Shown here one piece after another: positions 1 through 64,000 of a stretch of 64,000 bases of DNA. A program made the position numbers and the translations under genes. The notes beneath the pieces were generated by a model. The model ran no database searches, was not told the DNA's origin, and worked only from the letters and a program-made list of their open reading frames with translations. The first letter of the stretch is position 1. Every line of letters begins with the position of its first letter. The stretch comes from Bacillus sp. AFS059628 (lineage in GTDB: Bacteria; Bacillota; Bacilli; Bacillales; Bacillaceae_G): contig NZ_NVEC01000003.1 in assembly GCF_002571225.1 (NCBI RefSeq), forward strand, positions 169,135 to 233,134, given 5' to 3'.

Positions 1-1
1 A

Positions 2-286
2 AGGTGTCATATGATGGCTCCTGATATCCAAACAGCGATTTTATATCGCGAAGGTTTGCATAGTCCATGGGCATATGCGAAAAAAATGGGCGCTACAGCA
101 GTACACCCCAATTATCGTTATCTTCAAGATGCTATTGCTGAACTAACGATGGAAAGTGATGTAGAGGTTCGCCCCTATACAATTAATGAAGAAACACTTA
201 TGCGGAAATATTTTGATATGAAAATTTCCGCAATTATTACTGATTATCCTGAAACGGCAAGAACGTTATTGCCAATAAAAAAATGA
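2..286 (+). CDS. Glycerophosphodiester phosphodiesterase, C-terminal part (truncated by window edge)
   Basis: The frame is already open at base 2, so this is the 3' end of a gene that starts outside the window. The visible 94 residues read as the last part of a GDPD TIM barrel: a segment ending in H-P-N-Y near the middle, then I-T-D-Y-P, the form of the final barrel strand where the family usually has a T-D-x-P motif. GDPD enzymes hydrolyse glycerophosphodiesters to glycerol-3-phosphate and an alcohol. A yqiK-type GDPD gene upstream of yqzF and bkdR is the B. subtilis arrangement, which supports the call. The catalytic N-terminal half is not visible. Confidence 0.75.
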   Translation, partial: RCHMMAPDIQTAILYREGLHSPWAYAKKMGATAVHPNYRYLQDAIAELTMESDVEVRPYTINEETLMRKYFDMKISAIITDYPETARTLLPIKK

Positions 287-313
287 GGCCGCGTGTAACG
301 GTCTCATTTTTTT
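283..313. terminator. Bidirectional terminator between GDPD and DUF2627 genes
   Basis: A 9-bp stem with one G-T pair is flanked by A-runs and T-runs. It overlaps the GDPD stop codon and can end both convergent transcripts. Confidence 0.8.
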
Positions 314-335
314 ATTGGTAAATAGTGAGGATTTC

Positions 336-569
336 CTATCTTCTAAAGCGAGCTTGTACTTTATTTCGTTTACGGTCTCGGTGTAAGACGAAGCCACCAA
401 AAATATAAAAACCGAGTCCGAAGCAAAGAGCGCCAATTAAAAATTGTAACCAAAGTATAGAGAGTGGAGGAAATAGAATCCCGAATACTGTATCTCTCAT
501 TAACTTAATGCCAAGCACAGCTAATGAAATAGGGATGAGTGCTAATAATAGAGCAAGGTAACGCTGCAT
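336..569 (-). CDS. yqzF: DUF2627 family membrane protein (YqzF-like)
   Basis: A 77-residue protein with two hydrophobic segments, roughly residues 4-25 and 38-60, followed by a strongly basic tail rich in Arg and Lys. This size and pattern, and the position between a GDPD gene and bkdR, match YqzF/DUF2627 of Bacillus. The ATG has an AAAGGAG ribosome site about eight bases upstream. It is transcribed away from bkdR and convergently with the GDPD gene. No function is established for the family. A membrane location is inferred from the hydrophobic segments. Confidence 0.8.
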   Translation of the reverse strand: MQRYLALLLALIPISLAVLGIKLMRDTVFGILFPPLSILWLQFLIGALCFGLGFYIFGGFVLHRDRKRNKVQARFRR

Positions 570-705
570 ATAAACGCTCCTTTTCAGATTATTTTGTTTA
601 TTTTAATGATGTTATATGAAAAGGGGGTTTGTCAAGAGGGGGCTGAACGAGTAAGATAAGGGTGTGAAAAATTTTGCAGAGATACTTCGAGAGGAAGTGG
701 AATAT

Positions 706-2778
706 ATGAAACAAAAAGTTTTAATTGTTGGTGCAGGTGAAGGTGGTAGTACACTGCTGCGTCTGTTACAGAGTTCGAATATATTTCAAATTATAGGGAT
801 TATTGATATAAATCCGATAGCAAAAGGGTTACAAATGGCAAAGGAATACGGGATTGCAATTGGAGAGAGTGTGACTCCGTTTCTTTCTATGCACATTGAT
901 GTAATGTTTGATATGACAGGTGACGATGATTTACATAAAGATTTATTAAAGAAAAAGCATAAAGATACTCTTCTTATACCAGGTGATATTGCAAAGATTG
1001 TTACGAGATTAGCACATGAGAAGGAAGATTTAATTGGAAAGTTAGAAGAGCAAACACAGCAAGGTGATTTAATTTTAAACTCTACGCATGACGGTATGAT
1101 AGTGATTGATCAAGAAGGGCAAGTTCGCCTATTTAATAAAAGTGCAGAGCGTATTATTGGGTATAAAAAAGAAGATGCGGTAGGCAAATATATTTTAGAA
1201 GTTATTCCGACTAGTAAGTTGCTTCGTATTATACGTACGAAACAAATAGAAGTAAATTATGAACTGACGCTTGAGAATGGAAAGAAAATTATTACAACCC
1301 GTATTCCAATATTAAAAGAGGGAGGAGAAGTGCAAGGGGCATTTGCGATTTTTAAAGATATAACAGAGGTTGTAGATCTTGCGGAAGAAGTTACAGATTT
1401 AAAGGAGATTCAAACGTTACTTGAGGCGATTATTAACTCGTCTGAGGAAGCCATTTCGGTCGTGGATGAAAAAGGACGAGGGTTAGTAATTAACCCTGCA
1501 TATACGAAATTAACAGGTTTAACAGAAGAGGACATTATTGGGAAGCCAGCTACAACTGATATTGTAGAAGGTGAAAGTATGCATATGAAAGTACTTCGAA
1601 CGCGTAGGGCGGTACGAGGAATACATATGAAGATTGGACAAAAAAAGCGAGACGTAATTGTAAACGTAGCACCGGTCATTGTGGATGGAATATTAAAAGG
1701 AAGCGTTGGTGTAATTCGTGACGTATCAGAAATTCAAAAGTTAACAAATGAATTGAATCGAGCAAGGCAAATTATTCGAACGTTAGAAGCGAAATATTCA
1801 TTTGATGACATTGTCGGAAATTCAGATGAAACAACGGCTGCTATTGAGCAGGCGAAACTGGGGGCGAATACACCAGCAACAGTATTGCTACGCGGGGAGT
1901 CAGGGACAGGTAAAGAATTGTTTGCACATGCTATCCATAATGGAAGTAATCGAAAATATAATAAGTTCGTTCGTGTAAACTGTGCAGCTATTTCGGAGAC
2001 GTTGTTAGAAAGTGAATTATTTGGTTATGAGGAAGGGGCGTTTTCTGGCGCGAAAAGAGGGGGGAAACGTGGATTCTTTGAGGAAGCGAATAACGGTAGT
2101 ATCTTTTTAGATGAAATAGGGGAACTATCTGCAAATACACAAGCAAAACTCCTTCGCGTTTTGCAAGAAAAAGAGATTGTAAAAGTTGGTGGAACGAAAG
2201 CGATCCCTATTAATGTGCGGGTAATTGCAGCAACACACGTGAACTTAGAAAAGGCCATTCTAGAAGGAGAGTTTAGGGAGGATTTATATTATCGATTAAA
2301 TAAAATTCCAATCCAAATTCCATCTCTTCGTCAGCGGAAAGGTGATATACCAGCGATTGCAGAAAGATTAATTCAAAAAATTAATCAGGATTATGGCCGG
2401 AATATAGAGGGGCTCACCGATTCGGCTATTTCGTATTTACAATCATATGAATGGCCAGGGAATGTGAGGGAACTTGAAAATATTTTGGGGAGAGCTATTA
2501 TCTTTATGAATTATAACGAGACTTATATTGATGTAAACCATTTACCTCCATTACATAACGAAGAGCAAGTGGAGTCAAAGCAAGCTCATTTATTACCTGA
2601 GTTAGAAGAAAAGCCACTTGAACATTTAGTGACGGAGTTTGAAGGGAATATCATTCATGAATATTTAGAGAGATTTGGTGGAAATAAAACACAAACGGCA
2701 AGAGCGTTAGGAATTTCAGTTCGAAATTTATATTACAAGCTAGAAAAGTATGAGTGTGCAAAAAATAGCATGCAATAA
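706..2778 (+). CDS. bkdR: Sigma-54-dependent activator BkdR of branched-chain keto-acid catabolism
   Basis: Enhancer-binding protein of about 690 residues that activates the downstream bkd operon with sigma-54 RNA polymerase. The N-terminus carries a Rossmann-like V-G-A-G-E-G-G segment, followed by two PAS-like sensor regions (about residues 115-230 and 240-340). The AAA+ domain has Walker A G-E-S-G-T-G-K-E at 397-404 and the sigma-54 contact loop G-A-F-S-G-A at 444-449, a variant of GAFTGA. A Fis-type helix-turn-helix ends the protein. A GTG at 664 would add 14 residues, but GAGGAAGTGG sits five bases before the ATG at 706, so 706 is preferred. B. subtilis BkdR has nearly the same length. 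Its stop codon lies inside the left arm of a strong inverted repeat. Confidence 0.92.
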
Positions 2779-2805
2779 ATTGCGTACCGTGCAATTTATT
2801 GCATG
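2769..2805 (+). promoter_or_regulatory. Candidate BkdR enhancer: two tandem palindromes
   Basis: A 15-bp inverted repeat with a 7-base spacer overlaps the bkdR stop codon. Each arm holds its own 12-bp palindrome, GCAATAAATTGC at 2772-2783 and GCAATTTATTGC at 2791-2802, with centres 19 bp apart. No T-run follows, so it is a poor terminator. The distance to the -24 element (about 130 bp) suits an enhancer-binding protein. Assignment to BkdR is inferred from position and symmetry. Confidence 0.6.
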
Positions 2806-2913
2806 GTATACAAAAAGTGACAAAATAAGACAGAATCTTTTGTTATTTTCCGAAGTATTGATTTTACTGCATTTTGAATGCGTTTTCATTATTGGTAAGA
2901 CCACTTTGAAAAG

Positions 2914-2931
2914 TTGGCACGGTATTTGCTT
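2914..2931 (+). promoter_or_regulatory. Sigma-54 (-24/-12) promoter of the bkd operon
   Basis: TTGGCACGGTATTTGCTT matches the -24/-12 consensus TGGCAC-N5-TTGCW exactly, with the GG at 2916-2917 and the GC at 2928-2929. It lies 43 bp before the ptb start and just downstream of a sigma-54 activator gene, which makes the assignment firm. Confidence 0.93.
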
Positions 2932-2973
2932 TATAAAAAGACGAGGGACGACGGAAAGGGTTGATTACAAAAT

Positions 2974-3873
2974 ATGAAGTTAGAACACTTAATTGATCAA
3001 GCGGCAGGCCAGCCTAAAAAAACTGTGGCTGTAGCAGTAGCTGAAGATCATGAAGTAATTGAAGCTGTAGCAAAAGCAATTACATTACAGCTAGCTCAAT
3101 TTCGTCTATATGGAAACCAAGAAAAAATAATGGGGATGTTACAAGAACATAGTTTACAAACTTCAGAACATATCGAAGTAATTGCAGTACAGTCAAGTGC
3201 TGAGGCTGCAGAACTTTCTGTGAAAGCTGTAAGAAATGGCGAAGCAGATGTGCTCATGAAGGGAAACATCCCAACAGCAAATATTTTGAAAGCTGTATTA
3301 AATAAAGAGTGGGGACTTCGTAAAGGTAGCGTACTTTCACACGTTGCAGCATTTGAAGTTCCAAATTACGATCGTCTCATTTTTGTTACAGATGCAGCGA
3401 TGAACATTGCACCTGATGTAACACAGAAAGCTGCTATTATACAGAATACTGTAGAAGTTGCCCGGGCAATAGGAATTGATTTGCCAAAGGTAGCACCAAT
3501 TGCAGCAGTAGAGGTTGTGAATCCTGCGATGCAAGCGACAATTGATGCAGCGATGTTAACTCAAATGAATCGCCGCGGACAAATTAAAAATTGTGTCGTT
3601 GATGGACCACTTGCTTTAGATAATGCAGTATCACAAATTGCAGCAGAACATAAAGGCATAGTAAGTGATGTAGCAGGTAAGGCAGACATTTTACTCGTCC
3701 CAACGATTGAAGCTGGAAATGTGCTATATAAATCACTCGTATACTTTGCGGATGCAAAAGTAGGAGCAATGATTGCTGGCGCAAAAGCACCGATTGTTTT
3801 AACATCTCGTGCTGATTCAGCAGAAACAAAAGTATATTCATTAGCATTGGCAGTTGCGACTGCTTCAAAATAA
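2974..3873 (+). CDS. ptb: Phosphate butyryltransferase
   Basis: This 299-residue enzyme exchanges CoA for phosphate on butyryl-CoA and branched acyl-CoAs, giving acyl phosphate for the kinase Buk. The length and the segments V-L-M-K-G-N-I-P-T near residue 95 and V-T-D-A-A-M-N near 139 are typical of the phosphate acetyl/butyryltransferase family. It is the first gene after the sigma-54 promoter and is followed by bcd, the B. subtilis order. The ribosome site GGAAAGGG is somewhat far from the ATG, about 12 bases, so initiation may be weaker than for the following genes. It is cytosolic. Confidence 0.93.
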   Translation: MKLEHLIDQAAGQPKKTVAVAVAEDHEVIEAVAKAITLQLAQFRLYGNQEKIMGMLQEHSLQTSEHIEVIAVQSSAEAAELSVKAVRNGEADVLMKGNIPTANILKAVLNKEWGLRKGSVLSHVAAFEVPNYDRLIFVTDAAMNIAPDVTQKAAIIQNTVEVARAIGIDLPKVAPIAAVEVVNPAMQATIDAAMLTQMNRRGQIKNCVVDGPLALDNAVSQIAAEHKGIVSDVAGKADILLVPTIEAGNVLYKSLVYFADAKVGAMIAGAKAPIVLTSRADSAETKVYSLALAVATASK

Positions 3874-3908
3874 ACCAAATAGGGTAAAACAATTAGGGGG
3901 AAACGACA

Positions 3909-5009
3909 ATGACATTAGAAATCTTCGAATACTTAGAAAAATATGATTATGAGCAAGTAGTATTTTGTCAAGATAAAGAATCTGGTTTAAAAGCAATCAT
4001 TGCAATTCATGATACAACACTTGGACCAGCTCTTGGTGGAACAAGAATGTGGACATATGATTCTGAAGAAGCGGCGATTGAAGATGCATTGCGTCTTGCA
4101 AAAGGGATGACATACAAAAACGCAGCAGCTGGTTTAAACTTAGGTGGTGCGAAAACAGTAATTATCGGTGATCCACGTAAAGATAAGAGCGAAGCGATGT
4201 TCCGTGCATTAGGACGTTACATTCAAGGACTAAACGGACGTTACATTACAGCTGAAGATGTTGGTACAACAGTAGATGATATGGATATTATCCACGAAGA
4301 AACTGACTTTGTAACAGGTATTTCACCATCATTCGGTTCTTCTGGTAACCCATCTCCAGTAACTGCATACGGTGTGTATCGTGGTATGAAAGCTGCTGCG
4401 AAAGAGGCTTTCGGTACTGATAATTTAGAAGGAAAAGTAATTGCTGTTCAAGGTGTTGGTAACGTAGCATATCACCTATGCAAACATTTACACGCTGAAG
4501 GAGCAAAACTAATCGTTACAGATATTAATAAAGAAGCTGTACAACGTGCAGTAGAAGAATTCGGTGCAACAGCAGTTGAGCCAAATGAAATTTACGGTGT
4601 TGAATGTGATATTTACGCACCATGTGCATTAGGCGCAACAGTTAATGACGAAACTATCCCACAACTTAAAGCAAAAGTAATCGCTGGTTCTGCAAATAAC
4701 CAATTAAAAGAAGATCGTCACGGCGACATCATTCATGAAATGGGTATCGTATACGCACCAGATTATGTAATTAATGCAGGTGGCGTAATTAACGTAGCAG
4801 ACGAGTTATATGGATACAATAGAGAACGTGCATTAAAACGCGTTGAGTCAATTTATGACACAATTGCAAAAGTAATCGAAATTTCAAAACGCGATGGCAT
4901 TGCAACTTATGTAGCAGCTGATCGTCTAGCTGAAGAGCGCATTGCAAGCTTGAAAAACTCTCGTAGCACATACTTACGCAACGGTCACGACATTATTAGC
5001 CGTCGCTAA
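3909..5009 (+). CDS. bcd: Leucine dehydrogenase
   Basis: NAD-dependent deaminase of leucine, isoleucine and valine, 366 residues, supplying the keto acids used by the Bkd complex. The glycine-rich active-site region at about residues 70-82 contains K70 and K82 around N-L-G-G-A. The Rossmann fold shows G-V-G-N-V-A near 181, and the C-terminal half carries N-N-Q-L and N-A-G-G. It starts with ATG after an AGGGGG site and lies 35 bases after ptb in the same transcript. The length equals that of known Bacillus leucine dehydrogenases. Confidence 0.95.
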
Positions 5010-5030
5010 TCATTCATATATTACTTTTAC

Positions 5031-5089
5031 AAAAGGTGTGGTTACCTCTTATGAGGTTTCCACCTCCTTTTGAATTTATTAGTGGAGGT
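5031..5089 (+). promoter_or_regulatory. Intergenic hairpins that may mask the buk ribosome site
   Basis: AAAAGGTGTGG at 5031-5041 can pair imperfectly with CCACCTCCTTTT at about 5060-5071, with a perfect ACCTC/GAGGT stem inside. Alternatively ACCTCC at 5062-5067 can pair with the buk ribosome site GGAGGT at 5084-5089. The two folds exclude each other. There is no terminator-like T-run. A role in translation or RNA processing is inferred. Confidence 0.45.
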
Positions 5090-5096
5090 AGCAACA

Positions 5097-6200
5097 GTGT
5101 CTTTAAATCGAATTCTTGTTATTAATCCGGGTAGTACATCCACAAAAATCGGTGTTTTTGATAATGAAAGACCCGTTTTAGAAGAAACTATTCGTCATGA
5201 CGAAGAACAGATTGGAAAATATAAGCGAATTATTGACCAATATGAGTTCCGTAAAGAAACGATCTTAGAAGTTCTACATTCTCACGGTATTAACATTTCA
5301 AAGTTAAACGCAGTTTGTGGACGCGGGGGATTACTTCGTCCAATCGAAGGCGGAACATACACAGTAAACGATGCAATGTTAGAAGATTTAAAAAATGGGT
5401 TTAGCGGTCATCACGCTTCAAACCTTGGGGGCATTTTAGCATATGAAATTGCTTCTGGATTAAATATTCCGGCATTTATTGTAGACCCTGTCGTTGTAGA
5501 TGAAATGGAGCCAATTGCTCGTATAAGTGGTATCGCTGGCATGGAACGGAAAAGTATTTTCCATGCATTAAATCAAAAAGCAGTTGCTCGTAAAGTAGCT
5601 GAAGAATTAAACCACAAATATGAGGATTTAAATTTATTAGTTACACATATGGGCGGCGGTATTACAGTTGGTGCTCATAAAAAAGGAAAAGTTATCGATG
5701 TAAATAATGGTTTAAATGGAGAAGGACCATTTAGCCCAGAACGTGCGGGTACAGTACCAGTAGGACAATTAGTTGAAATGTGCTTCTCTGGTGAGTATTA
5801 CCGAGACGAAATGGTCAAAAAACTTGTTGGACAAGGTGGACTTGTAAGTCTTATCGGTACAAATGATGCGATTAAAGTAGAACAAATGGTTGAAAAAGGT
5901 GATCCTGAAGCAACCCTAATTTATAAGGCAATGGCGTATCAAGTTGCAAAAGAGATTGGCGGAGCTAGCGCTGTACTTCACGGGAAAATCGATGCAATCG
6001 TATTAACTGGTGGACTTGCTTACAGTAAAATTCTTGTTGATGAAATAAAAGAACGAGTAGACTGGATTGCAGATGTTATCGTACATCCAGGAGAAGATGA
6101 ATTACAAGCATTAGCAGAAGGAGCACTTCGTGTACTGCGTGAAGAAGAAGCTCCAAAAGAATATATTGTACGTGAAAAAGAAACGGTAGCTAGGGGTTGA
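5097..6200 (+). CDS. buk: Butyrate kinase (branched-chain fatty acid kinase)
   Basis: Acetokinase-family enzyme that makes ATP from butyryl or branched acyl phosphate produced by Ptb. The N-terminal segment [12 protein letters not shown] is the family phosphate-binding motif; H-M-G-G-G near residue 189 and L-T-G-G-L-A near 302 are also characteristic. An upstream TTG at 5070 keeps the frame open, but GTGGAGGT at 5082-5089 stands before the GTG at 5097, which gives 367 residues and the normal family N-terminus. The stop is four bases before lpdV, so the two are tightly coupled. Confidence 0.92.
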
Positions 6201-6204
6201 GATA

Positions 6205-7626
6205 ATGGCAAAAGAATATGATTTAGTCATCGTTGGCGGCGGTACTGGTGGATATGTTGCTGCAATTCGTGCATCACAACTAGGTTTAAAAACTGCACTT
6301 GTTGAAAAAGAAAATCTTGGCGGTACTTGTTTACACAAAGGATGTATTCCTAGTAAAGCCCTTTTACGTAGTGCGGAAGTATACGCAACTGCTAAAAAAA
6401 GCGAAGAGTTCGGGGTTATTGCAAGTAATGTAGAACTAAACTTTGCGAAAGTACAAGAGCGTAAAGAGAAGATTGTAACGCAACTTCATAAAGGTGTTCA
6501 ACACTTAATGAAACAAGGTAAAATTGATGTGTTTGAAGGTATTGGCCGTATTCTTGGCCCATCTATTTTCTCTCCGATGCCAGGGACAATTTCAGTTGAA
6601 CTTGCAAGTGGAGAAGAGAATGAAATGTTAATTCCGAAAAATGTACTTATTGCAACAGGTTCTCGTCCAAATTCATTACCAGGTTTAGAATTAGACGGAG
6701 AGTATGTAATGTCTTCGGATCATGCTCTAAAAATGGAAACGCTTCCTAGTTCGATTATTATCGTTGGTGGCGGTGTAATCGGTATTGAGTGGGCATCTAT
6801 GCTTGCTGACTTTGGTGTAGAAGTTACAGTCTTAGAGTATGCGAAAACAATACTACCACTAGAAGATCAAGACGTTTCAAAAGAGATGCAACGTCTATTC
6901 AAGAAAAAAGGTATTAAAGTGGTAACTGGTGCAAAAGTATTACCAGAAACATTGGTAAAAGATAATGGAGTAACAATCCAAGCTGAACATAACGGTGAAA
7001 ATAAAGAATTTAAAGCAGAAAAAATGCTTGTATCTGTAGGACGACAAGCCAATACGCAAAATATTGGTTTAGAGAATACGGATATCGTTGTGGAAAAAGG
7101 ATACATTCAAACAAATGAGTTTTATCAAACGAAAGAATCTCATATTTACGCAATCGGTGATGTAATCGGCGGTTTACAGCTTGCTCACGTTGCTTCTCAT
7201 GAAGGAATTGTTGCAGTAGAGCATATTGCTGGTAAAGAAGTTACACCAATTGATTATTCTATGGTATCAAAATGCGTATATAGCAGTCCGGAAGTTGCTT
7301 CTGTCGGTTTAACAGAACAAGAAGCGAAAGAAAAAGGCTATAAGTTAAAAGTAGGTAAGTTCTCATTCCGTGCAATCGGAAAAGCGCTTGTATACGGCGA
7401 ATCAGATGGTTTCGTAAAACTTGTAGTTGATGAAGAAACAAATGACATTCTTGGTGTTCATATGATTGGACCACATGTAACAGATATGATTTCTGAAGCT
7501 GGTCTTGCAAGAGTACTTGATGCAACACCTTGGGAAGTAGCACATACAATTCATCCGCATCCATCATTATCTGAGGCGATTGGTGAAGCAGCGTTAGCTG
7601 TAGATGGAAAAGCGTTACATGCATAA
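6205..7626 (+). CDS. lpdV: Dihydrolipoamide dehydrogenase (E3) of the branched-chain keto-acid complex
   Basis: FAD enzyme of 473 residues that reoxidises the lipoyl groups of BkdB with NAD. It shows the FAD-binding G-G-G-T-G-G at 11-16, the redox-active disulfide C42-x4-C47 in G-G-T-C-L-H-K-G-C, a central NAD-binding G-G-G-V-I-G, and the C-terminal H-P-H-P-S-L-S-E with the catalytic His-Glu pair. The start lies four bases after buk. It is the operon-specific E3, distinct from the pyruvate dehydrogenase E3 expected elsewhere in the genome. Confidence 0.94.
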   Translation: MAKEYDLVIVGGGTGGYVAAIRASQLGLKTALVEKENLGGTCLHKGCIPSKALLRSAEVYATAKKSEEFGVIASNVELNFAKVQERKEKIVTQLHKGVQHLMKQGKIDVFEGIGRILGPSIFSPMPGTISVELASGEENEMLIPKNVLIATGSRPNSLPGLELDGEYVMSSDHALKMETLPSSIIIVGGGVIGIEWASMLADFGVEVTVLEYAKTILPLEDQDVSKEMQRLFKKKGIKVVTGAKVLPETLVKDNGVTIQAEHNGENKEFKAEKMLVSVGRQANTQNIGLENTDIVVEKGYIQTNEFYQTKESHIYAIGDVIGGLQLAHVASHEGIVAVEHIAGKEVTPIDYSMVSKCVYSSPEVASVGLTEQEAKEKGYKLKVGKFSFRAIGKALVYGESDGFVKLVVDEETNDILGVHMIGPHVTDMISEAGLARVLDATPWEVAHTIHPHPSLSEAIGEAALAVDGKALHA

Positions 7627-7653
7627 AAATGTGGATTTAGGAGGTTATGAAAA

Positions 7654-8655
7654 ATGGCAGAAGTAAAAGAAAAGCGCCATGAAGAGCTTGGCTTAAGTGA
7701 TGAGCAAGTATTAGAAATGTTCCGTACGATGTTACTTGCACGTAAAATCGACGAACGTATGTGGTTATTAAACCGTGCTGGTAAAATTCCATTCGTAATT
7801 TCTTGTCAAGGACAAGAGGCAGCACAAGTTGGAGCAGCATTCGCTCTTGATAGAGAGAAAGATTATGCATTACCATACTACCGTGATATGGGTGTTGTAC
7901 TAGCGTTTGGTATGACAGCGAAAGAACTTATGCTATCTGGTTTCGCGAAAGCTGGAGATCCAAACTCTGGTGGTCGTCAAATGCCTGGTCACTTTGGTCA
8001 AAAGAAAAATCGTATTGTGACAGGTTCATCTCCAGTAACAACGCAAGTACCACATGCAGTTGGTATTGCATTAGCTGGAAAAATGGAAAAGAAAGATTTA
8101 GTAACGTTTGTTACATTTGGAGAAGGCTCTTCTAACCAAGGGGATTTCCATGAAGGTGCAAACTTTGCTGGCGTACACAAGTTACCTGTTATTTTCATGT
8201 GTGAAAATAATAAATACGCAATCTCTATTCCAGTTGAAAAACAATTAGCATGTAAAAATGTATCAGACCGTGCAATTGGATACGGTATGCCTGGATATAC
8301 AGTAGACGGAAATGATCCGCTTGCAGTATATAAAGCTGTAAAAGAAGCGGCAGACCGTGGCCGCCGTGGTGAAGGTCCAACATTAATTGAAACAGTATCA
8401 TATCGTTTAACAGCACATTCAAGTGACGATGATGATCGTGTTTATCGTGATAAAGAAGAAGTAGAAGAAGCGAAGAAAAATGATTCGATCATAACATTTG
8501 CTGCTTATTTAAAAGAGGTTGGCGTGTTAACTGAGGAATCTGAAAAACAAATGTTAGACGAAATTATGCATATCGTAAACGAAGCAACAGAATATGCAGA
8601 AAATGCTCCGTATGCAGCACCTGAAGATGCATTGAAGCACGTATACGCAGAATAG
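7654..8655 (+). CDS. bkdAA: 2-oxoisovalerate dehydrogenase E1 alpha subunit
   Basis: Thiamine-diphosphate-dependent E1 alpha subunit (333 residues) that decarboxylates branched-chain 2-oxo acids together with BkdAB. The ThDP motif starts at G-E-G-S-S-N-Q-G near residue 156 and continues to C-E-N-N about 30 residues later. The phosphorylation-loop-like segment Y-R-L-T-A-H-S-S-D-D-D near 250 is typical of E1 alpha proteins. An AGGAGG ribosome site precedes the ATG. Gene order lpdV-bkdAA-bkdAB-bkdB is the standard Bacillus arrangement. Confidence 0.94.
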   Translation: MAEVKEKRHEELGLSDEQVLEMFRTMLLARKIDERMWLLNRAGKIPFVISCQGQEAAQVGAAFALDREKDYALPYYRDMGVVLAFGMTAKELMLSGFAKAGDPNSGGRQMPGHFGQKKNRIVTGSSPVTTQVPHAVGIALAGKMEKKDLVTFVTFGEGSSNQGDFHEGANFAGVHKLPVIFMCENNKYAISIPVEKQLACKNVSDRAIGYGMPGYTVDGNDPLAVYKAVKEAADRGRRGEGPTLIETVSYRLTAHSSDDDDRVYRDKEEVEEAKKNDSIITFAAYLKEVGVLTEESEKQMLDEIMHIVNEATEYAENAPYAAPEDALKHVYAE

Positions 8656-8668
8656 GGGGGAACGTTTC

Positions 8669-9652
8669 ATGGCTGTAATGTCTTATATTGATGCTATTAC
8701 ATTAGCAATGCGCGAGGAAATGGAACGCGATGAGAAAGTATTCGTTTTAGGTGAAGATGTTGGTAAAAAAGGTGGCGTATTTAAAGCGACACACGGATTA
8801 TATGATCAATTTGGTGAAGATCGTGCGCTAGATACACCACTTGCAGAATCTGCAATCGCTGGGGTAGCAATTGGTGCAGCAATGTATGGAATGCGTCCAA
8901 TCGCTGAAATGCAGTTTGCTGATTTCATCATGCCAGCAGTAAACCAAATTGTTTCTGAGGCAGCAAAAATTCGTTACCGTTCTAATAATGATTGGACTTG
9001 TCCAATTACAGTTCGTGCGCCATTTGGTGGCGGTGTTCACGGTGCATTGTATCATTCACAATCTGTAGAAGCGATGTTTGCAAACCAACCTGGTTTAAAA
9101 ATTGTTATCCCTTCTACACCATATGATGCAAAAGGCTTACTAAAAGCTGCAATTCGTGATGAAGATCCAGTATTATTCTTTGAGCATAAACGTGCATATC
9201 GCTTAATTAAAGGTGAAGTGCCAGAAGATGATTACGTATTACCAATCGGAAAAGCAGATGTAAAACGTGAAGGTGATGATATTACTGTTATCACATACGG
9301 ATTATGTGTTCACTTTGCTCTTCAAGCGGCTGAAAAGTTAGCACAGGACGGCATCTCTGCACACATTCTTGATTTACGTACTGTATATCCATTAGATAAA
9401 GAAGCAATCATTGAAGCAGCTTCTAAAACAGGTAAAGTTCTTCTTGTAACAGAAGACAATAAAGAAGGAAGTATTATGAGTGAAGTGGCAGCAATTATTG
9501 CTGAAAACTGTCTGTTTGATTTAGATGCGCCAATCGCACGTCTTGCAGGGCCAGACGTACCAGCAATGCCATATGCACCAACAATGGAAAAATTCTTTAT
9601 GGTAAATCCAGATAAAGTTGAAAAAGCAATGCGTGAGCTTGCGGAATTTTAA
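8669..9652 (+). CDS. bkdAB: 2-oxoisovalerate dehydrogenase E1 beta subunit
   Basis: Partner of BkdAA in the E1 heterotetramer, 327 residues, of the transketolase central and C-terminal type. Diagnostic segments are G-E-D-V-G near residue 29, D-T-P-L-A-E near 56, R-A-P-F-G-G-G near 119 and the C-terminal transketolase domain with D-L-R-T-V-Y-P-L-D near 232. It begins 14 bases after bkdAA behind AGGGGGGAA and is followed 16 bases later by bkdB. It acts in the cytosolic keto-acid dehydrogenase complex that yields isobutyryl-, isovaleryl- and 2-methylbutyryl-CoA, primers of branched membrane fatty acids. Confidence 0.94.
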   Translation: MAVMSYIDAITLAMREEMERDEKVFVLGEDVGKKGGVFKATHGLYDQFGEDRALDTPLAESAIAGVAIGAAMYGMRPIAEMQFADFIMPAVNQIVSEAAKIRYRSNNDWTCPITVRAPFGGGVHGALYHSQSVEAMFANQPGLKIVIPSTPYDAKGLLKAAIRDEDPVLFFEHKRAYRLIKGEVPEDDYVLPIGKADVKREGDDITVITYGLCVHFALQAAEKLAQDGISAHILDLRTVYPLDKEAIIEAASKTGKVLLVTEDNKEGSIMSEVAAIIAENCLFDLDAPIARLAGPDVPAMPYAPTMEKFFMVNPDKVEKAMRELAEF

Positions 9653-9667
9653 TCGGGGGGACTATAC

Positions 9668-10984
9668 ATGGCTGTAGAAAATATTACAATGCCTCAGCTC
9701 GGGGAGAGCGTTACAGAGGGTACAATTAGTAAATGGCTCGTGAATGTTGGCGATCACGTAAACAAGTATGATCCGCTTGCAGAAGTAATGACTGATAAAG
9801 TAAATGCTGAAGTACCATCTTCTTTCACTGGTATTGTGAAAGAGTTAATCGCTGATGAAGGTGATACGTTAGCTGTAGGTGAAGTAGTTTGTGTGATTCA
9901 AGTAGAAGGCGCAGATGAAGTAGCAGCAACAGCTGTTGAGGAAAAAACAAAAGAAGAACCAAAGGCAGAAGTAGCTACGCCTGAAAAAGCACCGAAAGCA
10001 AAACAACCAACTGATGGAAAACCTCGTTTTTCACCAGCTGTGTTAAAACTTGCGGGTGAGCATAACGTTGATTTAGATCTAGTGGAAGGTACGGGAGCAA
10101 ATGGCCGTATCACTCGTAAAGATATTTTAAAGCTAGTGGAATCTGGAAACATTCCGCAAGCAGGTGCGAAAAAAGAGGAAGCGGTAGCGGCAGTAGTAGA
10201 AGCGAGTCCAGAAGCACCAAAAGCAGCGCCAGTAGCACAAAAGGTAGAAGCTGCGAAACCAGTTTCTGTACCAACAATGCCTGGCGATATCGAAATTCCA
10301 GTAACAGGTGTGCGTAAAGCAATCGCAGCGAACATGTTACGTAGCAAACACGAAGCACCGCACGCTTGGATGATGATTGAAGTAGATGTGACAAACCTTG
10401 TGTCATACCGTAATTCAATTAAAGGTGATTTCAAAAAGCGTGAAGGCTTTAACTTAACGTTCTTTGCTTTCTTCGTAAAAGCAGTAGCACAAGCGTTAAA
10501 AGAGTATCCTCAAATTAATTCAATGTGGGCTGGCGATAAAATCGTTCAGAAGAAAGATATTAACCTTTCTATCGCTGTTGCAACAGAGGACGAACTGTTT
10601 GTACCAGTAATTAAACACGCAGACGAGAAGACAATTAAAGGCATCGCTCGTGAAATTACAGAACTTGCAGGAAAAGTACGTACGAAATCGTTAAAAGCGG
10701 ACGAAATGCAAGGCGGAACATTTACAATTAATAACACAGGATCATTCGGTTCTGTTCAATCTATGGGTATTATTAATTACCCACAAGCGGCTATTTTACA
10801 AGTTGAATCAATTGTAAAACGTCCAGTAATTATGGATAATGGCATGTTTGGTGCTCGTGACATGGTTAACTTATGTTTATCACTTGATCACCGTGTACTA
10901 GATGGCTTAATTTGTGGTAAGTTCTTAGGACGTGTAAAAGAAATTTTAGAAAATACGTCAGAAAATAATACATCTGTATATTAA
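9668..10984 (+). CDS. bkdB: Lipoamide acyltransferase (E2) of the branched-chain keto-acid complex
   Basis: Core E2 protein of 438 residues that transfers acyl groups from E1 to CoA. Domains in order: a lipoyl domain with the lipoylated K44 in T-D-K-V-N; a linker rich in Ala, Pro, Lys and Glu (about 80-115); a peripheral-subunit-binding domain (about 118-155) with G-T-G-A-N-G-R-I; a second Ala/Pro-rich linker; and the catalytic domain ending with the active-site segment H-R-V-L-D-G. Last gene of the bkd operon, followed directly by a strong terminator. Confidence 0.94.
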   Translation: MAVENITMPQLGESVTEGTISKWLVNVGDHVNKYDPLAEVMTDKVNAEVPSSFTGIVKELIADEGDTLAVGEVVCVIQVEGADEVAATAVEEKTKEEPKAEVATPEKAPKAKQPTDGKPRFSPAVLKLAGEHNVDLDLVEGTGANGRITRKDILKLVESGNIPQAGAKKEEAVAAVVEASPEAPKAAPVAQKVEAAKPVSVPTMPGDIEIPVTGVRKAIAANMLRSKHEAPHAWMMIEVDVTNLVSYRNSIKGDFKKREGFNLTFFAFFVKAVAQALKEYPQINSMWAGDKIVQKKDINLSIAVATEDELFVPVIKHADEKTIKGIAREITELAGKVRTKSLKADEMQGGTFTINNTGSFGSVQSMGIINYPQAAILQVESIVKRPVIMDNGMFGARDMVNLCLSLDHRVLDGLICGKFLGRVKEILENTSENNTSVY

Positions 10985-10985
10985 T

Positions 10986-11011
10986 AAAAAGCTCGCTTAT
11001 GCGAGCTTTTT
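10986..11011 (+). terminator. Terminator of the bkd operon
   Basis: Perfect 11-bp stem (AAAAAGCTCGC with GCGAGCTTTTT, loop TTAT) immediately after the bkdB stop. Confidence 0.9.
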
Positions 11012-11324
11012 ATCGTCCTATTTCTTCATCTACATCCTACTATATGTATAATACCTTTCCCAGTAATCTTACAATGAACGATTATGTATTAGGAATTTAT
11101 GAAAATACATTGCTGATATATGGTATATGGATATAAAATAAGAAAAGAATAATTTTTTTGGCAAATCTTACTGATGAAACTGTAGTATAATATATTGTAT
11201 TGTATGAAAAAGAGAGTTATTCTATATAAGTGTTTTATAGATAATGTGTAATCAGTCGTCAAAACATGAAGAATGTTGACTCCTGGTTTTTTATTTTGCT
11301 GTAACAATGTTTCAGGAGGATGTC
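11012..11324 (+). other. Intergenic region before the FtsW/RodA-family gene
   Basis: About 310 bases of very AT-rich DNA with no supportable gene. A TATAAT at 11186-11191 could be a -10 element, but no good -35 hexamer lies at the right distance. An imperfect repeat (GTCAAAACAT with ATGTTGAC, about 11259-11281) precedes a T-rich stretch at 11287-11297. No firm regulatory call can be made. Confidence 0.4.
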
Positions 11325-12503
11325 ATGAAAAGAAGTACCGAGTTTCTAAAAAGTTTAGATGTAAAATTAATATTAATTTTGTTAGCATTATGTGTTACGA
11401 GTATAGCTGCTATATATAGCAGTCAGCAAACTGGTCAATATGGAGAGGCAAACTTTGCGATGAAACAAGGTTTGAACTACATAATTGGGGTTGTATTGTT
11501 ATTGCTTGTTGCAAGCATTGACTTAGATCAACTACAAAAATTGTCTTGGCCGCTTTATATCGTTGGATTTGCTTCACTTATTCTTTTGAAAATACTACCG
11601 GTTTCCACTTTCACACCTGAAAAATTAGGTGCAAAAAGATGGTTTGTATTTCCGTTACTTGGACAAATTCAACCATCTGAGTTTTTCAAAATTTCATTGC
11701 TTCTCGTGGTAGCAAGTATAGCAGTGAAACATAATGCACAGTATATGGCAAGGACATTCCAAACGGACTTAAAATTAGTAGGTAAAATTGTACTAGTATC
11801 CCTCCCGCCTATTGCTGTTGTATATAGCCAACCGGATACAGGGATGGTGTTCTTATATGCTGCTGCAATTGCATGTATTTTATTTATGTCAGGTATTCAG
11901 AAGAAATTGATAGCGTTATGTACAGTTATTCCAGTCACCATATTATCTGCGTTAATATTTATTTACGTAAGGTATGAGGATTTCTTCTTTAATAAGTTAG
12001 TTACGCTACTAAAACCGCACCAACAATCACGTATTTTAGGTTGGTTAGATCCATTTGAACATACAGATCAAGGTTATCAAACACAGCAATCGATTTTAGC
12101 TGTAGGTAGTGGCGGTATGGAAGGGAAAGGGTTTGGCGAAGGGAACGTCTATATCCCTGAGAAACATACTGACTTTATTTTCGCTACAATTGCCGAAGAA
12201 GGTGGATTTATCGTAGCAGCGTTAGTTGTATTCTTGTTCCTATTACTACTATATAGAACAATTATTATCGGTTATTCTGCTGATAATTTATTCGGTACAT
12301 TATTATGTGCTGGATCGATTGGGATATTAACGGTTCAAATATTCCAAAACATCGGTATGATCGTTGGATTAATGCCTGTAAAAGGGATTGCATTACCGTT
12401 CTTATCATATGGGGGAAGTTCGTTGTTCTCGAATATGATTATGATGGGTCTCATATTATCCGTACGAAAAACGTATAAAAAGTATATGTTTTCTGTTAAG
12501 TAA
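11325..12503 (+). CDS. FtsW/RodA/SpoVE-family SEDS protein (putative peptidoglycan polymerase)
   Basis: Polytopic membrane protein of 392 residues with about ten hydrophobic segments. SEDS hallmarks are G-A-K-R-W near residue 105, Q-P-S-E-F near 119, the Q-P-D-T-G segment, and the C-terminal P-V-K-G-I-A-L-P-F-L-S-Y-G-G-S-S. SEDS proteins polymerise lipid II in elongation, division or sporulation together with a class B penicillin-binding protein. An ATG at 11307 is in frame, but CAGGAGGA at 11313-11320 fits the ATG at 11325. The gene stands alone between two terminators with no partner PBP, so which process it serves is open. RodA-like is the best guess from length. Confidence 0.88.
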   Translation: MKRSTEFLKSLDVKLILILLALCVTSIAAIYSSQQTGQYGEANFAMKQGLNYIIGVVLLLLVASIDLDQLQKLSWPLYIVGFASLILLKILPVSTFTPEKLGAKRWFVFPLLGQIQPSEFFKISLLLVVASIAVKHNAQYMARTFQTDLKLVGKIVLVSLPPIAVVYSQPDTGMVFLYAAAIACILFMSGIQKKLIALCTVIPVTILSALIFIYVRYEDFFFNKLVTLLKPHQQSRILGWLDPFEHTDQGYQTQQSILAVGSGGMEGKGFGEGNVYIPEKHTDFIFATIAEEGGFIVAALVVFLFLLLLYRTIIIGYSADNLFGTLLCAGSIGILTVQIFQNIGMIVGLMPVKGIALPFLSYGGSSLFSNMIMMGLILSVRKTYKKYMFSVK

Positions 12504-12504
12504 G

Positions 12505-12540
12505 AAAAGCTGATTCGTTAAAAAACGAATCAGCTTTTTT
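12505..12540 (+). terminator. Terminator after the SEDS gene
   Basis: A 15-bp perfect stem (AAAAGCTGATTCGTT and its complement) closed by AAAA and followed by a T-run. Confidence 0.9.
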
Positions 12541-12607
12541 ACATATATGCTCTTAAACGTTGCAAACTAAAACAAAGTAGCAGTTTGAGACGGGTAAGGG
12601 GTGCAAG

Positions 12608-13315
12608 GTGATGCATATGCATATTTTTGAAGGGGCAAGGCATCTTTCTAATAGTGAATGGGTTATTCGGGCTATTATAGCATACATATTTTTAATATTA
12701 GTTGCGAAAGCAATGGGACAAAGGTCCATCGCACAACTTCGTTTTTTAGATGTTGTATTAGTATTATTGCTTGGCGGGAATATTTCTAACGCATTATCTG
12801 ATGAAAAAGTAGGATTACTCGGCTCAATGATTACAACGCTCATACTCGTTGTACTTCACATTATAAGCTCAGTCTTAATGTTGAAATGGGATAGATGGAG
12901 GCGCTTTTTAGAGCCAGCACCTATTATTCTTATACACAATGGTTCCATTGATTTTAGCAATTTGAAAAAAGCAAGAATTACGGTGGAATATTTATTTTCG
13001 GAACTTCGTATGCGAAATGTGAGCGACATTCAAAAGATTAAATTAGCATTATGGGAAGCGAACGGTGTCGTTTCTATATTTCAGTATCCAGAACATGAAG
13101 CAGTTTCGCGGCTTGATCTGAAAGTGGCGGGAAAAAAATCTCCAGTTTCTTTTGTATTAGTAAAGGATGGGAGCATTCAGAAAGATGTTCTTGCTTTATT
13201 AGGGAAAACAGAAGAATGGGCGAGAGAATTTCTAGAGAAAAACGCAGAAGTTGAATCCATTCTGTTAGCTACAGTAGATGAAGCACATAAAATAAATATT
13301 TTGTTAAAAAAATGA
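12608..13315 (+). CDS. DUF421 / YetF-family membrane protein
   Basis: A 235-residue protein with three N-terminal transmembrane segments (about 18-36, 50-66, 72-92) and a soluble C-terminal part, the usual architecture of the YetF-like DUF421 family. The conserved segment M-G-Q-R-S-I-A-Q-L-R between the first two helices (family form M-G-K-R-x-I) and the A-R-I-T region near residue 120 support the call. Three starts are possible: GTG 12608, ATG 12611 and ATG 12617, all close to AAGGGG and AAGGTG sites, so the N-terminus is uncertain by three residues. Several Bacillus paralogues are linked to spores, but nothing here fixes a function. Confidence 0.8.
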   Translation: MMHMHIFEGARHLSNSEWVIRAIIAYIFLILVAKAMGQRSIAQLRFLDVVLVLLLGGNISNALSDEKVGLLGSMITTLILVVLHIISSVLMLKWDRWRRFLEPAPIILIHNGSIDFSNLKKARITVEYLFSELRMRNVSDIQKIKLALWEANGVVSIFQYPEHEAVSRLDLKVAGKKSPVSFVLVKDGSIQKDVLALLGKTEEWAREFLEKNAEVESILLATVDEAHKINILLKK

Positions 13316-13384
13316 AAAATATACGCATTTTGTCGTTTCATACATATGATACAATAGTGTGGACAACGAAAAAGGAGGGATACG

Positions 13385-13849
13385 ATGGGATATGTAGAAG
13401 AATTACGAAAAATAGTTGGTCATCGCCCTTTAATTTTAGTTGGTGCTGTTGTACTCGTTATAAATGAAAATGGATATGTATTATTACAACAAAGAACAGA
13501 GCCTTACGGAAAATGGGGGCTGCCTGGCGGATTAATGGAGCTTAGTGAATCACCAGAAGAAACAGCTTGCCGTGAAGTATACGAAGAAACAGGGATAAAA
13601 GTGAAGAACCTACAATTAATCAACGTATTTTCTGGAGCGAATTATTTTACAAAATTAGCAAACGGCGATGAATTTCAATCTGTAACGACCGCTTATTATA
13701 CGGATGAATACGATGGAGATTTTGTTATGAATAAAGAAGAAGCGGTTCAGCTTAAATTCTTCCCGCTAACAGAACTACCTGACTATATTGTGGGATCGCA
13801 TAAAAAAATGATTGTTGAATATATGAAAATTATGGAAAAAAAGATATAA
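13385..13849 (+). CDS. Nudix hydrolase
   Basis: A 154-residue Nudix protein with a perfect Nudix box at residues 49-71: G, five residues, E55, seven residues, R63-E64-V-Y-E-E-T-G-I. These enzymes hydrolyse nucleoside diphosphates linked to another moiety; the substrate cannot be read from sequence. The N-terminal half carries the expected strand V-G-A-V-V-L-V-I and Q-Q-R. The ribosome site AAAGGAGG precedes the ATG, and a TGATACAAT extended -10 lies at 13347-13355. The gene appears monocistronic, although no hairpin separates it from the yjdF leader. Confidence 0.9.
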   Translation: MGYVEELRKIVGHRPLILVGAVVLVINENGYVLLQQRTEPYGKWGLPGGLMELSESPEETACREVYEETGIKVKNLQLINVFSGANYFTKLANGDEFQSVTTAYYTDEYDGDFVMNKEEAVQLKFFPLTELPDYIVGSHKKMIVEYMKIMEKKI

Positions 13850-13860
13850 TAATAGTGAAA

Positions 13861-13970
13861 GAACTACAAAAACACAGTTCTGGTTGGTAGTCCAGACGCA
13901 TGATTTCATGTTAGTAACCTTCCCCTCCGGGATGTCCCGTATTTCTAATTTTATAAAGGAGGGGCTGTCA
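13861..13970 (+). ncRNA. yjdF-motif riboswitch
   Basis: The leader directly before yjdF folds into GAACT/AGTTC (13861-13865 with 13876-13880) and TCTGG/CCAGA (13879-13883 with 13892-13896), followed by conserved-looking GGTTGGTAGTCC and GTTAGTAACCTTC segments. A CGGG/CCCG hairpin lies at 13928-13939. CCCCTCC at 13922-13928 is complementary to the yjdF ribosome site GGAGGGG at 13958-13964, giving a direct translation switch. The yjdF motif is an established Firmicute riboswitch that binds azaaromatic compounds. The identity was judged from gene context and layout, without a covariance model. Confidence 0.8.
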
Positions 13971-14378
13971 ATGGAGTTGACAGTATATCATGATGGCCAA
14001 TTTTTTGTTGGGATCATTACATGTAAAGAAAAAGGAAAATTGTATGGAGCCAGGTATATTTTTGGAACAGAGCCGTCAGACGAAGAAATACTTATATTTG
14101 TAAATGGTCCAATGTTAGCGTATTTTCAGCACTTTGCAAAATGTGGCGTGGAAGTGAAAGAAAAAACGCGTCCCAAAAATATAAAGCGTATCATACGACA
14201 AGTAGCAAAAGAAGTAAATGTAAACCGTTTTACTAAGGCACAAGAGGCAATTAGCTTATCCTATGAACTGCATAAACAAGAAAAGAAAGTGCAATCTAAA
14301 GAGAAGCGTGAAGCTGAAAAACAAAGAAGACGTTTAATCAAAGTAAAAAAAGCAAAGCAAAAACATCGTGGTCATTAA
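13971..14378 (+). CDS. yjdF: YjdF family protein (DUF2992)
   Basis: A 135-residue protein that starts M-E-L-T-V-Y-H-D-G-Q-F-F-V-G and ends in a highly basic, probably helical tail rich in Lys, Arg and Glu, the pattern of YjdF/DUF2992. The frame is open upstream to 13884, but AAAGGAGGGG at 13955-13964 places the start at ATG 13971. Its molecular activity is unknown; it is the classical target of the yjdF riboswitch, which suggests a role in coping with or modifying aromatic heterocycles. It is monocistronic with its own terminator. Confidence 0.87.
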   Translation: MELTVYHDGQFFVGIITCKEKGKLYGARYIFGTEPSDEEILIFVNGPMLAYFQHFAKCGVEVKEKTRPKNIKRIIRQVAKEVNVNRFTKAQEAISLSYELHKQEKKVQSKEKREAEKQRRRLIKVKKAKQKHRGH

Positions 14379-14379
14379 G

Positions 14380-14412
14380 AAAAGGTGTTAGAGCCCTGCT
14401 CTAACACCTTTT
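14380..14412 (+). terminator. Terminator after yjdF
   Basis: A 15-bp perfect stem (AAAAGGTGTTAGAGC and its complement) around a CCT loop, ending in TTTT. Confidence 0.9.
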
Positions 14413-14419
14413 CTATGCT

Positions 14420-14447
14420 GAAATACAAGTAAACTTACTTGTATTTC
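14420..14447 (+). promoter_or_regulatory. Perfect 12-bp palindrome over the presumed brxB promoter
   Basis: GAAATACAAGTA and its complement flank AACT. TTGTAT at 14439-14444, inside the right arm, followed 18 bases later by an extended -10 TGGTAAGAT (14460-14468) makes a plausible promoter. A protein bound to the palindrome would cover the -35. No T-run follows, so it is not a normal terminator. The regulator is unknown. Confidence 0.5.
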
Positions 14448-14499
14448 ATAAACATTAACTGGTAAGATACAAATAGGTAGTTTTAGAGGAGGGAAAAGA

Positions 14500-14934
14500 T
14501 TGATTAATTTTAACTTTTTTATGAATGATGTTGTCCGCCAAGCGCGTGAAGAGATTGTCTCTGCTGGATATACAGAATTAACGACGCCAGAAGCAGTAGA
14601 AGAAGCGTTTAAAAGAAATGGAACAACACTTGTAATGGTAAACTCTGTATGTGGTTGTGCAGGCGGTATTGCTCGTCCTGCTGCTGCGCATTCCGTACAT
14701 TATGATAAACGACCTAACCATCTTGTAACGGTGTTTGCAGGTCAAGATAAAGAAGCGACAGCAAGAGCTCGTGAATATTTCGAAGGGTACCCACCATCTT
14801 CTCCATCATTTGCTTTATTAAAAGATGGAAAAATTGTAACGATGGTTGAGCGTCATGAAATTGAAGGTCATGAACCGATGCAAGTTATTGCAAAACTACA
14901 ATCTTATTTCGAAGAGAATTGTGAAGAACTATAA
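14500..14934 (+). CDS. brxB: Bacilliredoxin BrxB (YqiW)
   Basis: A 144-residue thioredoxin-like protein with the C-G-C active site at residues 51-53, followed by A-G-G-I-A-R-P. Bacilliredoxins remove bacillithiol from mixed disulfides on proteins after oxidative stress. The segments H-S-V-H-Y-D-K-R-P and [11 protein letters not shown] match the BrxA/BrxB family closely, and the location near bkd and art genes is that of B. subtilis yqiW. The start is a TTG at 14500, six bases after GAGGAGGG. It is monocistronic with its own terminator. Confidence 0.95.
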
Positions 14935-14943
14935 ATATAAGCG

Positions 14944-14987
14944 AAAAGGCGGTACGTCCACTTAATTGTGGACATACCGCCTTTTTT
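14944..14987 (+). terminator. Terminator after brxB
   Basis: A long stem (AAAGGCGGTACGTCCAC with GTGGACATACCGCCTTT, one mismatch) followed by a run of seven T. Confidence 0.9.
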
Positions 14988-15097
14988 TATTTAGCGTCAA
15001 GTTTTATGGAGTATGCATATCCTTTTTATTTTATGCAATGTTTTATACATTAATAATGTTGTTTTTGTTGTTATTTTATTTATTTTTATTTTATATA

Positions 15098-15126
15098 TTG
15101 CATAAAAATAAAAGTGCTGATACAAT
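15098..15126 (+). promoter_or_regulatory. Promoter of the artPQR operon
   Basis: TTGCAT at 15098-15103, a 17-base spacer and TACAAT at 15121-15126, the latter preceded by TGA as an extended -10. It lies 60 bases before the artP start. Confidence 0.7.
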
Positions 15127-15132
15127 ACAAAC

Positions 15133-15150
15133 ATCGAATAAATATTCTAT
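15133..15150 (+). promoter_or_regulatory. ARG box (ArgR/AhrC operator) at the artPQR start site
   Basis: GAATAAATATTC at 15136-15147 is a perfect palindrome matching the GAAT-W4-ATTC core of ArgR/AhrC boxes. It begins right where transcription from the promoter above should start, a position suited to repression by arginine. Only the outermost consensus bases differ. Confidence 0.65.
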
Positions 15151-15186
15151 TAAACTTTTAAATATACATTATTAGGGGGAAGAAAG

Positions 15187-15966
15187 ATGAAGAAGTTATT
15201 ATCAATATCGTTTGCACTTATTTTAATTGTAAGTATATTCAGCGCTTGTAGTAATGGGGAATCGAAAGAAACAAAAGGAAATAAAAAAGTACTCGTAATG
15301 GGAACTTCAGCAGATTATAAACCTTATGAATATGTAGATGCGTCAAAGAGCGATGAAATTATTGGCTTTGATGTTGATGTTGCTAAATATATCGGAAAAG
15401 AACTTGGGTATGAAGTGAAAGTGAAAGATATGGATTTTGGTGGTTTATTAGCATCTCTTAGTTCAGAAAAAGTTGATTTCGTAATGGCAGGTATGACGCC
15501 AACTGCAGAGCGTAAAAATAATGTTGATTTTACAGATATTTATTTTGTTGCGAAAAATATGGTCGTTTCTAAAAAGGATTCTAACATTAAATCTGTAGAG
15601 GATTTAAAAGGGAAAAAAGTAGGGGTACAAACAGGGTCCATTCAAGAAGAGAAAGCTGCAGAATTTAAAAAACAAGTAGATTTCCAAGTTGAGGGACGTG
15701 ACCGTATACCAGAAATCGTACAAGAAATTAAAGCTGGTCGTTTTGACGCTGCAATTATAGAAGATACAGTTGCTAAAAATTATTTAGAGAAAATGAAAGA
15801 TTTACAAGGAATTGAAATTAAAGAAGCACCAGAAGAAGTTGGAGCAGCAATTGCCCTTCCGAAAAACAGTGATAAAACAGCTGAATTTAATAAAGTAATT
15901 AAAAAAATGCAAGAAAATGGAGAAATGGATAAATTAGTGAAGAAATGGTTTGGCGGCGGAAAATAA
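15187..15966 (+). CDS. artP: Amino-acid ABC transporter substrate-binding lipoprotein (arginine type)
   Basis: A 259-residue extracellular binding protein of SBP family 3. Residues 1-21 form a lipoprotein signal with lipobox F-S-A-C; C21 would be lipidated and anchor it to the membrane. Family segments include Y-K-P-Y-E-Y near 42, G-F-D-V-D-V-A near 60, and D-F-V-M-A-G-M-T-P-T near 100. The start follows AGGGGGAAG. It leads the artP-artQ-artR operon, orthologous in order to B. subtilis yqiXYZ, a high-affinity arginine importer. The ARG box upstream supports arginine as substrate. Confidence 0.9.
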   Translation: MKKLLSISFALILIVSIFSACSNGESKETKGNKKVLVMGTSADYKPYEYVDASKSDEIIGFDVDVAKYIGKELGYEVKVKDMDFGGLLASLSSEKVDFVMAGMTPTAERKNNVDFTDIYFVAKNMVVSKKDSNIKSVEDLKGKKVGVQTGSIQEEKAAEFKKQVDFQVEGRDRIPEIVQEIKAGRFDAAIIEDTVAKNYLEKMKDLQGIEIKEAPEEVGAAIALPKNSDKTAEFNKVIKKMQENGEMDKLVKKWFGGGK

Positions 15967-16002
15967 GCTGCCTTTCAAATTTCTGTGAGGGGAATGAAAA
16001 GA

Positions 16003-16662
16003 ATGAACTTAGATTTTTCGGCGATTACGCCTTCGATACCATATATACTAAAAGGTTTAGAAGTTACTTTGAAAATTGTAGCAGTATCAGCTTTAGCAGG
16101 ATTTATTTTAGGAACGCTATTAGCACTTTGTAAAATTGCTAGAATACGAGCATTAAATATAGCAGCAGATTTTTATACATCAATTTTTCGTGGTACACCC
16201 CTTGTATTGCAATTAATGATTATTTATTTCGGCGTCCCACAAATAATTGGTTATGAAATACCAGCATTCTTAGCTGCTGTACTTGCATTTAGCTTGAATT
16301 CAGGTGCATACATGTCAGAAGTAATTCGTGCTGGTATTCAAGCGGTTGATAAAGGACAAACAGAAGCAGCAATGGCTTTAGGGATACCGTACGGAAAAAT
16401 GATGAGAAATATTATTTTCCCTCAAGCATTAAAAAATATATTACCAGCGCTTGTGAACGAATTTGCGACACTTACGAAAGAATCGGCTGTAGTAACAGTA
16501 ATAGGCGCGACTGATTTAATGCGTCGTGCTTACATTGTAGGCGGTGAGACATTTAAATATCTTGAACCATTACTTTTTGTTGGACTGATTTATTATATGT
16601 TAGTCATTATTCTTACATTAGTCGGGAAGGCAATTGAAGGGAGAATGAAGAAAAGTGATTAA
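16003..16662 (+). CDS. artQ: Amino-acid ABC transporter permease (arginine type)
   Basis: A 219-residue inner-membrane permease of the His/Glu/Gln/Arg family with about five transmembrane helices. The F-R-G-T-P-L-V-L-Q segment near residue 60 and the EAA loop E-A-A-M-A-L-G-I-P near 120 are diagnostic; the EAA loop contacts the ATPase ArtR. GTG at 15985 and ATG at 15994 are in frame, but GAGGGG at 15987-15992 would overlap or crowd them, so ATG 16003 is chosen (10-base spacing). Its stop overlaps the artR start by eight bases. Confidence 0.9.
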
Positions 16663-17377
16663 AATTGAAAACCTTCATAAATCATTTGGTAAAAACGAAG
16701 TATTAAAAGGAATTACAACAACGATTGAAAAAGGGGAAGTAGTCGCAATTATAGGGCCTTCTGGATCAGGAAAATCAACATTTTTACGTTGTATGAATAT
16801 GTTAGAAGCACCAACGGATGGTCACATTTGGATTGGAACGGAAGAAGTAACGAATCCGAAAACGAATGTTATGCATGTTCGTGAAAATGTCGGTATGGTC
16901 TTTCAACATTTCCACTTATTTCCTCATATGACTGTATTAGAAAATATTACGTATGCTCCTATCAATGTAAAAGGGGTAATGAAGCAAGAAGCTGAAAAGA
17001 AAGCTGAGAAACTTTTAGAAAAGGTTGGATTAGTAGATAAAAAAGATACGTATCCAAATCGTCTTTCGGGAGGACAAAAGCAACGTGTAGCAATTGCAAG
17101 AGCGTTAGCAATGGAACCGGAAGTTATGTTATTTGATGAACCGACATCGGCGCTAGATCCAGAGATGGTGAAAGAAGTGTTAGAAGTTATGAAATCGTTA
17201 GTTACGACAGGAATGACGATGGCTATCGTTACACATGAAATGGGCTTTGCAAAAGAAGTGGCAGATCGTGTTCTTTTCTTGGACGGAGGAAAGCTTGTAG
17301 AAGATAGTGCGCCAGAAGAATTTTTTGCAGCGCCGAAAAGTGAACGTGCGCAACAATTTTTACAAAAAATATTGTAA
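16655..17377 (+). CDS. artR: Amino-acid ABC transporter ATP-binding protein (arginine type)
   Basis: ATPase of 240 residues that drives ArtPQ. Walker A is G-P-S-G-S-G-K-S-T at 34-42, the signature is L-S-G-G-Q-K-Q-R near 139, Walker B is V-M-L-F-D-E-P-T near 158, and the switch histidine is in V-T-H-E-M-G, all typical of polar amino-acid importers. It starts with GTG overlapping the end of artQ, so translation is probably coupled. A terminator follows 30 bases after the stop. Confidence 0.93.
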
Positions 17378-17406
17378 TATGAAAAGGTTATGTGAATAAT
17401 AAGTAG

Positions 17407-17437
17407 AAAAGGATGACATTGTGTCATCCTTTTTTTA
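17407..17437 (+). terminator. Terminator of the artPQR operon
   Basis: A 12-bp perfect stem (AAAAGGATGACA, loop TTG, TGTCATCCTTTT) followed by further T. Confidence 0.9.
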
Positions 17438-17477
17438 TACTAGCTGTAAATACGTTTATACATATAGGAGTAATGAT

Positions 17478-18446
17478 ATGTTTAAAATTGGATATCGTAC
17501 AGTAAAAACAGCAATAGGGACAGGTGCGGCAGTTTTTATTGCTCAGTTATTAGGGTTAGAATTTTATAGTTCAGCAGGCATTTTAGTTATTTTATGTGTA
17601 CAAAATACGAAGCGCAAATCACTTCAAGTGTCGTTACATCGTTTTCTAGCGTGTGTATTATCAATGGCATTCGCGTTTTGTATTTTTGAAACGATTGGCT
17701 ATACACCACTTGCAATTAGCATATTGTTACTTACATTTATTCCGACTGCAGTAATGCTTAAAATTCAAGAAGGTATTGTCACGAGTTCAGTTATTGTTAT
17801 GCATCTATATTCATTGAAGCAAATTACATGGCTTATAGTTGGAAATGAAATTGCTATATTAACGATAGGGATTAGCGTGGCGTTATTAGTAAATATGTAT
17901 ATGCCGAGTAGTGAAAATAAGCTAAAAGAGTATCAGGATAAAATAGAGAATAATTTTAAAACGATTTTGTTTGAAATGGTTGTGTATTTACGAAATCGAG
18001 AAAGTAGTTGGAGTGGAGCAGAACTCATTGAAACCGAGAATATGTTAAATGAAGCAAGAGATTTATCGTTTAAAAAACTTGAGAATGCATTTATGCGAGA
18101 AGATGATTATTACTATCGTTATTTTAATATGCGTATGCAACAATTCGAAATTTTAGAGCGAATGATACCACTAGCAGCTTCTTTATCGTGGACATATGAA
18201 CAAGCTGACATGATTGCAGATGTTGTTGAAAACATTGGTAATGCTATTAGCCCTGAGAGTACTGGCGTTATTTCCTTAAGGCAGCTTCAAGAAATGAGGG
18301 AATTATTTAGAGACATGCCATTGCCAGCTACACGCGAAGAATTTGAGATACGTGCGAAACTTGTTCAACTTGTGTATGAAATGGAACAATATTTACTCAT
18401 TAAAAGTCGCTTTAAGGGAAAGGATAATATAAAAGAACTTATATAG
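17478..18446 (+). CDS. yqjA: Aromatic acid exporter family protein, YqjA-like
   Basis: A 322-residue protein with about five hydrophobic segments in the first 145 residues and a long charged helical C-terminal half (about 150-322), the layout of the ArAE/DUF939 family. B. subtilis YqjA has the same length and sits at the same place after the art operon. The frame is open from 17421 inside the art terminator, but ATAGGAG at 17464-17470 supports ATG 17478. A transport role is inferred from family naming; no substrate is evident. The L,D-transpeptidase gene follows after 16 bases. Confidence 0.8.
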   Translation: MFKIGYRTVKTAIGTGAAVFIAQLLGLEFYSSAGILVILCVQNTKRKSLQVSLHRFLACVLSMAFAFCIFETIGYTPLAISILLLTFIPTAVMLKIQEGIVTSSVIVMHLYSLKQITWLIVGNEIAILTIGISVALLVNMYMPSSENKLKEYQDKIENNFKTILFEMVVYLRNRESSWSGAELIETENMLNEARDLSFKKLENAFMREDDYYYRYFNMRMQQFEILERMIPLAASLSWTYEQADMIADVVENIGNAISPESTGVISLRQLQEMRELFRDMPLPATREEFEIRAKLVQLVYEMEQYLLIKSRFKGKDNIKELI

Positions 18447-18462
18447 AAGGTAGGAATTATCT

Positions 18463-19023
18463 ATGCCGTATCTTCTCTCTATCATATTATGTCTTTCTTT
18501 ATCGCCTATTTGGCCTCTTGGTGATAATCCACGTGCCGGGGATCCTTTTATTATTGTAAATAAAGCGCCGAATAAATTAGCTTATATTGACGATGGAAAG
18601 ATTCAAAAGGTTTTTCCAGTCGCTACAGGGAAAACAAATGAATTAACTCCAGAGGGAACTTTTGATATGGTCATGAAAGCAAAGGACCCATATTATATTG
18701 CGAAGAATATTCCAGGGGGATCACCGAAAAATCCACTTGGATCTAGGTGGATGGGATTTAATGCAAGAGGAACTGATGGGAGTAAGTATGGAATACATGG
18801 AACAAACCAACCAAGTTCAATTGGAAAGTATATTTCACAAGGATGTATAAGAATGAAGAAAAATGATGTGGAATATTTATTTGATCGCATTCCAATTGGA
18901 ACGAAAGTATGGATTGTAAAATCGAAAAAGTCATTTCAGCAATTGGCAAAAGAAAAAGGAGCCATTGCATATGAAAAAGTCAACAAAAAGGTTGGCTTTT
19001 TCTATTGTAATAAGTTGTCTTGA
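18463..19023 (+). CDS. L,D-transpeptidase (YkuD domain)
   Basis: A 186-residue protein with a short N-terminal hydrophobic segment (3-15) that could serve for export. The YkuD catalytic region runs from H112-G-T-N-Q-P to S125-Q-G-C128-I-R130-M, with the catalytic Cys, His and Arg all present. Such enzymes form 3-3 peptidoglycan cross-links or attach proteins to the wall. The G-K-T...T-P-E-G-x-F segment near 57-67 is also typical. The last 17 codons coincide with a terminator hairpin, so the C-terminal tail is unusual and likely unimportant for catalysis. It probably belongs to the yqjA transcript. Confidence 0.9.
   Translation: MPYLLSIILCLSLSPIWPLGDNPRAGDPFIIVNKAPNKLAYIDDGKIQKVFPVATGKTNELTPEGTFDMVMKAKDPYYIAKNIPGGSPKNPLGSRWMGFNARGTDGSKYGIHGTNQPSSIGKYISQGCIRMKKNDVEYLFDRIPIGTKVWIVKSKKSFQQLAKEKGAIAYEKVNKKVGFFYCNKLS
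18973..19002 (+). terminator. Terminator overlapping the end of the L,D-transpeptidase gene
   Basis: GAAAAAGTCAAC at 18973-18984 pairs with GTTGGCTTTTTC at 18991-19002 (one G-T pair). It lies inside the last codons of the gene, before its stop at 19021-19023. Confidence 0.7.
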
Positions 19024-19089
19024 CATGTGTACATAACCATGAGTTAATGAGAGTATAGAAAGATAAAATTAGATAAAGGGGTTGCTCAT

Positions 19090-19329
19090 ATGTATTTGAA
19101 TCCAAAAATTTCGTATATGCAATTTTTAATGGGATTTCTATTTGTTATTACATTCATATTGGCAACTTTTAATATATGTTCTTATCTTGTAGCAATTGTA
19201 TGTATGGCATTACTCAATCTTACTTTTGTTATTGGAGCATTTCAGCAAAAACAATATACAAGTTTTGTAATAGCACTTGTAATGTCATTTTCCTTTAGTA
19301 TTGTAGCGATTGTGCTTTATATAAAATAA
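19090..19329 (+). CDS. Small hypothetical membrane protein
   Basis: A 79-residue, almost entirely hydrophobic protein with three predicted transmembrane segments (about 10-27, 30-48, 57-77) and a Q-Q-K-Q-Y-T loop. I do not recognise a family with confidence. The ATG is preceded by AAAGGGG nine bases upstream and a clean terminator follows directly, so it is probably a genuine gene expressed alone. Confidence 0.65.
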   Translation: MYLNPKISYMQFLMGFLFVITFILATFNICSYLVAIVCMALLNLTFVIGAFQQKQYTSFVIALVMSFSFSIVAIVLYIK

Positions 19330-19357
19330 ACCATCTCGATATCGAGATGGTTTATTT
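19328..19357 (+). terminator. Terminator after the small membrane protein gene
   Basis: A perfect palindrome AAACCATCTCGAT with its complement (19328-19353), followed by a T-rich stretch. Confidence 0.8.
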
Positions 19358-19375
19358 TGTTATATGTAAAAAGTA

Positions 19376-19403
19376 AAAAAAGGACGAACACATCGTCCTT
19401 TTT
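19376..19403 (-). terminator. Terminator of the Prli42-like gene
   Basis: AAAAAGGACGA and TCGTCCTTTTT form an 11-bp stem touching the end of the 30-codon gene. It can also act on the other strand. Confidence 0.8.
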
Positions 19404-19494
19404 ACCAAAACATACTCGCGCCAGCAAGTAATGTTGTTACAAGCATAGAAATTAGCATTACATAAATCATAACTTTTTGAGCTTTTTTATGCAT
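19402..19494 (-). CDS. prli42: Stressosome-associated miniprotein Prli42-like
   Basis: A 30-residue protein, M-H-K-K-A-Q-K-V-M-I-Y followed by one transmembrane helix and ending L-L-A-G-A-S-M-F-W. The basic start, a single helix containing a L-L-x-G turn, and the M-F-L/W end are those of Prli42, the membrane miniprotein that anchors the stressosome in Listeria and is conserved in Bacilli. AGGAGGT lies six bases before the ATG, and a promoter is found upstream. Identity rests on size and pattern, as the protein is too short for more. A role in general stress signalling is known for the family, inferred here. Confidence 0.82.
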   Translation of the reverse strand: MHKKAQKVMIYVMLISMLVTTLLAGASMFW

Positions 19495-19518
19495 CGTTAT
19501 ACCTCCTTGCAAATCAGT

Positions 19519-19555
19519 ACAATATCATTGTAACGAGAAATGATATTGTGGACAA
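19519..19555 (-). promoter_or_regulatory. Promoter with inverted repeat before the Prli42-like gene
   Basis: Read on the minus strand: TTGTCC (19555-19550), 17 bases, TACAAT (19532-19527). An 11-bp inverted repeat, ACAATATCATT at 19519-19529 with AATGATATTGT at 19539-19549, spans the spacer and the -10. It could be an operator; no regulator is identifiable. Confidence 0.55.
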
Positions 19556-19682
19556 GGGGAGAGAAATGACAAAATTCGAGAAGTACGTGTAAAGTATAAC
19601 AGGAAATTTGTATGTATGTAGAGAATATATAAAATGATGGAGTGTAAGTTTTTTGTTATGCAAGCTGAAGAATGGAGATACG

Positions 19683-20228
19683 ATGATGAAAATATATGAA
19701 ACAAATCGTTTACATTTAAGGGAAATTGATGAGTCGTATGCTGAAAAAGTTCTTCAATATTACGACAGAAATCGTGAATTTTTAAAAGCTTGGGAAGAGT
19801 ATAGACCGGATGATTTTTTTACGTTAGATTATCAAAAGAAAAAGTTGCAAAAGGATAGAAAAGAGATCGCAGAAGGTAAAATCATCAGGCTTTGGATTTT
19901 TAAAAAGGGTGATGATACGAAAATAATTGGATGTATTTCATTTAATTTAATTGTTCGCGGAATTTATCAATCTTGTGTACTCGGCTATAAATTAGATAAG
20001 GCAGAGTTAAACAAAGGTTATACGACGGAAGCGCTTAGAAAAGCGATTCAAGTTGCTTTTGAGGAATTTCAATTACATCGTATAGAAGCACCGATTATGC
20101 CACGAAATTTAGCATCTATACAAGTCGTGACGAAGATAGGTTTTCAATATGAAGGTGTGTCTAGGAAGATGTTAATGGTTAACGGAGTGTGGGAAGATCA
20201 TATGCGCTGGGTATTGTTAAATGAGTAA
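19683..20228 (+). CDS. GNAT family N-acetyltransferase, RimJ/RimL type
   Basis: A 181-residue acetyltransferase. It begins with the typical Y-E-T-N-R-L-H-L-R-E strand, and contains the acetyl-CoA-binding region around L-N-K-G-Y-T-T-E-A-L (about 115-125) and the later H-R-I-E-A...N-x-A-S segment, hallmarks of RimJ/RimL-type enzymes that acetylate N-terminal amines or small amines. The frame is open from 19653, but GGAG at 19674-19677 suits ATG 19683 or 19686. The substrate cannot be predicted. It stands alone. Confidence 0.85.
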   Translation: MMKIYETNRLHLREIDESYAEKVLQYYDRNREFLKAWEEYRPDDFFTLDYQKKKLQKDRKEIAEGKIIRLWIFKKGDDTKIIGCISFNLIVRGIYQSCVLGYKLDKAELNKGYTTEALRKAIQVAFEEFQLHRIEAPIMPRNLASIQVVTKIGFQYEGVSRKMLMVNGVWEDHMRWVLLNE

Positions 20229-20355
20229 TGGAAAGCAGATGGTTATCTAGACATATAAACCGTCTGTTTTTTGTCTTGTATTTCGAAACTTTTGCGAAAT
20301 TCTGTTATAATTAATAGTGTTACATACATAATGGTAGTGCAGGAGGCGCAGTCTT

Positions 20356-21474
20356 ATGATTAATCAAGAACGTTTAGTAAATGAATTTATGGAATTAGTA
20401 CAAGTAGATTCTGAAACGAAATTTGAAGCAGAAATTTGCAAAGTATTAACAAAGAAATTCACAGATTTAGGTGTAGAAGTATTTGAAGATGACACAATGG
20501 CTGTTACTGGGCATGGTGCAGGTAACTTAATTTGTACATTACCAGCAACAAAAGATGGTGTTGATACAATTTACTTTACTTCTCATATGGATACAGTAGT
20601 TCCTGGTAATGGAATTAAGCCTTCTATTAAAGATGGATATATCGTATCAGATGGTACTACGATTTTAGGTGCGGATGATAAAGCAGGATTAGCATCCATG
20701 TTCGAAGCAATCCGTGTTTTAAAAGAGAAAAATATCCCTCACGGTAAAATTGAATTTATTATTACAGTTGGAGAAGAATCTGGTCTTGTTGGTGCAAAAG
20801 CATTAGATCGTGAGCGCATTACAGCGAAATACGGTTATGCATTAGATAGCGATGGAAAAGTTGGTGAAATCGTTGTTGCAGCTCCAACACAAGCGAAAGT
20901 GAATGCGATTATTCGAGGGAAAACAGCTCACGCTGGTGTAGCACCAGAAAAAGGTGTATCTGCAATTACGATCGCAGCGAAAGCAATTGCGAAGATGCCA
21001 CTTGGACGTATTGATTCTGAAACAACTGCAAATATTGGACGTTTTGAAGGTGGTACACAAACGAATATCGTTTGCGATCACGTGCAAATCTTTGCAGAAG
21101 CGCGTTCTTTAATCAATGAAAAAATGGAAGCACAAGTTGCAAAAATGAAAGAAGCATTTGAAACAACTGCAAAAGAAATGGGCGGTCACGCAGACGTTGA
21201 AGTAAACGTTATGTACCCAGGATTTAAATTTGCTGATGGCGATCACGTTGTAGAAGTTGCAAAACGTGCAGCTGAAAAAATTGGTCGTACACCTTCTCTT
21301 CACCAAAGTGGTGGCGGAAGTGATGCAAACGTAATTGCAGGACACGGGATTCCAACAGTTAACTTAGCGGTTGGTTATGAAGAAATTCATACAACAAACG
21401 AAAAGATTCCTGTTGAAGAATTAGCGAAAACAGCAGAATTAGTTGTTGCAATTATTGAAGAAGTAGCGAAGTAA
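20356..21474 (+). CDS. yqjE: M20-family metallopeptidase, tripeptidase-like (YqjE)
   Basis: A cytosolic dizinc peptidase of 372 residues. Metal and catalytic residues are visible as S-H77-M-D79-T, the second-metal aspartate in G-A-D-D-K-A-G near 105-111, and the general-base pair in G-E-E-S-G near 140. The lid domain contains H-A-G and the C-terminus A-V-G-Y-E-E-I-H-T. Similarity is to peptidase T-like YqjE of B. subtilis, which lies in the same neighbourhood. The AGGAGG ribosome site is ten bases before the ATG. It is likely to degrade small peptides. Own terminator. Confidence 0.9.
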   Translation: MINQERLVNEFMELVQVDSETKFEAEICKVLTKKFTDLGVEVFEDDTMAVTGHGAGNLICTLPATKDGVDTIYFTSHMDTVVPGNGIKPSIKDGYIVSDGTTILGADDKAGLASMFEAIRVLKEKNIPHGKIEFIITVGEESGLVGAKALDRERITAKYGYALDSDGKVGEIVVAAPTQAKVNAIIRGKTAHAGVAPEKGVSAITIAAKAIAKMPLGRIDSETTANIGRFEGGTQTNIVCDHVQIFAEARSLINEKMEAQVAKMKEAFETTAKEMGGHADVEVNVMYPGFKFADGDHVVEVAKRAAEKIGRTPSLHQSGGGSDANVIAGHGIPTVNLAVGYEEIHTTNEKIPVEELAKTAELVVAIIEEVAK

Positions 21475-21482
21475 TGTAATAG

Positions 21483-21521
21483 AAAAAGCGTGTAAATCAC
21501 AATGGATTTACACGCTTTTTA
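21483..21521. terminator. Terminator between the peptidase and a small membrane protein gene
   Basis: AAAAAGCGTGTAAATC and its exact complement around ACAATG, then T-rich. It lies between convergent genes and its right arm touches the stop codon of the minus-strand gene. Confidence 0.9.
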
Positions 21522-21719
21522 TTTTGATTCGATGGCTTTTACAAGACGGATAAGCCAATACAAGAAAATCCATGGCAGTATGTCCTTTGTTATAATGCCT
21601 AGTAGACTTGGAAGAATCCCTGCTACGTTAATATCAAAAATAGGAAGTAATAAATAATTAATTAAGATGATTAATATAATAACGAGAAATGTATAATTGA
21701 GGTTACTGTTTGATTTCAT
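21519..21719 (-). CDS. Small hypothetical membrane protein
   Basis: A 66-residue protein with two hydrophobic stretches (about 9-27 and 45-60) and few charged residues apart from the ends. I do not recognise a family. AAAGGAGTGATC upstream of the ATG is a good ribosome site, and the gene is followed by a bidirectional terminator, which favours a real gene over a chance reading frame. Confidence 0.6.
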   Translation of the reverse strand: MKSNSNLNYTFLVIILIILINYLLLPIFDINVAGILPSLLGIITKDILPWIFLYWLIRLVKAIESK

Positions 21720-21859
21720 AATAGATCACTCCTTTTACAAAAATATCCATATTTATATTAAGTATAGCAAAAATAAGGATAAAAAGAATAAGTAATTATT
21801 ATATTGTGCATGAATTTGGTATAATAAAGGAACAAATGTTCTTTGGAGGGGTGAGTACT

Positions 21860-23098
21860 ATGCGAGAAATGTATCCGAAAAAGGGTCGTGTTATTTTACA
21901 TGTAGATATGAATTGTTTTTTCGCATCTGTTGAAATTGCTCATGACCCATCATTACAAGGAAAGCCGTTAGCGGTTGCTGGAAATGAAAAAGAAAGAAAA
22001 GGAATTATTATAACATGTAGTTATGAGGCGAGAGAATATGGAATACGTACAACGATGCCTCTTTGGGAAGCAAAAAGGTTATGCCCGCAATTAGTTGTAA
22101 GGCGTCCGAATTTTACATTATATCGTGAAGCTTCATTTCAAATGTTTCAAATCCTTTCTCGTTTTACGGAAAAAATACAACCAGTCTCTATAGATGAGGG
22201 ATATTTAGATATTACAGATTGCTACGCACTCGGTTCGCCTCTTGAAATAGCAAAGATGATTCAACAAGCATTATTAACAGAGTTACAGCTACCCTGTAGC
22301 ATTGGAATTGCTCCGAACCTTTTCCTAGCAAAAACAGCTTCTGATATGAAAAAGCCTCTCGGTATTACTGTGCTTCGAAAACGAGATATTCCAGAAATGA
22401 TTTGGCCACTTCCGGTTGGAGCGATGCATGGAATTGGAGAAAAAACAGCTGAGAAATTAAACGATATTCATATACAAACAATTGAGCAGTTAGCAAAAGG
22501 AAACGAGCATATCATTCGCGCTAAAATTGGAAAGCAAGGTGTTGATTTAATGCGGCGGGCAAAAGGTATGGATGATAGGGAAGTTGATCCGAGTCAAATG
22601 GGACAACATAAAAGCGTTGGTAACTCGATGACTTTTTCAAAGGATATGGATGAAGAGAAAGAATTACTTGATATGTTAGAACGACTATCAAAATCAGTGA
22701 GTAAAAGATTACAAAAGCGAACTCTTGTCAGCTATAATATTCAAATTATGATTAAATATCATGATAGGCGGACAGTAACGCGGAGTAAGCAATTGAAAAA
22801 TGCCATTTGGGAAGAACGAGATATTTTCCAGGCAGCATCTCGTTTATGGAAGCAACATTGGGATGGTGATTCCGTTCGCTTACTAGGTGTTACAGCTACT
22901 GAAATAGAGTGGAAGACAGAATCGGTGAAACAATTAGATTTATTTTCATTTGAAGAAGATGCAAAAGAAGAGCCGCTACTAGCTGTCATCGATCAAATTA
23001 ATGATAAATATGGAATGCCGATTTTACAACGAGGTAGTCAACTATTACGTAAGCAAGAAAAGTCTTTTCAACAAAAATTAGAAAATAAATTTATGTAA
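21860..23098 (+). CDS. dinB: DNA polymerase IV (Y-family)
   Basis: A translesion polymerase of 412 residues. It begins with the catalytic strand H-V-D-M-N-C-F-F-A-S-V-E and carries the palm motif S-I-D-E-G-Y-L-D-I near residue 106, followed by the S-I-G-I-A region and the helix-hairpin-helix G-I-G-E-K-T-A. The C-terminal Q-L-D-L-F fits the beta-clamp binding motif. The frame is open upstream, but GGAGGGG at 21845-21851 supports ATG 21860. It corresponds to B. subtilis PolY1/YqjH by position and length. Confidence 0.94.
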   Translation: MREMYPKKGRVILHVDMNCFFASVEIAHDPSLQGKPLAVAGNEKERKGIIITCSYEAREYGIRTTMPLWEAKRLCPQLVVRRPNFTLYREASFQMFQILSRFTEKIQPVSIDEGYLDITDCYALGSPLEIAKMIQQALLTELQLPCSIGIAPNLFLAKTASDMKKPLGITVLRKRDIPEMIWPLPVGAMHGIGEKTAEKLNDIHIQTIEQLAKGNEHIIRAKIGKQGVDLMRRAKGMDDREVDPSQMGQHKSVGNSMTFSKDMDEEKELLDMLERLSKSVSKRLQKRTLVSYNIQIMIKYHDRRTVTRSKQLKNAIWEERDIFQAASRLWKQHWDGDSVRLLGVTATEIEWKTESVKQLDLFSFEEDAKEEPLLAVIDQINDKYGMPILQRGSQLLRKQEKSFQQKLENKFM

Positions 23099-23134
23099 AA
23101 GGTGTCATGGAGTAGTGAATATCATGACACCTTT
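23098..23134. terminator. Bidirectional terminator between dinB and mgtC-like gene
   Basis: AAAGGTGTCATG and its exact complement, 13-base loop, between convergent genes. Confidence 0.85.
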
Positions 23135-23139
23135 CATAT

Positions 23140-23844
23140 TTAACTCGCTTCTAAATCTAAAGAAGTCTTCCAGCCAGCTCCAGTAACGCCAGATTCTAAT
23201 AGCATTCTACTCACTATTTTTTCAATTAAGATAGCAGCATTTGTCTTGCAATGTAATGTAGCCTGTATACACACCTTTTGATTAGAATCTACGTCTTCAC
23301 TATACAACTCTTTTAAACCGAGTCCTTCTGTACTTACCATATGCATAAGTAAAAAACGAATATGTGCTTCATTTTCTTCTGAACAAGTAAGAGAAAGTAA
23401 GTAGTTCGTTTGTTCTGGTGATTCTTCTTTTGATTTTTTATTCATAAAAAGAGCTATTGGGCGAAGGAGTATATTTGCAAGTAACACGCCGGTTGCACCT
23501 AATATAGCTGCAACGAGGAAACCGGCGCCTGTAAGAGTACCGACAGCAGCTGCACACCATAAAGTAGCTGCCGTATTTAGCCCTCTAATACTAAAACCAT
23601 CGCGAATAATAACGCCGCCCCCTAAAAAGCCAATGCCACTAACGACTTGAGCAGCAATGCGGGATGGGCTGGCATCATGGTCAAGCATGACAGATAATAA
23701 AACAAATATACAGGCACCAAGTGATACGAGAGCATTTGTCCGTAACCCAGCCATTCGGTGTCTCCATTGTCTTTCCATTCCAATGCAAGCTCCTACAATA
23801 ATTGCTATAACTAATCTGAATACAATGTCGTACCATACCATCAT
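23140..23844 (-). CDS. MgtC/SapB family membrane protein
   Basis: A 234-residue protein with about five hydrophobic segments in the first 135 residues and a soluble C-terminal domain, the MgtC/SapB design. The family segment G-M-E-R-Q-W-R-H-R-x-A-G-L-R-T near residues 22-36 is present, as is G-I-G-F-L-G-G-G. GGAGGTG at 23848-23854 selects ATG 23844 or 23841 over the upstream ATG 23856. MgtC proteins are tied to growth at low Mg2+ and to virulence in other bacteria. It lies 70 bases downstream of mgtA on the same strand, so it could share its M-box transcript. Confidence 0.88.
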   Translation of the reverse strand: MMVWYDIVFRLVIAIIVGACIGMERQWRHRMAGLRTNALVSLGACIFVLLSVMLDHDASPSRIAAQVVSGIGFLGGGVIIRDGFSIRGLNTAATLWCAAAVGTLTGAGFLVAAILGATGVLLANILLRPIALFMNKKSKEESPEQTNYLLSLTCSEENEAHIRFLLMHMVSTEGLGLKELYSEDVDSNQKVCIQATLHCKTNAAILIEKIVSRMLLESGVTGAGWKTSLDLEAS

Positions 23845-23880
23845 GGTCACCTCCATATATAAATATGTGTTATGTTTTTT

Positions 23881-23909
23881 AGAATGAGCGGGGAATACCC
23901 ACTCATTCT
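23881..23909 (-). other. Hairpin between mgtA and the mgtC-like gene
   Basis: AGAATGAGCGGG and its near-complement form a stem after the mgtA stop. On the coding (minus) strand it is followed by A rather than T, so complete termination is doubtful and read-through into the mgtC-like gene is plausible. Confidence 0.5.
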
Positions 23910-23914
23910 TATTT

Positions 23915-26620
23915 TTACAACCAACTATGAAACTTTTTAATATAAAACTTTTTCAGGAATTGTGTTAAAAAAGCATAGCCTAATAGTATTGTTACTAACC
24001 AAGGGAAATAGCTAAGTGGTAATGCTTGTAATCCAACGGCTGCTCCGAGTGGTGAGAATGGAATATAAATTCCGATTGCCATAATACAAGCGGTTAATAA
24101 AAGAACCGGTATTGATGCAGTACTTTGAATGAACGGAATCTTCTGTGTTCTTATCATGTGAACAATTAAAGTTTGTGTTAGCAATCCAACGACAAACCAA
24201 CCAGATTGGAATAATGATTGTTCGCTAGCTGTATTCGCACCGAAGACGTTCCACATAACTACATATGTGATGATATCAAATATGGAACTAATAGGACCGA
24301 TGCAAATAATGAAGTTCCGTAAGTTTGCAGTATCCCATTTTCTTGGTTTTTCTAAAAACTCTTTATCCATTTTGTCCCATGGAATAGACAATTGTGAAAT
24401 ATCATAAAGTAAGTTTTGAATTAAAAGGTGAATGGCAAGCATAGGCAAGAAGGGGATGAAAGCACTTGCTACTAACACACTAAATACATTTCCAAAGTTA
24501 GAACTAGCTGTCATTTTAATATATTTTAAAATATTTCCGAATGTAGTGCGTCCTTCTAGAATACCAGCTTCTAATATTGTTAAACTTTTCTCAAGTAAAA
24601 TAATGTCGGAAGACTCTTTTGCAATATCGGTAGCAGTATCAACAGAAATGCCAACGTCAGCTTCACGTAACGCTACGGCATCGTTAATGCCATCTCCCAT
24701 ATAACCTACAGTGTGTCCGTTTTCTTGTAATACTCGTATAATGCGTGATTTTTGCATTGGATTTAGTTTAGCAAATACAGTTGTTTCTTCGGCTAATTTC
24801 GCTAATGCTTTATCAGGTAAAGAATCGATTTCGTAACCAAGGACAGGTTCACCGATATTCAATCCAACTTCTTTGCAAACTTTTCTTGTCACAATTTCGT
24901 TATCACCAGTTAAAATTTTCACTTGTACACCATGTTTTTGTAATGCTTGAATGGCAGTAGCCGCAGATGGTTTCGGTGGATCTAAAAAGCTAATATATCC
25001 AGCGAGAATCATATCGTTTTCATCTTGTACCGCGTACTCTTTATCATTTATTGGTCTATCTTTTTTATAAGCTACAGCAATGACACGCATACCTTCACTA
25101 TTGAATGTCTCACTTAGTTGTTTTACATTTGAGCGCATGTCATCGGTAAGAGAAACAACTTTGCCATCTACTTCAGTGTAGTTACAAATAGATAAAATTT
25201 CTTCTACTGCTCCTTTACAAACCATTGTATGTTCACCTGAAATATCTTTCACGATGACAGACATACGCCGGCGAGCAAAATCAAATGGAATTTCATCTAG
25301 TTTTTGAAAAATGGATGGATTAAACTTTTGGTTTTCTTCTGTATGCTCCATAACAGCTTTATCTATTAAATTTTTCAATCCTGTTTGATAGAAACTATTT
25401 AAATAGGCAAAGTGTAATACACGATTACATGTATTACCGTTAGGATCTGAATGGTGAACAAGTACAACTTTATCTTCTGTTAAAGTTCCCGTTTTATCGG
25501 TACAAAGAATGTTCATAGCACCTAAGTTTTGAATAGAATTTAGTTGTTTTACAATTACTTTCTGTTTAGACATGTTAACGGCACCTTTTGCTAAATTAGC
25601 AGTTACAATCATTGGTAACATTTCAGGTGTGAGACCAACAGCAATAGCGATAGCGAAGAAGAAAGCCTCTTGCCAATCACCTTTTGTAAAGCCGTTAATG
25701 AGAAGTACGATAGGTGCCATAATCAGCATGAATGTAATTAAGAGCCAGCTTACTTTATTTACCCCTTTATCAAAGCTTGTTTCTATGCGCTTACCGATTA
25801 CCTGTTTTGCTAACGAGCCAAAATACGTATTCGTACTTGTAGAGATGACAACAGCTTTTGCGCTACCACTTACAATAGTTGTACCCATAAAACAAAGATT
25901 TTCCATATCGAGTGGATTGTAATTTTTTTTTATGTTTTTCGGTAAGATATGTTGATTCTCTGTATGATAGCAGTTTTCGTACTTTTCTACAGGAAGTGCT
26001 TCCCCAGTTAAAGAGGATTGATTCACAAATAAATCTTTAGCTGATAAAATACGCACATCAGCCGGAACGATATCACCGGCTGAAAGTGAAATAATATCGC
26101 CAGGTACAAGTTCTTCAATTGGAATTTCCGTTGTATCATTTCGCTTTAGATACATTACGTTTTTTGTTTCGTGTACAAATCTATCTATTCTAAAGACACT
26201 TGCCGTTGTTCGAACCATAGCTTTTAACTGATCCGCAGCTTTTTGAGAACGAAATTCTTGTAAAAAGCGAATCGTTGCACTTAGCACTACCATTACAGAT
26301 ACAACAAGGGTTCCTTGTATGTCATCTGTGAAAAAAGAGAGTGCGCCGAGAGCTAATAAAACAAAAATAAATGGATTTTTAAATGCTAATAGAAATTGAA
26401 CGTACCACGGCGATGTTTTATTATGAGCGATTTCATTCGGGCCATATAAAGAAAGTCTATGAGACGCTTCTTCTTTAGAGAGTCCATTTTCTGTTGTTTC
26501 TAAAAGTCGTAACGCTTTGTTTGCATCCTGCGTTGGGACTTCCACTAATAATTTGTTATTTGTTTTCATACAATCTTGATCGTATGAATGTTTTGTTTCT
26601 TGTCTTTGTAAATTTAACAT
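23915..26620 (-). CDS. mgtA: Magnesium-translocating P-type ATPase
   Basis: A P3-type ATPase of 901 residues that imports Mg2+. Visible motifs are the actuator-domain S-L-T-G-E-A near 207, the phosphorylation motif D-K-T-G-T-L-T near 375, the hinge M-G-D-G-I-N-D near 650 and about ten membrane segments. An ATG at 26641 would add seven residues, but AAAGGAGGAA stands before the ATG at 26620, which is preferred. That ribosome site lies in a 9-bp hairpin. The long leader carries an M-box, so low Mg2+ should switch the gene on. Confidence 0.94.
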   Translation of the reverse strand: MLNLQRQETKHSYDQDCMKTNNKLLVEVPTQDANKALRLLETTENGLSKEEASHRLSLYGPNEIAHNKTSPWYVQFLLAFKNPFIFVLLALGALSFFTDDIQGTLVVSVMVVLSATIRFLQEFRSQKAADQLKAMVRTTASVFRIDRFVHETKNVMYLKRNDTTEIPIEELVPGDIISLSAGDIVPADVRILSAKDLFVNQSSLTGEALPVEKYENCYHTENQHILPKNIKKNYNPLDMENLCFMGTTIVSGSAKAVVISTSTNTYFGSLAKQVIGKRIETSFDKGVNKVSWLLITFMLIMAPIVLLINGFTKGDWQEAFFFAIAIAVGLTPEMLPMIVTANLAKGAVNMSKQKVIVKQLNSIQNLGAMNILCTDKTGTLTEDKVVLVHHSDPNGNTCNRVLHFAYLNSFYQTGLKNLIDKAVMEHTEENQKFNPSIFQKLDEIPFDFARRRMSVIVKDISGEHTMVCKGAVEEILSICNYTEVDGKVVSLTDDMRSNVKQLSETFNSEGMRVIAVAYKKDRPINDKEYAVQDENDMILAGYISFLDPPKPSAATAIQALQKHGVQVKILTGDNEIVTRKVCKEVGLNIGEPVLGYEIDSLPDKALAKLAEETTVFAKLNPMQKSRIIRVLQENGHTVGYMGDGINDAVALREADVGISVDTATDIAKESSDIILLEKSLTILEAGILEGRTTFGNILKYIKMTASSNFGNVFSVLVASAFIPFLPMLAIHLLIQNLLYDISQLSIPWDKMDKEFLEKPRKWDTANLRNFIICIGPISSIFDIITYVVMWNVFGANTASEQSLFQSGWFVVGLLTQTLIVHMIRTQKIPFIQSTASIPVLLLTACIMAIGIYIPFSPLGAAVGLQALPLSYFPWLVTILLGYAFLTQFLKKFYIKKFHSWL

Positions 26621-26625
26621 TGATA

Positions 26626-26653
26626 GTTCCTCCTTTTTCATGAAGGAGGAAAC
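26626..26653 (-). promoter_or_regulatory. Hairpin sequestering the mgtA ribosome site
   Basis: TTCCTCCTT (26627-26635) and AAGGAGGAA (26643-26651) form a 9-bp stem that includes the whole ribosome site of mgtA in one arm. It would hold back translation unless opened. Confidence 0.6.
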
Positions 26654-26667
26654 AAGCTGTTACTCGA

Positions 26668-26763
26668 CTATTTAAAATGAGGAGGAACAGTTTCTTTCCT
26701 ACCTACATGATGAAATATTAACGTAAAACATATGGGTATCTGGGCCGAATCATCAATTGCCAA
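26668..26763 (-). CDS. Possible 31-codon leader peptide ahead of mgtA
   Basis: A TTG-initiated frame of 31 codons (M-A-I-D-D-S-A-Q-I-P-I then C-F-T-L-I-F, ending P-P-H-F-K) lies between the M-box terminator and mgtA. The anti-16S match GGAGGTGA at 26778-26771 is perfect and seven bases from the TTG. In another frame an ATG at 26753 opens an 11-codon peptide M-I-R-P-R-Y-P-Y-V-L-R, but its spacing to the ribosome site is long. Translation of either is inference; the strong ribosome site is the only direct evidence. It may work as a sensor peptide like the proline-rich leader of Salmonella mgtA. Confidence 0.4.
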   Translation of the reverse strand: MAIDDSAQIPICFTLIFHHVGRKETVPPHFK

Positions 26764-26772
26764 CTGTTCCTC
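26682..26772 (-). repeat. Long-range 11-bp inverted repeat in the mgtA leader
   Basis: GAGGAACAGTT at 26682-26692 and AACTGTTCCTC at 26762-26772 are perfect complements 69 bases apart. In RNA they would enclose the possible leader peptide and cover its TTG start and the end of its ribosome site. Confidence 0.6.
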
Positions 26773-26839
26773 ACCTCCGTACAATTTAGTAGTTTCTGAA
26801 TATGCTATGTTTGTTTCATAGTAAGGTGCATATATACGT

Positions 26840-26872
26840 AAAAAGACCTTTACTCAAAACGAGTAAAGGTCT
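26840..26872 (-). terminator. Expression-platform terminator of the M-box
   Basis: AGACCTTTACTC and its exact complement (12 bp, 5-base loop), followed on the minus strand by a T-run. It lies between the M-box aptamer and mgtA. Confidence 0.85.
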
Positions 26873-26954
26873 GAATTCGCAGTTAAAAGAGTCCGTAACA
26901 AATACTGTTAGTAAACATAGATAAAAACAGTTTTTGTGTATGTCAAAATATGTG

Positions 26955-27115
26955 CACCTCTCCCTCGTTGAGTTTTAGCACTGTATAGCATAGGTACTGA
27001 AACCAGCTACGTTAAAAAAGGCCTTCATTCCGACCTTTCCTGTTGACCCATTGGCGTCTCTCGACATTTTTGGGCAGCAGCGTTTCTCTATACAGGAGCC
27101 TCACCTAACAGAGAC
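26955..27115 (-). ncRNA. M-box (ykoK) magnesium riboswitch
   Basis: Read on the minus strand, the leader contains the core M-box segments GTTAGGTGAGGCTCC, GCTGCTGCCCAAAAA, GTCGAGAGACGCCAATGGG-TCAACAG and CAGTGCTAAAACTC in the right order. The M-box is an established Mg2+-sensing riboswitch that ends transcription of Mg2+ transporter genes when the ion is plentiful. The downstream gene mgtA fits this exactly. Confidence 0.96.
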
Positions 27116-27135
27116 CATATTCAATTACATGTTGA

Positions 27136-27164
27136 ATGTTAGCACTGTAAAATTGTAGTGTCAA
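27136..27164 (-). promoter_or_regulatory. Promoter of the mgtA transcript
   Basis: On the minus strand: TTGACA (27164-27159), 17 bases, TAACAT (27141-27136), placing the start just upstream of the M-box. Confidence 0.85.
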
Positions 27165-27245
27165 TATCTTTTTTTGAAAAATCAAATAGGTTTGTGATGG
27201 CTATATAGTAAGAAAAAAGAGGGGAAATAAATACTTTAATGACAT

Positions 27246-27275
27246 AAAAAAAGCACTGATTGCAGTGCTTTTTTT
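27246..27275 (-). terminator. Terminator after the 83-residue hypothetical gene
   Basis: AAAAAAAGCACTG and its complement around ATTG, just beyond the stop codon. Works on either strand. Confidence 0.9.
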
Positions 27276-27280
27276 ATAGA

Positions 27281-27532
27281 TTATGAGATTGTAGCATTTT
27301 CAAAAATAACAATTTCTGAACTGTTTGTTGTTGAAACGCGTTGTGCGTAATATGTTAAAGCTGAAGAAATATATGTTGGTAACGAATCATTTGTGTGTGT
27401 TGTTGTATATTCATGGATTAATTCTTTCAAAGTCGTCCATTCTAATTGTGCTGGGTGATCAGACACGAAAGAACTTACCCAGCGATCAAATGAAGATGAA
27501 AAATCAGTTTGTAAACGAAATGCTTCTTTCAT
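27281..27532 (-). CDS. Hypothetical protein, possibly YqzH-like
   Basis: An 83-residue soluble protein with Trp, Ser and Thr-rich composition and a likely helical core around residues 32-68. The ATG is preceded by AAGGGAGCG, and a strong terminator follows, so it is probably real. I do not recognise a domain. In B. subtilis the small gene yqzH sits between the polymerase yqjH and rnz, the same neighbourhood, so a YqzH relation is possible but unverified. Confidence 0.6.
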   Translation of the reverse strand: MKEAFRLQTDFSSSFDRWVSSFVSDHPAQLEWTTLKELIHEYTTTHTNDSLPTYISSALTYYAQRVSTTNSSEIVIFENATIS

Positions 27533-27721
27533 AATAAAACGCTCCCTTAAAATGTAGTATAATCATTTTAACACAAAACACGAACGATTGCTAAGTTTTT
27601 TGAGTATAACGTTCGTGATATATAGTTGTCTAGATGATTGGTTATGTAAATTCGATTTGCCATTTGAAATAACATTCCGTAAGATGAAAGGTAGATTATA
27701 TAAAGAGCTGGAGGAAAGAAA

Positions 27722-28645
27722 GTGGAATTTGTATTTTTAGGAACTGGTGCAGGTGTTCCTTCGAAAGGAAGGAATGTTTCAGCAATTGCTTTGCAATTGT
27801 TAGAAGAACGAGGACAGACTTGGTTATTTGATTGTGGTGAGGCGACGCAACATCAAATATTACATACATCAGTACGTCCACGCCGCATTGAAAAAATATT
27901 TATTACGCATTTACATGGTGATCATATTTTTGGATTGCCCGGTTTATTAGGAAGCCGTTCGTTTCAAGGAGGGAATACACCTTTAACCGTGTATGGACCA
28001 AAGGGAATTAAACAATTTATTGAAGTGGCATTATCAGTAAGTACGACACATGTAAAATACCCACTTGAAATTATTGAGATAACAGAAGAAGGTACTGTGT
28101 TTGAGGATAATGAATTTCATGTGGAAACGAAAAGGTTGTCACATGGTATTGAATGCTTTGGATATCGTATTATAGAGAAAGATATACAAGGCGCCCTTTT
28201 AGTCGATAAATTGCTGGAGATGGGTGTGAAACCTGGTCCACTCTTTAAACGTTTAAAAGATGGAGAAGTAGTTGAATTAGAAAATGGTACGATACTAAAT
28301 GGAAAAGATTTTATCGGCCCACCTCAAAAGGGAAGAATTATTACCATTTTAGGTGATACAAGATATTGTGAAGCGAGTAGAGAGCTGGCGCAAGACGCTG
28401 ATGTACTTGTTCATGAAGCAACTTTCGCAGCAGAAGATGAACAACAAGCGTATGATTATTTTCACTCCACCTCTAAACAAGCTGCGAGTATTGCACTTCA
28501 GGCAAATGCAAAACGATTAATATTGACTCATATTAGTTCTCGTTACCAAGGTGATACGTATAAGGAATTATTGAAAGAGGCAAGGGAACTATTTTCTAAT
28601 ACAGAAATAGCTACGGATTTAAAATCATTTCCAGTAGAAAGATAA
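27722..28645 (+). CDS. rnz: Ribonuclease Z (tRNA 3' processing endonuclease)
   Basis: A metallo-beta-lactamase-fold nuclease of 307 residues that cuts 3' trailers from tRNA precursors lacking encoded CCA. Zinc ligands are visible as T-H63-L-H65-G-D67-H68, with H140 in the L-S-H-G segment, D211 in L-G-D-T-R, and H269 in T-H-I-S-S-R-Y. The N-terminal F-L-G-T-G-A-G-V-P is the RNase Z motif, and the exosite arm lies around residues 155-200. The start is GTG after GGAGGAAAG. It is cytosolic. A stem with a T-run follows. Confidence 0.95.
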
Positions 28646-28654
28646 TAATGGTAT

Positions 28655-28687
28655 AAAAAAATGGTGATGAGAGGTTGCCATTTTTTT
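28655..28687 (+). terminator. Terminator after rnz
   Basis: AAAAAAATGG (28655-28664) and CCATTTTTTT (28678-28687), loop of 13 bases. Confidence 0.75.
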
Positions 28688-28934
28688 ATTTCTAAAAAAA
28701 ATTAAAATAAAACTGTTATCATTTTATGCTTATATTAGATGAAACAGAAAGTTTTAATGATGGGAAGATATAGGATAAAAATACATAGTATCGATTATTT
28801 AGAAAAACTGTTATATAAGTCAGACGACATACGAGTGATACAAATAGCAAAAATGGATTTTTATTCAGAACTTTTAAAATTCATTAAAAGTAAGCGTTTT
28901 ATTAAAAACAAGTTATAATGAGGGCAGATTATAA
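28688..28934 (+). other. AT-rich region without a supportable gene
   Basis: An ATG frame of 59 codons (28739-28918) reads M-K-Q-K-V-L-M-M-G-R-Y and ends in a Lys-rich tail. It has no ribosome site and no recognisable relative, so I do not call it as a gene. No promoter of note was seen. The stretch may be part of the decayed region that follows. Confidence 0.35.
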
Positions 28935-29050
28935 TTTATCCCACTTTAATGGACAGTGAGACTCTACCTCAAAATTCGCGAATGCGAGGAATGTAGGCGA
29001 GAGATAACTGCCCGTAAAAGCACGATTGTTGTGGGTTAATAATCAGTGGG
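28935..29050. repeat. Structured repeat-like element, candidate B. cereus-group bcr element
   Basis: After TTTAT at 28935-28939 the sequence opens with CCCACT and closes with AGTGGG at 29045-29050. Inside are nested complementary segments: CTAC/GTAG, CTC/GAG and the palindrome ATTCGCGAAT at about 28973-28982, with CAGT/ACTG further out. Such compact folding near TTTAT resembles the small mobile bcr repeats described in this group. The match is by general character only. Confidence 0.4.
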
Positions 29051-29317
29051 AATGGACAAAACTCCCAGTGATTATAGTTTCACTTGTTTATGCTATCCTT
29101 GTAAGTGGTTCTGTGTTAAACTTTGGATTGCTACCAGACTTTATTGTGGATTAGCTTATATTATTTTTAAATGAAGGTAATGCTAAGTTTCTTATTTATT
29201 ATTACAACTAGTATTATTTCAGGATAGATTGTTTCACTGTTATTCAAAAACGATCCAATTCGTATAGCGAAACAAATTCGTAGTACAACTGGAAAAGCAA
29301 CCGATTTGGTAGCTTAA
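29041..29317 (+). pseudogene. Decayed remnant of a membrane protein gene
   Basis: Two protein-like fragments lie in different frames. Codons 29041-29151 read N-Q-W-E-W-T-K-L-P-V then a hydrophobic segment and stop at TAG 29152. A second frame, ATG 29171 to TAA 29315, reads a hydrophobic stretch, an in-frame TAG at 29225-29227, and L-F-K-N-D-P-I-R-I-A-K-Q-I-R. The mixture of a membrane segment, a basic amphipathic end, a frameshift and stops suggests the 3' end of a lost transporter gene. The family is not recognised. Confidence 0.45.
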
Positions 29318-29359
29318 TAGAATAGTAAAAAATTTTTTCATAGAGGTTTAGGGGGAGTT

Positions 29360-30022
29360 ATGATGAAGTATCGCTCAGTATTTGATATTATTGGTCCAGT
29401 TATGATTGGTCCATCAAGTTCACATACAGCAGGCGCAGCAAGAATGGGGCAAGTTACTCGCCAGCTGTTTCGTCATGAACCAGAAAGAGTAAGCATTTCA
29501 TTATATGGATCATTTGCAAAGACGTATCGTGGGCATGGTACAGATGTAGCGCTAATAGGTGGGATATTAGGGTTTGAAACAGATGACTTACGTATTCCAG
29601 AGGCGCTAGACATAGCAAAAGAGCGCGAAATTGAAGTGGAATTCATTGAAGAAGATGCAAATGCACCTCACCCAAATACAGCGAGAATTCGTTTGTATAA
29701 AGGTGAAGAAGAAATTGAAGTTGTTGCTTGCTCAATTGGTGGCGGTAAAATTGAAGTTGTAGAATTAAACGGATTCGATCTTCAATTATCAGGCACGAGT
29801 CCAGCACTACTTATTGTAAATAACGATCGCTTCGGTGCTATTGCAGCAGTAGCTTCAATCCTTGCGAAACACGAGATTAACATTAGTACAATGAGTGTTT
29901 CTCGTAAAGAAAAAGGAAGAAGAGCGCTTATGGTCATCGAAACAGATGAAATATTAGCAGATGAAGTGATTGAAGAAATAAAAGCGCAACAAAATATTTG
30001 TCAAGTAACTATTATGGAATAA
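29360..30022 (+). CDS. sdaAB: L-serine dehydratase, beta subunit
   Basis: A 220-residue subunit of the iron-sulfur L-serine dehydratase that converts serine to pyruvate and ammonia. It carries the hallmark S-S-S-H-T-A-G-A-A-R near residues 20-29, the A/G-H-G-T-D-V-A-L-I-G-G segment near 59, and a C-terminal ACT-like domain starting about residue 145, a likely serine or amino-acid sensor. ATG 29360 or 29363 may be used; the AGGGGGAG site suits both. The stop lies 18 bases before the sdaAA start. Confidence 0.94.
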   Translation: MMKYRSVFDIIGPVMIGPSSSHTAGAARMGQVTRQLFRHEPERVSISLYGSFAKTYRGHGTDVALIGGILGFETDDLRIPEALDIAKEREIEVEFIEEDANAPHPNTARIRLYKGEEEIEVVACSIGGGKIEVVELNGFDLQLSGTSPALLIVNNDRFGAIAAVASILAKHEINISTMSVSRKEKGRRALMVIETDEILADEVIEEIKAQQNICQVTIME

Positions 30023-30040
30023 TTGCAGGGGGGACACACC

Positions 30041-30919
30041 ATGTTTCGGAACGCAGCGGAACTAGTGGCGCAAGCTAAAGAACAAAATGTAAAAATCGCA
30101 GAAATTATGATTCAATGTGAAATGGAAACAAGAAGTATTTCACGTGAAGAAGTAATTGCTGGTATGGAAAAGAACTTAGTCGTAATGGAGCAAGCAGTAG
30201 AACGTGGTATTCGCGGTGTGAAATCACCAACTGGTTTAACTGGTGGAGATGCTGTAAAAGTCCAGGCGTATATGAATAGCGGAAAAGGCTTATCTGGAGA
30301 TACAATTTTGGACGCAGTGAGTAAAGCCGTTGCAACAAATGAAGTAAACGCAGCGATGGGAATTATTTGTGCAACGCCAACAGCAGGATCTGCTGGAACA
30401 GTGCCAGGTGTACTATTTGCACTAAGAGAAAAATTGCAGCCTACACGTGAAGAAATGATTGAATTCTTATTTACAGCGGGAGCTTTCGGTATGGTTGTTG
30501 CCAATAACGCTTGTATTTCTGGTGCAGCGGGAGGATGCCAAGCTGAAGTTGGTTCAGCAAGTGGAATGGCAGCTGCAGCTGCAGTTGAAATGGCTGGTGG
30601 AACACAAGAGCAAGCAGCTACAGCGATGGCAATTTCATTAAAGAACATGCTTGGTTTAGTATGTGATCCTGTTGCAGGACTTGTAGAAGTACCTTGCGTA
30701 AAACGTAATGCAGCAGGAGCTGCAAATGCGATGATTTCAGCTGATTTAGCATTAGCTGGTGTAACGAGTACCATCCCATGTGATGAAGTAATTGAGGCAA
30801 TGTTTAGAATCGGACAAACGATGCCAGTAGCACTTCGTGAAACAGCTGAAGGTGGACTTGCAGCAACACCGACTGGTCGCCGTCTGCAAGAAGAGATTTT
30901 TGGGAAGACTAATAACTAA
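30041..30919 (+). CDS. sdaAA: L-serine dehydratase, alpha subunit
   Basis: Catalytic subunit of 292 residues with the oxygen-labile 4Fe-4S cluster. Cysteines in N-N-A-C-I-S-G-A-A-G-G-C (near 165-176) and V-C-D-P-V-A-G near 211 are likely cluster ligands. The region is rich in Gly and Ala, as usual for this family. The frame is open from 30023, but AGGGGGGAC places the start at ATG 30041. It is co-transcribed with sdaAB and followed by a terminator. Confidence 0.94.
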   Translation: MFRNAAELVAQAKEQNVKIAEIMIQCEMETRSISREEVIAGMEKNLVVMEQAVERGIRGVKSPTGLTGGDAVKVQAYMNSGKGLSGDTILDAVSKAVATNEVNAAMGIICATPTAGSAGTVPGVLFALREKLQPTREEMIEFLFTAGAFGMVVANNACISGAAGGCQAEVGSASGMAAAAAVEMAGGTQEQAATAMAISLKNMLGLVCDPVAGLVEVPCVKRNAAGAANAMISADLALAGVTSTIPCDEVIEAMFRIGQTMPVALRETAEGGLAATPTGRRLQEEIFGKTNN

Positions 30920-30934
30920 ACAATATATATTTAT

Positions 30935-30972
30935 AAAAAATGGAGCTCAAGTAAGATTGAGCTCCATTTTTT
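30935..30972. terminator. Bidirectional terminator between sdaAA and the proline reductase gene
   Basis: AAAAAATGGAGCTCAA and its exact complement, between convergent genes. Confidence 0.92.
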
Positions 30973-31810
30973 ATTTTTCTTTTGCTAGTTGTTCTAATGT
31001 TTTCCCAAGATTATGCGATCGTTGTGTAGCCTGTGTAATACAAGAAATAAGCGCTTGTTGAAATTGGTGTTCTTGTAATACTTCAATACCTGCTTCGGTC
31101 GTTCCACCAGGAGAGGTAATTTCCTTTCGCAAAATAGACGGGTGTTTTTCACTTGCTTTTAGCATTTCAGCAGCACCAATCATTGTTTGAAGAATAAGTG
31201 ACTTTGCAACATCTTCTTTTAAACCGATTTTTTTTGCAGCTTCTTCCATCGCTTCTACTACGTAATAAATATAAGCAGGCCCACTTCCAGATAATGCAGT
31301 GACAGCATGCATATCTTCTTCCTCTACAACAGAGACGAGACCGATCGTTTCAAATAAAGCGATGGCAGTTTGAATATGTTCCGCTGTTGCATGTTTTGAA
31401 GGTGAGATAGCAGTAGCTGATTTTAAAATAGCTGCAGATGTATTTGGCATGGCACGAATAATCGGAACGTCCTTTTGCAGTAGATTTCTAATTGAATGAG
31501 TAGAAACACCTGCTAATAACGAAATAATGAGCAGGTTATTATGTATGTCTTCTTTAAAAGGGGTAAGGGCTTCTGCAACATCTTTTGGCTTCATTGCTAG
31601 AAAAAGAATATTTGTATTAGTAAGTAGTTCTTTTTTATTATGTGTACCTTTGACACCGTATTTGTTATGTAGTTCCTGTAATCTTGTCTCGTTAGAACGA
31701 TTACTTACAGTAATTTGTTCGCCTTTCACAACATTTGCATGTAACAAGCCACCAATAATCGCTTCAGCAATAGAGCCCGCACCGAGAAAGGAAATGTTTT
31801 GAATAGACAT
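30971..31810 (-). CDS. proI: Pyrroline-5-carboxylate reductase (ProI/ProC type)
   Basis: A 279-residue NAD(P)H-dependent reductase for the last step of proline synthesis. The Rossmann start S-F-L-G-A-G-S-I-A-E-A-I-I-G-G is near residues 7-21; A-M-K-P-K-D-V near 72 and the catalytic-domain segment L-S-G-S-G-P-A-Y-I-Y near 167-176 are typical, as is T-S-P-G-G-T-T-E-A-G near 230. B. subtilis carries proI (yqjO) at the equivalent place before yqjP, which supports the symbol. AAAGGAGGAAC lies before the ATG. It is transcribed divergently from the metallo-hydrolase gene. Confidence 0.9.
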   Translation of the reverse strand: MSIQNISFLGAGSIAEAIIGGLLHANVVKGEQITVSNRSNETRLQELHNKYGVKGTHNKKELLTNTNILFLAMKPKDVAEALTPFKEDIHNNLLIISLLAGVSTHSIRNLLQKDVPIIRAMPNTSAAILKSATAISPSKHATAEHIQTAIALFETIGLVSVVEEEDMHAVTALSGSGPAYIYYVVEAMEEAAKKIGLKEDVAKSLILQTMIGAAEMLKASEKHPSILRKEITSPGGTTEAGIEVLQEHQFQQALISCITQATQRSHNLGKTLEQLAKEK

Positions 31811-31975
31811 GATGTTCCTCCTTTAATTTTGGTTAGAAATTCTTATAAATGTACATACATTCGTTTTTTTATAGGAAACACCTCTTTTTATCTGAAAATA
31901 ATGACAAATATATATAGAAGTTGTAAACTGAAGAAGTATTCATTTTTGAACCGGAAAGAGACAGGGGGGCTAAGC

Positions 31976-32929
31976 ATGACGGCGATTCACCGAATGGAGA
32001 TTCCTGTGCCATTTGCAGTTGAAACTGTGAATGTGTTTTTAGTTGAGGGGGAGACATTAACATTAATTGATACAGGGACCAATACAGAAGAGGCAAGAAA
32101 TGCGTTAGAAAGTCAATTAAGTACATTAGGATATACGATAGAAGATATTGAAACAGTAGTCATTACGCACCATCATGCGGATCATTGTGGGCTTTTAAAT
32201 ATATTTTCTGAGAAGACGAACATTATTGGACACCCTTGGAATGAGCCTTGGATCACACAAAATCCAGAATTTTTAAAGCGATATCATGAGTTTTTTAGAG
32301 AGACGGCTTTACAATTTGGTGTTCCAGCAGCATTTTTGAAAGACGAGGCGTTGTTGACGACAAGGACGCTGAAATATTCTTGTAATAGATCGTTAACGCA
32401 TACTGTGAGAGAGGGAGATCGTATTGATTCAATGCCTGGTTTTACAGTGATTGAAACACCAGGTCATGCTTCCACTCATATTTCATTATATAGAGAATCT
32501 GATGGAATACTAATTGGCGGGGATGCTCTCATTAGTCATATTTCTTCGAATCCAATATTAGAACCACCATATGAGGGACAAACAGAAAGGGCACGCCCGT
32601 TATTACAATATAATCAAACGTTAAAGCGTTTAAGTGAAATGAATATTTCACGCATTTTATCGGGACATGGAGAAGATGTTCTAAATGTGAAACAACTTAT
32701 TGAAACGAGATTACAAAAGCAAGAAACACGTGCGTTTAAAGTGCTTGAGTTATTAAAGGAAAAACCAATGACAGCCTTTGAAGTATGTGTAAAACTATTT
32801 CCAGTATTATATAAGGAGCAATTGCCACTTACTATTTCAGAAACGGTTGGACAATTAGACTTTTTAGCATATAATCAACAAGTGATGATTGATGAATCTT
32901 CGCAACAATTGATTTATTATGCAAAGTAG
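31976..32929 (+). CDS. yqjP: MBL-fold metallo-hydrolase (YqjP-like)
   Basis: A 317-residue metallo-beta-lactamase-fold protein with the metal-binding motif H65-x-H67-x-D69-H70 and later H in P-G-H-A-S near 160, D in G-G-D-A near 180, and H in S-G-H-G near 230. The C-terminal 80 residues form a separate, probably winged-helix-like domain. The frame is open from 31799, but AGGGGGGC supports ATG 31976. The order proI-yqjP-yqjQ is that of B. subtilis. The substrate is unknown. Confidence 0.88.
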   Translation: MTAIHRMEIPVPFAVETVNVFLVEGETLTLIDTGTNTEEARNALESQLSTLGYTIEDIETVVITHHHADHCGLLNIFSEKTNIIGHPWNEPWITQNPEFLKRYHEFFRETALQFGVPAAFLKDEALLTTRTLKYSCNRSLTHTVREGDRIDSMPGFTVIETPGHASTHISLYRESDGILIGGDALISHISSNPILEPPYEGQTERARPLLQYNQTLKRLSEMNISRILSGHGEDVLNVKQLIETRLQKQETRAFKVLELLKEKPMTAFEVCVKLFPVLYKEQLPLTISETVGQLDFLAYNQQVMIDESSQQLIYYAK

Positions 32930-32938
32930 GTGACAGCA

Positions 32939-33733
32939 ATGACGGGACGTTTACAAAATAAAGTAATCGTCATTACAGGTGCTTCTAGTGGAATTGGGGA
33001 GCAAGTTGCAATGCAAGTTGCAGAACAAGGGGCAACGCCAGTATTAATGGCTAGAACAGAAGAGAAATTAAAAGCATTAGCAGAAAAAATTAAAGAAACT
33101 TATAATACGCCTTGCTATTATTATGTATTAGATGTAAGTGAAGAGACGGAAGTACAATCTGTTTTTTCAAAGGTATTACAGGAAGTGGGACGTATTGATA
33201 TATTAGTAAACAATGCGGGATTTGGTATTTTTAAAACGTTTGAAGATGCGTCAATGGATGAAGTGAAAGATATGTTCCAAGTAAATGTATTTGGGTTAGT
33301 AGCTTGTACGAAAGCAGTACTACCTTATATGGTGAAAAGAAACGAAGGTCATATTATTAATATTGCTTCACTTGCTGGGAAAATTGCAACTCCGAAATCG
33401 AGTGCGTATGCAGCGACGAAACACGCAGTATTAGGATTTACGAATAGTTTACGCATGGAGTTATCTAGTACAAATATTTTCGTAACAGCAATTAATCCAG
33501 GTCCAATCGATACGAACTTTTTTGAAATAGCTGATCAATCCGGTACATATGTGAAAAATATGGGACGATACATGTTAAAACCAACATATGTAGCAGGGCA
33601 AATCGTAAAATCGATGCAAACGAAAAAGCGTGAAGTAAACTTACCGAAGTGGATGGGCATTGGTCCGAAGCTGTATGCTCTATTCCCAGGTTTATTTGAG
33701 CGTATTGCAGGCAAATCATTAAGTAAAAAATAG
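32939..33733 (+). CDS. yqjQ: Short-chain dehydrogenase/reductase (YqjQ-like)
   Basis: A 264-residue SDR enzyme. Cofactor motif T-G-A-S-S-G-I-G at 13-20, N-N-A-G near 90, catalytic S140 in the S-L-A-G region, and Y-x-x-x-K in Y-A-A-T-K-H near 154-158. The sequence after the catalytic domain, N-P-G-P-I-D-T-N-F-F, is typical of classical SDRs. GTG 32930 would overlap the yqjP end, but AGGTGA five bases before ATG 32939 favours the latter. It is coupled to yqjP. The substrate is not evident. Confidence 0.88.
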   Translation: MTGRLQNKVIVITGASSGIGEQVAMQVAEQGATPVLMARTEEKLKALAEKIKETYNTPCYYYVLDVSEETEVQSVFSKVLQEVGRIDILVNNAGFGIFKTFEDASMDEVKDMFQVNVFGLVACTKAVLPYMVKRNEGHIINIASLAGKIATPKSSAYAATKHAVLGFTNSLRMELSSTNIFVTAINPGPIDTNFFEIADQSGTYVKNMGRYMLKPTYVAGQIVKSMQTKKREVNLPKWMGIGPKLYALFPGLFERIAGKSLSKK

Positions 33734-33764
33734 GAGATTTCCATTTGGAAATCTCCTATTTTTT
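33725..33764. terminator. Terminator after yqjQ
   Basis: AAAAAATAGGAGATTTCC with its exact complement around ATTT. It lies between convergent genes. Confidence 0.92.
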
Positions 33765-33948
33765 ATTTTCCCGTCACATAATCGTAAACGATATCCTCAA
33801 CTGCCTCGTATACATCAATTTCAGTATTTGAATGAATGATCGTTTGAATATGTTTAATAAGCATTTCCTGATCCTCATTTGACATAGGATTACATTGATA
33901 TTGCTGAAAACTTTTTATAATCATTTTCTCAATTAATTTCTCATTCAT
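33763..33948 (-). CDS. Small hypothetical protein
   Basis: A 61-residue acidic soluble protein, mostly helical by composition, ending E-D-I-V-Y-D-Y-V-T-G-K. A GGCGGGGAAA ribosome site precedes the ATG. The gene sits convergent to yqjQ with a shared terminator. B. subtilis has the small gene yqzJ near yqjQ, which may be the counterpart, but I cannot confirm the family. Confidence 0.65.
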   Translation of the reverse strand: MNEKLIEKMIIKSFQQYQCNPMSNEDQEMLIKHIQTIIHSNTEIDVYEAVEDIVYDYVTGK

Positions 33949-34025
33949 GTTTTTCCCCGCCTGTATGTATACATGTATTGTTTTATTGTACTTGAAGTGA
34001 AATGAAAAAACTACTATACACTATT

Positions 34026-34043
34026 TATGTATAAAAATTCTGC
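34026..34043 (+). promoter_or_regulatory. Candidate ARG box upstream of argC
   Basis: TATGTATAAAAATTCTGC resembles the AhrC box consensus CATGAATAAAAATTCAAG in 13 of 18 positions. It lies 64 bp upstream of the argC -35 element. Confidence 0.4.
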
Positions 34044-34106
34044 TCTGTATATTGTTTTTCTAGTAAAATTAAGTTTTTAAAGTTTATTAAATTTATAAAT
34101 ATTTAA

Positions 34107-34135
34107 TTGACTCTATAAATATACAATATTATAAT
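34107..34135 (+). promoter_or_regulatory. Promoter of the argCJBDF operon
   Basis: TTGACT at 34107-34112, a 17-base spacer and a perfect TATAAT at 34130-34135. The spacer is AT-rich and could also hold a weaker ArgR site. Confidence 0.85.
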
Positions 34136-34172
34136 CATACTTAATTTAAAGAATTGATATGAGGAGGAGCAT

Positions 34173-35210
34173 ATGAAAGTCGCGATTATTGGAGCAACTG
34201 GGTATGGAGGTATTGAGTTAATTCGGTTATTAGAGCAACATCCATATTTTTCGATAGCATCTCTTCATTCTTTTTCGCAAGTTGGTGAGTGTATAACAAA
34301 TGTATATCCGCATTTTCAAAATGTTCTTGTTCATACGTTACAAGAAATTGATGCAGAGGAAATAGTGAAAGAAGCAGAAATTGTATTTTTGGCAACCCCG
34401 GCAGGAGTATCAGCAGAGCTAACTCCAAAATTATTAGCAGTAGGTTTAAAAGTAATTGACCTATCTGGAGACTTTCGTATGAAAGACCCTTTTATATATG
34501 AACAGTGGTACAAAAGGTCAGCTGCAAAAGAAGAAGTTCTTAGTAAAGCTGTATATGGGTTAAGTGAATGGAAAAGGTCTGAGATTCAAAATGCAGATTT
34601 AATTGCAAACCCAGGATGCTTTGCTACAGCTGCATTATTAGCGGTATTACCGTTAGTTCGTAGCGGCATAATTGAAGAAGATTCCATTATCATTGATGCG
34701 AAATCAGGAGTATCTGGAGCAGGCAAAACGCCAACGACAATGACTCATTTTCCTGAGTTATACGATAACCTGCGTATTTATAAAGTAAATGAGCATCAAC
34801 ACGTTCCTGAGATCGAGCAAATGCTCGCGGAGTGGAATAGGGAAACGAAGCCAATCACGTTTAGTACACATTTAATACCGATATCACGGGGGATTATGGT
34901 TACACTTTATGCGAAAGTAAAACGAGAAATGGAAATAGAACAACTTCAAAAATTATATGAAGAAACGTATGCGCAATCGCCTTTCATTCGAATTCGTACG
35001 CAAGGAGAGTTTCCAAGTCCGAAAGAAGTAAGGGGCTCAAATTATTGTGATATGGGGATAGCTTATGATGAAAGAACCGGAAGAGTGACAGTCGTTTCTG
35101 TTATAGACAATATGATGAAAGGTGCGGCTGGGCAAGCGATTCAAAATGCAAATATAGTAGCGGGACTAGAAGAAACAACAGGTTTACAACATATGCCGCT
35201 TTATTTATAA
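34173..35210 (+). CDS. argC: N-acetyl-gamma-glutamyl-phosphate reductase
   Basis: Third enzyme of arginine synthesis, 345 residues. NADP-binding I-I-G-A-T-G-Y-G-G at 5-13 and catalytic C149 in N-P-G-C-F-A are clear; the later S-G-V-S-G-A-G-K and H-Q-H-V-P-E-I segments are family features. The start follows GAGGAGGAG. First gene of a compact operon, with argJ seven bases downstream. Confidence 0.95.
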   Translation: MKVAIIGATGYGGIELIRLLEQHPYFSIASLHSFSQVGECITNVYPHFQNVLVHTLQEIDAEEIVKEAEIVFLATPAGVSAELTPKLLAVGLKVIDLSGDFRMKDPFIYEQWYKRSAAKEEVLSKAVYGLSEWKRSEIQNADLIANPGCFATAALLAVLPLVRSGIIEEDSIIIDAKSGVSGAGKTPTTMTHFPELYDNLRIYKVNEHQHVPEIEQMLAEWNRETKPITFSTHLIPISRGIMVTLYAKVKREMEIEQLQKLYEETYAQSPFIRIRTQGEFPSPKEVRGSNYCDMGIAYDERTGRVTVVSVIDNMMKGAAGQAIQNANIVAGLEETTGLQHMPLYL

Positions 35211-35217
35211 GGGGGAC

Positions 35218-36444
35218 ATGATGATTAAAGTAGCGTCTATTACAAAATTAGATAATGGTTCAATTGTAACGCCAAAAGGCTTTTCGGCAATCGGTACTGC
35301 AAATGGTTTGAAAAAAGACAAAAAGGATTTAGGTGTAATCATTTGTGAAGTGCCAGCATCATGTGCTGCCGTTTATACAACGAATCAAATACAAGCAGCT
35401 CCCCTGCAAGTAACGAAAGATAGTATAACAGCTGAGGGGAAATTGCAGGCAATTATCGTCAATAGTGGAAATGCAAATGCTTGTACAGGAATGAAAGGGT
35501 TACAAGATGCTTACGAGATGCGTGCATTAGGAGCGGAACATTTTGGAGTGAAAGAAAATTACGTTGCAGTTGCTTCAACAGGTGTAATTGGTGTTCCTTT
35601 ACCGATGGATATCATCCGAAAGGGAATTGCAACTCTTATCCCGACGAAGGAAGAAAGTGAAGCTCATTCTTTTTCTGAAGCAATCTTAACGACGGATCTT
35701 ATAACGAAAGAAACTTGCTATGAGATGATGATTGATGGGAAGAAAGTGACGATTGCTGGTGTTGCGAAAGGTTCAGGGATGATTCATCCAAATATGGCAA
35801 CGATGCTAAGTTTTATTACGACAGACGCTCATATAGAGCATGACGTATTACAAACAGCATTATCACAAATCACGAATTATACATTCAATCAAATTACGGT
35901 AGATGGAGATACTTCTACGAATGATATGGTCATCGTTATGGCAAGTGGATTATCAGAAACGAAACCAATCAATATGGAACATGCAGATTGGGAAACTTTC
36001 ATATTTGCTTTACAGAAGGTATGTGAAGATTTAGCGAAAAAAATCGCACAAGATGGTGAGGGCGCTACGAAGTTAATAGAAGTAAATGTGTTAGGAGCTC
36101 GAACGAATGAAGAAGCAAAGAAAATTGCAAAGCAAATAGTTGGTTCGAGTCTTGTGAAAACAGCAGTACATGGTGAAGATCCAAACTGGGGGCGAATTAT
36201 TAGCAGTATTGGACAAAGTGAAGTCGCGATTAACCCAAATACAATTGATATTACACTTCAATCTATTGCGGTGCTGAAAAATAGCGAACCTCAAATGTTT
36301 TCTGAAGAGGAAATGAAAATGAAATTAAAAGAACATGAAATTATGATTAATGTGTATTTACATTTAGGAGAAGAGACAGGATCAGCTTGGGGCTGTGACC
36401 TAAGCTATGAATATGTGAAAATAAACGCTTGTTATCGTACATAA
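35218..36444 (+). CDS. argJ: Bifunctional ornithine acetyltransferase / N-acetylglutamate synthase
   Basis: Recycles the acetyl group from N-acetylornithine to glutamate and may also use acetyl-CoA. The precursor (408 residues) is cleaved before the threonine of A-T-M-L (T195 when counted from 35218), generating alpha and beta chains; the flanking G-S-G-M-I-H-P-N-M segment is intact. ATG 35218 or 35221 behind GGGGGAC can start translation. The stop at 36442-36444 overlaps the ribosome site of argB. Confidence 0.94.
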   Translation: MMIKVASITKLDNGSIVTPKGFSAIGTANGLKKDKKDLGVIICEVPASCAAVYTTNQIQAAPLQVTKDSITAEGKLQAIIVNSGNANACTGMKGLQDAYEMRALGAEHFGVKENYVAVASTGVIGVPLPMDIIRKGIATLIPTKEESEAHSFSEAILTTDLITKETCYEMMIDGKKVTIAGVAKGSGMIHPNMATMLSFITTDAHIEHDVLQTALSQITNYTFNQITVDGDTSTNDMVIVMASGLSETKPINMEHADWETFIFALQKVCEDLAKKIAQDGEGATKLIEVNVLGARTNEEAKKIAKQIVGSSLVKTAVHGEDPNWGRIISSIGQSEVAINPNTIDITLQSIAVLKNSEPQMFSEEEMKMKLKEHEIMINVYLHLGEETGSAWGCDLSYEYVKINACYRT

Positions 36445-36455
36445 GGAGAGAGAAG

Positions 36456-37223
36456 ATGAGCGATTATATTGTAGTGAAATGCGGCGGTAGTATGTTGGAT
36501 CAACTAAATGATGTGTTTTTTGATTGCATAAAGAAATTGCAACAGAAGTATAAAGTAGTGATTGTCCATGGCGGTGGCCCAGAAATTGATGCTCAATTAA
36601 AAGATTGTAACATCAAAGTAGAAAAAAGAGATGGATTACGAGTAACACCAAAAGAAGTTATGGATATTGTTCAAATGGTGCTATGCGGAAGTACGAATAA
36701 AAAGTTTGTAATGAAGTTGCAAAGGCATAATTTACTTGCGGTAGGTTGCTCAGGGTGTGATGGCAAGTTACTTCAAGTTCAACCTGTCAGTGAGGAGATA
36801 GGATATGTGGGAGAAGTAAGGTATGTCGAAACGGCCTTACTAAAAGGATTAATAAATATGAATTATATTCCTGTTATTGCTCCGGTCGGCATAAATGATA
36901 ATGAGATTTATAACATAAATGCAGATACCGCAGCAGCTGGAATTGCGGCCGCATTATCTGCAAAAGAACTCATTTTTATTACAGATGTAGATGGGGTATT
37001 ACATGAAGGGAAGTTAGTAAAGAAAGCCAACGAATTTGAGATTGTTAATTTTATAGAAAACGGTGTTATTACTGGTGGGATGATTCCGAAAGTACAGGCG
37101 GCACTAGCATCATTAAAAATGGGAGTGCAAAAGGTTAGTATCGTAAATGGGACGAAGGATTTTACCGAGGTTACAGGTGAGTGTATCGGAACGACGGTAA
37201 CGAGGGGCGTGAGTATTGCATGA
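36456..37223 (+). CDS. argB: Acetylglutamate kinase
   Basis: Amino-acid kinase family enzyme of 255 residues that phosphorylates N-acetylglutamate. Phosphate-binding K8-C-G-G-S near the start, H-G-G-G-P near 42-46, and the C-terminal T-D-V-D-G-V-L and G-G-M-I-P-K segments are present. AAGGAGAG before ATG 36456 decides the start over an in-frame ATG at 36429 that lies inside argJ. The short N-terminus lacks the helix seen in arginine-inhibited forms, so feedback by arginine is less likely. argD begins within its stop codon. Confidence 0.94.
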   Translation: MSDYIVVKCGGSMLDQLNDVFFDCIKKLQQKYKVVIVHGGGPEIDAQLKDCNIKVEKRDGLRVTPKEVMDIVQMVLCGSTNKKFVMKLQRHNLLAVGCSGCDGKLLQVQPVSEEIGYVGEVRYVETALLKGLINMNYIPVIAPVGINDNEIYNINADTAAAGIAAALSAKELIFITDVDGVLHEGKLVKKANEFEIVNFIENGVITGGMIPKVQAALASLKMGVQKVSIVNGTKDFTEVTGECIGTTVTRGVSIA

Positions 37224-38380
37224 CAAGTCATCTTTTTCAAACGTATGGGAGAAGAAAGGTTGAGTTTGTAAAGGGAAAAGGAACGAAAGTCATTGATAAT
37301 AACAGTAAGCAATATTTAGATTTTACATCAGGAATCGGTGTATGTAATTTAGGACATTGTCATCCTACGGTTATGAAAGCTGTACAAGAGCAACTGCATG
37401 AAATATGGCATATATCTAACCTATTTACAAACAGCTTACAAGAAGAAGTCGCGTCATTATTAACAGAAAATATAGCATTAGATTATGTGTTTTTCTGTAA
37501 TAGCGGGGCAGAGGCGAATGAAGCAGCTTTGAAGTTAGCCCGTAAGCATACTGAAAAATCTCTCGTCGTAACATGCGAGCAGTCTTTTCACGGTAGAACA
37601 TTCGGAACGATGAGTGCGACGGGGCAAAATAAAGTGAAAGAGGGATTTGGTCCATTACTTCCATCTTTTTTACATATTCCTTTTAACGATATTAAGGCGT
37701 TGAAAGAGGTAATGAATGAAGAAGTTGCGGCAGTAATGGTAGAAGTTGTTCAAGGTGAGGGAGGAGTAGTACCTGCTAATCTAGCCTTTTTGAAAGAGAT
37801 TGAAACATTATGTAAGAAGTCCGGTTCCCTATTTATTATAGATGAAGTACAAACTGGAATTGGAAGAACTGGGACATTATTTGCTTACGAACAAATGGGA
37901 ATACATCCTCATATCGTTACTACCGCTAAGGCGCTTGGAAATGGCATTCCAGTTGGAGCGATGATTGGCCGGAAGGAACTTGGAACATCGTTTCCTGCAG
38001 GATCACATGGTTCAACGTTTGGTGGGAATTATATTGCAATGGCTGCAGCGAAAGAAGTATTGCAAATAACTAAGAAGCCATCGTTTTTAAAAGAAGTAAA
38101 GGAAAAGGGCAAGTACGTATTACAGAAATTGCAAGAGGAATTACGACATGTCGAATGTATTCAAAATATACGTGGTAAGGGGCTTATGATTGGAATTGAG
38201 TGTACGCATGAGGTTTCAAGTTTTATAGAACAACTAGAGAAAGAAGGGCTTCTCGTATTACAAGCAGGACCTACTGTTATAAGACTATTACCACCACTTA
38301 TTGTGACGAATGAAGAATTAGAACAGGCAGTATATATGATAAAAAAAGTAGTTTGTACAAAAAACGTATCAATTATATAA
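37220..38380 (+). CDS. argD: Acetylornithine aminotransferase
   Basis: PLP-dependent class III aminotransferase of 386 residues. The G-A-E-A-N-E-A segment near 95, D-E-V-Q-T-G near 208-213, and the PLP lysine K237 in T-A-K-A-L-G-N-G-I-P are all present. The ATG overlaps the argB stop (ATGA), so translation is coupled; an upstream ATG at 37181 lies inside argB and has no ribosome site. It produces N-acetylornithine for ArgJ. Confidence 0.94.
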   Translation: MTSHLFQTYGRRKVEFVKGKGTKVIDNNSKQYLDFTSGIGVCNLGHCHPTVMKAVQEQLHEIWHISNLFTNSLQEEVASLLTENIALDYVFFCNSGAEANEAALKLARKHTEKSLVVTCEQSFHGRTFGTMSATGQNKVKEGFGPLLPSFLHIPFNDIKALKEVMNEEVAAVMVEVVQGEGGVVPANLAFLKEIETLCKKSGSLFIIDEVQTGIGRTGTLFAYEQMGIHPHIVTTAKALGNGIPVGAMIGRKELGTSFPAGSHGSTFGGNYIAMAAAKEVLQITKKPSFLKEVKEKGKYVLQKLQEELRHVECIQNIRGKGLMIGIECTHEVSSFIEQLEKEGLLVLQAGPTVIRLLPPLIVTNEELEQAVYMIKKVVCTKNVSII

Positions 38381-38392
38381 GGGGGAAGTTTC

Positions 38393-39343
38393 ATGTCAAC
38401 TGTACAAGTACCGAAATTAAATACGAAGGATCTTTTAACATTAGAAGAACTGACGCAAGAAGAAATTATTTCTTTAATTGAGTTCGCTATATATTTAAAA
38501 AAGAATAAGCAGGAGCCTTTATTACAGGGCAAAATATTAGGGCTTATCTTTGATAAACATTCAACTCGTACTCGCGTATCTTTTGAAGCGGGAATGGTAC
38601 AACTCGGAGGACATGGTATGTTTTTAAGTGGGAAAGAGATGCAAATTGGAAGAGGAGAGAGCGTTTCAGATACTGCGAAAGTATTATCTCATTATATTGA
38701 CGGGATCATGATACGTACATTCTCACATGCGGATGTAGAAGAGCTTGCGAAAGAATCGAGCATACCTGTAATTAACGGTTTAACGGACGATCATCATCCT
38801 TGTCAAGCATTGGCAGACTTAATGACAATATATGAAGAAAAAAATACATTTAAAGGAATAAAATTGGCTTACGTAGGTGACGGAAATAATGTATGTCATT
38901 CATTGTTGTTAGCAAGTGCGAAAGTCGGAATGCATATGACTGTTGCAACGCCTGTAGGATATGAACCGAATGAAGAGATTGTAAAAAAAGCGTTAGCGAT
39001 TGCCGAGCAAACAGGAGCTGAAATTGAAATTTTGCATAACCCTGAACTAGCGGTGAATGAAGCAGATTTCATTTATACTGACGTTTGGATGAGCATGGGG
39101 CAAGAGGGCGAAGAAGAGAAATATACGTTGTTTCAACCATACCAAATCAATAAAGAACTTGTTAAGCATGCGAAACAAACATATCGTTTCTTACACTGTT
39201 TACCTGCTCATCGCGAAGAGGAAGTAACAGGAGAAATTATAGATGGACCAGAGTCTATCGTTTTTGAGCAAGCTGGTAATCGATTGCATGCGCAAAAAGC
39301 ATTATTAGTAAGTTTATTTAAAAATGTAGAAGAGCTTTCTTAA
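38393..39343 (+). CDS. argF: Ornithine carbamoyltransferase
   Basis: Forms citrulline from ornithine and carbamoyl phosphate, 316 residues. Carbamoyl-phosphate loop S57-T-R-T-R61, H-P-C-Q-A-L-A-D near 142, and ornithine-side H-C-L-P-A-H-R near 269-275 are intact. GGGGGAAG precedes the ATG. It closes the argCJBDF cluster. B. subtilis has carAB between argD and argF; here the carbamoyl-phosphate synthase genes are absent and must be elsewhere. Confidence 0.95.
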
Positions 39344-39348
39344 ATGAT

Positions 39349-39397
39349 GTGCACCTCAAATTGTTAGACACGAATAACAATTTGAGGTGCACTTTTT
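39349..39397 (+). terminator. Terminator of the arg operon
   Basis: GTGCACCTCAAATTGTTA at 39349-39366 and its exact complement at 39375-39392, then five T. Confidence 0.92.
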
Positions 39398-39520
39398 ATA
39401 TTGAAATGTCATATGTATATTTAGTTAACCATTTCGATATCATTTATAATAAAAGAGAAATTGAAATTTGTTTTTCAGAGTATGTAAGGGCATACTACAT
39501 ATAAAAATATAGTTAAAGAG

Positions 39521-40081
39521 ATGATGAGAGTGAAAACACCTAAGAAAACATATTCGTTTTTTCAGCGGATGTGGAGAATATTAAAGTTTCAATATTATAA
39601 GTTACTTCGATCACCAGAAGGTGCAAAGAAAGTATCATTAGGTTTTGCGATTGGTTTTGGCTTAGAGATGTTAGTTATATATACGGCATCGCTCGTATAT
39701 ATAATATTTTATCCAATCGTTCGATTAGCGAAGGGATCCTTTCCTGCTGCGGTTATTGGTAATATTATTGGGAAAATATCATTTTTACCGGTATTGTTAT
39801 TTCCATTTGCTTATGCGTTAGGAAAAATGATTTATCCATTTCATGTGAAAAAAATACATCATGAACCATTTACAATGTCTGACTTGTTCTCAAGCCACAT
39901 TTTTACGATGTTAAAGAGCTTGTTACAGAGTGAAGTGTATGTATTAATTGGAATGACGATTTTAGGAGTTGTGTTTGGTGTAGTTTCATATTTCGTGGTG
40001 CATTATTTATATGAAAAGAACCGTAAGTTACGTTTGAAGAACAGAAAGAAACGAGTGAGAGAACCACTTGTGCAAATATAA
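39521..40081 (+). CDS. DUF2062 domain membrane protein
   Basis: A 186-residue protein with a basic N-terminus, three to four hydrophobic segments (about 46-66, 75-100, 140-163) and a very basic tail. The segment S-P-E-G-A-K-K-V-S-L-G-F-A-I-G-F-G near 30-46 is the DUF2062 signature (in other members P-x-x-I-A-x-G-x-A-x-G). The start is uncertain: ATG 39521, ATG 39524 or GTG 39530, with only a weak AAAGAG nearby. Function unknown. Confidence 0.75.
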   Translation: MMRVKTPKKTYSFFQRMWRILKFQYYKLLRSPEGAKKVSLGFAIGFGLEMLVIYTASLVYIIFYPIVRLAKGSFPAAVIGNIIGKISFLPVLLFPFAYALGKMIYPFHVKKIHHEPFTMSDLFSSHIFTMLKSLLQSEVYVLIGMTILGVVFGVVSYFVVHYLYEKNRKLRLKNRKKRVREPLVQI

Positions 40082-40139
40082 AGAGAGTCACACTCATTTT
40101 CTCCTTTGAATATGTTTAAGAAAAAGGGGGAGAGAATGA

Positions 40140-40343
40140 ATGTATTATTACGTACCGCAAGTATATCCATATGTAAATTACTATCCGGTTTATGATATGA
40201 ATAGACAATACGAATTATATCGGCAACAACAAGTACAGCAATTATCACAAATACCACAACAACAGCCTAAGCAAGAACAAAAACCATATTTAACGACATG
40301 GCCATATTCAAATGTATACTACGGTAATTATTACGAATCATAA
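40140..40343 (+). CDS. Tyr/Gln-rich small protein
   Basis: A 67-residue protein of low complexity: Tyr-rich ends (M-Y-Y-Y-V-P and Y-Y-G-N-Y-Y) around a Gln-rich centre with Q-Q-Q repeats. GGGGGAGAG five bases before the ATG and a hairpin right after the stop make it a credible gene. Composition recalls spore coat or exosporium small proteins of Bacillus, but there is no specific motif, so this is only a suggestion. Confidence 0.6.
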   Translation: MYYYVPQVYPYVNYYPVYDMNRQYELYRQQQVQQLSQIPQQQPKQEQKPYLTTWPYSNVYYGNYYES

Positions 40344-40369
40344 AGCTGCTTCGATTTAGAAGCAGCTTT
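40342..40369. terminator. Hairpin between the Tyr/Gln-rich and MarR genes
   Basis: AAAGCTGCTTC and its exact complement around GATTTA; short T-runs on both sides, between convergent genes. Confidence 0.7.
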
Positions 40370-40814
40370 ATGCGTTCGTTTTCAAAATTAAATTTTGAAT
40401 GGTTTGAAGAGAGTGAATGAGTTTTTCACGTTCTTCCTCAGATAACGTTTGGAAATTTTCCTTTAATTTGTCTAAAATGAATTGTTGATATTGATTTACT
40501 AACAATTTCCCTTCAGTTGTTAGGGAAATTAAAATGACCCGTCGATCTTTTTCGCTATAATGACGCTCTATTAATTCTTCTTGAATCAGTTTGTTTAATA
40601 GAGGTGTCATGTTGGGCCTTGAAATCGCTAGCCGCTTGCCGATTTCGGAAACTGCTAATGTGCCATTTTCATGCAGAAGTAGTAATACTTGTGTATGTGA
40701 TGGCGGCATATGTCTTTGGGAAGAAAATTCTCCAGGAAGCATAAATTTGCGATAAAAAAGAGGCACTAGCGAAAGAAGATGATCAACAATACGTTCCCAC
40801 TCGCGTGATTCCAT
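40368..40814 (-). CDS. MarR family transcriptional regulator
   Basis: A 148-residue winged-helix repressor. The recognition region A-V-S-E-I-G-K-R-L-A-I-S-R-P-N-M-T-P-L (about 60-80) and the wing with E-K-D-R-R-V (about 96-101) are typical. The frame is open to 40838, but AAGGGGGCC supports ATG 40814. TACAAT lies upstream at 40842-40847 on the minus strand as a possible -10. MarR proteins usually respond to small phenolic or oxidising molecules; no target operator could be named. Confidence 0.88.
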   Translation of the reverse strand: MESREWERIVDHLLSLVPLFYRKFMLPGEFSSQRHMPPSHTQVLLLLHENGTLAVSEIGKRLAISRPNMTPLLNKLIQEELIERHYSEKDRRVILISLTTEGKLLVNQYQQFILDKLKENFQTLSEEEREKLIHSLQTIQNLILKTNA

Positions 40815-40886
40815 ATAAAGGCCCCCTTCCACTCTCATTGTAACAAAAAAGACATGTTATAAAAATAGAATTGTTTCATGGAAATT

Positions 40887-41666
40887 TTAATATTTGTAGG
40901 CCAACACTTTTTTTGTAAATGAATCGGCAATAATCGTATAGCCTTTGTCATTCGGGTGTACTTGGTCAAAGAGTAATTCTTTCTTATCATTAGATATTAA
41001 TTTGCGAATTGGTAAAACGATAGACGGCTGATTTGCTTTAGCAATGGAATAAACAGATTCATTCCAGCCATCTAAAAACATATCTGCATAACTCGCGATG
41101 GAATCATCGAGTTGTAACGGGTTATAGAGTTCAGAAAGAATGAGTAAAGCATCCGGATTTTGATCTCGAACTGTCTTTACAATATTTTTTACATCCGCTT
41201 CAAAATGAGCTTTTTCTTTATTTAACATTTTAATACCGTCTATAACACCAACATCACGATTTAAGCGAAATAAATTATTTCCGCCAATATTAATTGTAAT
41301 GATATTTGCTGATCTAATTTTTTGCTTTACATCTTCTGATTGAACTTTTTTAGCGAGACGATCTGTTGTAAGGCCGTTTATCCCAAGGTTTTCTACTGTA
41401 ATGGGTTTATGAATTTGTGCTTCTATTTGTTTAGAGGCTAATTCAGCAAATCCACCTTGTGTTGAACCATATCCTTTGGCGAGCGAATCACCTAGTACGA
41501 GATGATAAAAAGAATCGTTTGTTTGCTTATCAATCCAACTTGGAGTAGATGTTTTTTCTGTTTTTTCTTCGGGTTCATTTTGTTTTGTCTCATCGTTCTT
41601 TTCGAAATAAGAATAAGAAATGATTAGAAGGAGGAGACAAACAATTGTTAAGATGACTTTTTTCAT
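40887..41666 (-). CDS. SGNH/GDSL-type hydrolase, membrane-anchored or secreted
   Basis: A 259-residue protein with an N-terminal hydrophobic segment (3-20), an acidic/Lys/Thr-rich linker to about 50, then an SGNH esterase domain. Block I is L-G-D60-S61-L-A, the Gly is in L-G-I-N-G, the Asn in I-G-G-N-N, and the catalytic Asp-His pair in D-Q-V-H-P-N-D near 240. It may be an extracytoplasmic lipase or esterase. AAGGAGGATG precedes the ATG. It is divergent from the nucleotidase gene. Confidence 0.88.
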   Translation of the reverse strand: MKKVILTIVCLLLLIISYSYFEKNDETKQNEPEEKTEKTSTPSWIDKQTNDSFYHLVLGDSLAKGYGSTQGGFAELASKQIEAQIHKPITVENLGINGLTTDRLAKKVQSEDVKQKIRSANIITINIGGNNLFRLNRDVGVIDGIKMLNKEKAHFEADVKNIVKTVRDQNPDALLILSELYNPLQLDDSIASYADMFLDGWNESVYSIAKANQPSIVLPIRKLISNDKKELLFDQVHPNDKGYTIIADSFTKKVLAYKY

Positions 41667-41831
41667 AAATTCATCCTCCTTGTAATTGGTAATTGTATCA
41701 TATTCAGCAGTATTAACAATGTAAGGGCATATTATATGTTTATGAAAAGTTTACAACAACTTTACAGAAAATTTGTAGAAGTATGTCAAAAAATATTGAC
41801 GATATGAAAGTACATTATATATGATAATGTC
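41667..41831. other. Intergenic region between divergent GDSL and nucleotidase genes
   Basis: AT-rich and without a gene. TTGACG at about 41798-41803 with a loosely matching TATATA downstream could be the promoter for the nucleotidase transcript. Nothing further can be supported. Confidence 0.4.
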
Positions 41832-41944
41832 AGATAAGGTGAAATTTTAATTAGTAGGGCTTTATTTCCCGATGAGTAAAATCTCACCAATCGAGCGTTT
41901 AAGAGGACTACTCATTAGCGCAGGATGAAATGAAAATCTTATCT
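41832..41944 (+). ncRNA. Unassigned structured leader of the nucleotidase gene
   Basis: A 113-base block is closed by AGATAAG (41832-41838) and CTTATCT (41938-41944). Inside, GTGA-A-ATTTTA (41839-41849) faces TAAAAT-C-TCAC (41877-41887). ATGAGTA (41872-41878) can instead pair with TACTCAT (41909-41915), and AGTAG (41853-41857) with CTACT (41908-41912). ATGAAATGAA at about 41925 is complementary to TTCATTTCAT near 41981. The closed, multi-branched layout with alternative pairings looks like a riboswitch, but it matches no class I know. Confidence 0.4.
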
Positions 41945-42022
41945 CCAATAGAAGAAAAAAGGTATGTGATTAGAGACAGATTCATTTCATTATTTTTGGT
42001 AATTGTATAAGGGGGATTTTTT

Positions 42023-44323
42023 GTGAAAAAGTCAAAAAAAATGCTAGCTGGAGCAACTCTTGCTATTGGTGTTATAGCGCCGCAAGTATTGCCAGCAACA
42101 GCTCATGCGGATGAGCAAACTGGGGAGAGTACGGTTAACTTACGAATTCTAGAAACATCAGATATTCACGTTAATTTAATGAATTACGATTATTATCAAA
42201 CGAAAACCGATAATAAAGTAGGTCTCGTACAAACAGCAACACTTGTTAATAAAGCACGTGAAGAAGCGAAGAACTCTGTCCTATTTGATGATGGGGATGC
42301 ATTACAAGGGACACCGCTTGGAGATTATGTAGCCAATAAAATAAATGATCCGAAGAAGCCTGTGGATCCTAGTTATACACATCCATTGTATCGTTTAATG
42401 AATTTAATGAAGTATGACGTCATCTCTCTTGGGAATCATGAATTTAACTACGGTTTAGACTATTTAAACAAAGTAATTAGTAAAACGGAATTCCCGGTTA
42501 TTAACTCGAACGTCTATAAAGATGATAAAGATAATAATGAAGAGAACGATCAAAATTACTTTAAACCATATCATGTTTTTGAAAAAGAAGTAGAAGATGA
42601 ATCAGGTCAAAAGCAAAAAGTGAAAATTGGCGTAATGGGATTTGTTCCACCTCAAGTTATGAACTGGGATAAAGCAAATTTAGAAGGAAAAGTGAAAGCA
42701 AAAGATATAGTTGAAACAGCGAAAAAAATGGTGCCAAAAATGAAAGCAGAAGGTGCAGATGTTATCGTTGCACTAGCACATTCCGGTGTTGATAAGAGTG
42801 GATACAACGTTGGCATGGAAAATGCGTCGTATTATTTAACAGAAGTTCCTGGTGTAGATGCAGTATTAATGGGACATTCACATACGGAAGTGAAGGATGT
42901 ATTTAATGGTGTTCCAGTTGTAATGCCTGGTGTCTTTGGAAGTAACTTAGGCATTATTGATATGCAATTGAAAAAAGTAAATGGAAAATGGGAAATACAA
43001 AAAGAGCAATCGAAGCCGCAACTTCGTCCGATTGCTGATAGTAAAGGAAACCCACTCGTACAATCTGATCAAAATTTAGTTGATGAAATTAAAGATGATC
43101 ATCAAGCGACAATTGATTATGTGAATACAGCTGTAGGAAAAACGACAGCGCCAATTAATAGTTATTTCTCATTAGTACAAGATGATCCTTCTGTACAACT
43201 TGTGACAAATGCACAAAAATGGTATGTAGAAAAGTTATTTGCTGAAAATGGACAGTACAGCAAATATAAAGGAATTCCAGTTTTATCTGCAGGAGCACCA
43301 TTTAAAGCAGGTGGCCGAAACGGTGCTACATATTATACGGATATTCCAGCTGGAACGTTAGCAATTAAAAACGTAGCAGATTTATATGTATATCCAAATA
43401 CGTTATATGCTGTAAAAGTAAATGGGGCACAAGTGAAAGAATGGCTTGAAATGTCTGCAGGTCAGTTTAATCAAATCGATCCAAAGAAAACAGAAGAACA
43501 GCCGTTAGTAAATATAGGCTATCCTACATATAACTTCGATATTTTAGATGGCTTAAAATACGAAATTGATGTAACACAACCAGCGAAATACGATAAAGAT
43601 GGAAAAGTTGTAAATGCAAATACGAATCGTATTGTAAATATGACATATGAAGGGAAGCCAGTAGCTGAAAATCAAGAGTTCATCGTCGCTACAAATAACT
43701 ATCGCGGAAGCAGCCAAACGTTCCCGGGTGTAAGCAAAGGGGAAGTTGTATACCAATCACAAGATGAAACGCGTCAAATCATTGTGAAGTATATGCAAGA
43801 AACACCAGTTATTAATCCAGCAGCAGATAAAAATTGGCTGTTCAAACCGATTGTTGCCGATAAATTACATACAACATTCGATTCTTCACCAAATGCACAA
43901 AAGTATATAAAGAAAGATGGAAAAATATCATATGTTGGACCATCTGAAAATGAATTTGCTAAATATGCAATTGATATAACGAAGAAGAACGATGATGATA
44001 AGGAAACTGGTGGGGAGAACCCAACAACACCACCAACAGGTGAAGGAAATAATGGAGGAAATCCGACGACACCACCAACAGGTGAAGGGAATAACGGAGA
44101 GAACCCAACGACACCACCAAAAGATGAAGGTAATAATGCAGGATCTGGACAAACTACAACGGATAATCAAAACGCAAAAGAAACAACAACTGTAAGCGAA
44201 AAGAAAGAAGAACGTGATTTACCGAAAACAGGTACAAGTGTTGTTTCTACAATTGGAGCAGGTTTGGCGTTTGTTGGAGCAGGATTACTTCTGTTATTTA
44301 GAAGAAAGAAAGCAAATAGATAG
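42023..44323 (+). CDS. Cell-wall-anchored 2',3'-cyclic-nucleotide phosphodiesterase / 5'-nucleotidase
   Basis: A 766-residue surface enzyme. Signal peptide about 1-29 with A-H-A before D-E. Metallophosphatase motifs: E-T-S-D-I-H-V-N, D-D-G-D-A-L-Q-G, L-G-N-H-E-F-N and G-H-S-H-T-E. The 5'-nucleotidase C-terminal domain spans about 370-600. Three 14-residue repeats, E/G-N-P-T-T-P-P-T/K, lead to the sorting signal L733-P-K-T-G, a hydrophobic segment and a basic tail. The start is GTG after AGGGGGA. It probably releases phosphate and nucleosides from external nucleotides; removal of extracellular nucleotides can also affect hosts. Another family member begins to appear at the right end of the window. 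Confidence 0.93.
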   Translation: MKKSKKMLAGATLAIGVIAPQVLPATAHADEQTGESTVNLRILETSDIHVNLMNYDYYQTKTDNKVGLVQTATLVNKAREEAKNSVLFDDGDALQGTPLGDYVANKINDPKKPVDPSYTHPLYRLMNLMKYDVISLGNHEFNYGLDYLNKVISKTEFPVINSNVYKDDKDNNEENDQNYFKPYHVFEKEVEDESGQKQKVKIGVMGFVPPQVMNWDKANLEGKVKAKDIVETAKKMVPKMKAEGADVIVALAHSGVDKSGYNVGMENASYYLTEVPGVDAVLMGHSHTEVKDVFNGVPVVMPGVFGSNLGIIDMQLKKVNGKWEIQKEQSKPQLRPIADSKGNPLVQSDQNLVDEIKDDHQATIDYVNTAVGKTTAPINSYFSLVQDDPSVQLVTNAQKWYVEKLFAENGQYSKYKGIPVLSAGAPFKAGGRNGATYYTDIPAGTLAIKNVADLYVYPNTLYAVKVNGAQVKEWLEMSAGQFNQIDPKKTEEQPLVNIGYPTYNFDILDGLKYEIDVTQPAKYDKDGKVVNANTNRIVNMTYEGKPVAENQEFIVATNNYRGSSQTFPGVSKGEVVYQSQDETRQIIVKYMQETPVINPAADKNWLFKPIVADKLHTTFDSSPNAQKYIKKDGKISYVGPSENEFAKYAIDITKKNDDDKETGGENPTTPPTGEGNNGGNPTTPPTGEGNNGENPTTPPKDEGNNAGSGQTTTDNQNAKETTTVSEKKEERDLPKTGTSVVSTIGAGLAFVGAGLLLLFRRKKANR
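44015..44140 (+). repeat. Three tandem 42-bp repeats in the wall-spanning linker
   Basis: Three 14-codon units encode N-P-T-T-P-P plus a Gly/Asn/Glu-rich part just before the LPKTG signal. Such repeats commonly vary in number between strains. Confidence 0.85.
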
Positions 44324-44334
44324 TCAAGAAATAT

Positions 44335-44366
44335 AAAAAGGATTACCGATTCAGGTAATCCTTTTT
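44335..44366. terminator. Bidirectional terminator between nucleotidase and nhaC
   Basis: AAAAAGGATTACC and its exact complement around GATTCA, between convergent genes. Confidence 0.92.
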
Positions 44367-44372
44367 AGTATA

Positions 44373-45746
44373 TTATGAAAGTGTTACAGCTTTTTCTTTC
44401 TTCCATGAAAGGCCAAATCCAGTGAAACCAACAATAATTGTTAAGACTGGGCAAGCTAAACAGAAAATTGCGAATGGAAGGTAATCAAATGTCGGAACGC
44501 CAAGGACGTTCGATAAGAATACACCACTTACTCCCCATGGTACGAGCGGATTAATAACTGTACCTGCATCTTCTAGTACTCGTGATAAATTCCGACGTTC
44601 TAAACCGACTTCATCGTATTTATTAGCAAATGCTTGTCCTGTTAAAACGATGGATAAGTATTGCTCACCAAGTAAGAAGTTTACACCAATTGCAGTTGAA
44701 GCAGTAGAAATAATTAAGCGTGTACTATTTTTTACGAAGCTAGAGATGATATTCATCAGCTGCGCGATAATACCCATTCCTTGTAATAATCCTCCCATAC
44801 AAAGAGCTAGGAAAATAAGCGCAATCGACATCATCATACTTTGTAGACCACCGCGAGATAGTAAGCTATCAATGTCTTTAATACCAGTTTTAGAAACATA
44901 GCCGTCTTGCATAATTTTCATTAAATCAGCTAAAGAAGTGCTAGGTTTAAAAATAAAGAGAATAATAATTCCTACCACGATTCCTGCAAGCAATGTTGGA
45001 ACTGCTGGAACTTTTTTAAATGCGAATAGGAACAGTAATAAAATTGGGATTAGTGTAACGATAGAAATCGTTGTATTTTTCTCTAATGTACTAATAAAGT
45101 TTGTGAAGTCAACGTCTCCGCTAGTGCCGCCTCCTAAAATGAAAAATGCGATAAAAGCAATAATGAAGGCTGGAACTGTTGTCCAAAGCATGTTACGAAT
45201 GTGCTCAAATAAATCTACACCCGTTACAGCAGGAGCTAAGTTTGTTGTATCAGATAAAGGAGACATTTTATCTCCAAAGAACGCACCAGAAATAATTGCA
45301 CCAGCAATTAGAGCCGGATCGTATCCGAGAGCACTACCCATGCCCATAAAGGCAAGTCCTACAGTTGCAGCAGTTGTAAAGGCACTACCGATACTCGTTC
45401 CAACAATTGCACAAACAACGAAAACAGTTGGAATGAAAATTTTAGGAGATACAAGTTGGAAGCCGTATACCATTAAAGTTGGGATTGTTCCAGCGGCGAT
45501 CCAAACACTAATTAATACGCCTACAAGTAAGAAAATAAAAATAGATGGAATACCAGCTGAAATACTACTAATCATCCCTTTTTCCATCGTAGACCAATCA
45601 ATTTTTTTCATAAATCCAAATGCTAATAAAAGAACGATGCCAAATAAAATTGGGATGTGTGGTGAAACTTCTAGTTGAATAACACTAAAGCCAATACAGA
45701 AAAAGATAAATACTGTTAAAAGAACAGATTCAATTTTTGAAACCAT
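44373..45746 (-). CDS. nhaC: NhaC-family Na+/H+ antiporter (possible tyrosine-linked transporter)
   Basis: A 457-residue membrane protein with about eleven hydrophobic segments. Features of NhaC are T-S-I-G-S-A-F-T-T-A-A-T near 115-126, S-G-A-F-F-G-D-K-M-S-P-L-S-D-T-T-N near 154-170 and the C-terminal N-P-L-V-P-W-G. AGGAGGGG precedes the ATG. The leader is a T-box, a tRNA-sensing control normally found before amino-acid genes, with a reading that suggests tRNA-Tyr. That implies transport of an amino acid, perhaps tyrosine with Na+ or H+, rather than simple ion exchange. This inference rests on the leader only. Confidence 0.85.
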   Translation of the reverse strand: MVSKIESVLLTVFIFFCIGFSVIQLEVSPHIPILFGIVLLLAFGFMKKIDWSTMEKGMISSISAGIPSIFIFLLVGVLISVWIAAGTIPTLMVYGFQLVSPKIFIPTVFVVCAIVGTSIGSAFTTAATVGLAFMGMGSALGYDPALIAGAIISGAFFGDKMSPLSDTTNLAPAVTGVDLFEHIRNMLWTTVPAFIIAFIAFFILGGGTSGDVDFTNFISTLEKNTTISIVTLIPILLLFLFAFKKVPAVPTLLAGIVVGIIILFIFKPSTSLADLMKIMQDGYVSKTGIKDIDSLLSRGGLQSMMMSIALIFLALCMGGLLQGMGIIAQLMNIISSFVKNSTRLIISTASTAIGVNFLLGEQYLSIVLTGQAFANKYDEVGLERRNLSRVLEDAGTVINPLVPWGVSGVFLSNVLGVPTFDYLPFAIFCLACPVLTIIVGFTGFGLSWKKEKAVTLS

Positions 45747-45889
45747 TGTTTTCCCCTCCTAAGTAATCTAAAATAGCTCTTTTTTATATAAAATTCGCCA
45801 ATATTGTTTATTTCCTTCTAAAATTTAGAATTTTGTGACAAATTACCGGTAATTATTGGTTTTTCAATATGATACGGAAATGATTGGAT

Positions 45890-45945
45890 AAAAAAACGTC
45901 CCTGCATATAATTATGCAGGGACGAAGAAATCGCGGTACCACCCT
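45890..45945 (-). promoter_or_regulatory. Second T-box antiterminator/terminator module
   Basis: Minus strand: AGGGTGGTACCGCG (45945-45932) followed by a perfect 12-bp terminator, CGTCCCTGCATA with its complement (45924-45897), and a T-run. A small stem TTGTGA/TCACAA at 45949-45970 precedes it. No second specifier stem is present between the two modules. Confidence 0.85.
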
Positions 45946-46002
45946 AGCTTGTGAAATGAATGTATCACAAAATAAAGGGTCGTATGATATGCGCTAATAA
46001 AA

Positions 46003-46235
46003 TAAAAACGCCCCTGCAATATATGCAGGGACGAAAAATTCGCGGTACCACCCTAAATTGTGAAACAGTATCGTTTCACCACTCTTTAGATATAACGGTC
46101 TATAACCGTCTTTCACTACTCCTTACGTTTCGCAAAAGAAGCTCCAGGGGGTAATTCATAATTCGCTCTGTACTGGTTCGCACCGACCACCAGCTCTCTG
46201 AAATCAGAAATCGAAATACTACTAAATCCTATCAA
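46003..46235 (-). ncRNA. T-box leader, first full unit, of nhaC
   Basis: On the minus strand, a long Stem I region (46235 to about 46140) contains AGAGAGCTGGTGGTCGGTGCGAACCAG-type T-box features in order, then a specifier-loop segment GAATTACCCCCTGGAGC. A stem GTGAAAC/GTTTCAC (46079-46060), the T-box AGGGTGGTACCGCG (46054-46041) and a terminator (46033-46009 with T-run to 46004) follow. The specifier is best read as TAC (complement of 46151-46153), i.e. tyrosine; the alternative frame TTA (Leu) cannot be excluded by eye. Confidence 0.9.
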
Positions 46236-46385
46236 TGCCGATTCATATGATGTTAGTTAAATTTTTATCATATATTCGTCTTACATGTCAATAAAAATAT
46301 TCAATAATTTTTTAGGGGAATAAAGGAGAACAATTTTAATCCTGTGAAAATGTGCGTTATAATGAATTTGAAAGGGGAGGAAAGA

Positions 46386-46712
46386 GTGAAGAAAAAAATA
46401 ATTCTTTTTACCACTTTACTAGTCATTGGCGGAAGTGCTGGAATTTACACGGCTTTTGCAGCTGAATCAGAGCAGGCGAAGCAAAAGCAAGTACAGCAGT
46501 CAGAAGTGAAGAAATCGAAAGAAGCTAAAGAGAAGAAGTCGATGGAAAAAGCAGCTGAGAAACTAGGGGTTTCTACGAAAGGGAAAACAAAAGAAGAGGT
46601 TGCGAAAGAAGTAAATACCGCAAGATTTGAGAAGCGCCATGATCTGTTGATTGAACATGCAAAACAACTTGGAATTGAAACAGAAGGAAAAAAGATGAAG
46701 AGATTATTTTAG
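46386..46712 (+). pseudogene. Small secreted Lys/Glu-rich protein, frameshifted near its end
   Basis: GTG start at 46386 after GGGGAGGAAAG; 108 residues as read. A signal peptide (1-24, ending A-F-A) precedes a Lys/Glu/Gln-rich helical region with two similar segments, L-G-V-S-T-K-G-K-T-K-E-E and L-G-I-E-T-E-G-K. After the second, a run of six A (46688-46693) shifts the frame and the protein ends M-K-R-L-F. With one more A the frame would continue D-E-E-I-I-L-E-I-G-K and stop at 46741, which matches the repeat pattern and the relative at 52826. The gene is probably damaged at its end, or the base is a sequencing slip. Function unknown. Confidence 0.6.
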
Positions 46713-46740
46713 AAATCGGAAAGATACAACATGGAAAGTA

Positions 46741-46774
46741 GAACAACTTATCTTATGATAAGTTGTTCTTTTTT
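46741..46774 (+). terminator. Terminator after the secreted protein gene
   Basis: GAACAACTTATC and its exact complement around TTAT, followed by six T. It begins at the stop codon of the frame-corrected gene. Confidence 0.9.
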
Positions 46775-46798
46775 AAGAACTACTTGATTTAAAAATAA

Positions 46799-46850
46799 TT
46801 GACAATCATTTATTTTTAATGTTAACTATATTTATAAACTAGTTAACATT
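46799..46850 (+). promoter_or_regulatory. BirA operator and promoter of the biotin operon
   Basis: AATGTTAAC (46818-46826), 15 bases, GTTAACATT (46842-46850) form a perfect dyad of the known BirA operator type (GTTAAC half-sites, N14-16). TTGACA at 46799-46804 is the -35; the operator covers the -10 region. Biotin-bound BirA would block transcription. Confidence 0.92.
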
Positions 46851-46863
46851 AGGGGTGACAATT

Positions 46864-48252
46864 GTGACTTTTAGTAAGAGTACGACTGACAAACCATCAT
46901 ATACATATGAAGAGTTATCGGAGAAAAATAAAACCTATGTATGGCATCCGTTTACACAAATGAAGGATTATTTAGAAGAAGATCCTGTCATTATTGAACG
47001 GGGAGAGGGAAGAAAGCTATACGATGTAAATGGAAATGAATATTGGGATGGTGTTTCGTCTATTTGGTTAAATGTTCATGGACATCAAGTACCGGAACTA
47101 GATGAGGCAATTCGTAAACAATTAAATAAAATTGCCCATTCTACTATGCTAGGACTTGCTAACGTTCCATCTATTTTATTAGCGGAAAAAATAATTGAAG
47201 TTGTACCAGAAGGTTTGAAGAAAGTATTTTATTCAGACTCTGGTTCTAGCGCCGTTGAAATTGCAATTAAGATAGCTTTTCAATATTGGCAGCATAAAGG
47301 GAAAGCGAAGAAACAAAGATTTGTTACATTAAAAGAAGCGTATCATGGCGACACAATTGGAGCTGTTTCAGTAGGAGCAATAGACTTGTTTCACCAAGTG
47401 TATAGTTCACTTTTATTTGAGGCAATTAAAATGCCTTATCCATATACATATCGTTCTCCTTATGGAAATGATAAGGAGGAAATTGTAAAAAAACATTTAG
47501 AAGAAATGGAAGAGATGCTAAAAGATAAACATGAAGAAATTGCGGCGCTTATTGTAGAACCTTTAATGCAAGGTGCTGGCGGTATGATTACAATGCCAAA
47601 AGGATACTTAAAAGGGCTACGTAATTTATGTACGAAATATAATGTTTTATTTATTACAGATGAGGTAGCGACTGGATTCGGGCGTACTGGAAAAATGTTT
47701 GCATGTGAACATGAAAATGTAACGCCGGATATTTTAACAGCGGGAAAAGGTTTAACGGGCGGATATTTACCAGTTGCAATTACTGTAACGACAGATGAAA
47801 TTTATAATGCCTTTTTAGGAGGCTATGAAGAACAAAAAACGTTTTTCCACGGACATAGTTATACAGGGAATCCGTTAGGGTGTGCGGTAGCAATTGCGAA
47901 TCTAGAACTATATGAGAAAACAAATTTAATAGAAGAAGTAGCACGTAAAACAAAATATGTGGCGACGCAATTAGAAGAACTTTTTGCATATAAACATGTA
48001 GGGGATATTCGTCAATGCGGATTAATGATTGGAATTGAACTTGTGAAGAATAAGGAAACGAAAGAAGCGTTTGAATGGACAGAGAGGATCGGTGTTCAAG
48101 TATGTAAACGCTCAAGAGAGCTAGGTATGATCTTGCGACCGCTCGGTAATACGATTGTATTTATGCCTCCTCTTGCTTCTACAATTGAGGAGATTGATGA
48201 TATGTTACGCATTTTGTATAAAGCAATCTCGGATGTTACGGAGGGAGAATAA
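46864..48252 (+). CDS. bioA: Adenosylmethionine-8-amino-7-oxononanoate aminotransferase
   Basis: PLP enzyme of 462 residues that makes 7,8-diaminopelargonate with S-adenosylmethionine as amino donor. W-H-P-F-T-Q-M near the N-terminus, [11 protein letters not shown] near 265 and PLP lysine K295 in [10 protein letters not shown] are diagnostic. GTG 46855 is in frame but lies within the ribosome site AGGGGTGA, so GTG 46864 is used. Its stop overlaps the bioD start by one base. First gene of the biotin operon. Confidence 0.94.
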
Positions 48253-48980
48253 TGAGCGGTTTTTTTATAACAGCAACGGATACTGAAGTAGGGAAAACTA
48301 TAGTTGCCGGTGCATTAGCAGGTGTATTTAGAGAATTGGGATATAACATCGGGGTATATAAACCGTTGCAAAGTGGACATGTTGCATCAAATCCAGAGGG
48401 AGATGCAGCAAGGCTAAAAGCATTAGCAGGTGTACCGACAAAAGAAGATGAAATTTGCCCTTATTCTATTGAAGAGCCGCTTGCCCCGAGACTTGCCATG
48501 AAAAGAGCTGGAAGAGTAGTACATGTAAAGGACATTATTCATCACTATAATGAACGATTGAAAGAGTTTAATAGTTTACTTGTAGAAGGAGCAGGTGGAT
48601 TAGCTGTTCCGTATACAGAGGACGCTTTAGTAATTGATTTCGCAAAAGAATTACAGCTTCCACTTATTGTAGTGGCACGCCCTACATTAGGGACAGTAAA
48701 TCATACAGTTTTAACGATTGCTTATGCAAAGGCACATGGTTTAACAGTAGCAGGTGTAATTTTATCTGGCTGCAAAGAATGTGAAATGGAAAGAGTGCAA
48801 GAAAATAAAGAAATGATTGAAGAGCTAAGTGGGGTACCGGTTTTAGGTTTATTACCATTCTTTGAAGGTGAGTTTACAAAAGAAGAAGTCTTGGAATCTG
48901 CTAAAGAATATATAATGATTTCAAAATTAGAGGAGCTTATCAGAAATGAATCAAACGTGGCGCACACATCTTCAATCTAA
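48252..48980 (+). CDS. bioD: Dethiobiotin synthetase
   Basis: ATP-dependent enzyme of 242 residues closing the ureido ring. P-loop-like T-D-T-E-V-G-K-T at 8-15, K-P-L-Q-S-G near 37, and V-E-G-A-G-G-L near 110 are the family motifs. GAGGGAG provides the ribosome site within the end of bioA. Its last 35 bases overlap the beginning of bioF in another frame, indicating tight coupling. Confidence 0.94.
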
Positions 48981-50133
48981 ATTGCAACAATTAAATGAGC
49001 GAGGGCAGTATCGCAGTTTGCATGTAACAGAACAAGCAGAAGAGACATGGCTTATTCGAGATGAGAAAAGGATGCTAAATTTAGCATCAAATAATTATTT
49101 AGGATTAGCTGGTGATGAAAGGTTAAAAGAAGCTGCTATTGCATGCACAAGAAAATATGGAGCTGGGGCGACGGCATCAAGGCTTGTTGTAGGAAATTAT
49201 TCACTGTATGAAGAGGTTGAGAGAAGTATATGCGATTGGAAAGGCACTGAAAAAGCCTTAGTTGTAAGTAGTGGATATACCGCAAATGTTGGAGTGATTT
49301 CTTCATTAGCGAGTCGTCACGATATTGTGTTTAGTGACAAATTAAATCATGCAAGTATCGTTGATGGAATTATATTGAGCGGGGCAGAGCATAAAAGGTA
49401 TCGTCATAACAATTTAAATCATCTGGAGACGTTGTTAAAAACAGCATCTTCTGAAAAGCGGAAATTAATCGTAACAGATACTGTTTTTAGTATGGATGGT
49501 GATACTGCGTATTTGAGGGAGTTAGTGGAGTTGAAAGAGAAATACGGGGCAATCATTATAGTTGATGAAGCACATGCGAGTGGAATATATGGAATCGGCG
49601 GAGCTGGATTATCTCATATAGAAGAAGATCTTGCTCAAAAAATAGATATACATATGGGGACGTTTAGTAAGGCTTTAGGGTGTTATGGTGCGTATTTGAC
49701 AGGCGATGCAATTTATATAGAGTATTTACACAATATGATGAGAAGTTTTATTTTTACTACTGCATTACCGCCAGGAACATTAGGAGCGGTACAAAAAGCA
49801 ATTGAAATTGTAAAAGAAGATAATGAAAGAAGAGAGAGGCTTATAGAGAATGGAGCATATTTCAGAAACCATTTACGAGAAGCTGGTTTTGATATAGGAA
49901 ATAGCTCAACTCATATTGTACCGATCGTAGTAGGTTCAAATGAAACAGCTTTACGGTTTAGTAAAAGGTTGCAACAGATAGGAATTGCTGCAATTGCAAT
50001 TCGTCCACCAACGGTTCCAGTTAATAGTTCACGGGTCCGTTTTGCAGTTACGTCCCAACATACAATAGCTGATTTGAACTGGGCTATTCAGCATATTATA
50101 CGCATTGGTAAAGAAGAGGGGTTTTTAGTATGA
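48946..50133 (+). CDS. bioF: 8-amino-7-oxononanoate synthase
   Basis: PLP enzyme of 395 residues that condenses pimeloyl-thioester with alanine. N-Y-L-G-L-A near 50, [10 protein letters not shown] near 207 and the PLP lysine K242 in G-T-F-S-K-A-L-G are intact. GAGGAG lies 12 bases before the ATG, inside bioD. The stop overlaps the next gene's start (ATGA). Confidence 0.94.
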
Positions 50134-50870
50134 AAGAGCTAAAGATTATTTTTATTCCTGGGTGGGGAATGGAAGAAAATATTTGGACTTTAGTTCTGCC
50201 GTATTTTAAAGGATATTCTGTTCAATGTATCAATTGGCGTAATGTGAAAGAACAAAGTGAATTTTCAGGGCGAATAATAGATGTAGCAAAGGATGAAAAT
50301 GTAATTTTAGTGGGATGGTCACTAGGGGCGTTAGCGGCAGTTCAAGCTTATAAAAAGGTTAATGCAAAAGGTATCGTATTAATTGGTGGTACTGCCAAAT
50401 TTACAAATACGTGCAACTATACGAGTGGATGGAATGCTTTGCATGTAGAACGGCTGAAAAAGAATTTGGCGAGAAAGAAAGAAGACACGCTCAAGCGGTT
50501 TTATGAAAATATGTTTACGAAAGATGAGCTGAAAGAGAATAAAAGGTTTGAAGATATGATAAAACACTTTAAAGGTGATTCTATTCAGTCTTTACAATTA
50601 GGTTTAGATTATTTAATAGAAACAGATATGAGAGAAGAATTGAAAGAAATAAAAGTACCTCTACTGCTTATTCATGGAGAGCAGGATGTAATATGTCCAT
50701 TGTCTGCAGCGCGTAGTATGGCTGAGAATGAGACTGCTACGCTCAAGGTAGTAAACGAGGCTGGGCACGCATTATGTGTAATGAATTTTGAATATTGTGT
50801 AAATGAGATAATTCAATTTGTAGAGGGGATACGACATGATCAACAAAACGTTACTACAAAAACGGTTTAA
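50130..50870 (+). CDS. bioH: BioH-type pimeloyl-ACP methyl ester esterase (alpha/beta hydrolase)
   Basis: Alpha/beta hydrolase of 246 residues. G-W-G-M-x-x-N-I-W at 11-19 is a BioH-like N-terminal segment, the nucleophile is S64 in G-W-S-L-G, and the Asp and His appear in H-G-E-Q-D-V-I-C-P near 195 and E-A-G-H-A near 225. Sitting between bioF and bioC, it most likely removes the methyl group that BioC adds to malonyl-ACP, yielding pimeloyl-ACP. The symbol follows function; sequence similarity to E. coli BioH was not measured. Confidence 0.85.
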
Positions 50871-51645
50871 TGTGGCAGCTGTATCCTACGATCAATATGC
50901 AAATGTACAAAAAAAGATGGCACATTCATTACTTTCTACATTGAATCAGCGATATAGTGTAAATGCATCGATACGTATTTTAGAACTTGGATGCGGGACA
51001 GGATATGTTACAGAGCAATTATCAAACTTATTTCCGAAAGCACATATTACAGCTATTGATTTTGCTGAAAGTATGATTGCAGTTGCGAAAACTAGACAAA
51101 ATGTAAACAATGTAACATTTTACTGTCAGGATATCGAAAGATTACGACTAGAAGAAACGTATGATGTCATTATTTCAAATGCCACATTTCAATGGCTAAA
51201 TGATTTAAAACAAGTGATAGGAAATTTATTTCATCATTTGTCTATAGATGGAATATTACTTTTTTCAACGTTTGGACAGGAAACATTTCAAGAATTGCAT
51301 GCTTCGTTCCAGCGAGCGAAAGAAGAAAAAAATATACAAAATGAAACATCGATTGGGCAACGTTTTTATTCGAAAAATCAGTTGCGCCATATATGTGAGA
51401 TAGAAACAGGGGATGTACATGTTTCTGAAACATGTTACATAGAGAGATTTACAGAAGTTAGGGAGTTTCTACATTCTATTCGTAAAGTAGGAGCGACCAA
51501 TAGTAATGAAGAATCATATTGTCAAAGTCCCTCACTCTTTCGTACGATGCTTCGTATATACGAAAGGGACTTCACGGAAAATGAAGGGATAATGGCAACG
51601 TATCATGCTTTATTTGTGCATATAACAAAAGAGGGGAAGAGATGA
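50836..51645 (+). CDS. bioC: Malonyl-ACP O-methyltransferase
   Basis: SAM-dependent methyltransferase of 269 residues that starts pimelate assembly by masking malonyl-ACP. Motif I is I-L-E-L-G-C-G-T-G near 46-54; the N-terminal [12 protein letters not shown] and N-A-T-F-Q-W-L near 115 are BioC features. GAGGGG precedes the ATG, which lies inside bioH so the genes overlap by 35 bases. bioB follows after one base. Confidence 0.92.
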   Translation: MINKTLLQKRFNVAAVSYDQYANVQKKMAHSLLSTLNQRYSVNASIRILELGCGTGYVTEQLSNLFPKAHITAIDFAESMIAVAKTRQNVNNVTFYCQDIERLRLEETYDVIISNATFQWLNDLKQVIGNLFHHLSIDGILLFSTFGQETFQELHASFQRAKEEKNIQNETSIGQRFYSKNQLRHICEIETGDVHVSETCYIERFTEVREFLHSIRKVGATNSNEESYCQSPSLFRTMLRIYERDFTENEGIMATYHALFVHITKEGKR

Positions 51646-51646
51646 A

Positions 51647-52645
51647 ATGAAACAAGTACAAACAAAAAGGGATTGGAAAAAACTTGCATACGACGTAGTA
51701 GAAGAGAAAATGATTACAAAAGAAGATGCAATAGCGATATTAGAGGCTGACGATACAGAGATTTTAGAAATTATGAATGCAGCTTACATCATTCGCCATC
51801 ATCACTTTGGTAAGAAAGTAAAATTAAATATGATTATCAATACAAAGTCTGGATTATGCCCTGAAGATTGCGGATATTGTTCACAGTCTATTATTTCAAA
51901 AGCGCCGATTGATAAATATGCATGGCTAACGCAGGAAAAGATTGTAGAAGGAGCACACGAAGCGATTCGCCGCAAAGCGGGTACATATTGTATTGTAGCA
52001 TCTGGTCGTCGTCCGACGGATAAAGAGGTGAATCACGTAATTGGAGCAGTTAAGGAGATTCGTGAAACGACAGATTTAAAGATTTGTTGTTGTTTAGGTT
52101 TCTTAAACGAAGATCAAGCAGGACGTTTAGCGGAGGCGGGTGTACATCGTTATAATCACAACTTAAATACACATGCGAATAATTACGAAAGCATTTGCTC
52201 CACTCATACGTATGATGATCGTGTTGATACAGTTCAAAAAGCGAAACAAGCGGGGATTTCACCATGCTCAGGAGCGATTTTTGGAATGGGAGAGACAATA
52301 GAAGAGCGTGCTGAAATTGCATTCGAATTACAACGTATAGATGCAGATTCAATTCCATGTAATTTCCTTGTTGCTGTAAAGGGTACGCCGCTTGAAGGGC
52401 AAAAGGAGTTAACACCAGTAGAATGTTTAAAAGTGCTGGCGATGATGCGCTTTGTAAACCCAACGAAAGAAATTCGCATTTCAGGAGGGCGTGAAATTAA
52501 TTTACGTTCTGTACAGCCAATCGGTTTATTTGCAGCGAACTCTATTTTTGTTGGAGACTACTTAACGACAGCTGGACAAGAACCGACTGCAGACTGGGGT
52601 ATGATTGAAGATTTAGGGTTTGAGATTGAGGAATGTGCATTATAA
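51647..52645 (+). CDS. bioB: Biotin synthase
   Basis: Radical SAM enzyme of 332 residues that inserts sulfur into dethiobiotin. The cluster motif is C71-x3-C75-x2-C78 in L-C-P-E-D-C-G-Y-C-S-Q; the Arg and Cys ligands of the second cluster are in the expected regions (C-C-C-L-G near 145, S-G-G-R-E near 285). GAGGGGAAGAG precedes the ATG. Last gene of the operon, followed by a strong terminator. Confidence 0.95.
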   Translation: MKQVQTKRDWKKLAYDVVEEKMITKEDAIAILEADDTEILEIMNAAYIIRHHHFGKKVKLNMIINTKSGLCPEDCGYCSQSIISKAPIDKYAWLTQEKIVEGAHEAIRRKAGTYCIVASGRRPTDKEVNHVIGAVKEIRETTDLKICCCLGFLNEDQAGRLAEAGVHRYNHNLNTHANNYESICSTHTYDDRVDTVQKAKQAGISPCSGAIFGMGETIEERAEIAFELQRIDADSIPCNFLVAVKGTPLEGQKELTPVECLKVLAMMRFVNPTKEIRISGGREINLRSVQPIGLFAANSIFVGDYLTTAGQEPTADWGMIEDLGFEIEECAL

Positions 52646-52650
52646 GATAG

Positions 52651-52685
52651 AAAAAAGCAAACTTGTAAAAGAGTTTGCTTTTTTT
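52651..52685 (+). terminator. Terminator of the biotin operon
   Basis: AAAAAAGCAAACT and its complement, then a T-run. Confidence 0.92.
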
Positions 52686-52825
52686 GTAAATAAAATGTAA
52701 TAAATAATTGTGAACGCTTGGTACTATTGGCTTTTGAGCGAAAAAAAGAATTTTGGTGGACGAATTTTCCAAGCCTCAATTGTACATAGTAAATATGTAA
52801 TTTATATTGGGTTGGAGGATTTTAC

Positions 52826-53146
52826 ATGCACAAATATATATTAGCGATTATGACTTGTCTAATTTTACTAAAAGCGATAAGTACTGATCCAGTTAAGGCC
52901 GCCGAAAATCCTGAGCAAAAAGAGATGCAACAACGAATTGAACAACATTTTCGAACGAAAGCTGAACATTTTGGATTGAAAACAGAAGGGAAAGATTTAA
53001 AGGAAGTACGAAAAGAAATTACTATTATAGAAGAAGCGAAGAAAAGAGAGAATGTATGGAAAACAGCACAAACGCTTCGTATACAAACAGAAGGAAAAAC
53101 AATGGATGAATTAATAAAAGATGTACGGAAAAAAGTAAAGAAATAA
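52826..53146 (+). CDS. Small secreted Lys/Glu-rich protein
   Basis: A 106-residue protein with a signal peptide (about 1-25, ending K-A-A) and a charged helical remainder. Two segments, F-G-L-K-T-E-G-K-D-L-K-E-V near 51-63 and L-R-I-Q-T-E-G-K-T-M-D-E-L near 84-96, resemble each other and the repeat of the damaged gene at 46386. GGAGG lies before the ATG, and a terminator follows. No function is known to me; the two genes are evidently a small family. Confidence 0.75.
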   Translation: MHKYILAIMTCLILLKAISTDPVKAAENPEQKEMQQRIEQHFRTKAEHFGLKTEGKDLKEVRKEITIIEEAKKRENVWKTAQTLRIQTEGKTMDELIKDVRKKVKK

Positions 53147-53171
53147 AAAAGAGGCCGCAGCCTCTTTTTTT
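53145..53171. terminator. Bidirectional terminator between the secreted protein gene and ribH
   Basis: AAAAAAGAGGC, loop CGCA, GCCTCTTTTTTT, between convergent genes. Confidence 0.88.
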
Positions 53172-53631
53172 ATGCCCATTGTTTTGATAAGTGAGCCATT
53201 TCAATTGCAGCAACGGCGGATTCATAGCCTTTATTACCAGCTTTCGTGCCTGCGCGTTCAATCGCTTGCTCGATTGTTTCAGTCGTTAATACACCGAAAA
53301 TAACGGGAATGTCTGTTTGTAATGATAAAGATGCAACACCTTTTGCCACTTCATTACAAACGTAATCGTAATGTGTTGTAGCACCACGAATGACAGTGCC
53401 TAACGTAATAACAGCATCATACTTCCCGCTATTAGCCATCTTTTTAGCGATTAAAGGAATTTCAAATGCACCAGGAACCCAAGCAACATCGATATCAGCT
53501 TCTTCTACACCGTGACGCTTTAATCCATCTAAAGCTCCGCCAAGTAACTTACTTGTAATAAACTCATTAAAACGTCCAACAACAACCCCAACTTTTAATC
53601 CTGTACCAACTAAATGACCTTCAAATACCAT
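53170..53631 (-). CDS. ribH: 6,7-dimethyl-8-ribityllumazine synthase
   Basis: Lumazine synthase of 153 residues, the capsid-forming penultimate enzyme of riboflavin synthesis. [10 protein letters not shown] near 17-26, W-V-P-G-A-F-E-I-P near 51 and the catalytic H in T-T-H-Y-D-Y-V near 88 are present. AAAGGAGAG precedes the ATG. Last gene of the rib operon. Confidence 0.95.
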
Positions 53632-53649
53632 AATAAATCTCTCCTTTAA

Positions 53650-54846
53650 TTATAAGTTTAGTAAATGTCCTAATTTGTTTACTTTCGTTTGTAAATACGT
53701 TTTATTCTCTTCTTTTGTTGGCATTTGTAACGGGACACGCTCGATTACTTCTAAATCGTACCCTTGTAAGCCAGCAATTTTTCGAGGGTTATTCGTTAAT
53801 AATCGTAAATGTTGTAAACCTAAATCTTTTAAAATTTGAGCGCCAATACCGTAATCACGCAAATCAGCTGGGAAGCCAAGCTTTTCATTTGCTTCTACAG
53901 TATCGAAGCCTTCTTCTTGTAACTTATAGGCGCGAAGCTTATTCAGAAGTCCAATGCCTCGTCCTTCTTGTCTCATATATAGAAGAACACCTTTTCCTTC
54001 ACGCTCAATTTGAGCAAGCGCAGCATGGAGTTGTGGTCCGCAATCACATCGACACGAGCCAAATACATCTCCTGTTAAGCACTCTGAATGAACGCGTACA
54101 AGTACAGGCTCTCCTGTTGAAATATCACCTTTTACGAGTGCGATATGCTCTTTCGCATCTAATGAATTGGAATAGCCAATCGCATGGAAAGTACCGAAAT
54201 CTGTAGGTAATGTAATTTCCACTTCTCGCGTCACTAATGTTTCATGGTGGCGGCGATAAGCAATTAAATCTTCTATTGTAATCATTTTTATATCAAATTG
54301 TTTTGCGCACTGTAGTAAATCAGGTACGCGTGCCATCGTACCGTCCTCATTAATAATTTCGCAAATGACGCCAGCTGGTTCTGCTCCGCAAAGCTGTGCT
54401 AAATCGACAGCAGCTTCTGTATGACCAGCACGGCGTAGGACACCGCCTTCTTTCGCAATTAATGGAAAGATATGTCCCGGACGATTGAAATCAGCACCTT
54501 TTGATGCAGGATTTAACAATTCTTTTATTGTAGTTGCACGTTCGTGGGCACTAATCCCAGTTGTTGTAGAAACATGATCAATGCTCACTGTAAATGCAGT
54601 GTGATGCGAATCTGTATTATGAGCTACCATTGGTTCTAATTGTAGACGTTCTGCGTATCCTTCCGTAATCGGTACACAAACGAGGCCGCGCCCATGTGTA
54701 ATCATAAAGTTAATTGTTTCTGGCGTAATATACTCTGCTAAAGCGATAAAGTCGCCTTCGTTTTCGCGGTTTTCATCATCACATACGATAACGACTTTTC
54801 CTTGTTTTAAATCTTCTAGAGCTTCTTCAATACGATGAAACATCAT
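53650..54846 (-). CDS. ribBA: 3,4-dihydroxy-2-butanone-4-phosphate synthase / GTP cyclohydrolase II
   Basis: Bifunctional protein of 398 residues. The N-terminal DHBP synthase half (about 1-200) has [10 protein letters not shown] and the R-x-G-H-T-E-A segment; the C-terminal GTP cyclohydrolase II half has [19 protein letters not shown] with the zinc cysteines. The two halves feed the two branches of riboflavin synthesis. AGGGGGAAG precedes ATG 54846 (54843 also possible). Confidence 0.95.
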
Positions 54847-54855
54847 GCTTCCCCC

Positions 54856-55500
54856 TTATAGAAATCCGTTTTCTTGTAAAAAGCTTTCGGTCATTGAATT
54901 TGTTCGTTTTACAGGTTTAGAAATAAAGCGTTCGATATATTTACCAATCATGTCGCACTCAATGTTTACGATGTCACCGGCGTTCTTTTCCCCAATAACA
55001 GATTCGCTTACTGTGTGCGGGATGAGTGAAATGGTAATGGAAGATTCGTCTATATCAAATATTGTTAAACTCGTTCCATCAACAGCAACGGATCCTTTAT
55101 GCAAACAATAGCGTAGTAATTCATCAGCAATAGTTATTTTGTAATAGACGGCATTATAGTGTTGTTTTTTGCTTAAAATCGTCCCGATGCCATCAATATG
55201 CCCTGAAACGAAATGTCCACCAAATCGTCCATTTGCCGCCATTGCACGTTCTAAATTTACTTTACATTGCGGTTTAAGCATGCGAAGTGATGTTGATTGC
55301 ATCGTTTCAGGCATTGCGTCTACTGTGAATGAAGTTGTTGTGAAACTCGTTACAGTTAAGCAAATACCGTTCACCGCGATACTATCACCTAAGTGAACAT
55401 CTGATAAAATTTTATTTGCATGGATCGTTAACTTCATCGCTTCTCCGCTTTGTTGCATGTTTGCAATCGTTCCTAATTCTTCTACAATTCCTGTAAACAT
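54856..55500 (-). CDS. ribE: Riboflavin synthase alpha subunit
   Basis: Trimeric enzyme of 214 residues converting two lumazines to riboflavin. It starts with the family M-F-T-G-I-V-E-E-L-G and shows two similar halves, each a lumazine-binding domain, with S-I-A-V-N-G-I-C-L-T and S-V-A-V-D-G-T-S-L-T as paired segments. Its start overlaps the end of ribD by 19 bases, so translation is coupled. Confidence 0.95.
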   Translation of the reverse strand: MFTGIVEELGTIANMQQSGEAMKLTIHANKILSDVHLGDSIAVNGICLTVTSFTTTSFTVDAMPETMQSTSLRMLKPQCKVNLERAMAANGRFGGHFVSGHIDGIGTILSKKQHYNAVYYKITIADELLRYCLHKGSVAVDGTSLTIFDIDESSITISLIPHTVSESVIGEKNAGDIVNIECDMIGKYIERFISKPVKRTNSMTESFLQENGFL

Positions 55501-56594
55501 TCCGTCACCTCACTTCGGGCATGCGCAACAATTTTTATATCGTCGCCAATTTGTTTCATCTCTTGAATTTTCAAGGAAAGTGCACCTTGTAATGTTGAAA
55601 AACCATTGCCGCCAAATAAAGTAGGGGCATCTTTCCCACCAATTAATTTTGGGCTTATATAAGTTACAATTTCATTGAAATTGTTTGTTTGTAAGAAGCT
55701 CGCATGGACGGTTTGCCCACCCTCAACGAAAAGAGATAGGATTTGTTTTTCGCCGAGTAAATCTAAAATATCTTGTATTTCAATTTGCTTCGTTTTCATT
55801 TGGAATATCACTATATTTTCAGATTCATAAGAAGCTATTTTCTCTTTATTTACATCCTTACCAACCAAAATCCATGTCGGTGCTAAACCATCTGTTATGA
55901 CATGAGAAGATGGTGGCGTTCGTAAATGAGTATCTAAAATAACGCGTATAGGATGTTTACCTCCGTTAGGAATTCTTGTTGTTAAATGCGGATTATCAGC
56001 TATAACTGTATTCACTCCAACGAGAATCGCATCATGTGTATGGCGGTATTGGTGAACATCAGCTCGTGCTTCTTCACCTGTAATCCACTTACTTTCACCA
56101 GTAACAGTTGCTGTTTTTCCGTCTAAGCTCATCGCTGTTTTTATTGTTACAAATGGACGTTTCGTTTTCATGTAGTGAAAAAAGTAGCGATTTAATAAAA
56201 CTGCTTCTGCTTCCAGAACACCGGTAGTTACTTCGATGCCAGCTTCCTCTAATTTTCTTTTTCCATTACCAGAAACGAGAGGATTGCAATCAAGAGTGGC
56301 AATTACAACCCGTTTGACTCCTTTTTTGATGAGCAATTCACAGCAGGGTGGTGTTTTTCCAAAATGGCTACACGGTTCAAGTGTTACATAAACGGTAGCT
56401 CCTTTTGCTTTTTCACCAGCCATATGAAGAGCATAAACTTCTGCGTGTTCTTCACCAGCACGCAAATGAGCTCCCATACCGACAATGTTTCCATCTTTTA
56501 CAATAACAGCACCAACCATAGGATTTGGACTTGTTTGTCCGGATGTTCCTTCTGCTAACTGCAGGGCAACCCTCATATATTCTTGATCTGTCAT
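55482..56594 (-). CDS. ribD: Bifunctional riboflavin deaminase/reductase
   Basis: A 370-residue protein. The deaminase domain carries zinc ligands H50 in H-A-E, C75 and C84 in E-P-C-S-H-F-G-K-T-P-P-C; the reductase domain (about 148-365) contains K-T-A-M-S-L-D-G-K and V-E-G-G. The frame is open to 56621, but AGGAGAGGTGA supports ATG 56594. First gene of the rib operon, downstream of an FMN riboswitch and terminator. Confidence 0.95.
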   Translation of the reverse strand: MTDQEYMRVALQLAEGTSGQTSPNPMVGAVIVKDGNIVGMGAHLRAGEEHAEVYALHMAGEKAKGATVYVTLEPCSHFGKTPPCCELLIKKGVKRVVIATLDCNPLVSGNGKRKLEEAGIEVTTGVLEAEAVLLNRYFFHYMKTKRPFVTIKTAMSLDGKTATVTGESKWITGEEARADVHQYRHTHDAILVGVNTVIADNPHLTTRIPNGGKHPIRVILDTHLRTPPSSHVITDGLAPTWILVGKDVNKEKIASYESENIVIFQMKTKQIEIQDILDLLGEKQILSLFVEGGQTVHASFLQTNNFNEIVTYISPKLIGGKDAPTLFGGNGFSTLQGALSLKIQEMKQIGDDIKIVAHARSEVTECLQEL

Positions 56595-56621
56595 TCTCTT
56601 CACCTCTCCTGAAAAAATCAA

Positions 56622-56653
56622 AAAACCCCAAGGATTTTATATCCTTGGGGTTT
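56622..56653 (-). terminator. FMN-riboswitch terminator before ribD
   Basis: AAACCCCAAGGAT and its complement form a strong stem; on the minus strand a T-run follows. It lies between aptamer and ribD as the expression platform. Confidence 0.88.
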
Positions 56654-56904
56654 GGGAGACGTGATTTCTAGAAATATAGTTCGAATACGAAAGTATAGGA
56701 AAGAAACCTAACGATGATTGATATTTTGGCATAAGGAAAAAACCTAGCAAAATATCGAATTTTTCAAACGCTAGTCGTATCTTTTTATTCCAGTATAGAA
56801 ACATAAGTATACAAAATAAAACATATATAAAGATTCAAAATGAAACTTTAAAAATATGCATACTGAAATAAAAGTGTATTCGCTATATAAAATTACTAGA
56901 AAAC
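56654..56904 (-). other. Leader spacer between the FMN aptamer and its terminator
   Basis: About 250 bases of AT-rich leader without a gene. This is longer than usual between aptamer and terminator; an antiterminator partner may lie here, but I could not single one out. Confidence 0.4.
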
Positions 56905-57046
56905 ATATCCTTCTCCCATCCAGACTATACTGTCGGCCCTAGAGTTTCACTAGATCCACCGTTTTCGAGTTGAAAACGGGTCACGGACTTAGAAGTTTGC
57001 ACTTCATCACCGCCGGTTGGGAATTTCACCCGACCCCGAAGGATGT
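56905..57046 (-). ncRNA. FMN riboswitch (RFN element)
   Basis: On the minus strand the segments ATCCTTCGGGG-TCGGGTG, AATTCCCAACCGGCGGTGATGAAG, GTCCGTGACCC and GGTGGATCTAGTGAAACTCTAGGGCCGACAGTATAGTCTGGATGGGAGAAGGAT occur in RFN order. This riboswitch is an established FMN sensor before rib genes and stops their expression when FMN is plentiful. Confidence 0.97.
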
Positions 57047-57057
57047 TGTTTGCTCAA

Positions 57058-57066
57058 ATTATAGCA
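57058..57066 (-). promoter_or_regulatory. Extended -10 of the rib operon promoter
   Basis: TGCTATAAT on the minus strand just upstream of the FMN aptamer. No convincing -35 is present, as allowed for extended -10 promoters. Confidence 0.6.
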
Positions 57067-57238
57067 CAAAAAAGAAAAAAGGCTAGTAAAAAATATTCGA
57101 ATGTGAAGAATTGTGTGAAAATATATGTATGCTGGCATGAAGACAGAAGTATTAGAAATGTTGTAAGGAGAAGGGATGTAATGGAGTTGATCAAAAGAAA
57201 AAAACATGCACAAAAAAATGTGCATGTCACATGTGAAA

Positions 57239-57445
57239 TTATTCTGCCTCTGGTGCTCTAACAACAGATTCGAATTTTCCTTTATGCGAAGCATCGCAAT
57301 AAGGCATATTTTTTGATAAACCACAACGGCATAAAGAAAATGCCGGTTTTGCTGGGAATACATTCCCTTGTGAATCAACTAATTCCACGTCCCCTGTAAC
57401 GCGAAAAGAGCCATTATCATTTACTTTAATTTGTACTTTAGCCAA
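57239..57445 (-). CDS. CDGSH-type iron-sulfur protein
   Basis: A 68-residue protein with the complete cluster motif C39-x-C41-x2-S-x3-P-x-C50-D-A-S-H54, binding a 2Fe-2S cluster through three Cys and one His. The start is a TTG at 57445 behind GGAGGGA (57451-57457); the longer frame upstream has no ribosome site. Bacterial single-domain CDGSH proteins are small redox or cluster-transfer proteins; the partner here is unknown. Confidence 0.88.
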   Translation of the reverse strand: MAKVQIKVNDNGSFRVTGDVELVDSQGNVFPAKPAFSLCRCGLSKNMPYCDASHKGKFESVVRAPEAE

Positions 57446-57584
57446 CGCTATCCCTCCTTCCCAAACGCTTAATTTCATCATATAATCAAGAGAAGTACTT
57501 GACAATATGAAAAGAGCACTTTCTTTGGGAGAGAAGAGAGTGTTATAATGTTTTTTATAACTGACTAGAGTAAGGTGACGAAAG

Positions 57585-57830
57585 ATGGATAAACAATTAC
57601 GTACATTACGAAATATTGCAAATGAGCGCACGTGGGCATCATTTTTGAATGATAATCATCCATATAGTTTGTTACACTGGTCCATTGCCGGTGTAGGACA
57701 AGAGCCAAAGGATGTTTGGTTACTTCAAGATGAGGTAACATTTCAAACGACAGAATTTCCAACACTCGATGAAGCAGTGCAATGGATTTCTGAAAATATG
57801 GAACAAGTTACAGACGTTTTAGCGCAATAA
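57585..57830 (+). CDS. Hypothetical small protein
   Basis: An 81-residue soluble protein with several Trp (W17, W32, W45) and an acidic helical C-terminus, E-A-V-Q-W-I-S-E-N-M-E. AAGGTGA lies seven bases before the ATG, and a clean terminator follows. I do not recognise a family. It is divergent from the CDGSH gene and could share its control region. Confidence 0.7.
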   Translation: MDKQLRTLRNIANERTWASFLNDNHPYSLLHWSIAGVGQEPKDVWLLQDEVTFQTTEFPTLDEAVQWISENMEQVTDVLAQ

Positions 57831-57858
57831 AAAACAGGCTTATGCAAGCCTGTTTTTT
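57829..57858. terminator. Bidirectional terminator after the hypothetical gene
   Basis: AAAAAACAGGCTT and its exact complement around ATGC; it overlaps the stop codon on both sides. Confidence 0.9.
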
Positions 57859-58763
57859 GTTTCTTTTACATAGGAGTTTAAAAATTGATCAACGGCTGCT
57901 TCATACTCTTCTTTATTTTCGTTATAAGAGCAAGCGTGTGCACCGTGTTCTGCAATATAAAGTTGTTTATTATTTTCCTTCGCTTCATATAGTGCTTTCG
58001 TCATATCAGCTAAAATATAATTATCATCTTTACTATGAATAAAGAGGACGGGATTGTTAATGTTTTTTATACAATCGATTGGTGAAACTTCACGAATTGT
58101 ATAACCGTCACGCACTTTTAAAAAAGCATTTGCTAAAGGTAATAAAGGCCATTTAGGTAAATGGAATTCAACCTTTAAACGGTGCTGTAATTGCCCGTAG
58201 AAATCAGAAAAAGGACAATCTGCAATATAGAAATCAGCGCCATCTTCTACAAGTCCTGCATACTGAAGAAGTGTTGCAGCTCCCATCGATTCACCATGAA
58301 TACCGAGTGTTATATTTGTTCCAAAACGATTTTTTAGCCAGTCAACTACAGATTTTAAATCATGTTTTTCATAGTATCCATAGCTTGTTGTTTTTCCACC
58401 AGTTTTACCATGACGACGATGATCGTAAATAATGACATTATATCCTCTGTTTAAAAATAAGTTTGCATATTTTACAGAGTTCATTTTATTTACAGTTACG
58501 CCGTGACAGAAAATCATAAATTTGTTGGAATGACCAGCAGGAATGTAATATCCGTGAAGATCATATCCGAATTGTGAAGGGATATGAATTTCTTCTTTAT
58601 GAAGAGCATCAAAATCCTCTATACGAAAATGTTTTTTCGTTTCTCTTTCGAGTACTTCTTCCTCTGTTTTTTTCTTTAAGTACATCACTTTATTTGTAAA
58701 GAAAATCCCAAGGGCAGTTATCGCACCTAGTATAGTAAACAATGCTGCAAAAAAACGTTTCAT
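57840..58763 (-). CDS. Alpha/beta hydrolase with N-terminal membrane anchor (YqkD-like)
   Basis: A 307-residue protein with one hydrophobic segment at 4-23, which may tether it outside the membrane. The hydrolase domain shows H-G-V-T near 87, D-H-R-R-H-G-K near 114, nucleophile S159 in G-E-S-M-G, D in S-K-D-D-N near 250 and the final H in H-G-A-H near 280. It resembles B. subtilis YqkD. The natural substrate is unknown. The start follows GAGGATGAGG, about seven bases upstream. Confidence 0.85.
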   Translation of the reverse strand: MKRFFAALFTILGAITALGIFFTNKVMYLKKKTEEEVLERETKKHFRIEDFDALHKEEIHIPSQFGYDLHGYYIPAGHSNKFMIFCHGVTVNKMNSVKYANLFLNRGYNVIIYDHRRHGKTGGKTTSYGYYEKHDLKSVVDWLKNRFGTNITLGIHGESMGAATLLQYAGLVEDGADFYIADCPFSDFYGQLQHRLKVEFHLPKWPLLPLANAFLKVRDGYTIREVSPIDCIKNINNPVLFIHSKDDNYILADMTKALYEAKENNKQLYIAEHGAHACSYNENKEEYEAAVDQFLNSYVKETKNRLA

Positions 58764-58844
58764 ACTTTACCTCATCCTCCAAATACCGTTACATGTGATA
58801 CACTTATATTGTATCACAATGATAGAAAAGGGGAGAAATAGGAA

Positions 58845-59324
58845 ATGGTGCATATACAAAAAATTACGCCAGAGATGAAAGAAACAATCCGAATGTTCAT
58901 GTGTGAGAACTGGGGGAGCTCATTAATGGTTTCACGTGGAAAGGGGCATCAATTAGAAGAGTTGCCAGGATTTGTTGCGCTCTCTAATGACAGAATAATC
59001 GGAATTATAACGTATGAAGTGATTGGAAATATGTGCGAAATTGTATCGTTAGATAGCTTTGAAGAAAGAAAAGGAATAGGGACGAAACTTGTAGATTGTG
59101 TATTACAAATTGCAGAAGAAGAGCGGTGCGGTCGGGTTTGGCTCATTACAACAAATGATAATATGAATGCGTTACGTTTTTACCAAAAACGTAATTTTTT
59201 GATGACGAATTTATATGTGAATGCGGTTGATGAGGCGCGAAAAATAAAGAAAGAGATTCCACTTAATGGGTATGATAATATCCCAATTTTACATGAAATT
59301 CAATTAGAATATCGTTTAGTGTAA
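58845..59324 (+). CDS. GNAT family N-acetyltransferase
   Basis: A 159-residue acetyltransferase. The central strand S-L-D-S-F-E-E-R-K-G-I-G-T-K-L (about 67-81) contains the acetyl-CoA pyrophosphate loop, followed by A-L-R-F-Y-Q-K-R-N-F near 109-118, both GNAT landmarks. GGGGAG is ten bases before the ATG. The substrate is not predictable. It is separate from the LacI gene by about 100 bases with no terminator seen. Confidence 0.87.
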   Translation: MVHIQKITPEMKETIRMFMCENWGSSLMVSRGKGHQLEELPGFVALSNDRIIGIITYEVIGNMCEIVSLDSFEERKGIGTKLVDCVLQIAEEERCGRVWLITTNDNMNALRFYQKRNFLMTNLYVNAVDEARKIKKEIPLNGYDNIPILHEIQLEYRLV

Positions 59325-59426
59325 TGATGTAACAATTTTCAGAAATATAAGTTATTAACCTTGACGAATATTGTAATTTAGGTTACCGTAAAATTGTAAT
59401 CTATTACCATATTAAGGGGTGACGAT

Positions 59427-60290
59427 GTGGCAACTATACGTGATGTTGCAAAATTGGCAGGTGTTTCAGTCGCAACCGTTTCACGAGTTATGAATGAAAA
59501 AGGATACGTTCATGAGGACACAGTAAAACAAGTAAAGGAAGCAATTGAGGAATTACGTTATAGGCCAAATAGTACAACAAAGCCATTATTTAAAGAGAAT
59601 TCAACGATAATTGCATTACTTGTAGATAATCTATATGACCCATCAAACATCACTTTGCTACATTGTATGGAGGAAATAGCATATAAAGAAGGATATCAAA
59701 CCATTGTTTGTAATATAGAAAATAAAGATAGATACATACATATGTTGAAGGAAAATAACGTTGCAGGTGTTATTTTGACAAAATCTGTTTTTAAAAGTAT
59801 AGGAGAAATACCACTTCCGTTTGTTGTGATTAATGAAAAAAAATCCTATGCAAATTATTATGAAAGTGGCCAAAGAGCGGTGTCTATATTAAAAGAAAAA
59901 GGTTGTCACTTTCTTGCTTATTTCGGTGAGGGCGAAGATAGTGAAGAAATGGAAGAGTACATATCAGGATTTTTAGACGTTGTTTGGGAGGAAGGAATCT
60001 CTTATCGAGAAGTATGTGTACAAGGGTATACGAATAAACAGTTTATTACATTATTGCAAACTTATCCGTATATAGATGGAATTGTAACTTCAAGTGATAA
60101 GATTACTTTTGAGTTAATTCGAGCAGCAAAAAAATTAAATATCCGTATACCGGATAAATTGAGAATGATTGGACTGAACGGGAGTATAGATAGTGAATGG
60201 ACAGGTCCGTCATTTATACAAATGGAAAGTTGTATCGAAGAAAATGGGAAAATAGCGATGCAACAATTAAAAGGAAAAATAAAAAAGTAA
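59427..60290 (+). CDS. LacI family transcriptional regulator
   Basis: A 287-residue regulator with the LacI helix-turn-helix at 2-21, T-I-R-D-V-A-K-L-A-G-V-S-V-A-T-V-S-R-V, and hinge R-Y-R-P-N-S near 45. A periplasmic-binding-protein-like ligand domain follows, but the protein is about 40 residues shorter than typical LacI members, with a compact second half. The start is GTG after GGGGTGA. It is convergent with the transporter gene, whose control it may not share; the ligand is unknown. Confidence 0.87.
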   Translation: MATIRDVAKLAGVSVATVSRVMNEKGYVHEDTVKQVKEAIEELRYRPNSTTKPLFKENSTIIALLVDNLYDPSNITLLHCMEEIAYKEGYQTIVCNIENKDRYIHMLKENNVAGVILTKSVFKSIGEIPLPFVVINEKKSYANYYESGQRAVSILKEKGCHFLAYFGEGEDSEEMEEYISGFLDVVWEEGISYREVCVQGYTNKQFITLLQTYPYIDGIVTSSDKITFELIRAAKKLNIRIPDKLRMIGLNGSIDSEWTGPSFIQMESCIEENGKIAMQQLKGKIKK

Positions 60291-60316
60291 AAGGTGCGTA
60301 TAAAACGCACCTTTTT
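60289..60316. terminator. Bidirectional terminator between LacI and transporter genes
   Basis: AAAAGGTGCGT with its exact complement around ATAAA, between convergent genes. Confidence 0.9.
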
Positions 60317-61634
60317 ATAATGTAATGGCGGCAATAAAGCCGAATATAAGTAACGGTATATTATAATGCAGAAAAGTTGGTACACATGTATCCCATATAT
60401 GATGGTGTTGACCATCAGCATTTAAACCGGATGTTGGTCCAAGTGTACTATCTGATGCTGGAGATCCTGCATCGCCTAGCGCTCCGGCTGTACCGATAAT
60501 TGCAATGGTGGCCATTGGACTAAATCCAAGCTGTATGCAAAGAGGTACAAAAATTGTTGTTAAAATAGGGATGGTTGAAAAAGATGAACCAATTCCCATC
60601 GTAACAAGAAGTCCAATCACAAGCATAAGAAAGGCTGCGAGTGGTTTATTATTTCCAATTATATGTGCACTTGTTTGTACAAGAGATTCAACATGTCCTG
60701 TTTTTCGAAGAACAGCGCCAAATCCAGCGGCTGCAATCATAACAAAACCGATAAAGGACATCATGCGCATTCCACTTGTTAATATCGCATCTGCTTCTTT
60801 AAGAGGTAGACTACCACTTACTGATAAGACGATAATCCCCGCTAAAGCACCGAAAATCATGGATTCTGTTGCTAATTGAACAGTTAATGTGGCAATGATA
60901 GATAATAATCCGAAAGTAATGCTACGCTTTGTATAGGGAACGATTTCATTTACGGTAGTATGAATTTGTTCTGTTTCATACGTACGAGGCTTTCGGTATG
61001 TAATGAAAACCGCTACACATAACCCGATAATCATACCGATTGCTGGAATAGTCATTGCTTTTGGAATAAGCGCGACATCAAATGTAAGACCGCTTTGCGC
61101 AGCATTTGTTTGCAATACGTCATGATAAATTTTTCCGAACCCTGCTGGAATCCACATATAAGGAGTAATCAATCCGAATGTAATAATACATGTAACAAGT
61201 CTGCGATCCACTTTCAATTCATTTAATACTTTTAAAAGTGCTGGAATTAAGATAGGGATGAAAGCGATATGAACAGGAATCACATTTTGTGAGAAACAAG
61301 CCATCGTTAAAATGATGAATAGAATAAGTATTTTAGAATAAACTTGTTTTTTCGTGTCTTGTTCATTGCCAATCCATTTTAATGCAGTTTGAATCATTGC
61401 ATCAGGAAGTCCTGTTTTGGAAAGCGAAATAGCGAAACCGCCGAGCATCGCATAACTTAAAGCGATTGGAGCGCTGTTTCCAAGACCAGTTGTAAAAGTG
61501 TTAATCGTTTCTGAAATACCGAGTCCGCCGATAATTCCGCCTGTTAAAGCTCCAACAATGATGGCGACAATGACCTGGACACGTAACAAACTAAGCAATA
61601 GCATAACTGCTACTGCGACGAGTACAGCATTCAT
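60315..61634 (-). CDS. Na+/H+ antiporter family protein (YuiF-like transporter)
   Basis: A 439-residue protein with about eleven membrane segments. The segment S-Q-N-V-I-P-V-H-I-A-F-I-P-I-L near 115-129 and the C-terminal G-D-A-G-S-P-A-S-D-S-T-L-G-P-T-S-G-L-N near 390-408 are those of the YuiF-type antiporter family, members of the ion transporter superfamily and often suggested to carry amino acids. GGGGAGATT is near the ATG, about ten bases away. No T-box or other sensor was seen upstream, unlike nhaC above. Confidence 0.83.
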   Translation of the reverse strand: MNAVLVAVAVMLLLSLLRVQVIVAIIVGALTGGIIGGLGISETINTFTTGLGNSAPIALSYAMLGGFAISLSKTGLPDAMIQTALKWIGNEQDTKKQVYSKILILFIILTMACFSQNVIPVHIAFIPILIPALLKVLNELKVDRRLVTCIITFGLITPYMWIPAGFGKIYHDVLQTNAAQSGLTFDVALIPKAMTIPAIGMIIGLCVAVFITYRKPRTYETEQIHTTVNEIVPYTKRSITFGLLSIIATLTVQLATESMIFGALAGIIVLSVSGSLPLKEADAILTSGMRMMSFIGFVMIAAAGFGAVLRKTGHVESLVQTSAHIIGNNKPLAAFLMLVIGLLVTMGIGSSFSTIPILTTIFVPLCIQLGFSPMATIAIIGTAGALGDAGSPASDSTLGPTSGLNADGQHHHIWDTCVPTFLHYNIPLLIFGFIAAITL

Positions 61635-61765
61635 AATAAATGTAATCTCCCCAAAATTTTATTGTGTTAAGGTAAGTAAATATAAAGCACCTTGCTATAT
61701 TTATACATAGTTGCGACATATTATTATAAATTGTTTTTTATGAAATGTAAAAGAGCCTTTTATTA

Positions 61766-62764
61766 CTAATGCTGAAAAGCTAGCTCTTGTTTAATAGATT
61801 GTAAAGATTGAGCGAATAATTCTGGTTCTTCTAAATCAGGAGAATGTGCTGAATTTGGGAACCAAATCATCTTTTTTATGGGCGCTTCTATCACATCACA
61901 ATACTCCTGAACGAGTGCGTAAGGAGTTTGATAATCGTAGCGACCAGAACAAAAATAAACCGGAATAGATAAACTTGAAATAGAAGAAAAGAAATCGATT
62001 GTTAGCATTTCTTCCCATAAAACGCCAGATTTCAAATTTCCTGCGAGAAATTTGAACCAATCTAATAGCGTATATTCAGGAGAAAAGAAGCCTTTTCGTA
62101 TGAAAGAAAAGGAAGATCCGTTTTGAATTGCTCCTCCGAATGTACCAAGCCATTTTCTTTGAATAATAAGGCGTCTCGTATCTAAAAATGGTGGTTTTCC
62201 TAATTTCAAAAGAGACGCTAACGCTTTTTTATGATCATGTTTTTTGGCAGAACGAATTAAATGCTGATATAGCAATTCTTCGTTTTGTTTCATATGTACA
62301 ATCTGACCAATACCGATGTAAGCCTCGATATACTGTGGATATTGATGTGCTATGTTAAGCCCAATAATGCTTCCCCAAGAATGACCAGCGAGAAATAGTT
62401 TCTGTTTATTGAACTTTTTAAGTACATATTGAATTACTTCTTTTGCATCGGACGCGAATTGTTCAATTGTAAAATTTGCTCCGAAATCTTTTATTGAAAA
62501 GGATTTACCTGCCCCGCGCTGATCCCAATTAATTACGATGAAGTGTTTCTCTAATTCTTTTTGAAAATGACGAATAAATCCAATTTGTGCCATGCCCGGT
62601 CCACCATGACAGCATAATAAAATAGGCTGCTCTACGTTTTGCCCGCGCATAAGGAGAGTTTGTTTTCGATTATGAATTATAACGCTTTCCATCGTAGCGA
62701 TACTATTAGGAATGATTTGTTTATTTTCATTATAAAACTGAGGGGTATAGCTACGGAAAAGCAT
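61766..62764 (-). CDS. Alpha/beta hydrolase, proline iminopeptidase-like
   Basis: A 332-residue hydrolase with oxyanion motif H53-G-G-P-G57, D-Q-R-G-A-G-K-S near 81-88 and nucleophile S129 in G-H-S-W-G, a pattern typical of prolyl iminopeptidases and related S33 peptidases. The catalytic Asp and His are in G-R-Y-D and N-S-A-H-S near the end. The frame is open to 62851, but AAAGGAGG supports ATG 62764. It may cleave N-terminal residues from peptides; esterase activity is an alternative. Confidence 0.85.
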   Translation of the reverse strand: MLFRSYTPQFYNENKQIIPNSIATMESVIIHNRKQTLLMRGQNVEQPILLCCHGGPGMAQIGFIRHFQKELEKHFIVINWDQRGAGKSFSIKDFGANFTIEQFASDAKEVIQYVLKKFNKQKLFLAGHSWGSIIGLNIAHQYPQYIEAYIGIGQIVHMKQNEELLYQHLIRSAKKHDHKKALASLLKLGKPPFLDTRRLIIQRKWLGTFGGAIQNGSSFSFIRKGFFSPEYTLLDWFKFLAGNLKSGVLWEEMLTIDFFSSISSLSIPVYFCSGRYDYQTPYALVQEYCDVIEAPIKKMIWFPNSAHSPDLEEPELFAQSLQSIKQELAFQH

Positions 62765-62885
62765 ATTGAAAACCTCCTTTTCTGAAATCGTATGAATCGC
62801 ACAGGCTATTCGTTTTGCATATACTGTTAGAAAATCATTGTAACATACCATACTAGTGTCATTTCAACACGGGAGGAGGGAAATT

Positions 62886-63362
62886 GTGACGATTGGAGAA
62901 ATTATAGATTGTTTAAATAGACGTGAACCCATCGCTATTATAGCAAAACGTCTTGAAATAAGCCCGTATACATTATCGAAGAAATTAAGATTAATTGGAT
63001 ACGAATATGATGGAGAACAGAAGAAACGTATTTTTGTAGGAGATGGAGAAGAACCTCGTCACTTACAACTCCAAGAAGCGACAGCCCTTCAATATGAGAA
63101 AACGGATTATCAATTATTAATTTATGAACAATTACAAAGTATTTATGAGTTATTAAGAAAGAGAGAAGAAGTAATCACGCCAATTATGAGTATAAGTACA
63201 GAAAAAAAGAAACGTACTTTTTCTATTAATAAAGAAATATTAGCAAAATTAGACGTTATATCAGAATCGAAAGGAATTCAAAAATCTAAACTTGTAGAAG
63301 AGGCGTTACAACAATTTTTACAACAATATGATTTTAACAAAATATCCCATTTTGATAAATAA
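62886..63362 (+). CDS. DNA-binding protein with HTH-like N-terminus and C-terminal ribbon-helix-helix
   Basis: A 158-residue protein. Residues 1-40 read like a helix-turn-helix (I-I-A-K-R-L-E-I-S-P-Y-T-L-S-K-K-L-R), residues 70-95 are a likely coiled helix, and 107-150 (K-K-K-R-T-F-S-I-N-K-E-I-L-A-K-L...K-S-K-L-V-E-E-A-L) look like a ribbon-helix-helix. Two DNA-binding folds in one short protein suggest a regulator or chromosome/partition accessory. GTG 62886 follows GGAGGAGGG; the frame upstream from 62856 has no ribosome site. No named family recognised. Monocistronic with its own terminator. Confidence 0.75.
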   Translation: MTIGEIIDCLNRREPIAIIAKRLEISPYTLSKKLRLIGYEYDGEQKKRIFVGDGEEPRHLQLQEATALQYEKTDYQLLIYEQLQSIYELLRKREEVITPIMSISTEKKKRTFSINKEILAKLDVISESKGIQKSKLVEEALQQFLQQYDFNKISHFDK

Positions 63363-63364
63363 AG

Positions 63365-63405
63365 AAAAGGATACTATGTTCATTATAAGAACGAGTATCC
63401 TTTTT
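63365..63405 (+). terminator. Terminator after the HTH/RHH gene
   Basis: AAAAGGATACT (63365-63375) and its complement AGTATCCTTTTT (63394-63405), 18-base loop. Confidence 0.85.
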
Positions 63406-63484
63406 AGGTTTTACTAATATTGTGAATCAAGTATAAGTACGTATCCTTTATAATAAAAATTGGGATCGCATATTAAGGAAATGC

Positions 63485-64000
63485 TTAATTTACCTTTTGA
63501 ATTCTTCCATCAATAATTGGCTGAATTGGTTCTTTTAATTGTTTTACGTAATCGACTAGCGCTTCAAAGTCGTTTGGGCCAGTTTCTGCATTCGTACCAT
63601 TTTTAAATGATACAAATCCATCACCGCCAGAAGCTAAGAAAGCATTTGCAACTACGCTATACGTTTTAGATGGAGATAATTCTTCTCCGTTTGTTAAACG
63701 TATGTTTGTAACTTTTTCACCATTTGGTTTATTGGCATCCCACGTATATTGAATACCTGAAATTTGAAGCATGCGCGTCGTACCTTTTTGCCATTGCTGA
63801 TTTAAAATGTCGCGAATATCTTGGCCTGTTAAATCTACTTTAATTAATTGGTTTCCAAAAGGTTGAATGCCGTATAATTCGCCCCATGTAATATCGCCAG
63901 CATCTAAGTCATTACGAATACCACCAGGATTCATAAGTGCGATTTGCGCTTGCATCGTTTGACGTTGTGCATCCGCAATTACATTCCCAAGAGTAGATTC
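63485..64000 (-). CDS. 5'-nucleotidase family protein, C-terminal part (truncated by window edge)
   Basis: The minus-strand frame is open from the window edge and ends at 63485, giving the last 172 residues. The 5_nucleotid_C domain is evident: L-G-N-V-I-A-D-A near the edge, N-P-G-G-I-R-N-D-L, Y-G-I-Q-P-F-G-N and F-L-A-S-G-G-D-G-F. It ends G-R-I-Q-K-V-N with no sorting signal, unlike the LPKTG-anchored relative at 42023, so it is probably secreted or held another way. The metal-binding half lies beyond the window. Confidence 0.9.
   Translation of the reverse strand, partial: ESTLGNVIADAQRQTMQAQIALMNPGGIRNDLDAGDITWGELYGIQPFGNQLIKVDLTGQDIRDILNQQWQKGTTRMLQISGIQYTWDANKPNGEKVTNIRLTNGEELSPSKTYSVVANAFLASGGDGFVSFKNGTNAETGPNDFEALVDYVKQLKEPIQPIIDGRIQKVN

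What the first reader, a model, noticed from the sequence alone, without database searches (positions are those of the whole stretch)
45890..46235. T-box leader of nhaC with a duplicated antiterminator/terminator module but a single specifier stem
Two copies of AGGGTGGTACCGCG, each preceded by a small stem and followed by a CGTCCCTGCA-type terminator, lie in a row on the minus strand. Only about 35 bases lie between the first terminator's T-run and the second module's stem, too few for a second Stem I. One tRNA bound to the single Stem I would have to act on two terminators, or the second terminator is decided by the tRNA acceptor end alone. Two gates in series should give tighter control. T-boxes as a class and partial duplications are known; this arrangement before an antiporter, with a reading of tRNA-Tyr, suggests a transporter for tyrosine.
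Basis: partly seen in the sequence, partly recalled or inferred. Interest (0 to 1): 0.7.

Follow-up and report, generated by a model that had tools for sequence, protein, structure and literature searches.

The report
One tRNA sensor, two transcription gates
The leader RNA of a bacterial transporter gene has one site that recognises tyrosine tRNA but two stop-or-go switches in a row; this arrangement is a known but unexplained variant, and comparison with relatives suggests that each switch is meant to be read by the tRNA, sometimes by borrowing a piece of the first.

Summary
On the minus strand before nhaC there is one complete T-box leader (46244-46024, Rfam 151 bits, specifier UAC = Tyr). 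It is followed by a second T-box sequence with its own small stem and a strong terminator (45971-45890), without Stem I. The class is known: a 2020 review names partially tandem T-boxes as having unknown modes of action. A Tyr T-box on nhaC in the Bacillus cereus group is in print since 2008. New here is the comparison. The three nearest nhaC relatives carry two or three complete T-boxes in series. The one-decoder, multi-gate form recurs in 66 further leaders, mostly with aromatic specifiers. The base that reads the tRNA discriminator agrees between gates in 65 of 67 leaders. In 26 of 55 gate pairs the segment before T-box 2 is complementary to the 5' half of the first Stem III, so the second gate may borrow that strand and one anchored tRNA may be handed on. 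The window's second gate has a local Stem III without the purine string; borrowing there is possible but at chance. Mechanism remains inference.

The parts
46264..46291 (-). promoter-like sequence: TTGACA 46291-46286, 16-base spacer, GATAAA 46269-46264
   Evidence: read by eye from the sequence; the scan lists no minus-strand promoter, and this one lacks the final T that the scan requires in the second hexamer
46024..46244 (-). complete T-box unit 1: Stem I, II, IIA/B, III, antiterminator
   Evidence: Rfam RF00230, 151.2 bits, model 1-219
46151..46153 (-). specifier codon UAC (Tyr)
   Evidence: Rfam alignment and alignment with both T-boxes of L001
46058..46084 (-). Stem III of gate 1, GUGAAAC/GUUUCAC, with 5' purine string GAGUG and 3' AA
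   Evidence: motif 5'-RRRxG-Stem III-AA-3' from PMC7583486 (passages)
46041..46054 (-). T-box sequence 1 AGGGTGGTACCGCG (UGGU)
45999..46033 (-). terminator 1 and T-run
45948..45971 (-). Stem III of gate 2, TTTGTGA/TCACAAG; no purine string on its 5' side; TTTCAC 45956-45951 could pair instead with GTGAAA 46079-46074
   Evidence: the alternative pairing is not better than chance
45932..45945 (-). T-box sequence 2 AGGGTGGTACCGCG (UGGU)
45890..45924 (-). terminator 2 and T-run
44373..45746 (-). nhaC, Na+/H+ antiporter family protein, 457 aa
   Evidence: NCBIfam TIGR00931 436.6 bits, cut-off 370; Pfam PF03553

Best explanation
It is a partially tandem tyrosine T-box: one decoder (Stem I with UAC, Stem II, IIA/B) followed by two gates in series, controlling nhaC as an AND gate. 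Shown by sequence: the parts and their order. Inferred: uncharged tRNA-Tyr is held by Stem I; its ACCA end first stabilises antiterminator 1, and after RNA polymerase passes, it is passed to antiterminator 2, so both terminators must be overcome by the same anchored tRNA. Charged tRNA lets either terminator form, which lowers leakage. Gate 2 either uses its own Stem III (the window's is weakly equipped) or takes over the 5' strand of the first Stem III with its purine string, as many relatives suggest.
For: Gate 2 keeps the T-box sequence and the strands of the antiterminator: UGGU, ACC, AGGG and CCCU. The base facing the tRNA discriminator agrees between gates in 48 of 49 leaders plus 17 of 18. 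It follows the specifier: by rule, U at every gate in 40 of 41 Phe and Tyr leaders and C at both in 14 of 16 Trp leaders, one of the two exceptions (L061) being misread by the rule. The antiterminator alone does not bind tRNA appreciably without Stem III (PMC7583486, passages); of 55 second gates, 14 have a clear local Stem III and 26 are significantly complementary to the first Stem III, 35 having one or both. The three nearest nhaC relatives keep two or three gates. A fully bound tRNA stays over 24 s, enough for more than 1000 bases of transcription (PMC6197855, passages; glyQS, not Tyr).
Against: No expression or binding data. Twenty of 55 second gates passed neither Stem III test. Agreement of the discriminator-facing base may partly be inheritance after duplication. 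The window's gate 2 lacks the purine string that the known discriminator uses, so it may sense charging poorly or not at all. Its pairing with the first Stem III is at chance (p 0.47). No leader known to be from the Bacillus cereus group was fetched, so conservation of the window's own gate 2 is untested.
Confidence: 0.5

Rival explanations
1. Fail-safe terminator. Terminator 2 only catches polymerases that leak past terminator 1; T-box 2 and Stem III 2 are relics of a lost second T-box and no tRNA reads them.
For: Window gate 2 lacks the purine string. The nearest relatives have full tandem T-boxes from which it could be a remnant. Terminator 2 is the stronger hairpin.
Against: With no way to open terminator 2 the gene would stay largely off under starvation. 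T-box 2 is intact in 13 of 13 close pairs from the protein-anchored search, and the discriminator-facing base agrees in 65 of 67; these are nearly all other leaders, not the window's own lineage.
Confidence: 0.2
2. Slaved second gate. When antiterminator 1 forms, the free 3' strand of terminator 1 captures the 5' strand of terminator 2 and opens gate 2 without further tRNA; leaked polymerases, in which terminator 1 is folded, meet a working terminator 2.
For: In the window this pairing is -18.9 kcal/mol, as strong as the strands of terminator 1 themselves and close to terminator 2, -20.4. In 12 of 49 pairs it is within 1 kcal/mol of terminator 2 or stronger.
Against: Not kept in the class: the cross pairing is weaker than terminator 1 by more than 2 kcal/mol in 31 of 49 pairs. 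It gives no reason to keep T-box 2 or Stem III 2.
Confidence: 0.15
3. Gate 2 is read by a second, free uncharged tRNA through its acceptor end alone, without a decoder, so gate 2 reports total uncharged A73 tRNAs rather than tyrosine.
For: Gate 2 has a Stem III of its own and UGGU.
Against: Its discriminator is incomplete, and binding of an acceptor end without Stem I is expected to be weak (established knowledge, not tested here).
Confidence: 0.1

Closest known systems
T-box riboswitch (Rfam RF00230), Tyr class such as tyrS
   Same: Unit 1 has all parts and scores 151 bits; UAC specifier, UGGU
   Different: An extra gate follows without decoder
Fully tandem T-boxes (trp and other operons, PMC12452182, passages; nhaC of L001, L011, L013 here)
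   Same: Two or more gates in series before one gene
   Different: There each gate has its own Stem I; here the second does not
Partially tandem T-boxes (named in PMC7583486 as of unknown mode of action, passage)
   Same: Incomplete second T-box unit, as the name implies; the passage gives no anatomy
   Different: The window's second gate has a local Stem III without the purine string; I found no other trait that sets it apart from the leaders collected here

Membership tests
T-box leader RF00230 (unit 1) | covariance model match over the gathering score | tested here: met
   151.2 bits, cut-off 93
T-box leader RF00230 (unit 1) | specifier, UGGN matching the discriminator base, competing terminator | tested here: met
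   UAC, UGGU, terminator 46033-46009; that tRNA-Tyr has A73 is recalled
T-box leader RF00230 (unit 1) | response to uncharged tRNA | not testable with these tools
   needs experiment
complete second T-box (full tandem) | own Stem I with specifier | tested here: not met
   only one Rfam match at the gathering score; 27 bases between T-run 1 and the second stem
partially tandem T-box | second antiterminator/terminator module without second Stem I | tested here: met
   the definition is inferred from the name used in PMC7583486
T-box discriminator (gate 2) | 5'-RRRxG-Stem III-AA-3' plus antiterminator | tested here: not met
   Stem III, AA and antiterminator present, RRRxG absent from the linker
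borrowed Stem III (exchange) class proposed here | segment before T-box 2 complementary to 5' half of the first Stem III beyond chance | tested here: not met
   window p 0.47; met at p <= 0.05 by 26 of 55 gate pairs

The most novel reading that the evidence does not exclude
Partially tandem T-boxes work by handover: the segment before the second T-box invades the first Stem III, in some leaders through its loop, displaces the first 3' strand, and rebuilds the discriminator beside the second T-box on the same anchored tRNA. One decoder can so operate two or three terminators in turn. In the window this would use GUGAAA (46079-46074) with UUUCAC (45956-45951), which would also supply the missing purine string.
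Probability: 0.3. Interest if true: 0.8.

Novelty: new member of a known kind. Interest (0 to 1): 0.52.

Why it matters
The review seen here lists how partially tandem T-boxes act as an open question (PMC7583486, passage). A set of 67 such leaders, with an agreement rule for the tRNA-reading base and a predicted base-paired exchange in many of them, makes that question testable by changing single helices. If handover is right, it is a natural case in which one bound ligand drives several transcription decisions in sequence.

Tried and rejected
A second Stem I in the window: rejected, one Rfam match only. A promoter between the gates on the minus strand: none listed. Cross-terminator capture as a general rule: rejected for the class, possible in the window. 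Borrowed Stem III in the window: tested, at chance. A first automatic Stem III finder misplaced the helix in several leaders (there 31 of 50 gates paired better with their own strand than with the median of others, Wilcoxon p 0.002). With longer pieces the contrast often vanished. Against other gene groups the mean z over 23 groups was -0.91, p 0.018, the window -1.1. The correlation between having a local stem and a borrowed one was not significant (Spearman p 0.19 and 0.10). Replication in a new set was modest: 4 of 18 at p <= 0.05 against shuffled segments and 3 of 18 against shuffled loops. All these p values ignore kinship between leaders.

Aromatic enrichment: a rule that looks only for Phe, Tyr and Trp codons reads 57 of 67 leaders and 31 of 69 other T-boxes. 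The background came from five genomes: 79 of their 100 RF00230 matches were taken, 6 could not be oriented and 4 first units of partial tandems were set apart. The 21 left out include three partial matches, two known partial-tandem units and at least five Tyr or Phe T-boxes already fetched as loci, so the background is somewhat too low in aromatics on that account, and too high because the rule has false positives. Leaders are related. The rule misread L061 as Trp (Phe by eye). Of the ten leaders that it left unread, L069, L080 and L234 look aromatic by eye and some of the rest could be Ser. So I claim enrichment, not exclusivity.

Dropped rows: L052, L053 and L067 and L243, L244 matched the pattern but are not T-boxes. 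L043 is the same leader as L041.

Full report
Observation. The minus strand before nhaC reads, in order: a promoter-like TTGACA (46291-46286, by eye), one complete T-box leader (46244-46024; RF00230, 151.2 bits) that runs into terminator 1 (46033-46009) with its T-run, a linker, a small stem (45971-45948), a second T-box sequence (45945-45932), terminator 2 (45924-45897) with its T-run, and nhaC (45746-44373; NCBIfam antiport_nhaC; Pfam PF03553). The two terminators are the only ones found in 45700-46400, with hairpins of -18.2 and -20.4 kcal/mol against -5.6 and -6.1 for the bare antiterminators. The linker from T-run 1 to the second stem is 27 bases, too short for a decoder. The finding is real.

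Specificity. The Rfam alignment puts UAC at the specifier (46153-46151). Both T-boxes of the closest named relative, Bacillus sp. 165 (L001), have UAC at the aligned place. Both T-boxes of the window are UGGU, which fits a tRNA with A73; that tRNA-Tyr has A73 is recalled. A tyrosine role for this transporter is already in print: Wels et al. 2008 give a Tyr T-box for the NhaC family protein BA4353 and list Tyr T-boxes on NhaC transporters of other Firmicutes (PMC2494555, passages read). That the window belongs to the Bacillus cereus group is inference; no genome is held for it.

Relatives of the gene. One scan of genome contigs gave ten NhaC loci, the best 64% identical. A search of 19 genomes of the family of Bacillus sp. 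165 gave three loci at 64-67% identity, one of them the same locus again. All three carry complete T-boxes in series: two in L001, two in L011 and three in L013. Of more distant NhaC loci, L006 and L009 have one T-box sequence and the other seven of the ten named loci show none by motif on the gene's strand; L014 has none. So a multi-gate leader is usual for the near relatives, and the window most simply looks like a tandem whose second Stem I and II were lost (inference).

How common the arrangement is. A pattern of GGGTGGNACC twice with a T-run between was searched in sets that partly overlap: 2 of 397 genomes of the order of G001, 9 of 398 of its class (one of them chance), 12 of 59 of the order of G680, 1 of 42 of the order of G532, 27 of 398 of the phylum (one chance), 21 of 154 of the class of G964 (two chance) and 4 of 26 of the class of G1051. 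After removing duplicates and chance matches there are 49 leaders with the window and 18 more, with 74-129 bases from motif to motif. One, L041, has three gates on one decoder before an SNF transporter. Downstream reading frames were located for 45 of the 48 other leaders of the first set, not all of them surely the regulated gene. Pfam on 20 of these gives DAHP synthase or chorismate mutase, anthranilate synthase component I, a glycosyl transferase family 3 enzyme, SNF and SSF symporters, ABC binding proteins of two families and AMP-binding enzymes. Specifiers are mostly aromatic: 57 of 67 by rule against 31 of 69 background T-boxes under the same over-generous rule (limits under Tried and rejected).

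Is gate 2 read by tRNA? Three comparative facts favour it. First, a search anchored on the DAHP synthase protein, not on the motif, gave 30 loci; 15 have a T-box motif, 13 of these have a second one within 160 bases, and all 13 second motifs are intact to 0-1 mismatches although up to 3 were allowed. Eight of the 13 were already in the pattern set and five were new. Second, the base of UGGN that faces the tRNA discriminator was left free in the pattern, yet agrees between the gates in 48 of 49 leaders and 17 of 18; the exceptions are L049 and L238. By rule it is U at every gate in 40 of 41 Phe and Tyr leaders and C at both gates in 14 of 16 Trp leaders. Inheritance after duplication explains part of this. 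Third, structure work has shown that the antiterminator alone does not bind tRNA appreciably without Stem III, which is flanked by purines, 5'-RRRxG-Stem III-AA-3' (PMC7583486, passages), and 35 of 55 second gates have a way to a Stem III by the tests below.

Own or borrowed Stem III. Of 55 gate pairs (50 from the pattern set and five from the protein search), 14 second gates have a clear local Stem III, and in 26 the segment before T-box 2 is complementary to the 5' strand and loop of the first Stem III at p <= 0.05 against dinucleotide shuffles; five have both and 20 neither. Complementarity to the 5' strand could be inherited, because the 3' strand was duplicated. Complementarity to the loop is not expected from that. 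When only the loop and the next three bases were shuffled, 11 of 55 stayed at p <= 0.05, where 2.75 would be expected for independent tests. Clear cases are L092, L127 and L079, with -21.8, -27.2 and -22.1 kcal/mol; some GC-rich leaders reach lower energies without passing the shuffle test, such as L077 and L078. In 18 new leaders the counts were 4 and 3, a modest replication. The purine string sits at the first Stem III in 45 of 55 pairs. At a local second stem it sits in 1 of 21 second gates of the borrowed-only kind, 6 of 9 of the local-only kind and 3 of 5 with both; some RRRNG lies somewhere in the linker of 8 of the 21. The 20 gates of neither kind were not tallied. A gate that borrows the 5' strand would borrow the purine string with it.

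The window in this picture. It falls in the local-only kind: its second Stem III is TTTGTGA/TCACAAG (p 0.02). But no RRRNG lies in the linker examined, so by the published definition gate 2 is an incomplete discriminator. GUGAAA of the first Stem III can pair with UUUCAC before T-box 2 and would bring GAGUG on its 5' side and AA on its 3' side, but the pairing is no better than chance (p 0.47) and competes with the first Stem III (-8.9 kcal/mol). I therefore report it as possible, not shown. L051, an SNF leader, is alike: a local stem without purine string, with a stronger exchange pairing (-11.8 kcal/mol, p 0.07).

Mechanism. I hold it most likely that one tRNA-Tyr, anchored on the single Stem I, acts on both gates in turn, giving an AND gate with low leakage. 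A measured lifetime of more than 24 s for a fully bound tRNA, long enough for more than 1000 bases of transcription (PMC6197855, passages, for glyQS), makes a second decision 109 bases later feasible. The same paper calls the second binding step close to irreversible, which speaks against an easy release from gate 1. Handover by strand exchange is the bolder form. The main rivals are a fail-safe terminator with a relic T-box, capture of terminator 2 by the free strand of terminator 1 (strong in the window at -18.9 kcal/mol, but weaker than terminator 1 itself by more than 2 kcal/mol in 31 of 49 pairs), and reading by a second free tRNA.

Novelty. [quoted passage not shown] A survey of contiguous riboswitches says that T-boxes tend to be arranged as complete tandem units (PMC12452182, passages; the word nhaC does not occur there). 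In nine searches of the held library (listings seen, and passages of five papers) I saw no description of this nhaC arrangement or of a borrowed Stem III. Two older comparative papers that may well treat it were not held, so priority is not established. The window is a new member of a known kind; the anatomical rule across the class is what may be new.

Noticed in passing
L041 / L043 (one leader, G019): A triple-gate leader: one complete T-box (Phe specifier) followed by two further T-box/terminator modules at 87 and 88 bases, before an SNF transporter.
   Followed up: partly
L013, minus strand 3043-3870; plus strand 3995-4109: Three complete T-boxes in a row before an nhaC relative, and a TPP riboswitch on the other strand nearby.
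   Followed up: no
window 26954-27119 (-), 56904-57047 (-), 13856-13955 (+): M-box, FMN and azaaromatic (yjdF) riboswitches in the same window.
   Followed up: no
window 42023-44323 (+): A 5'-nucleotidase-like protein with a cell wall anchor motif, convergent with nhaC.
   Followed up: no
window 46344-46712 (+): A small ORF divergent from the nhaC leader, 122 aa, no Pfam match at E 0.001.
   Followed up: no
L054: Besides two complete T-boxes and the extra gate on one strand, two more complete T-boxes lie on the opposite strand close by.
   Followed up: no
L049 and L238: The only two of 67 leaders in which the discriminator-facing base differs between the gates: C then U in L049, U then C in L238.
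   Followed up: no
G933, contig C26 near 16869-17217: A further partial tandem seen only as a fragmentary RF00230 match beside a full one; not in the set of 67.
   Followed up: no
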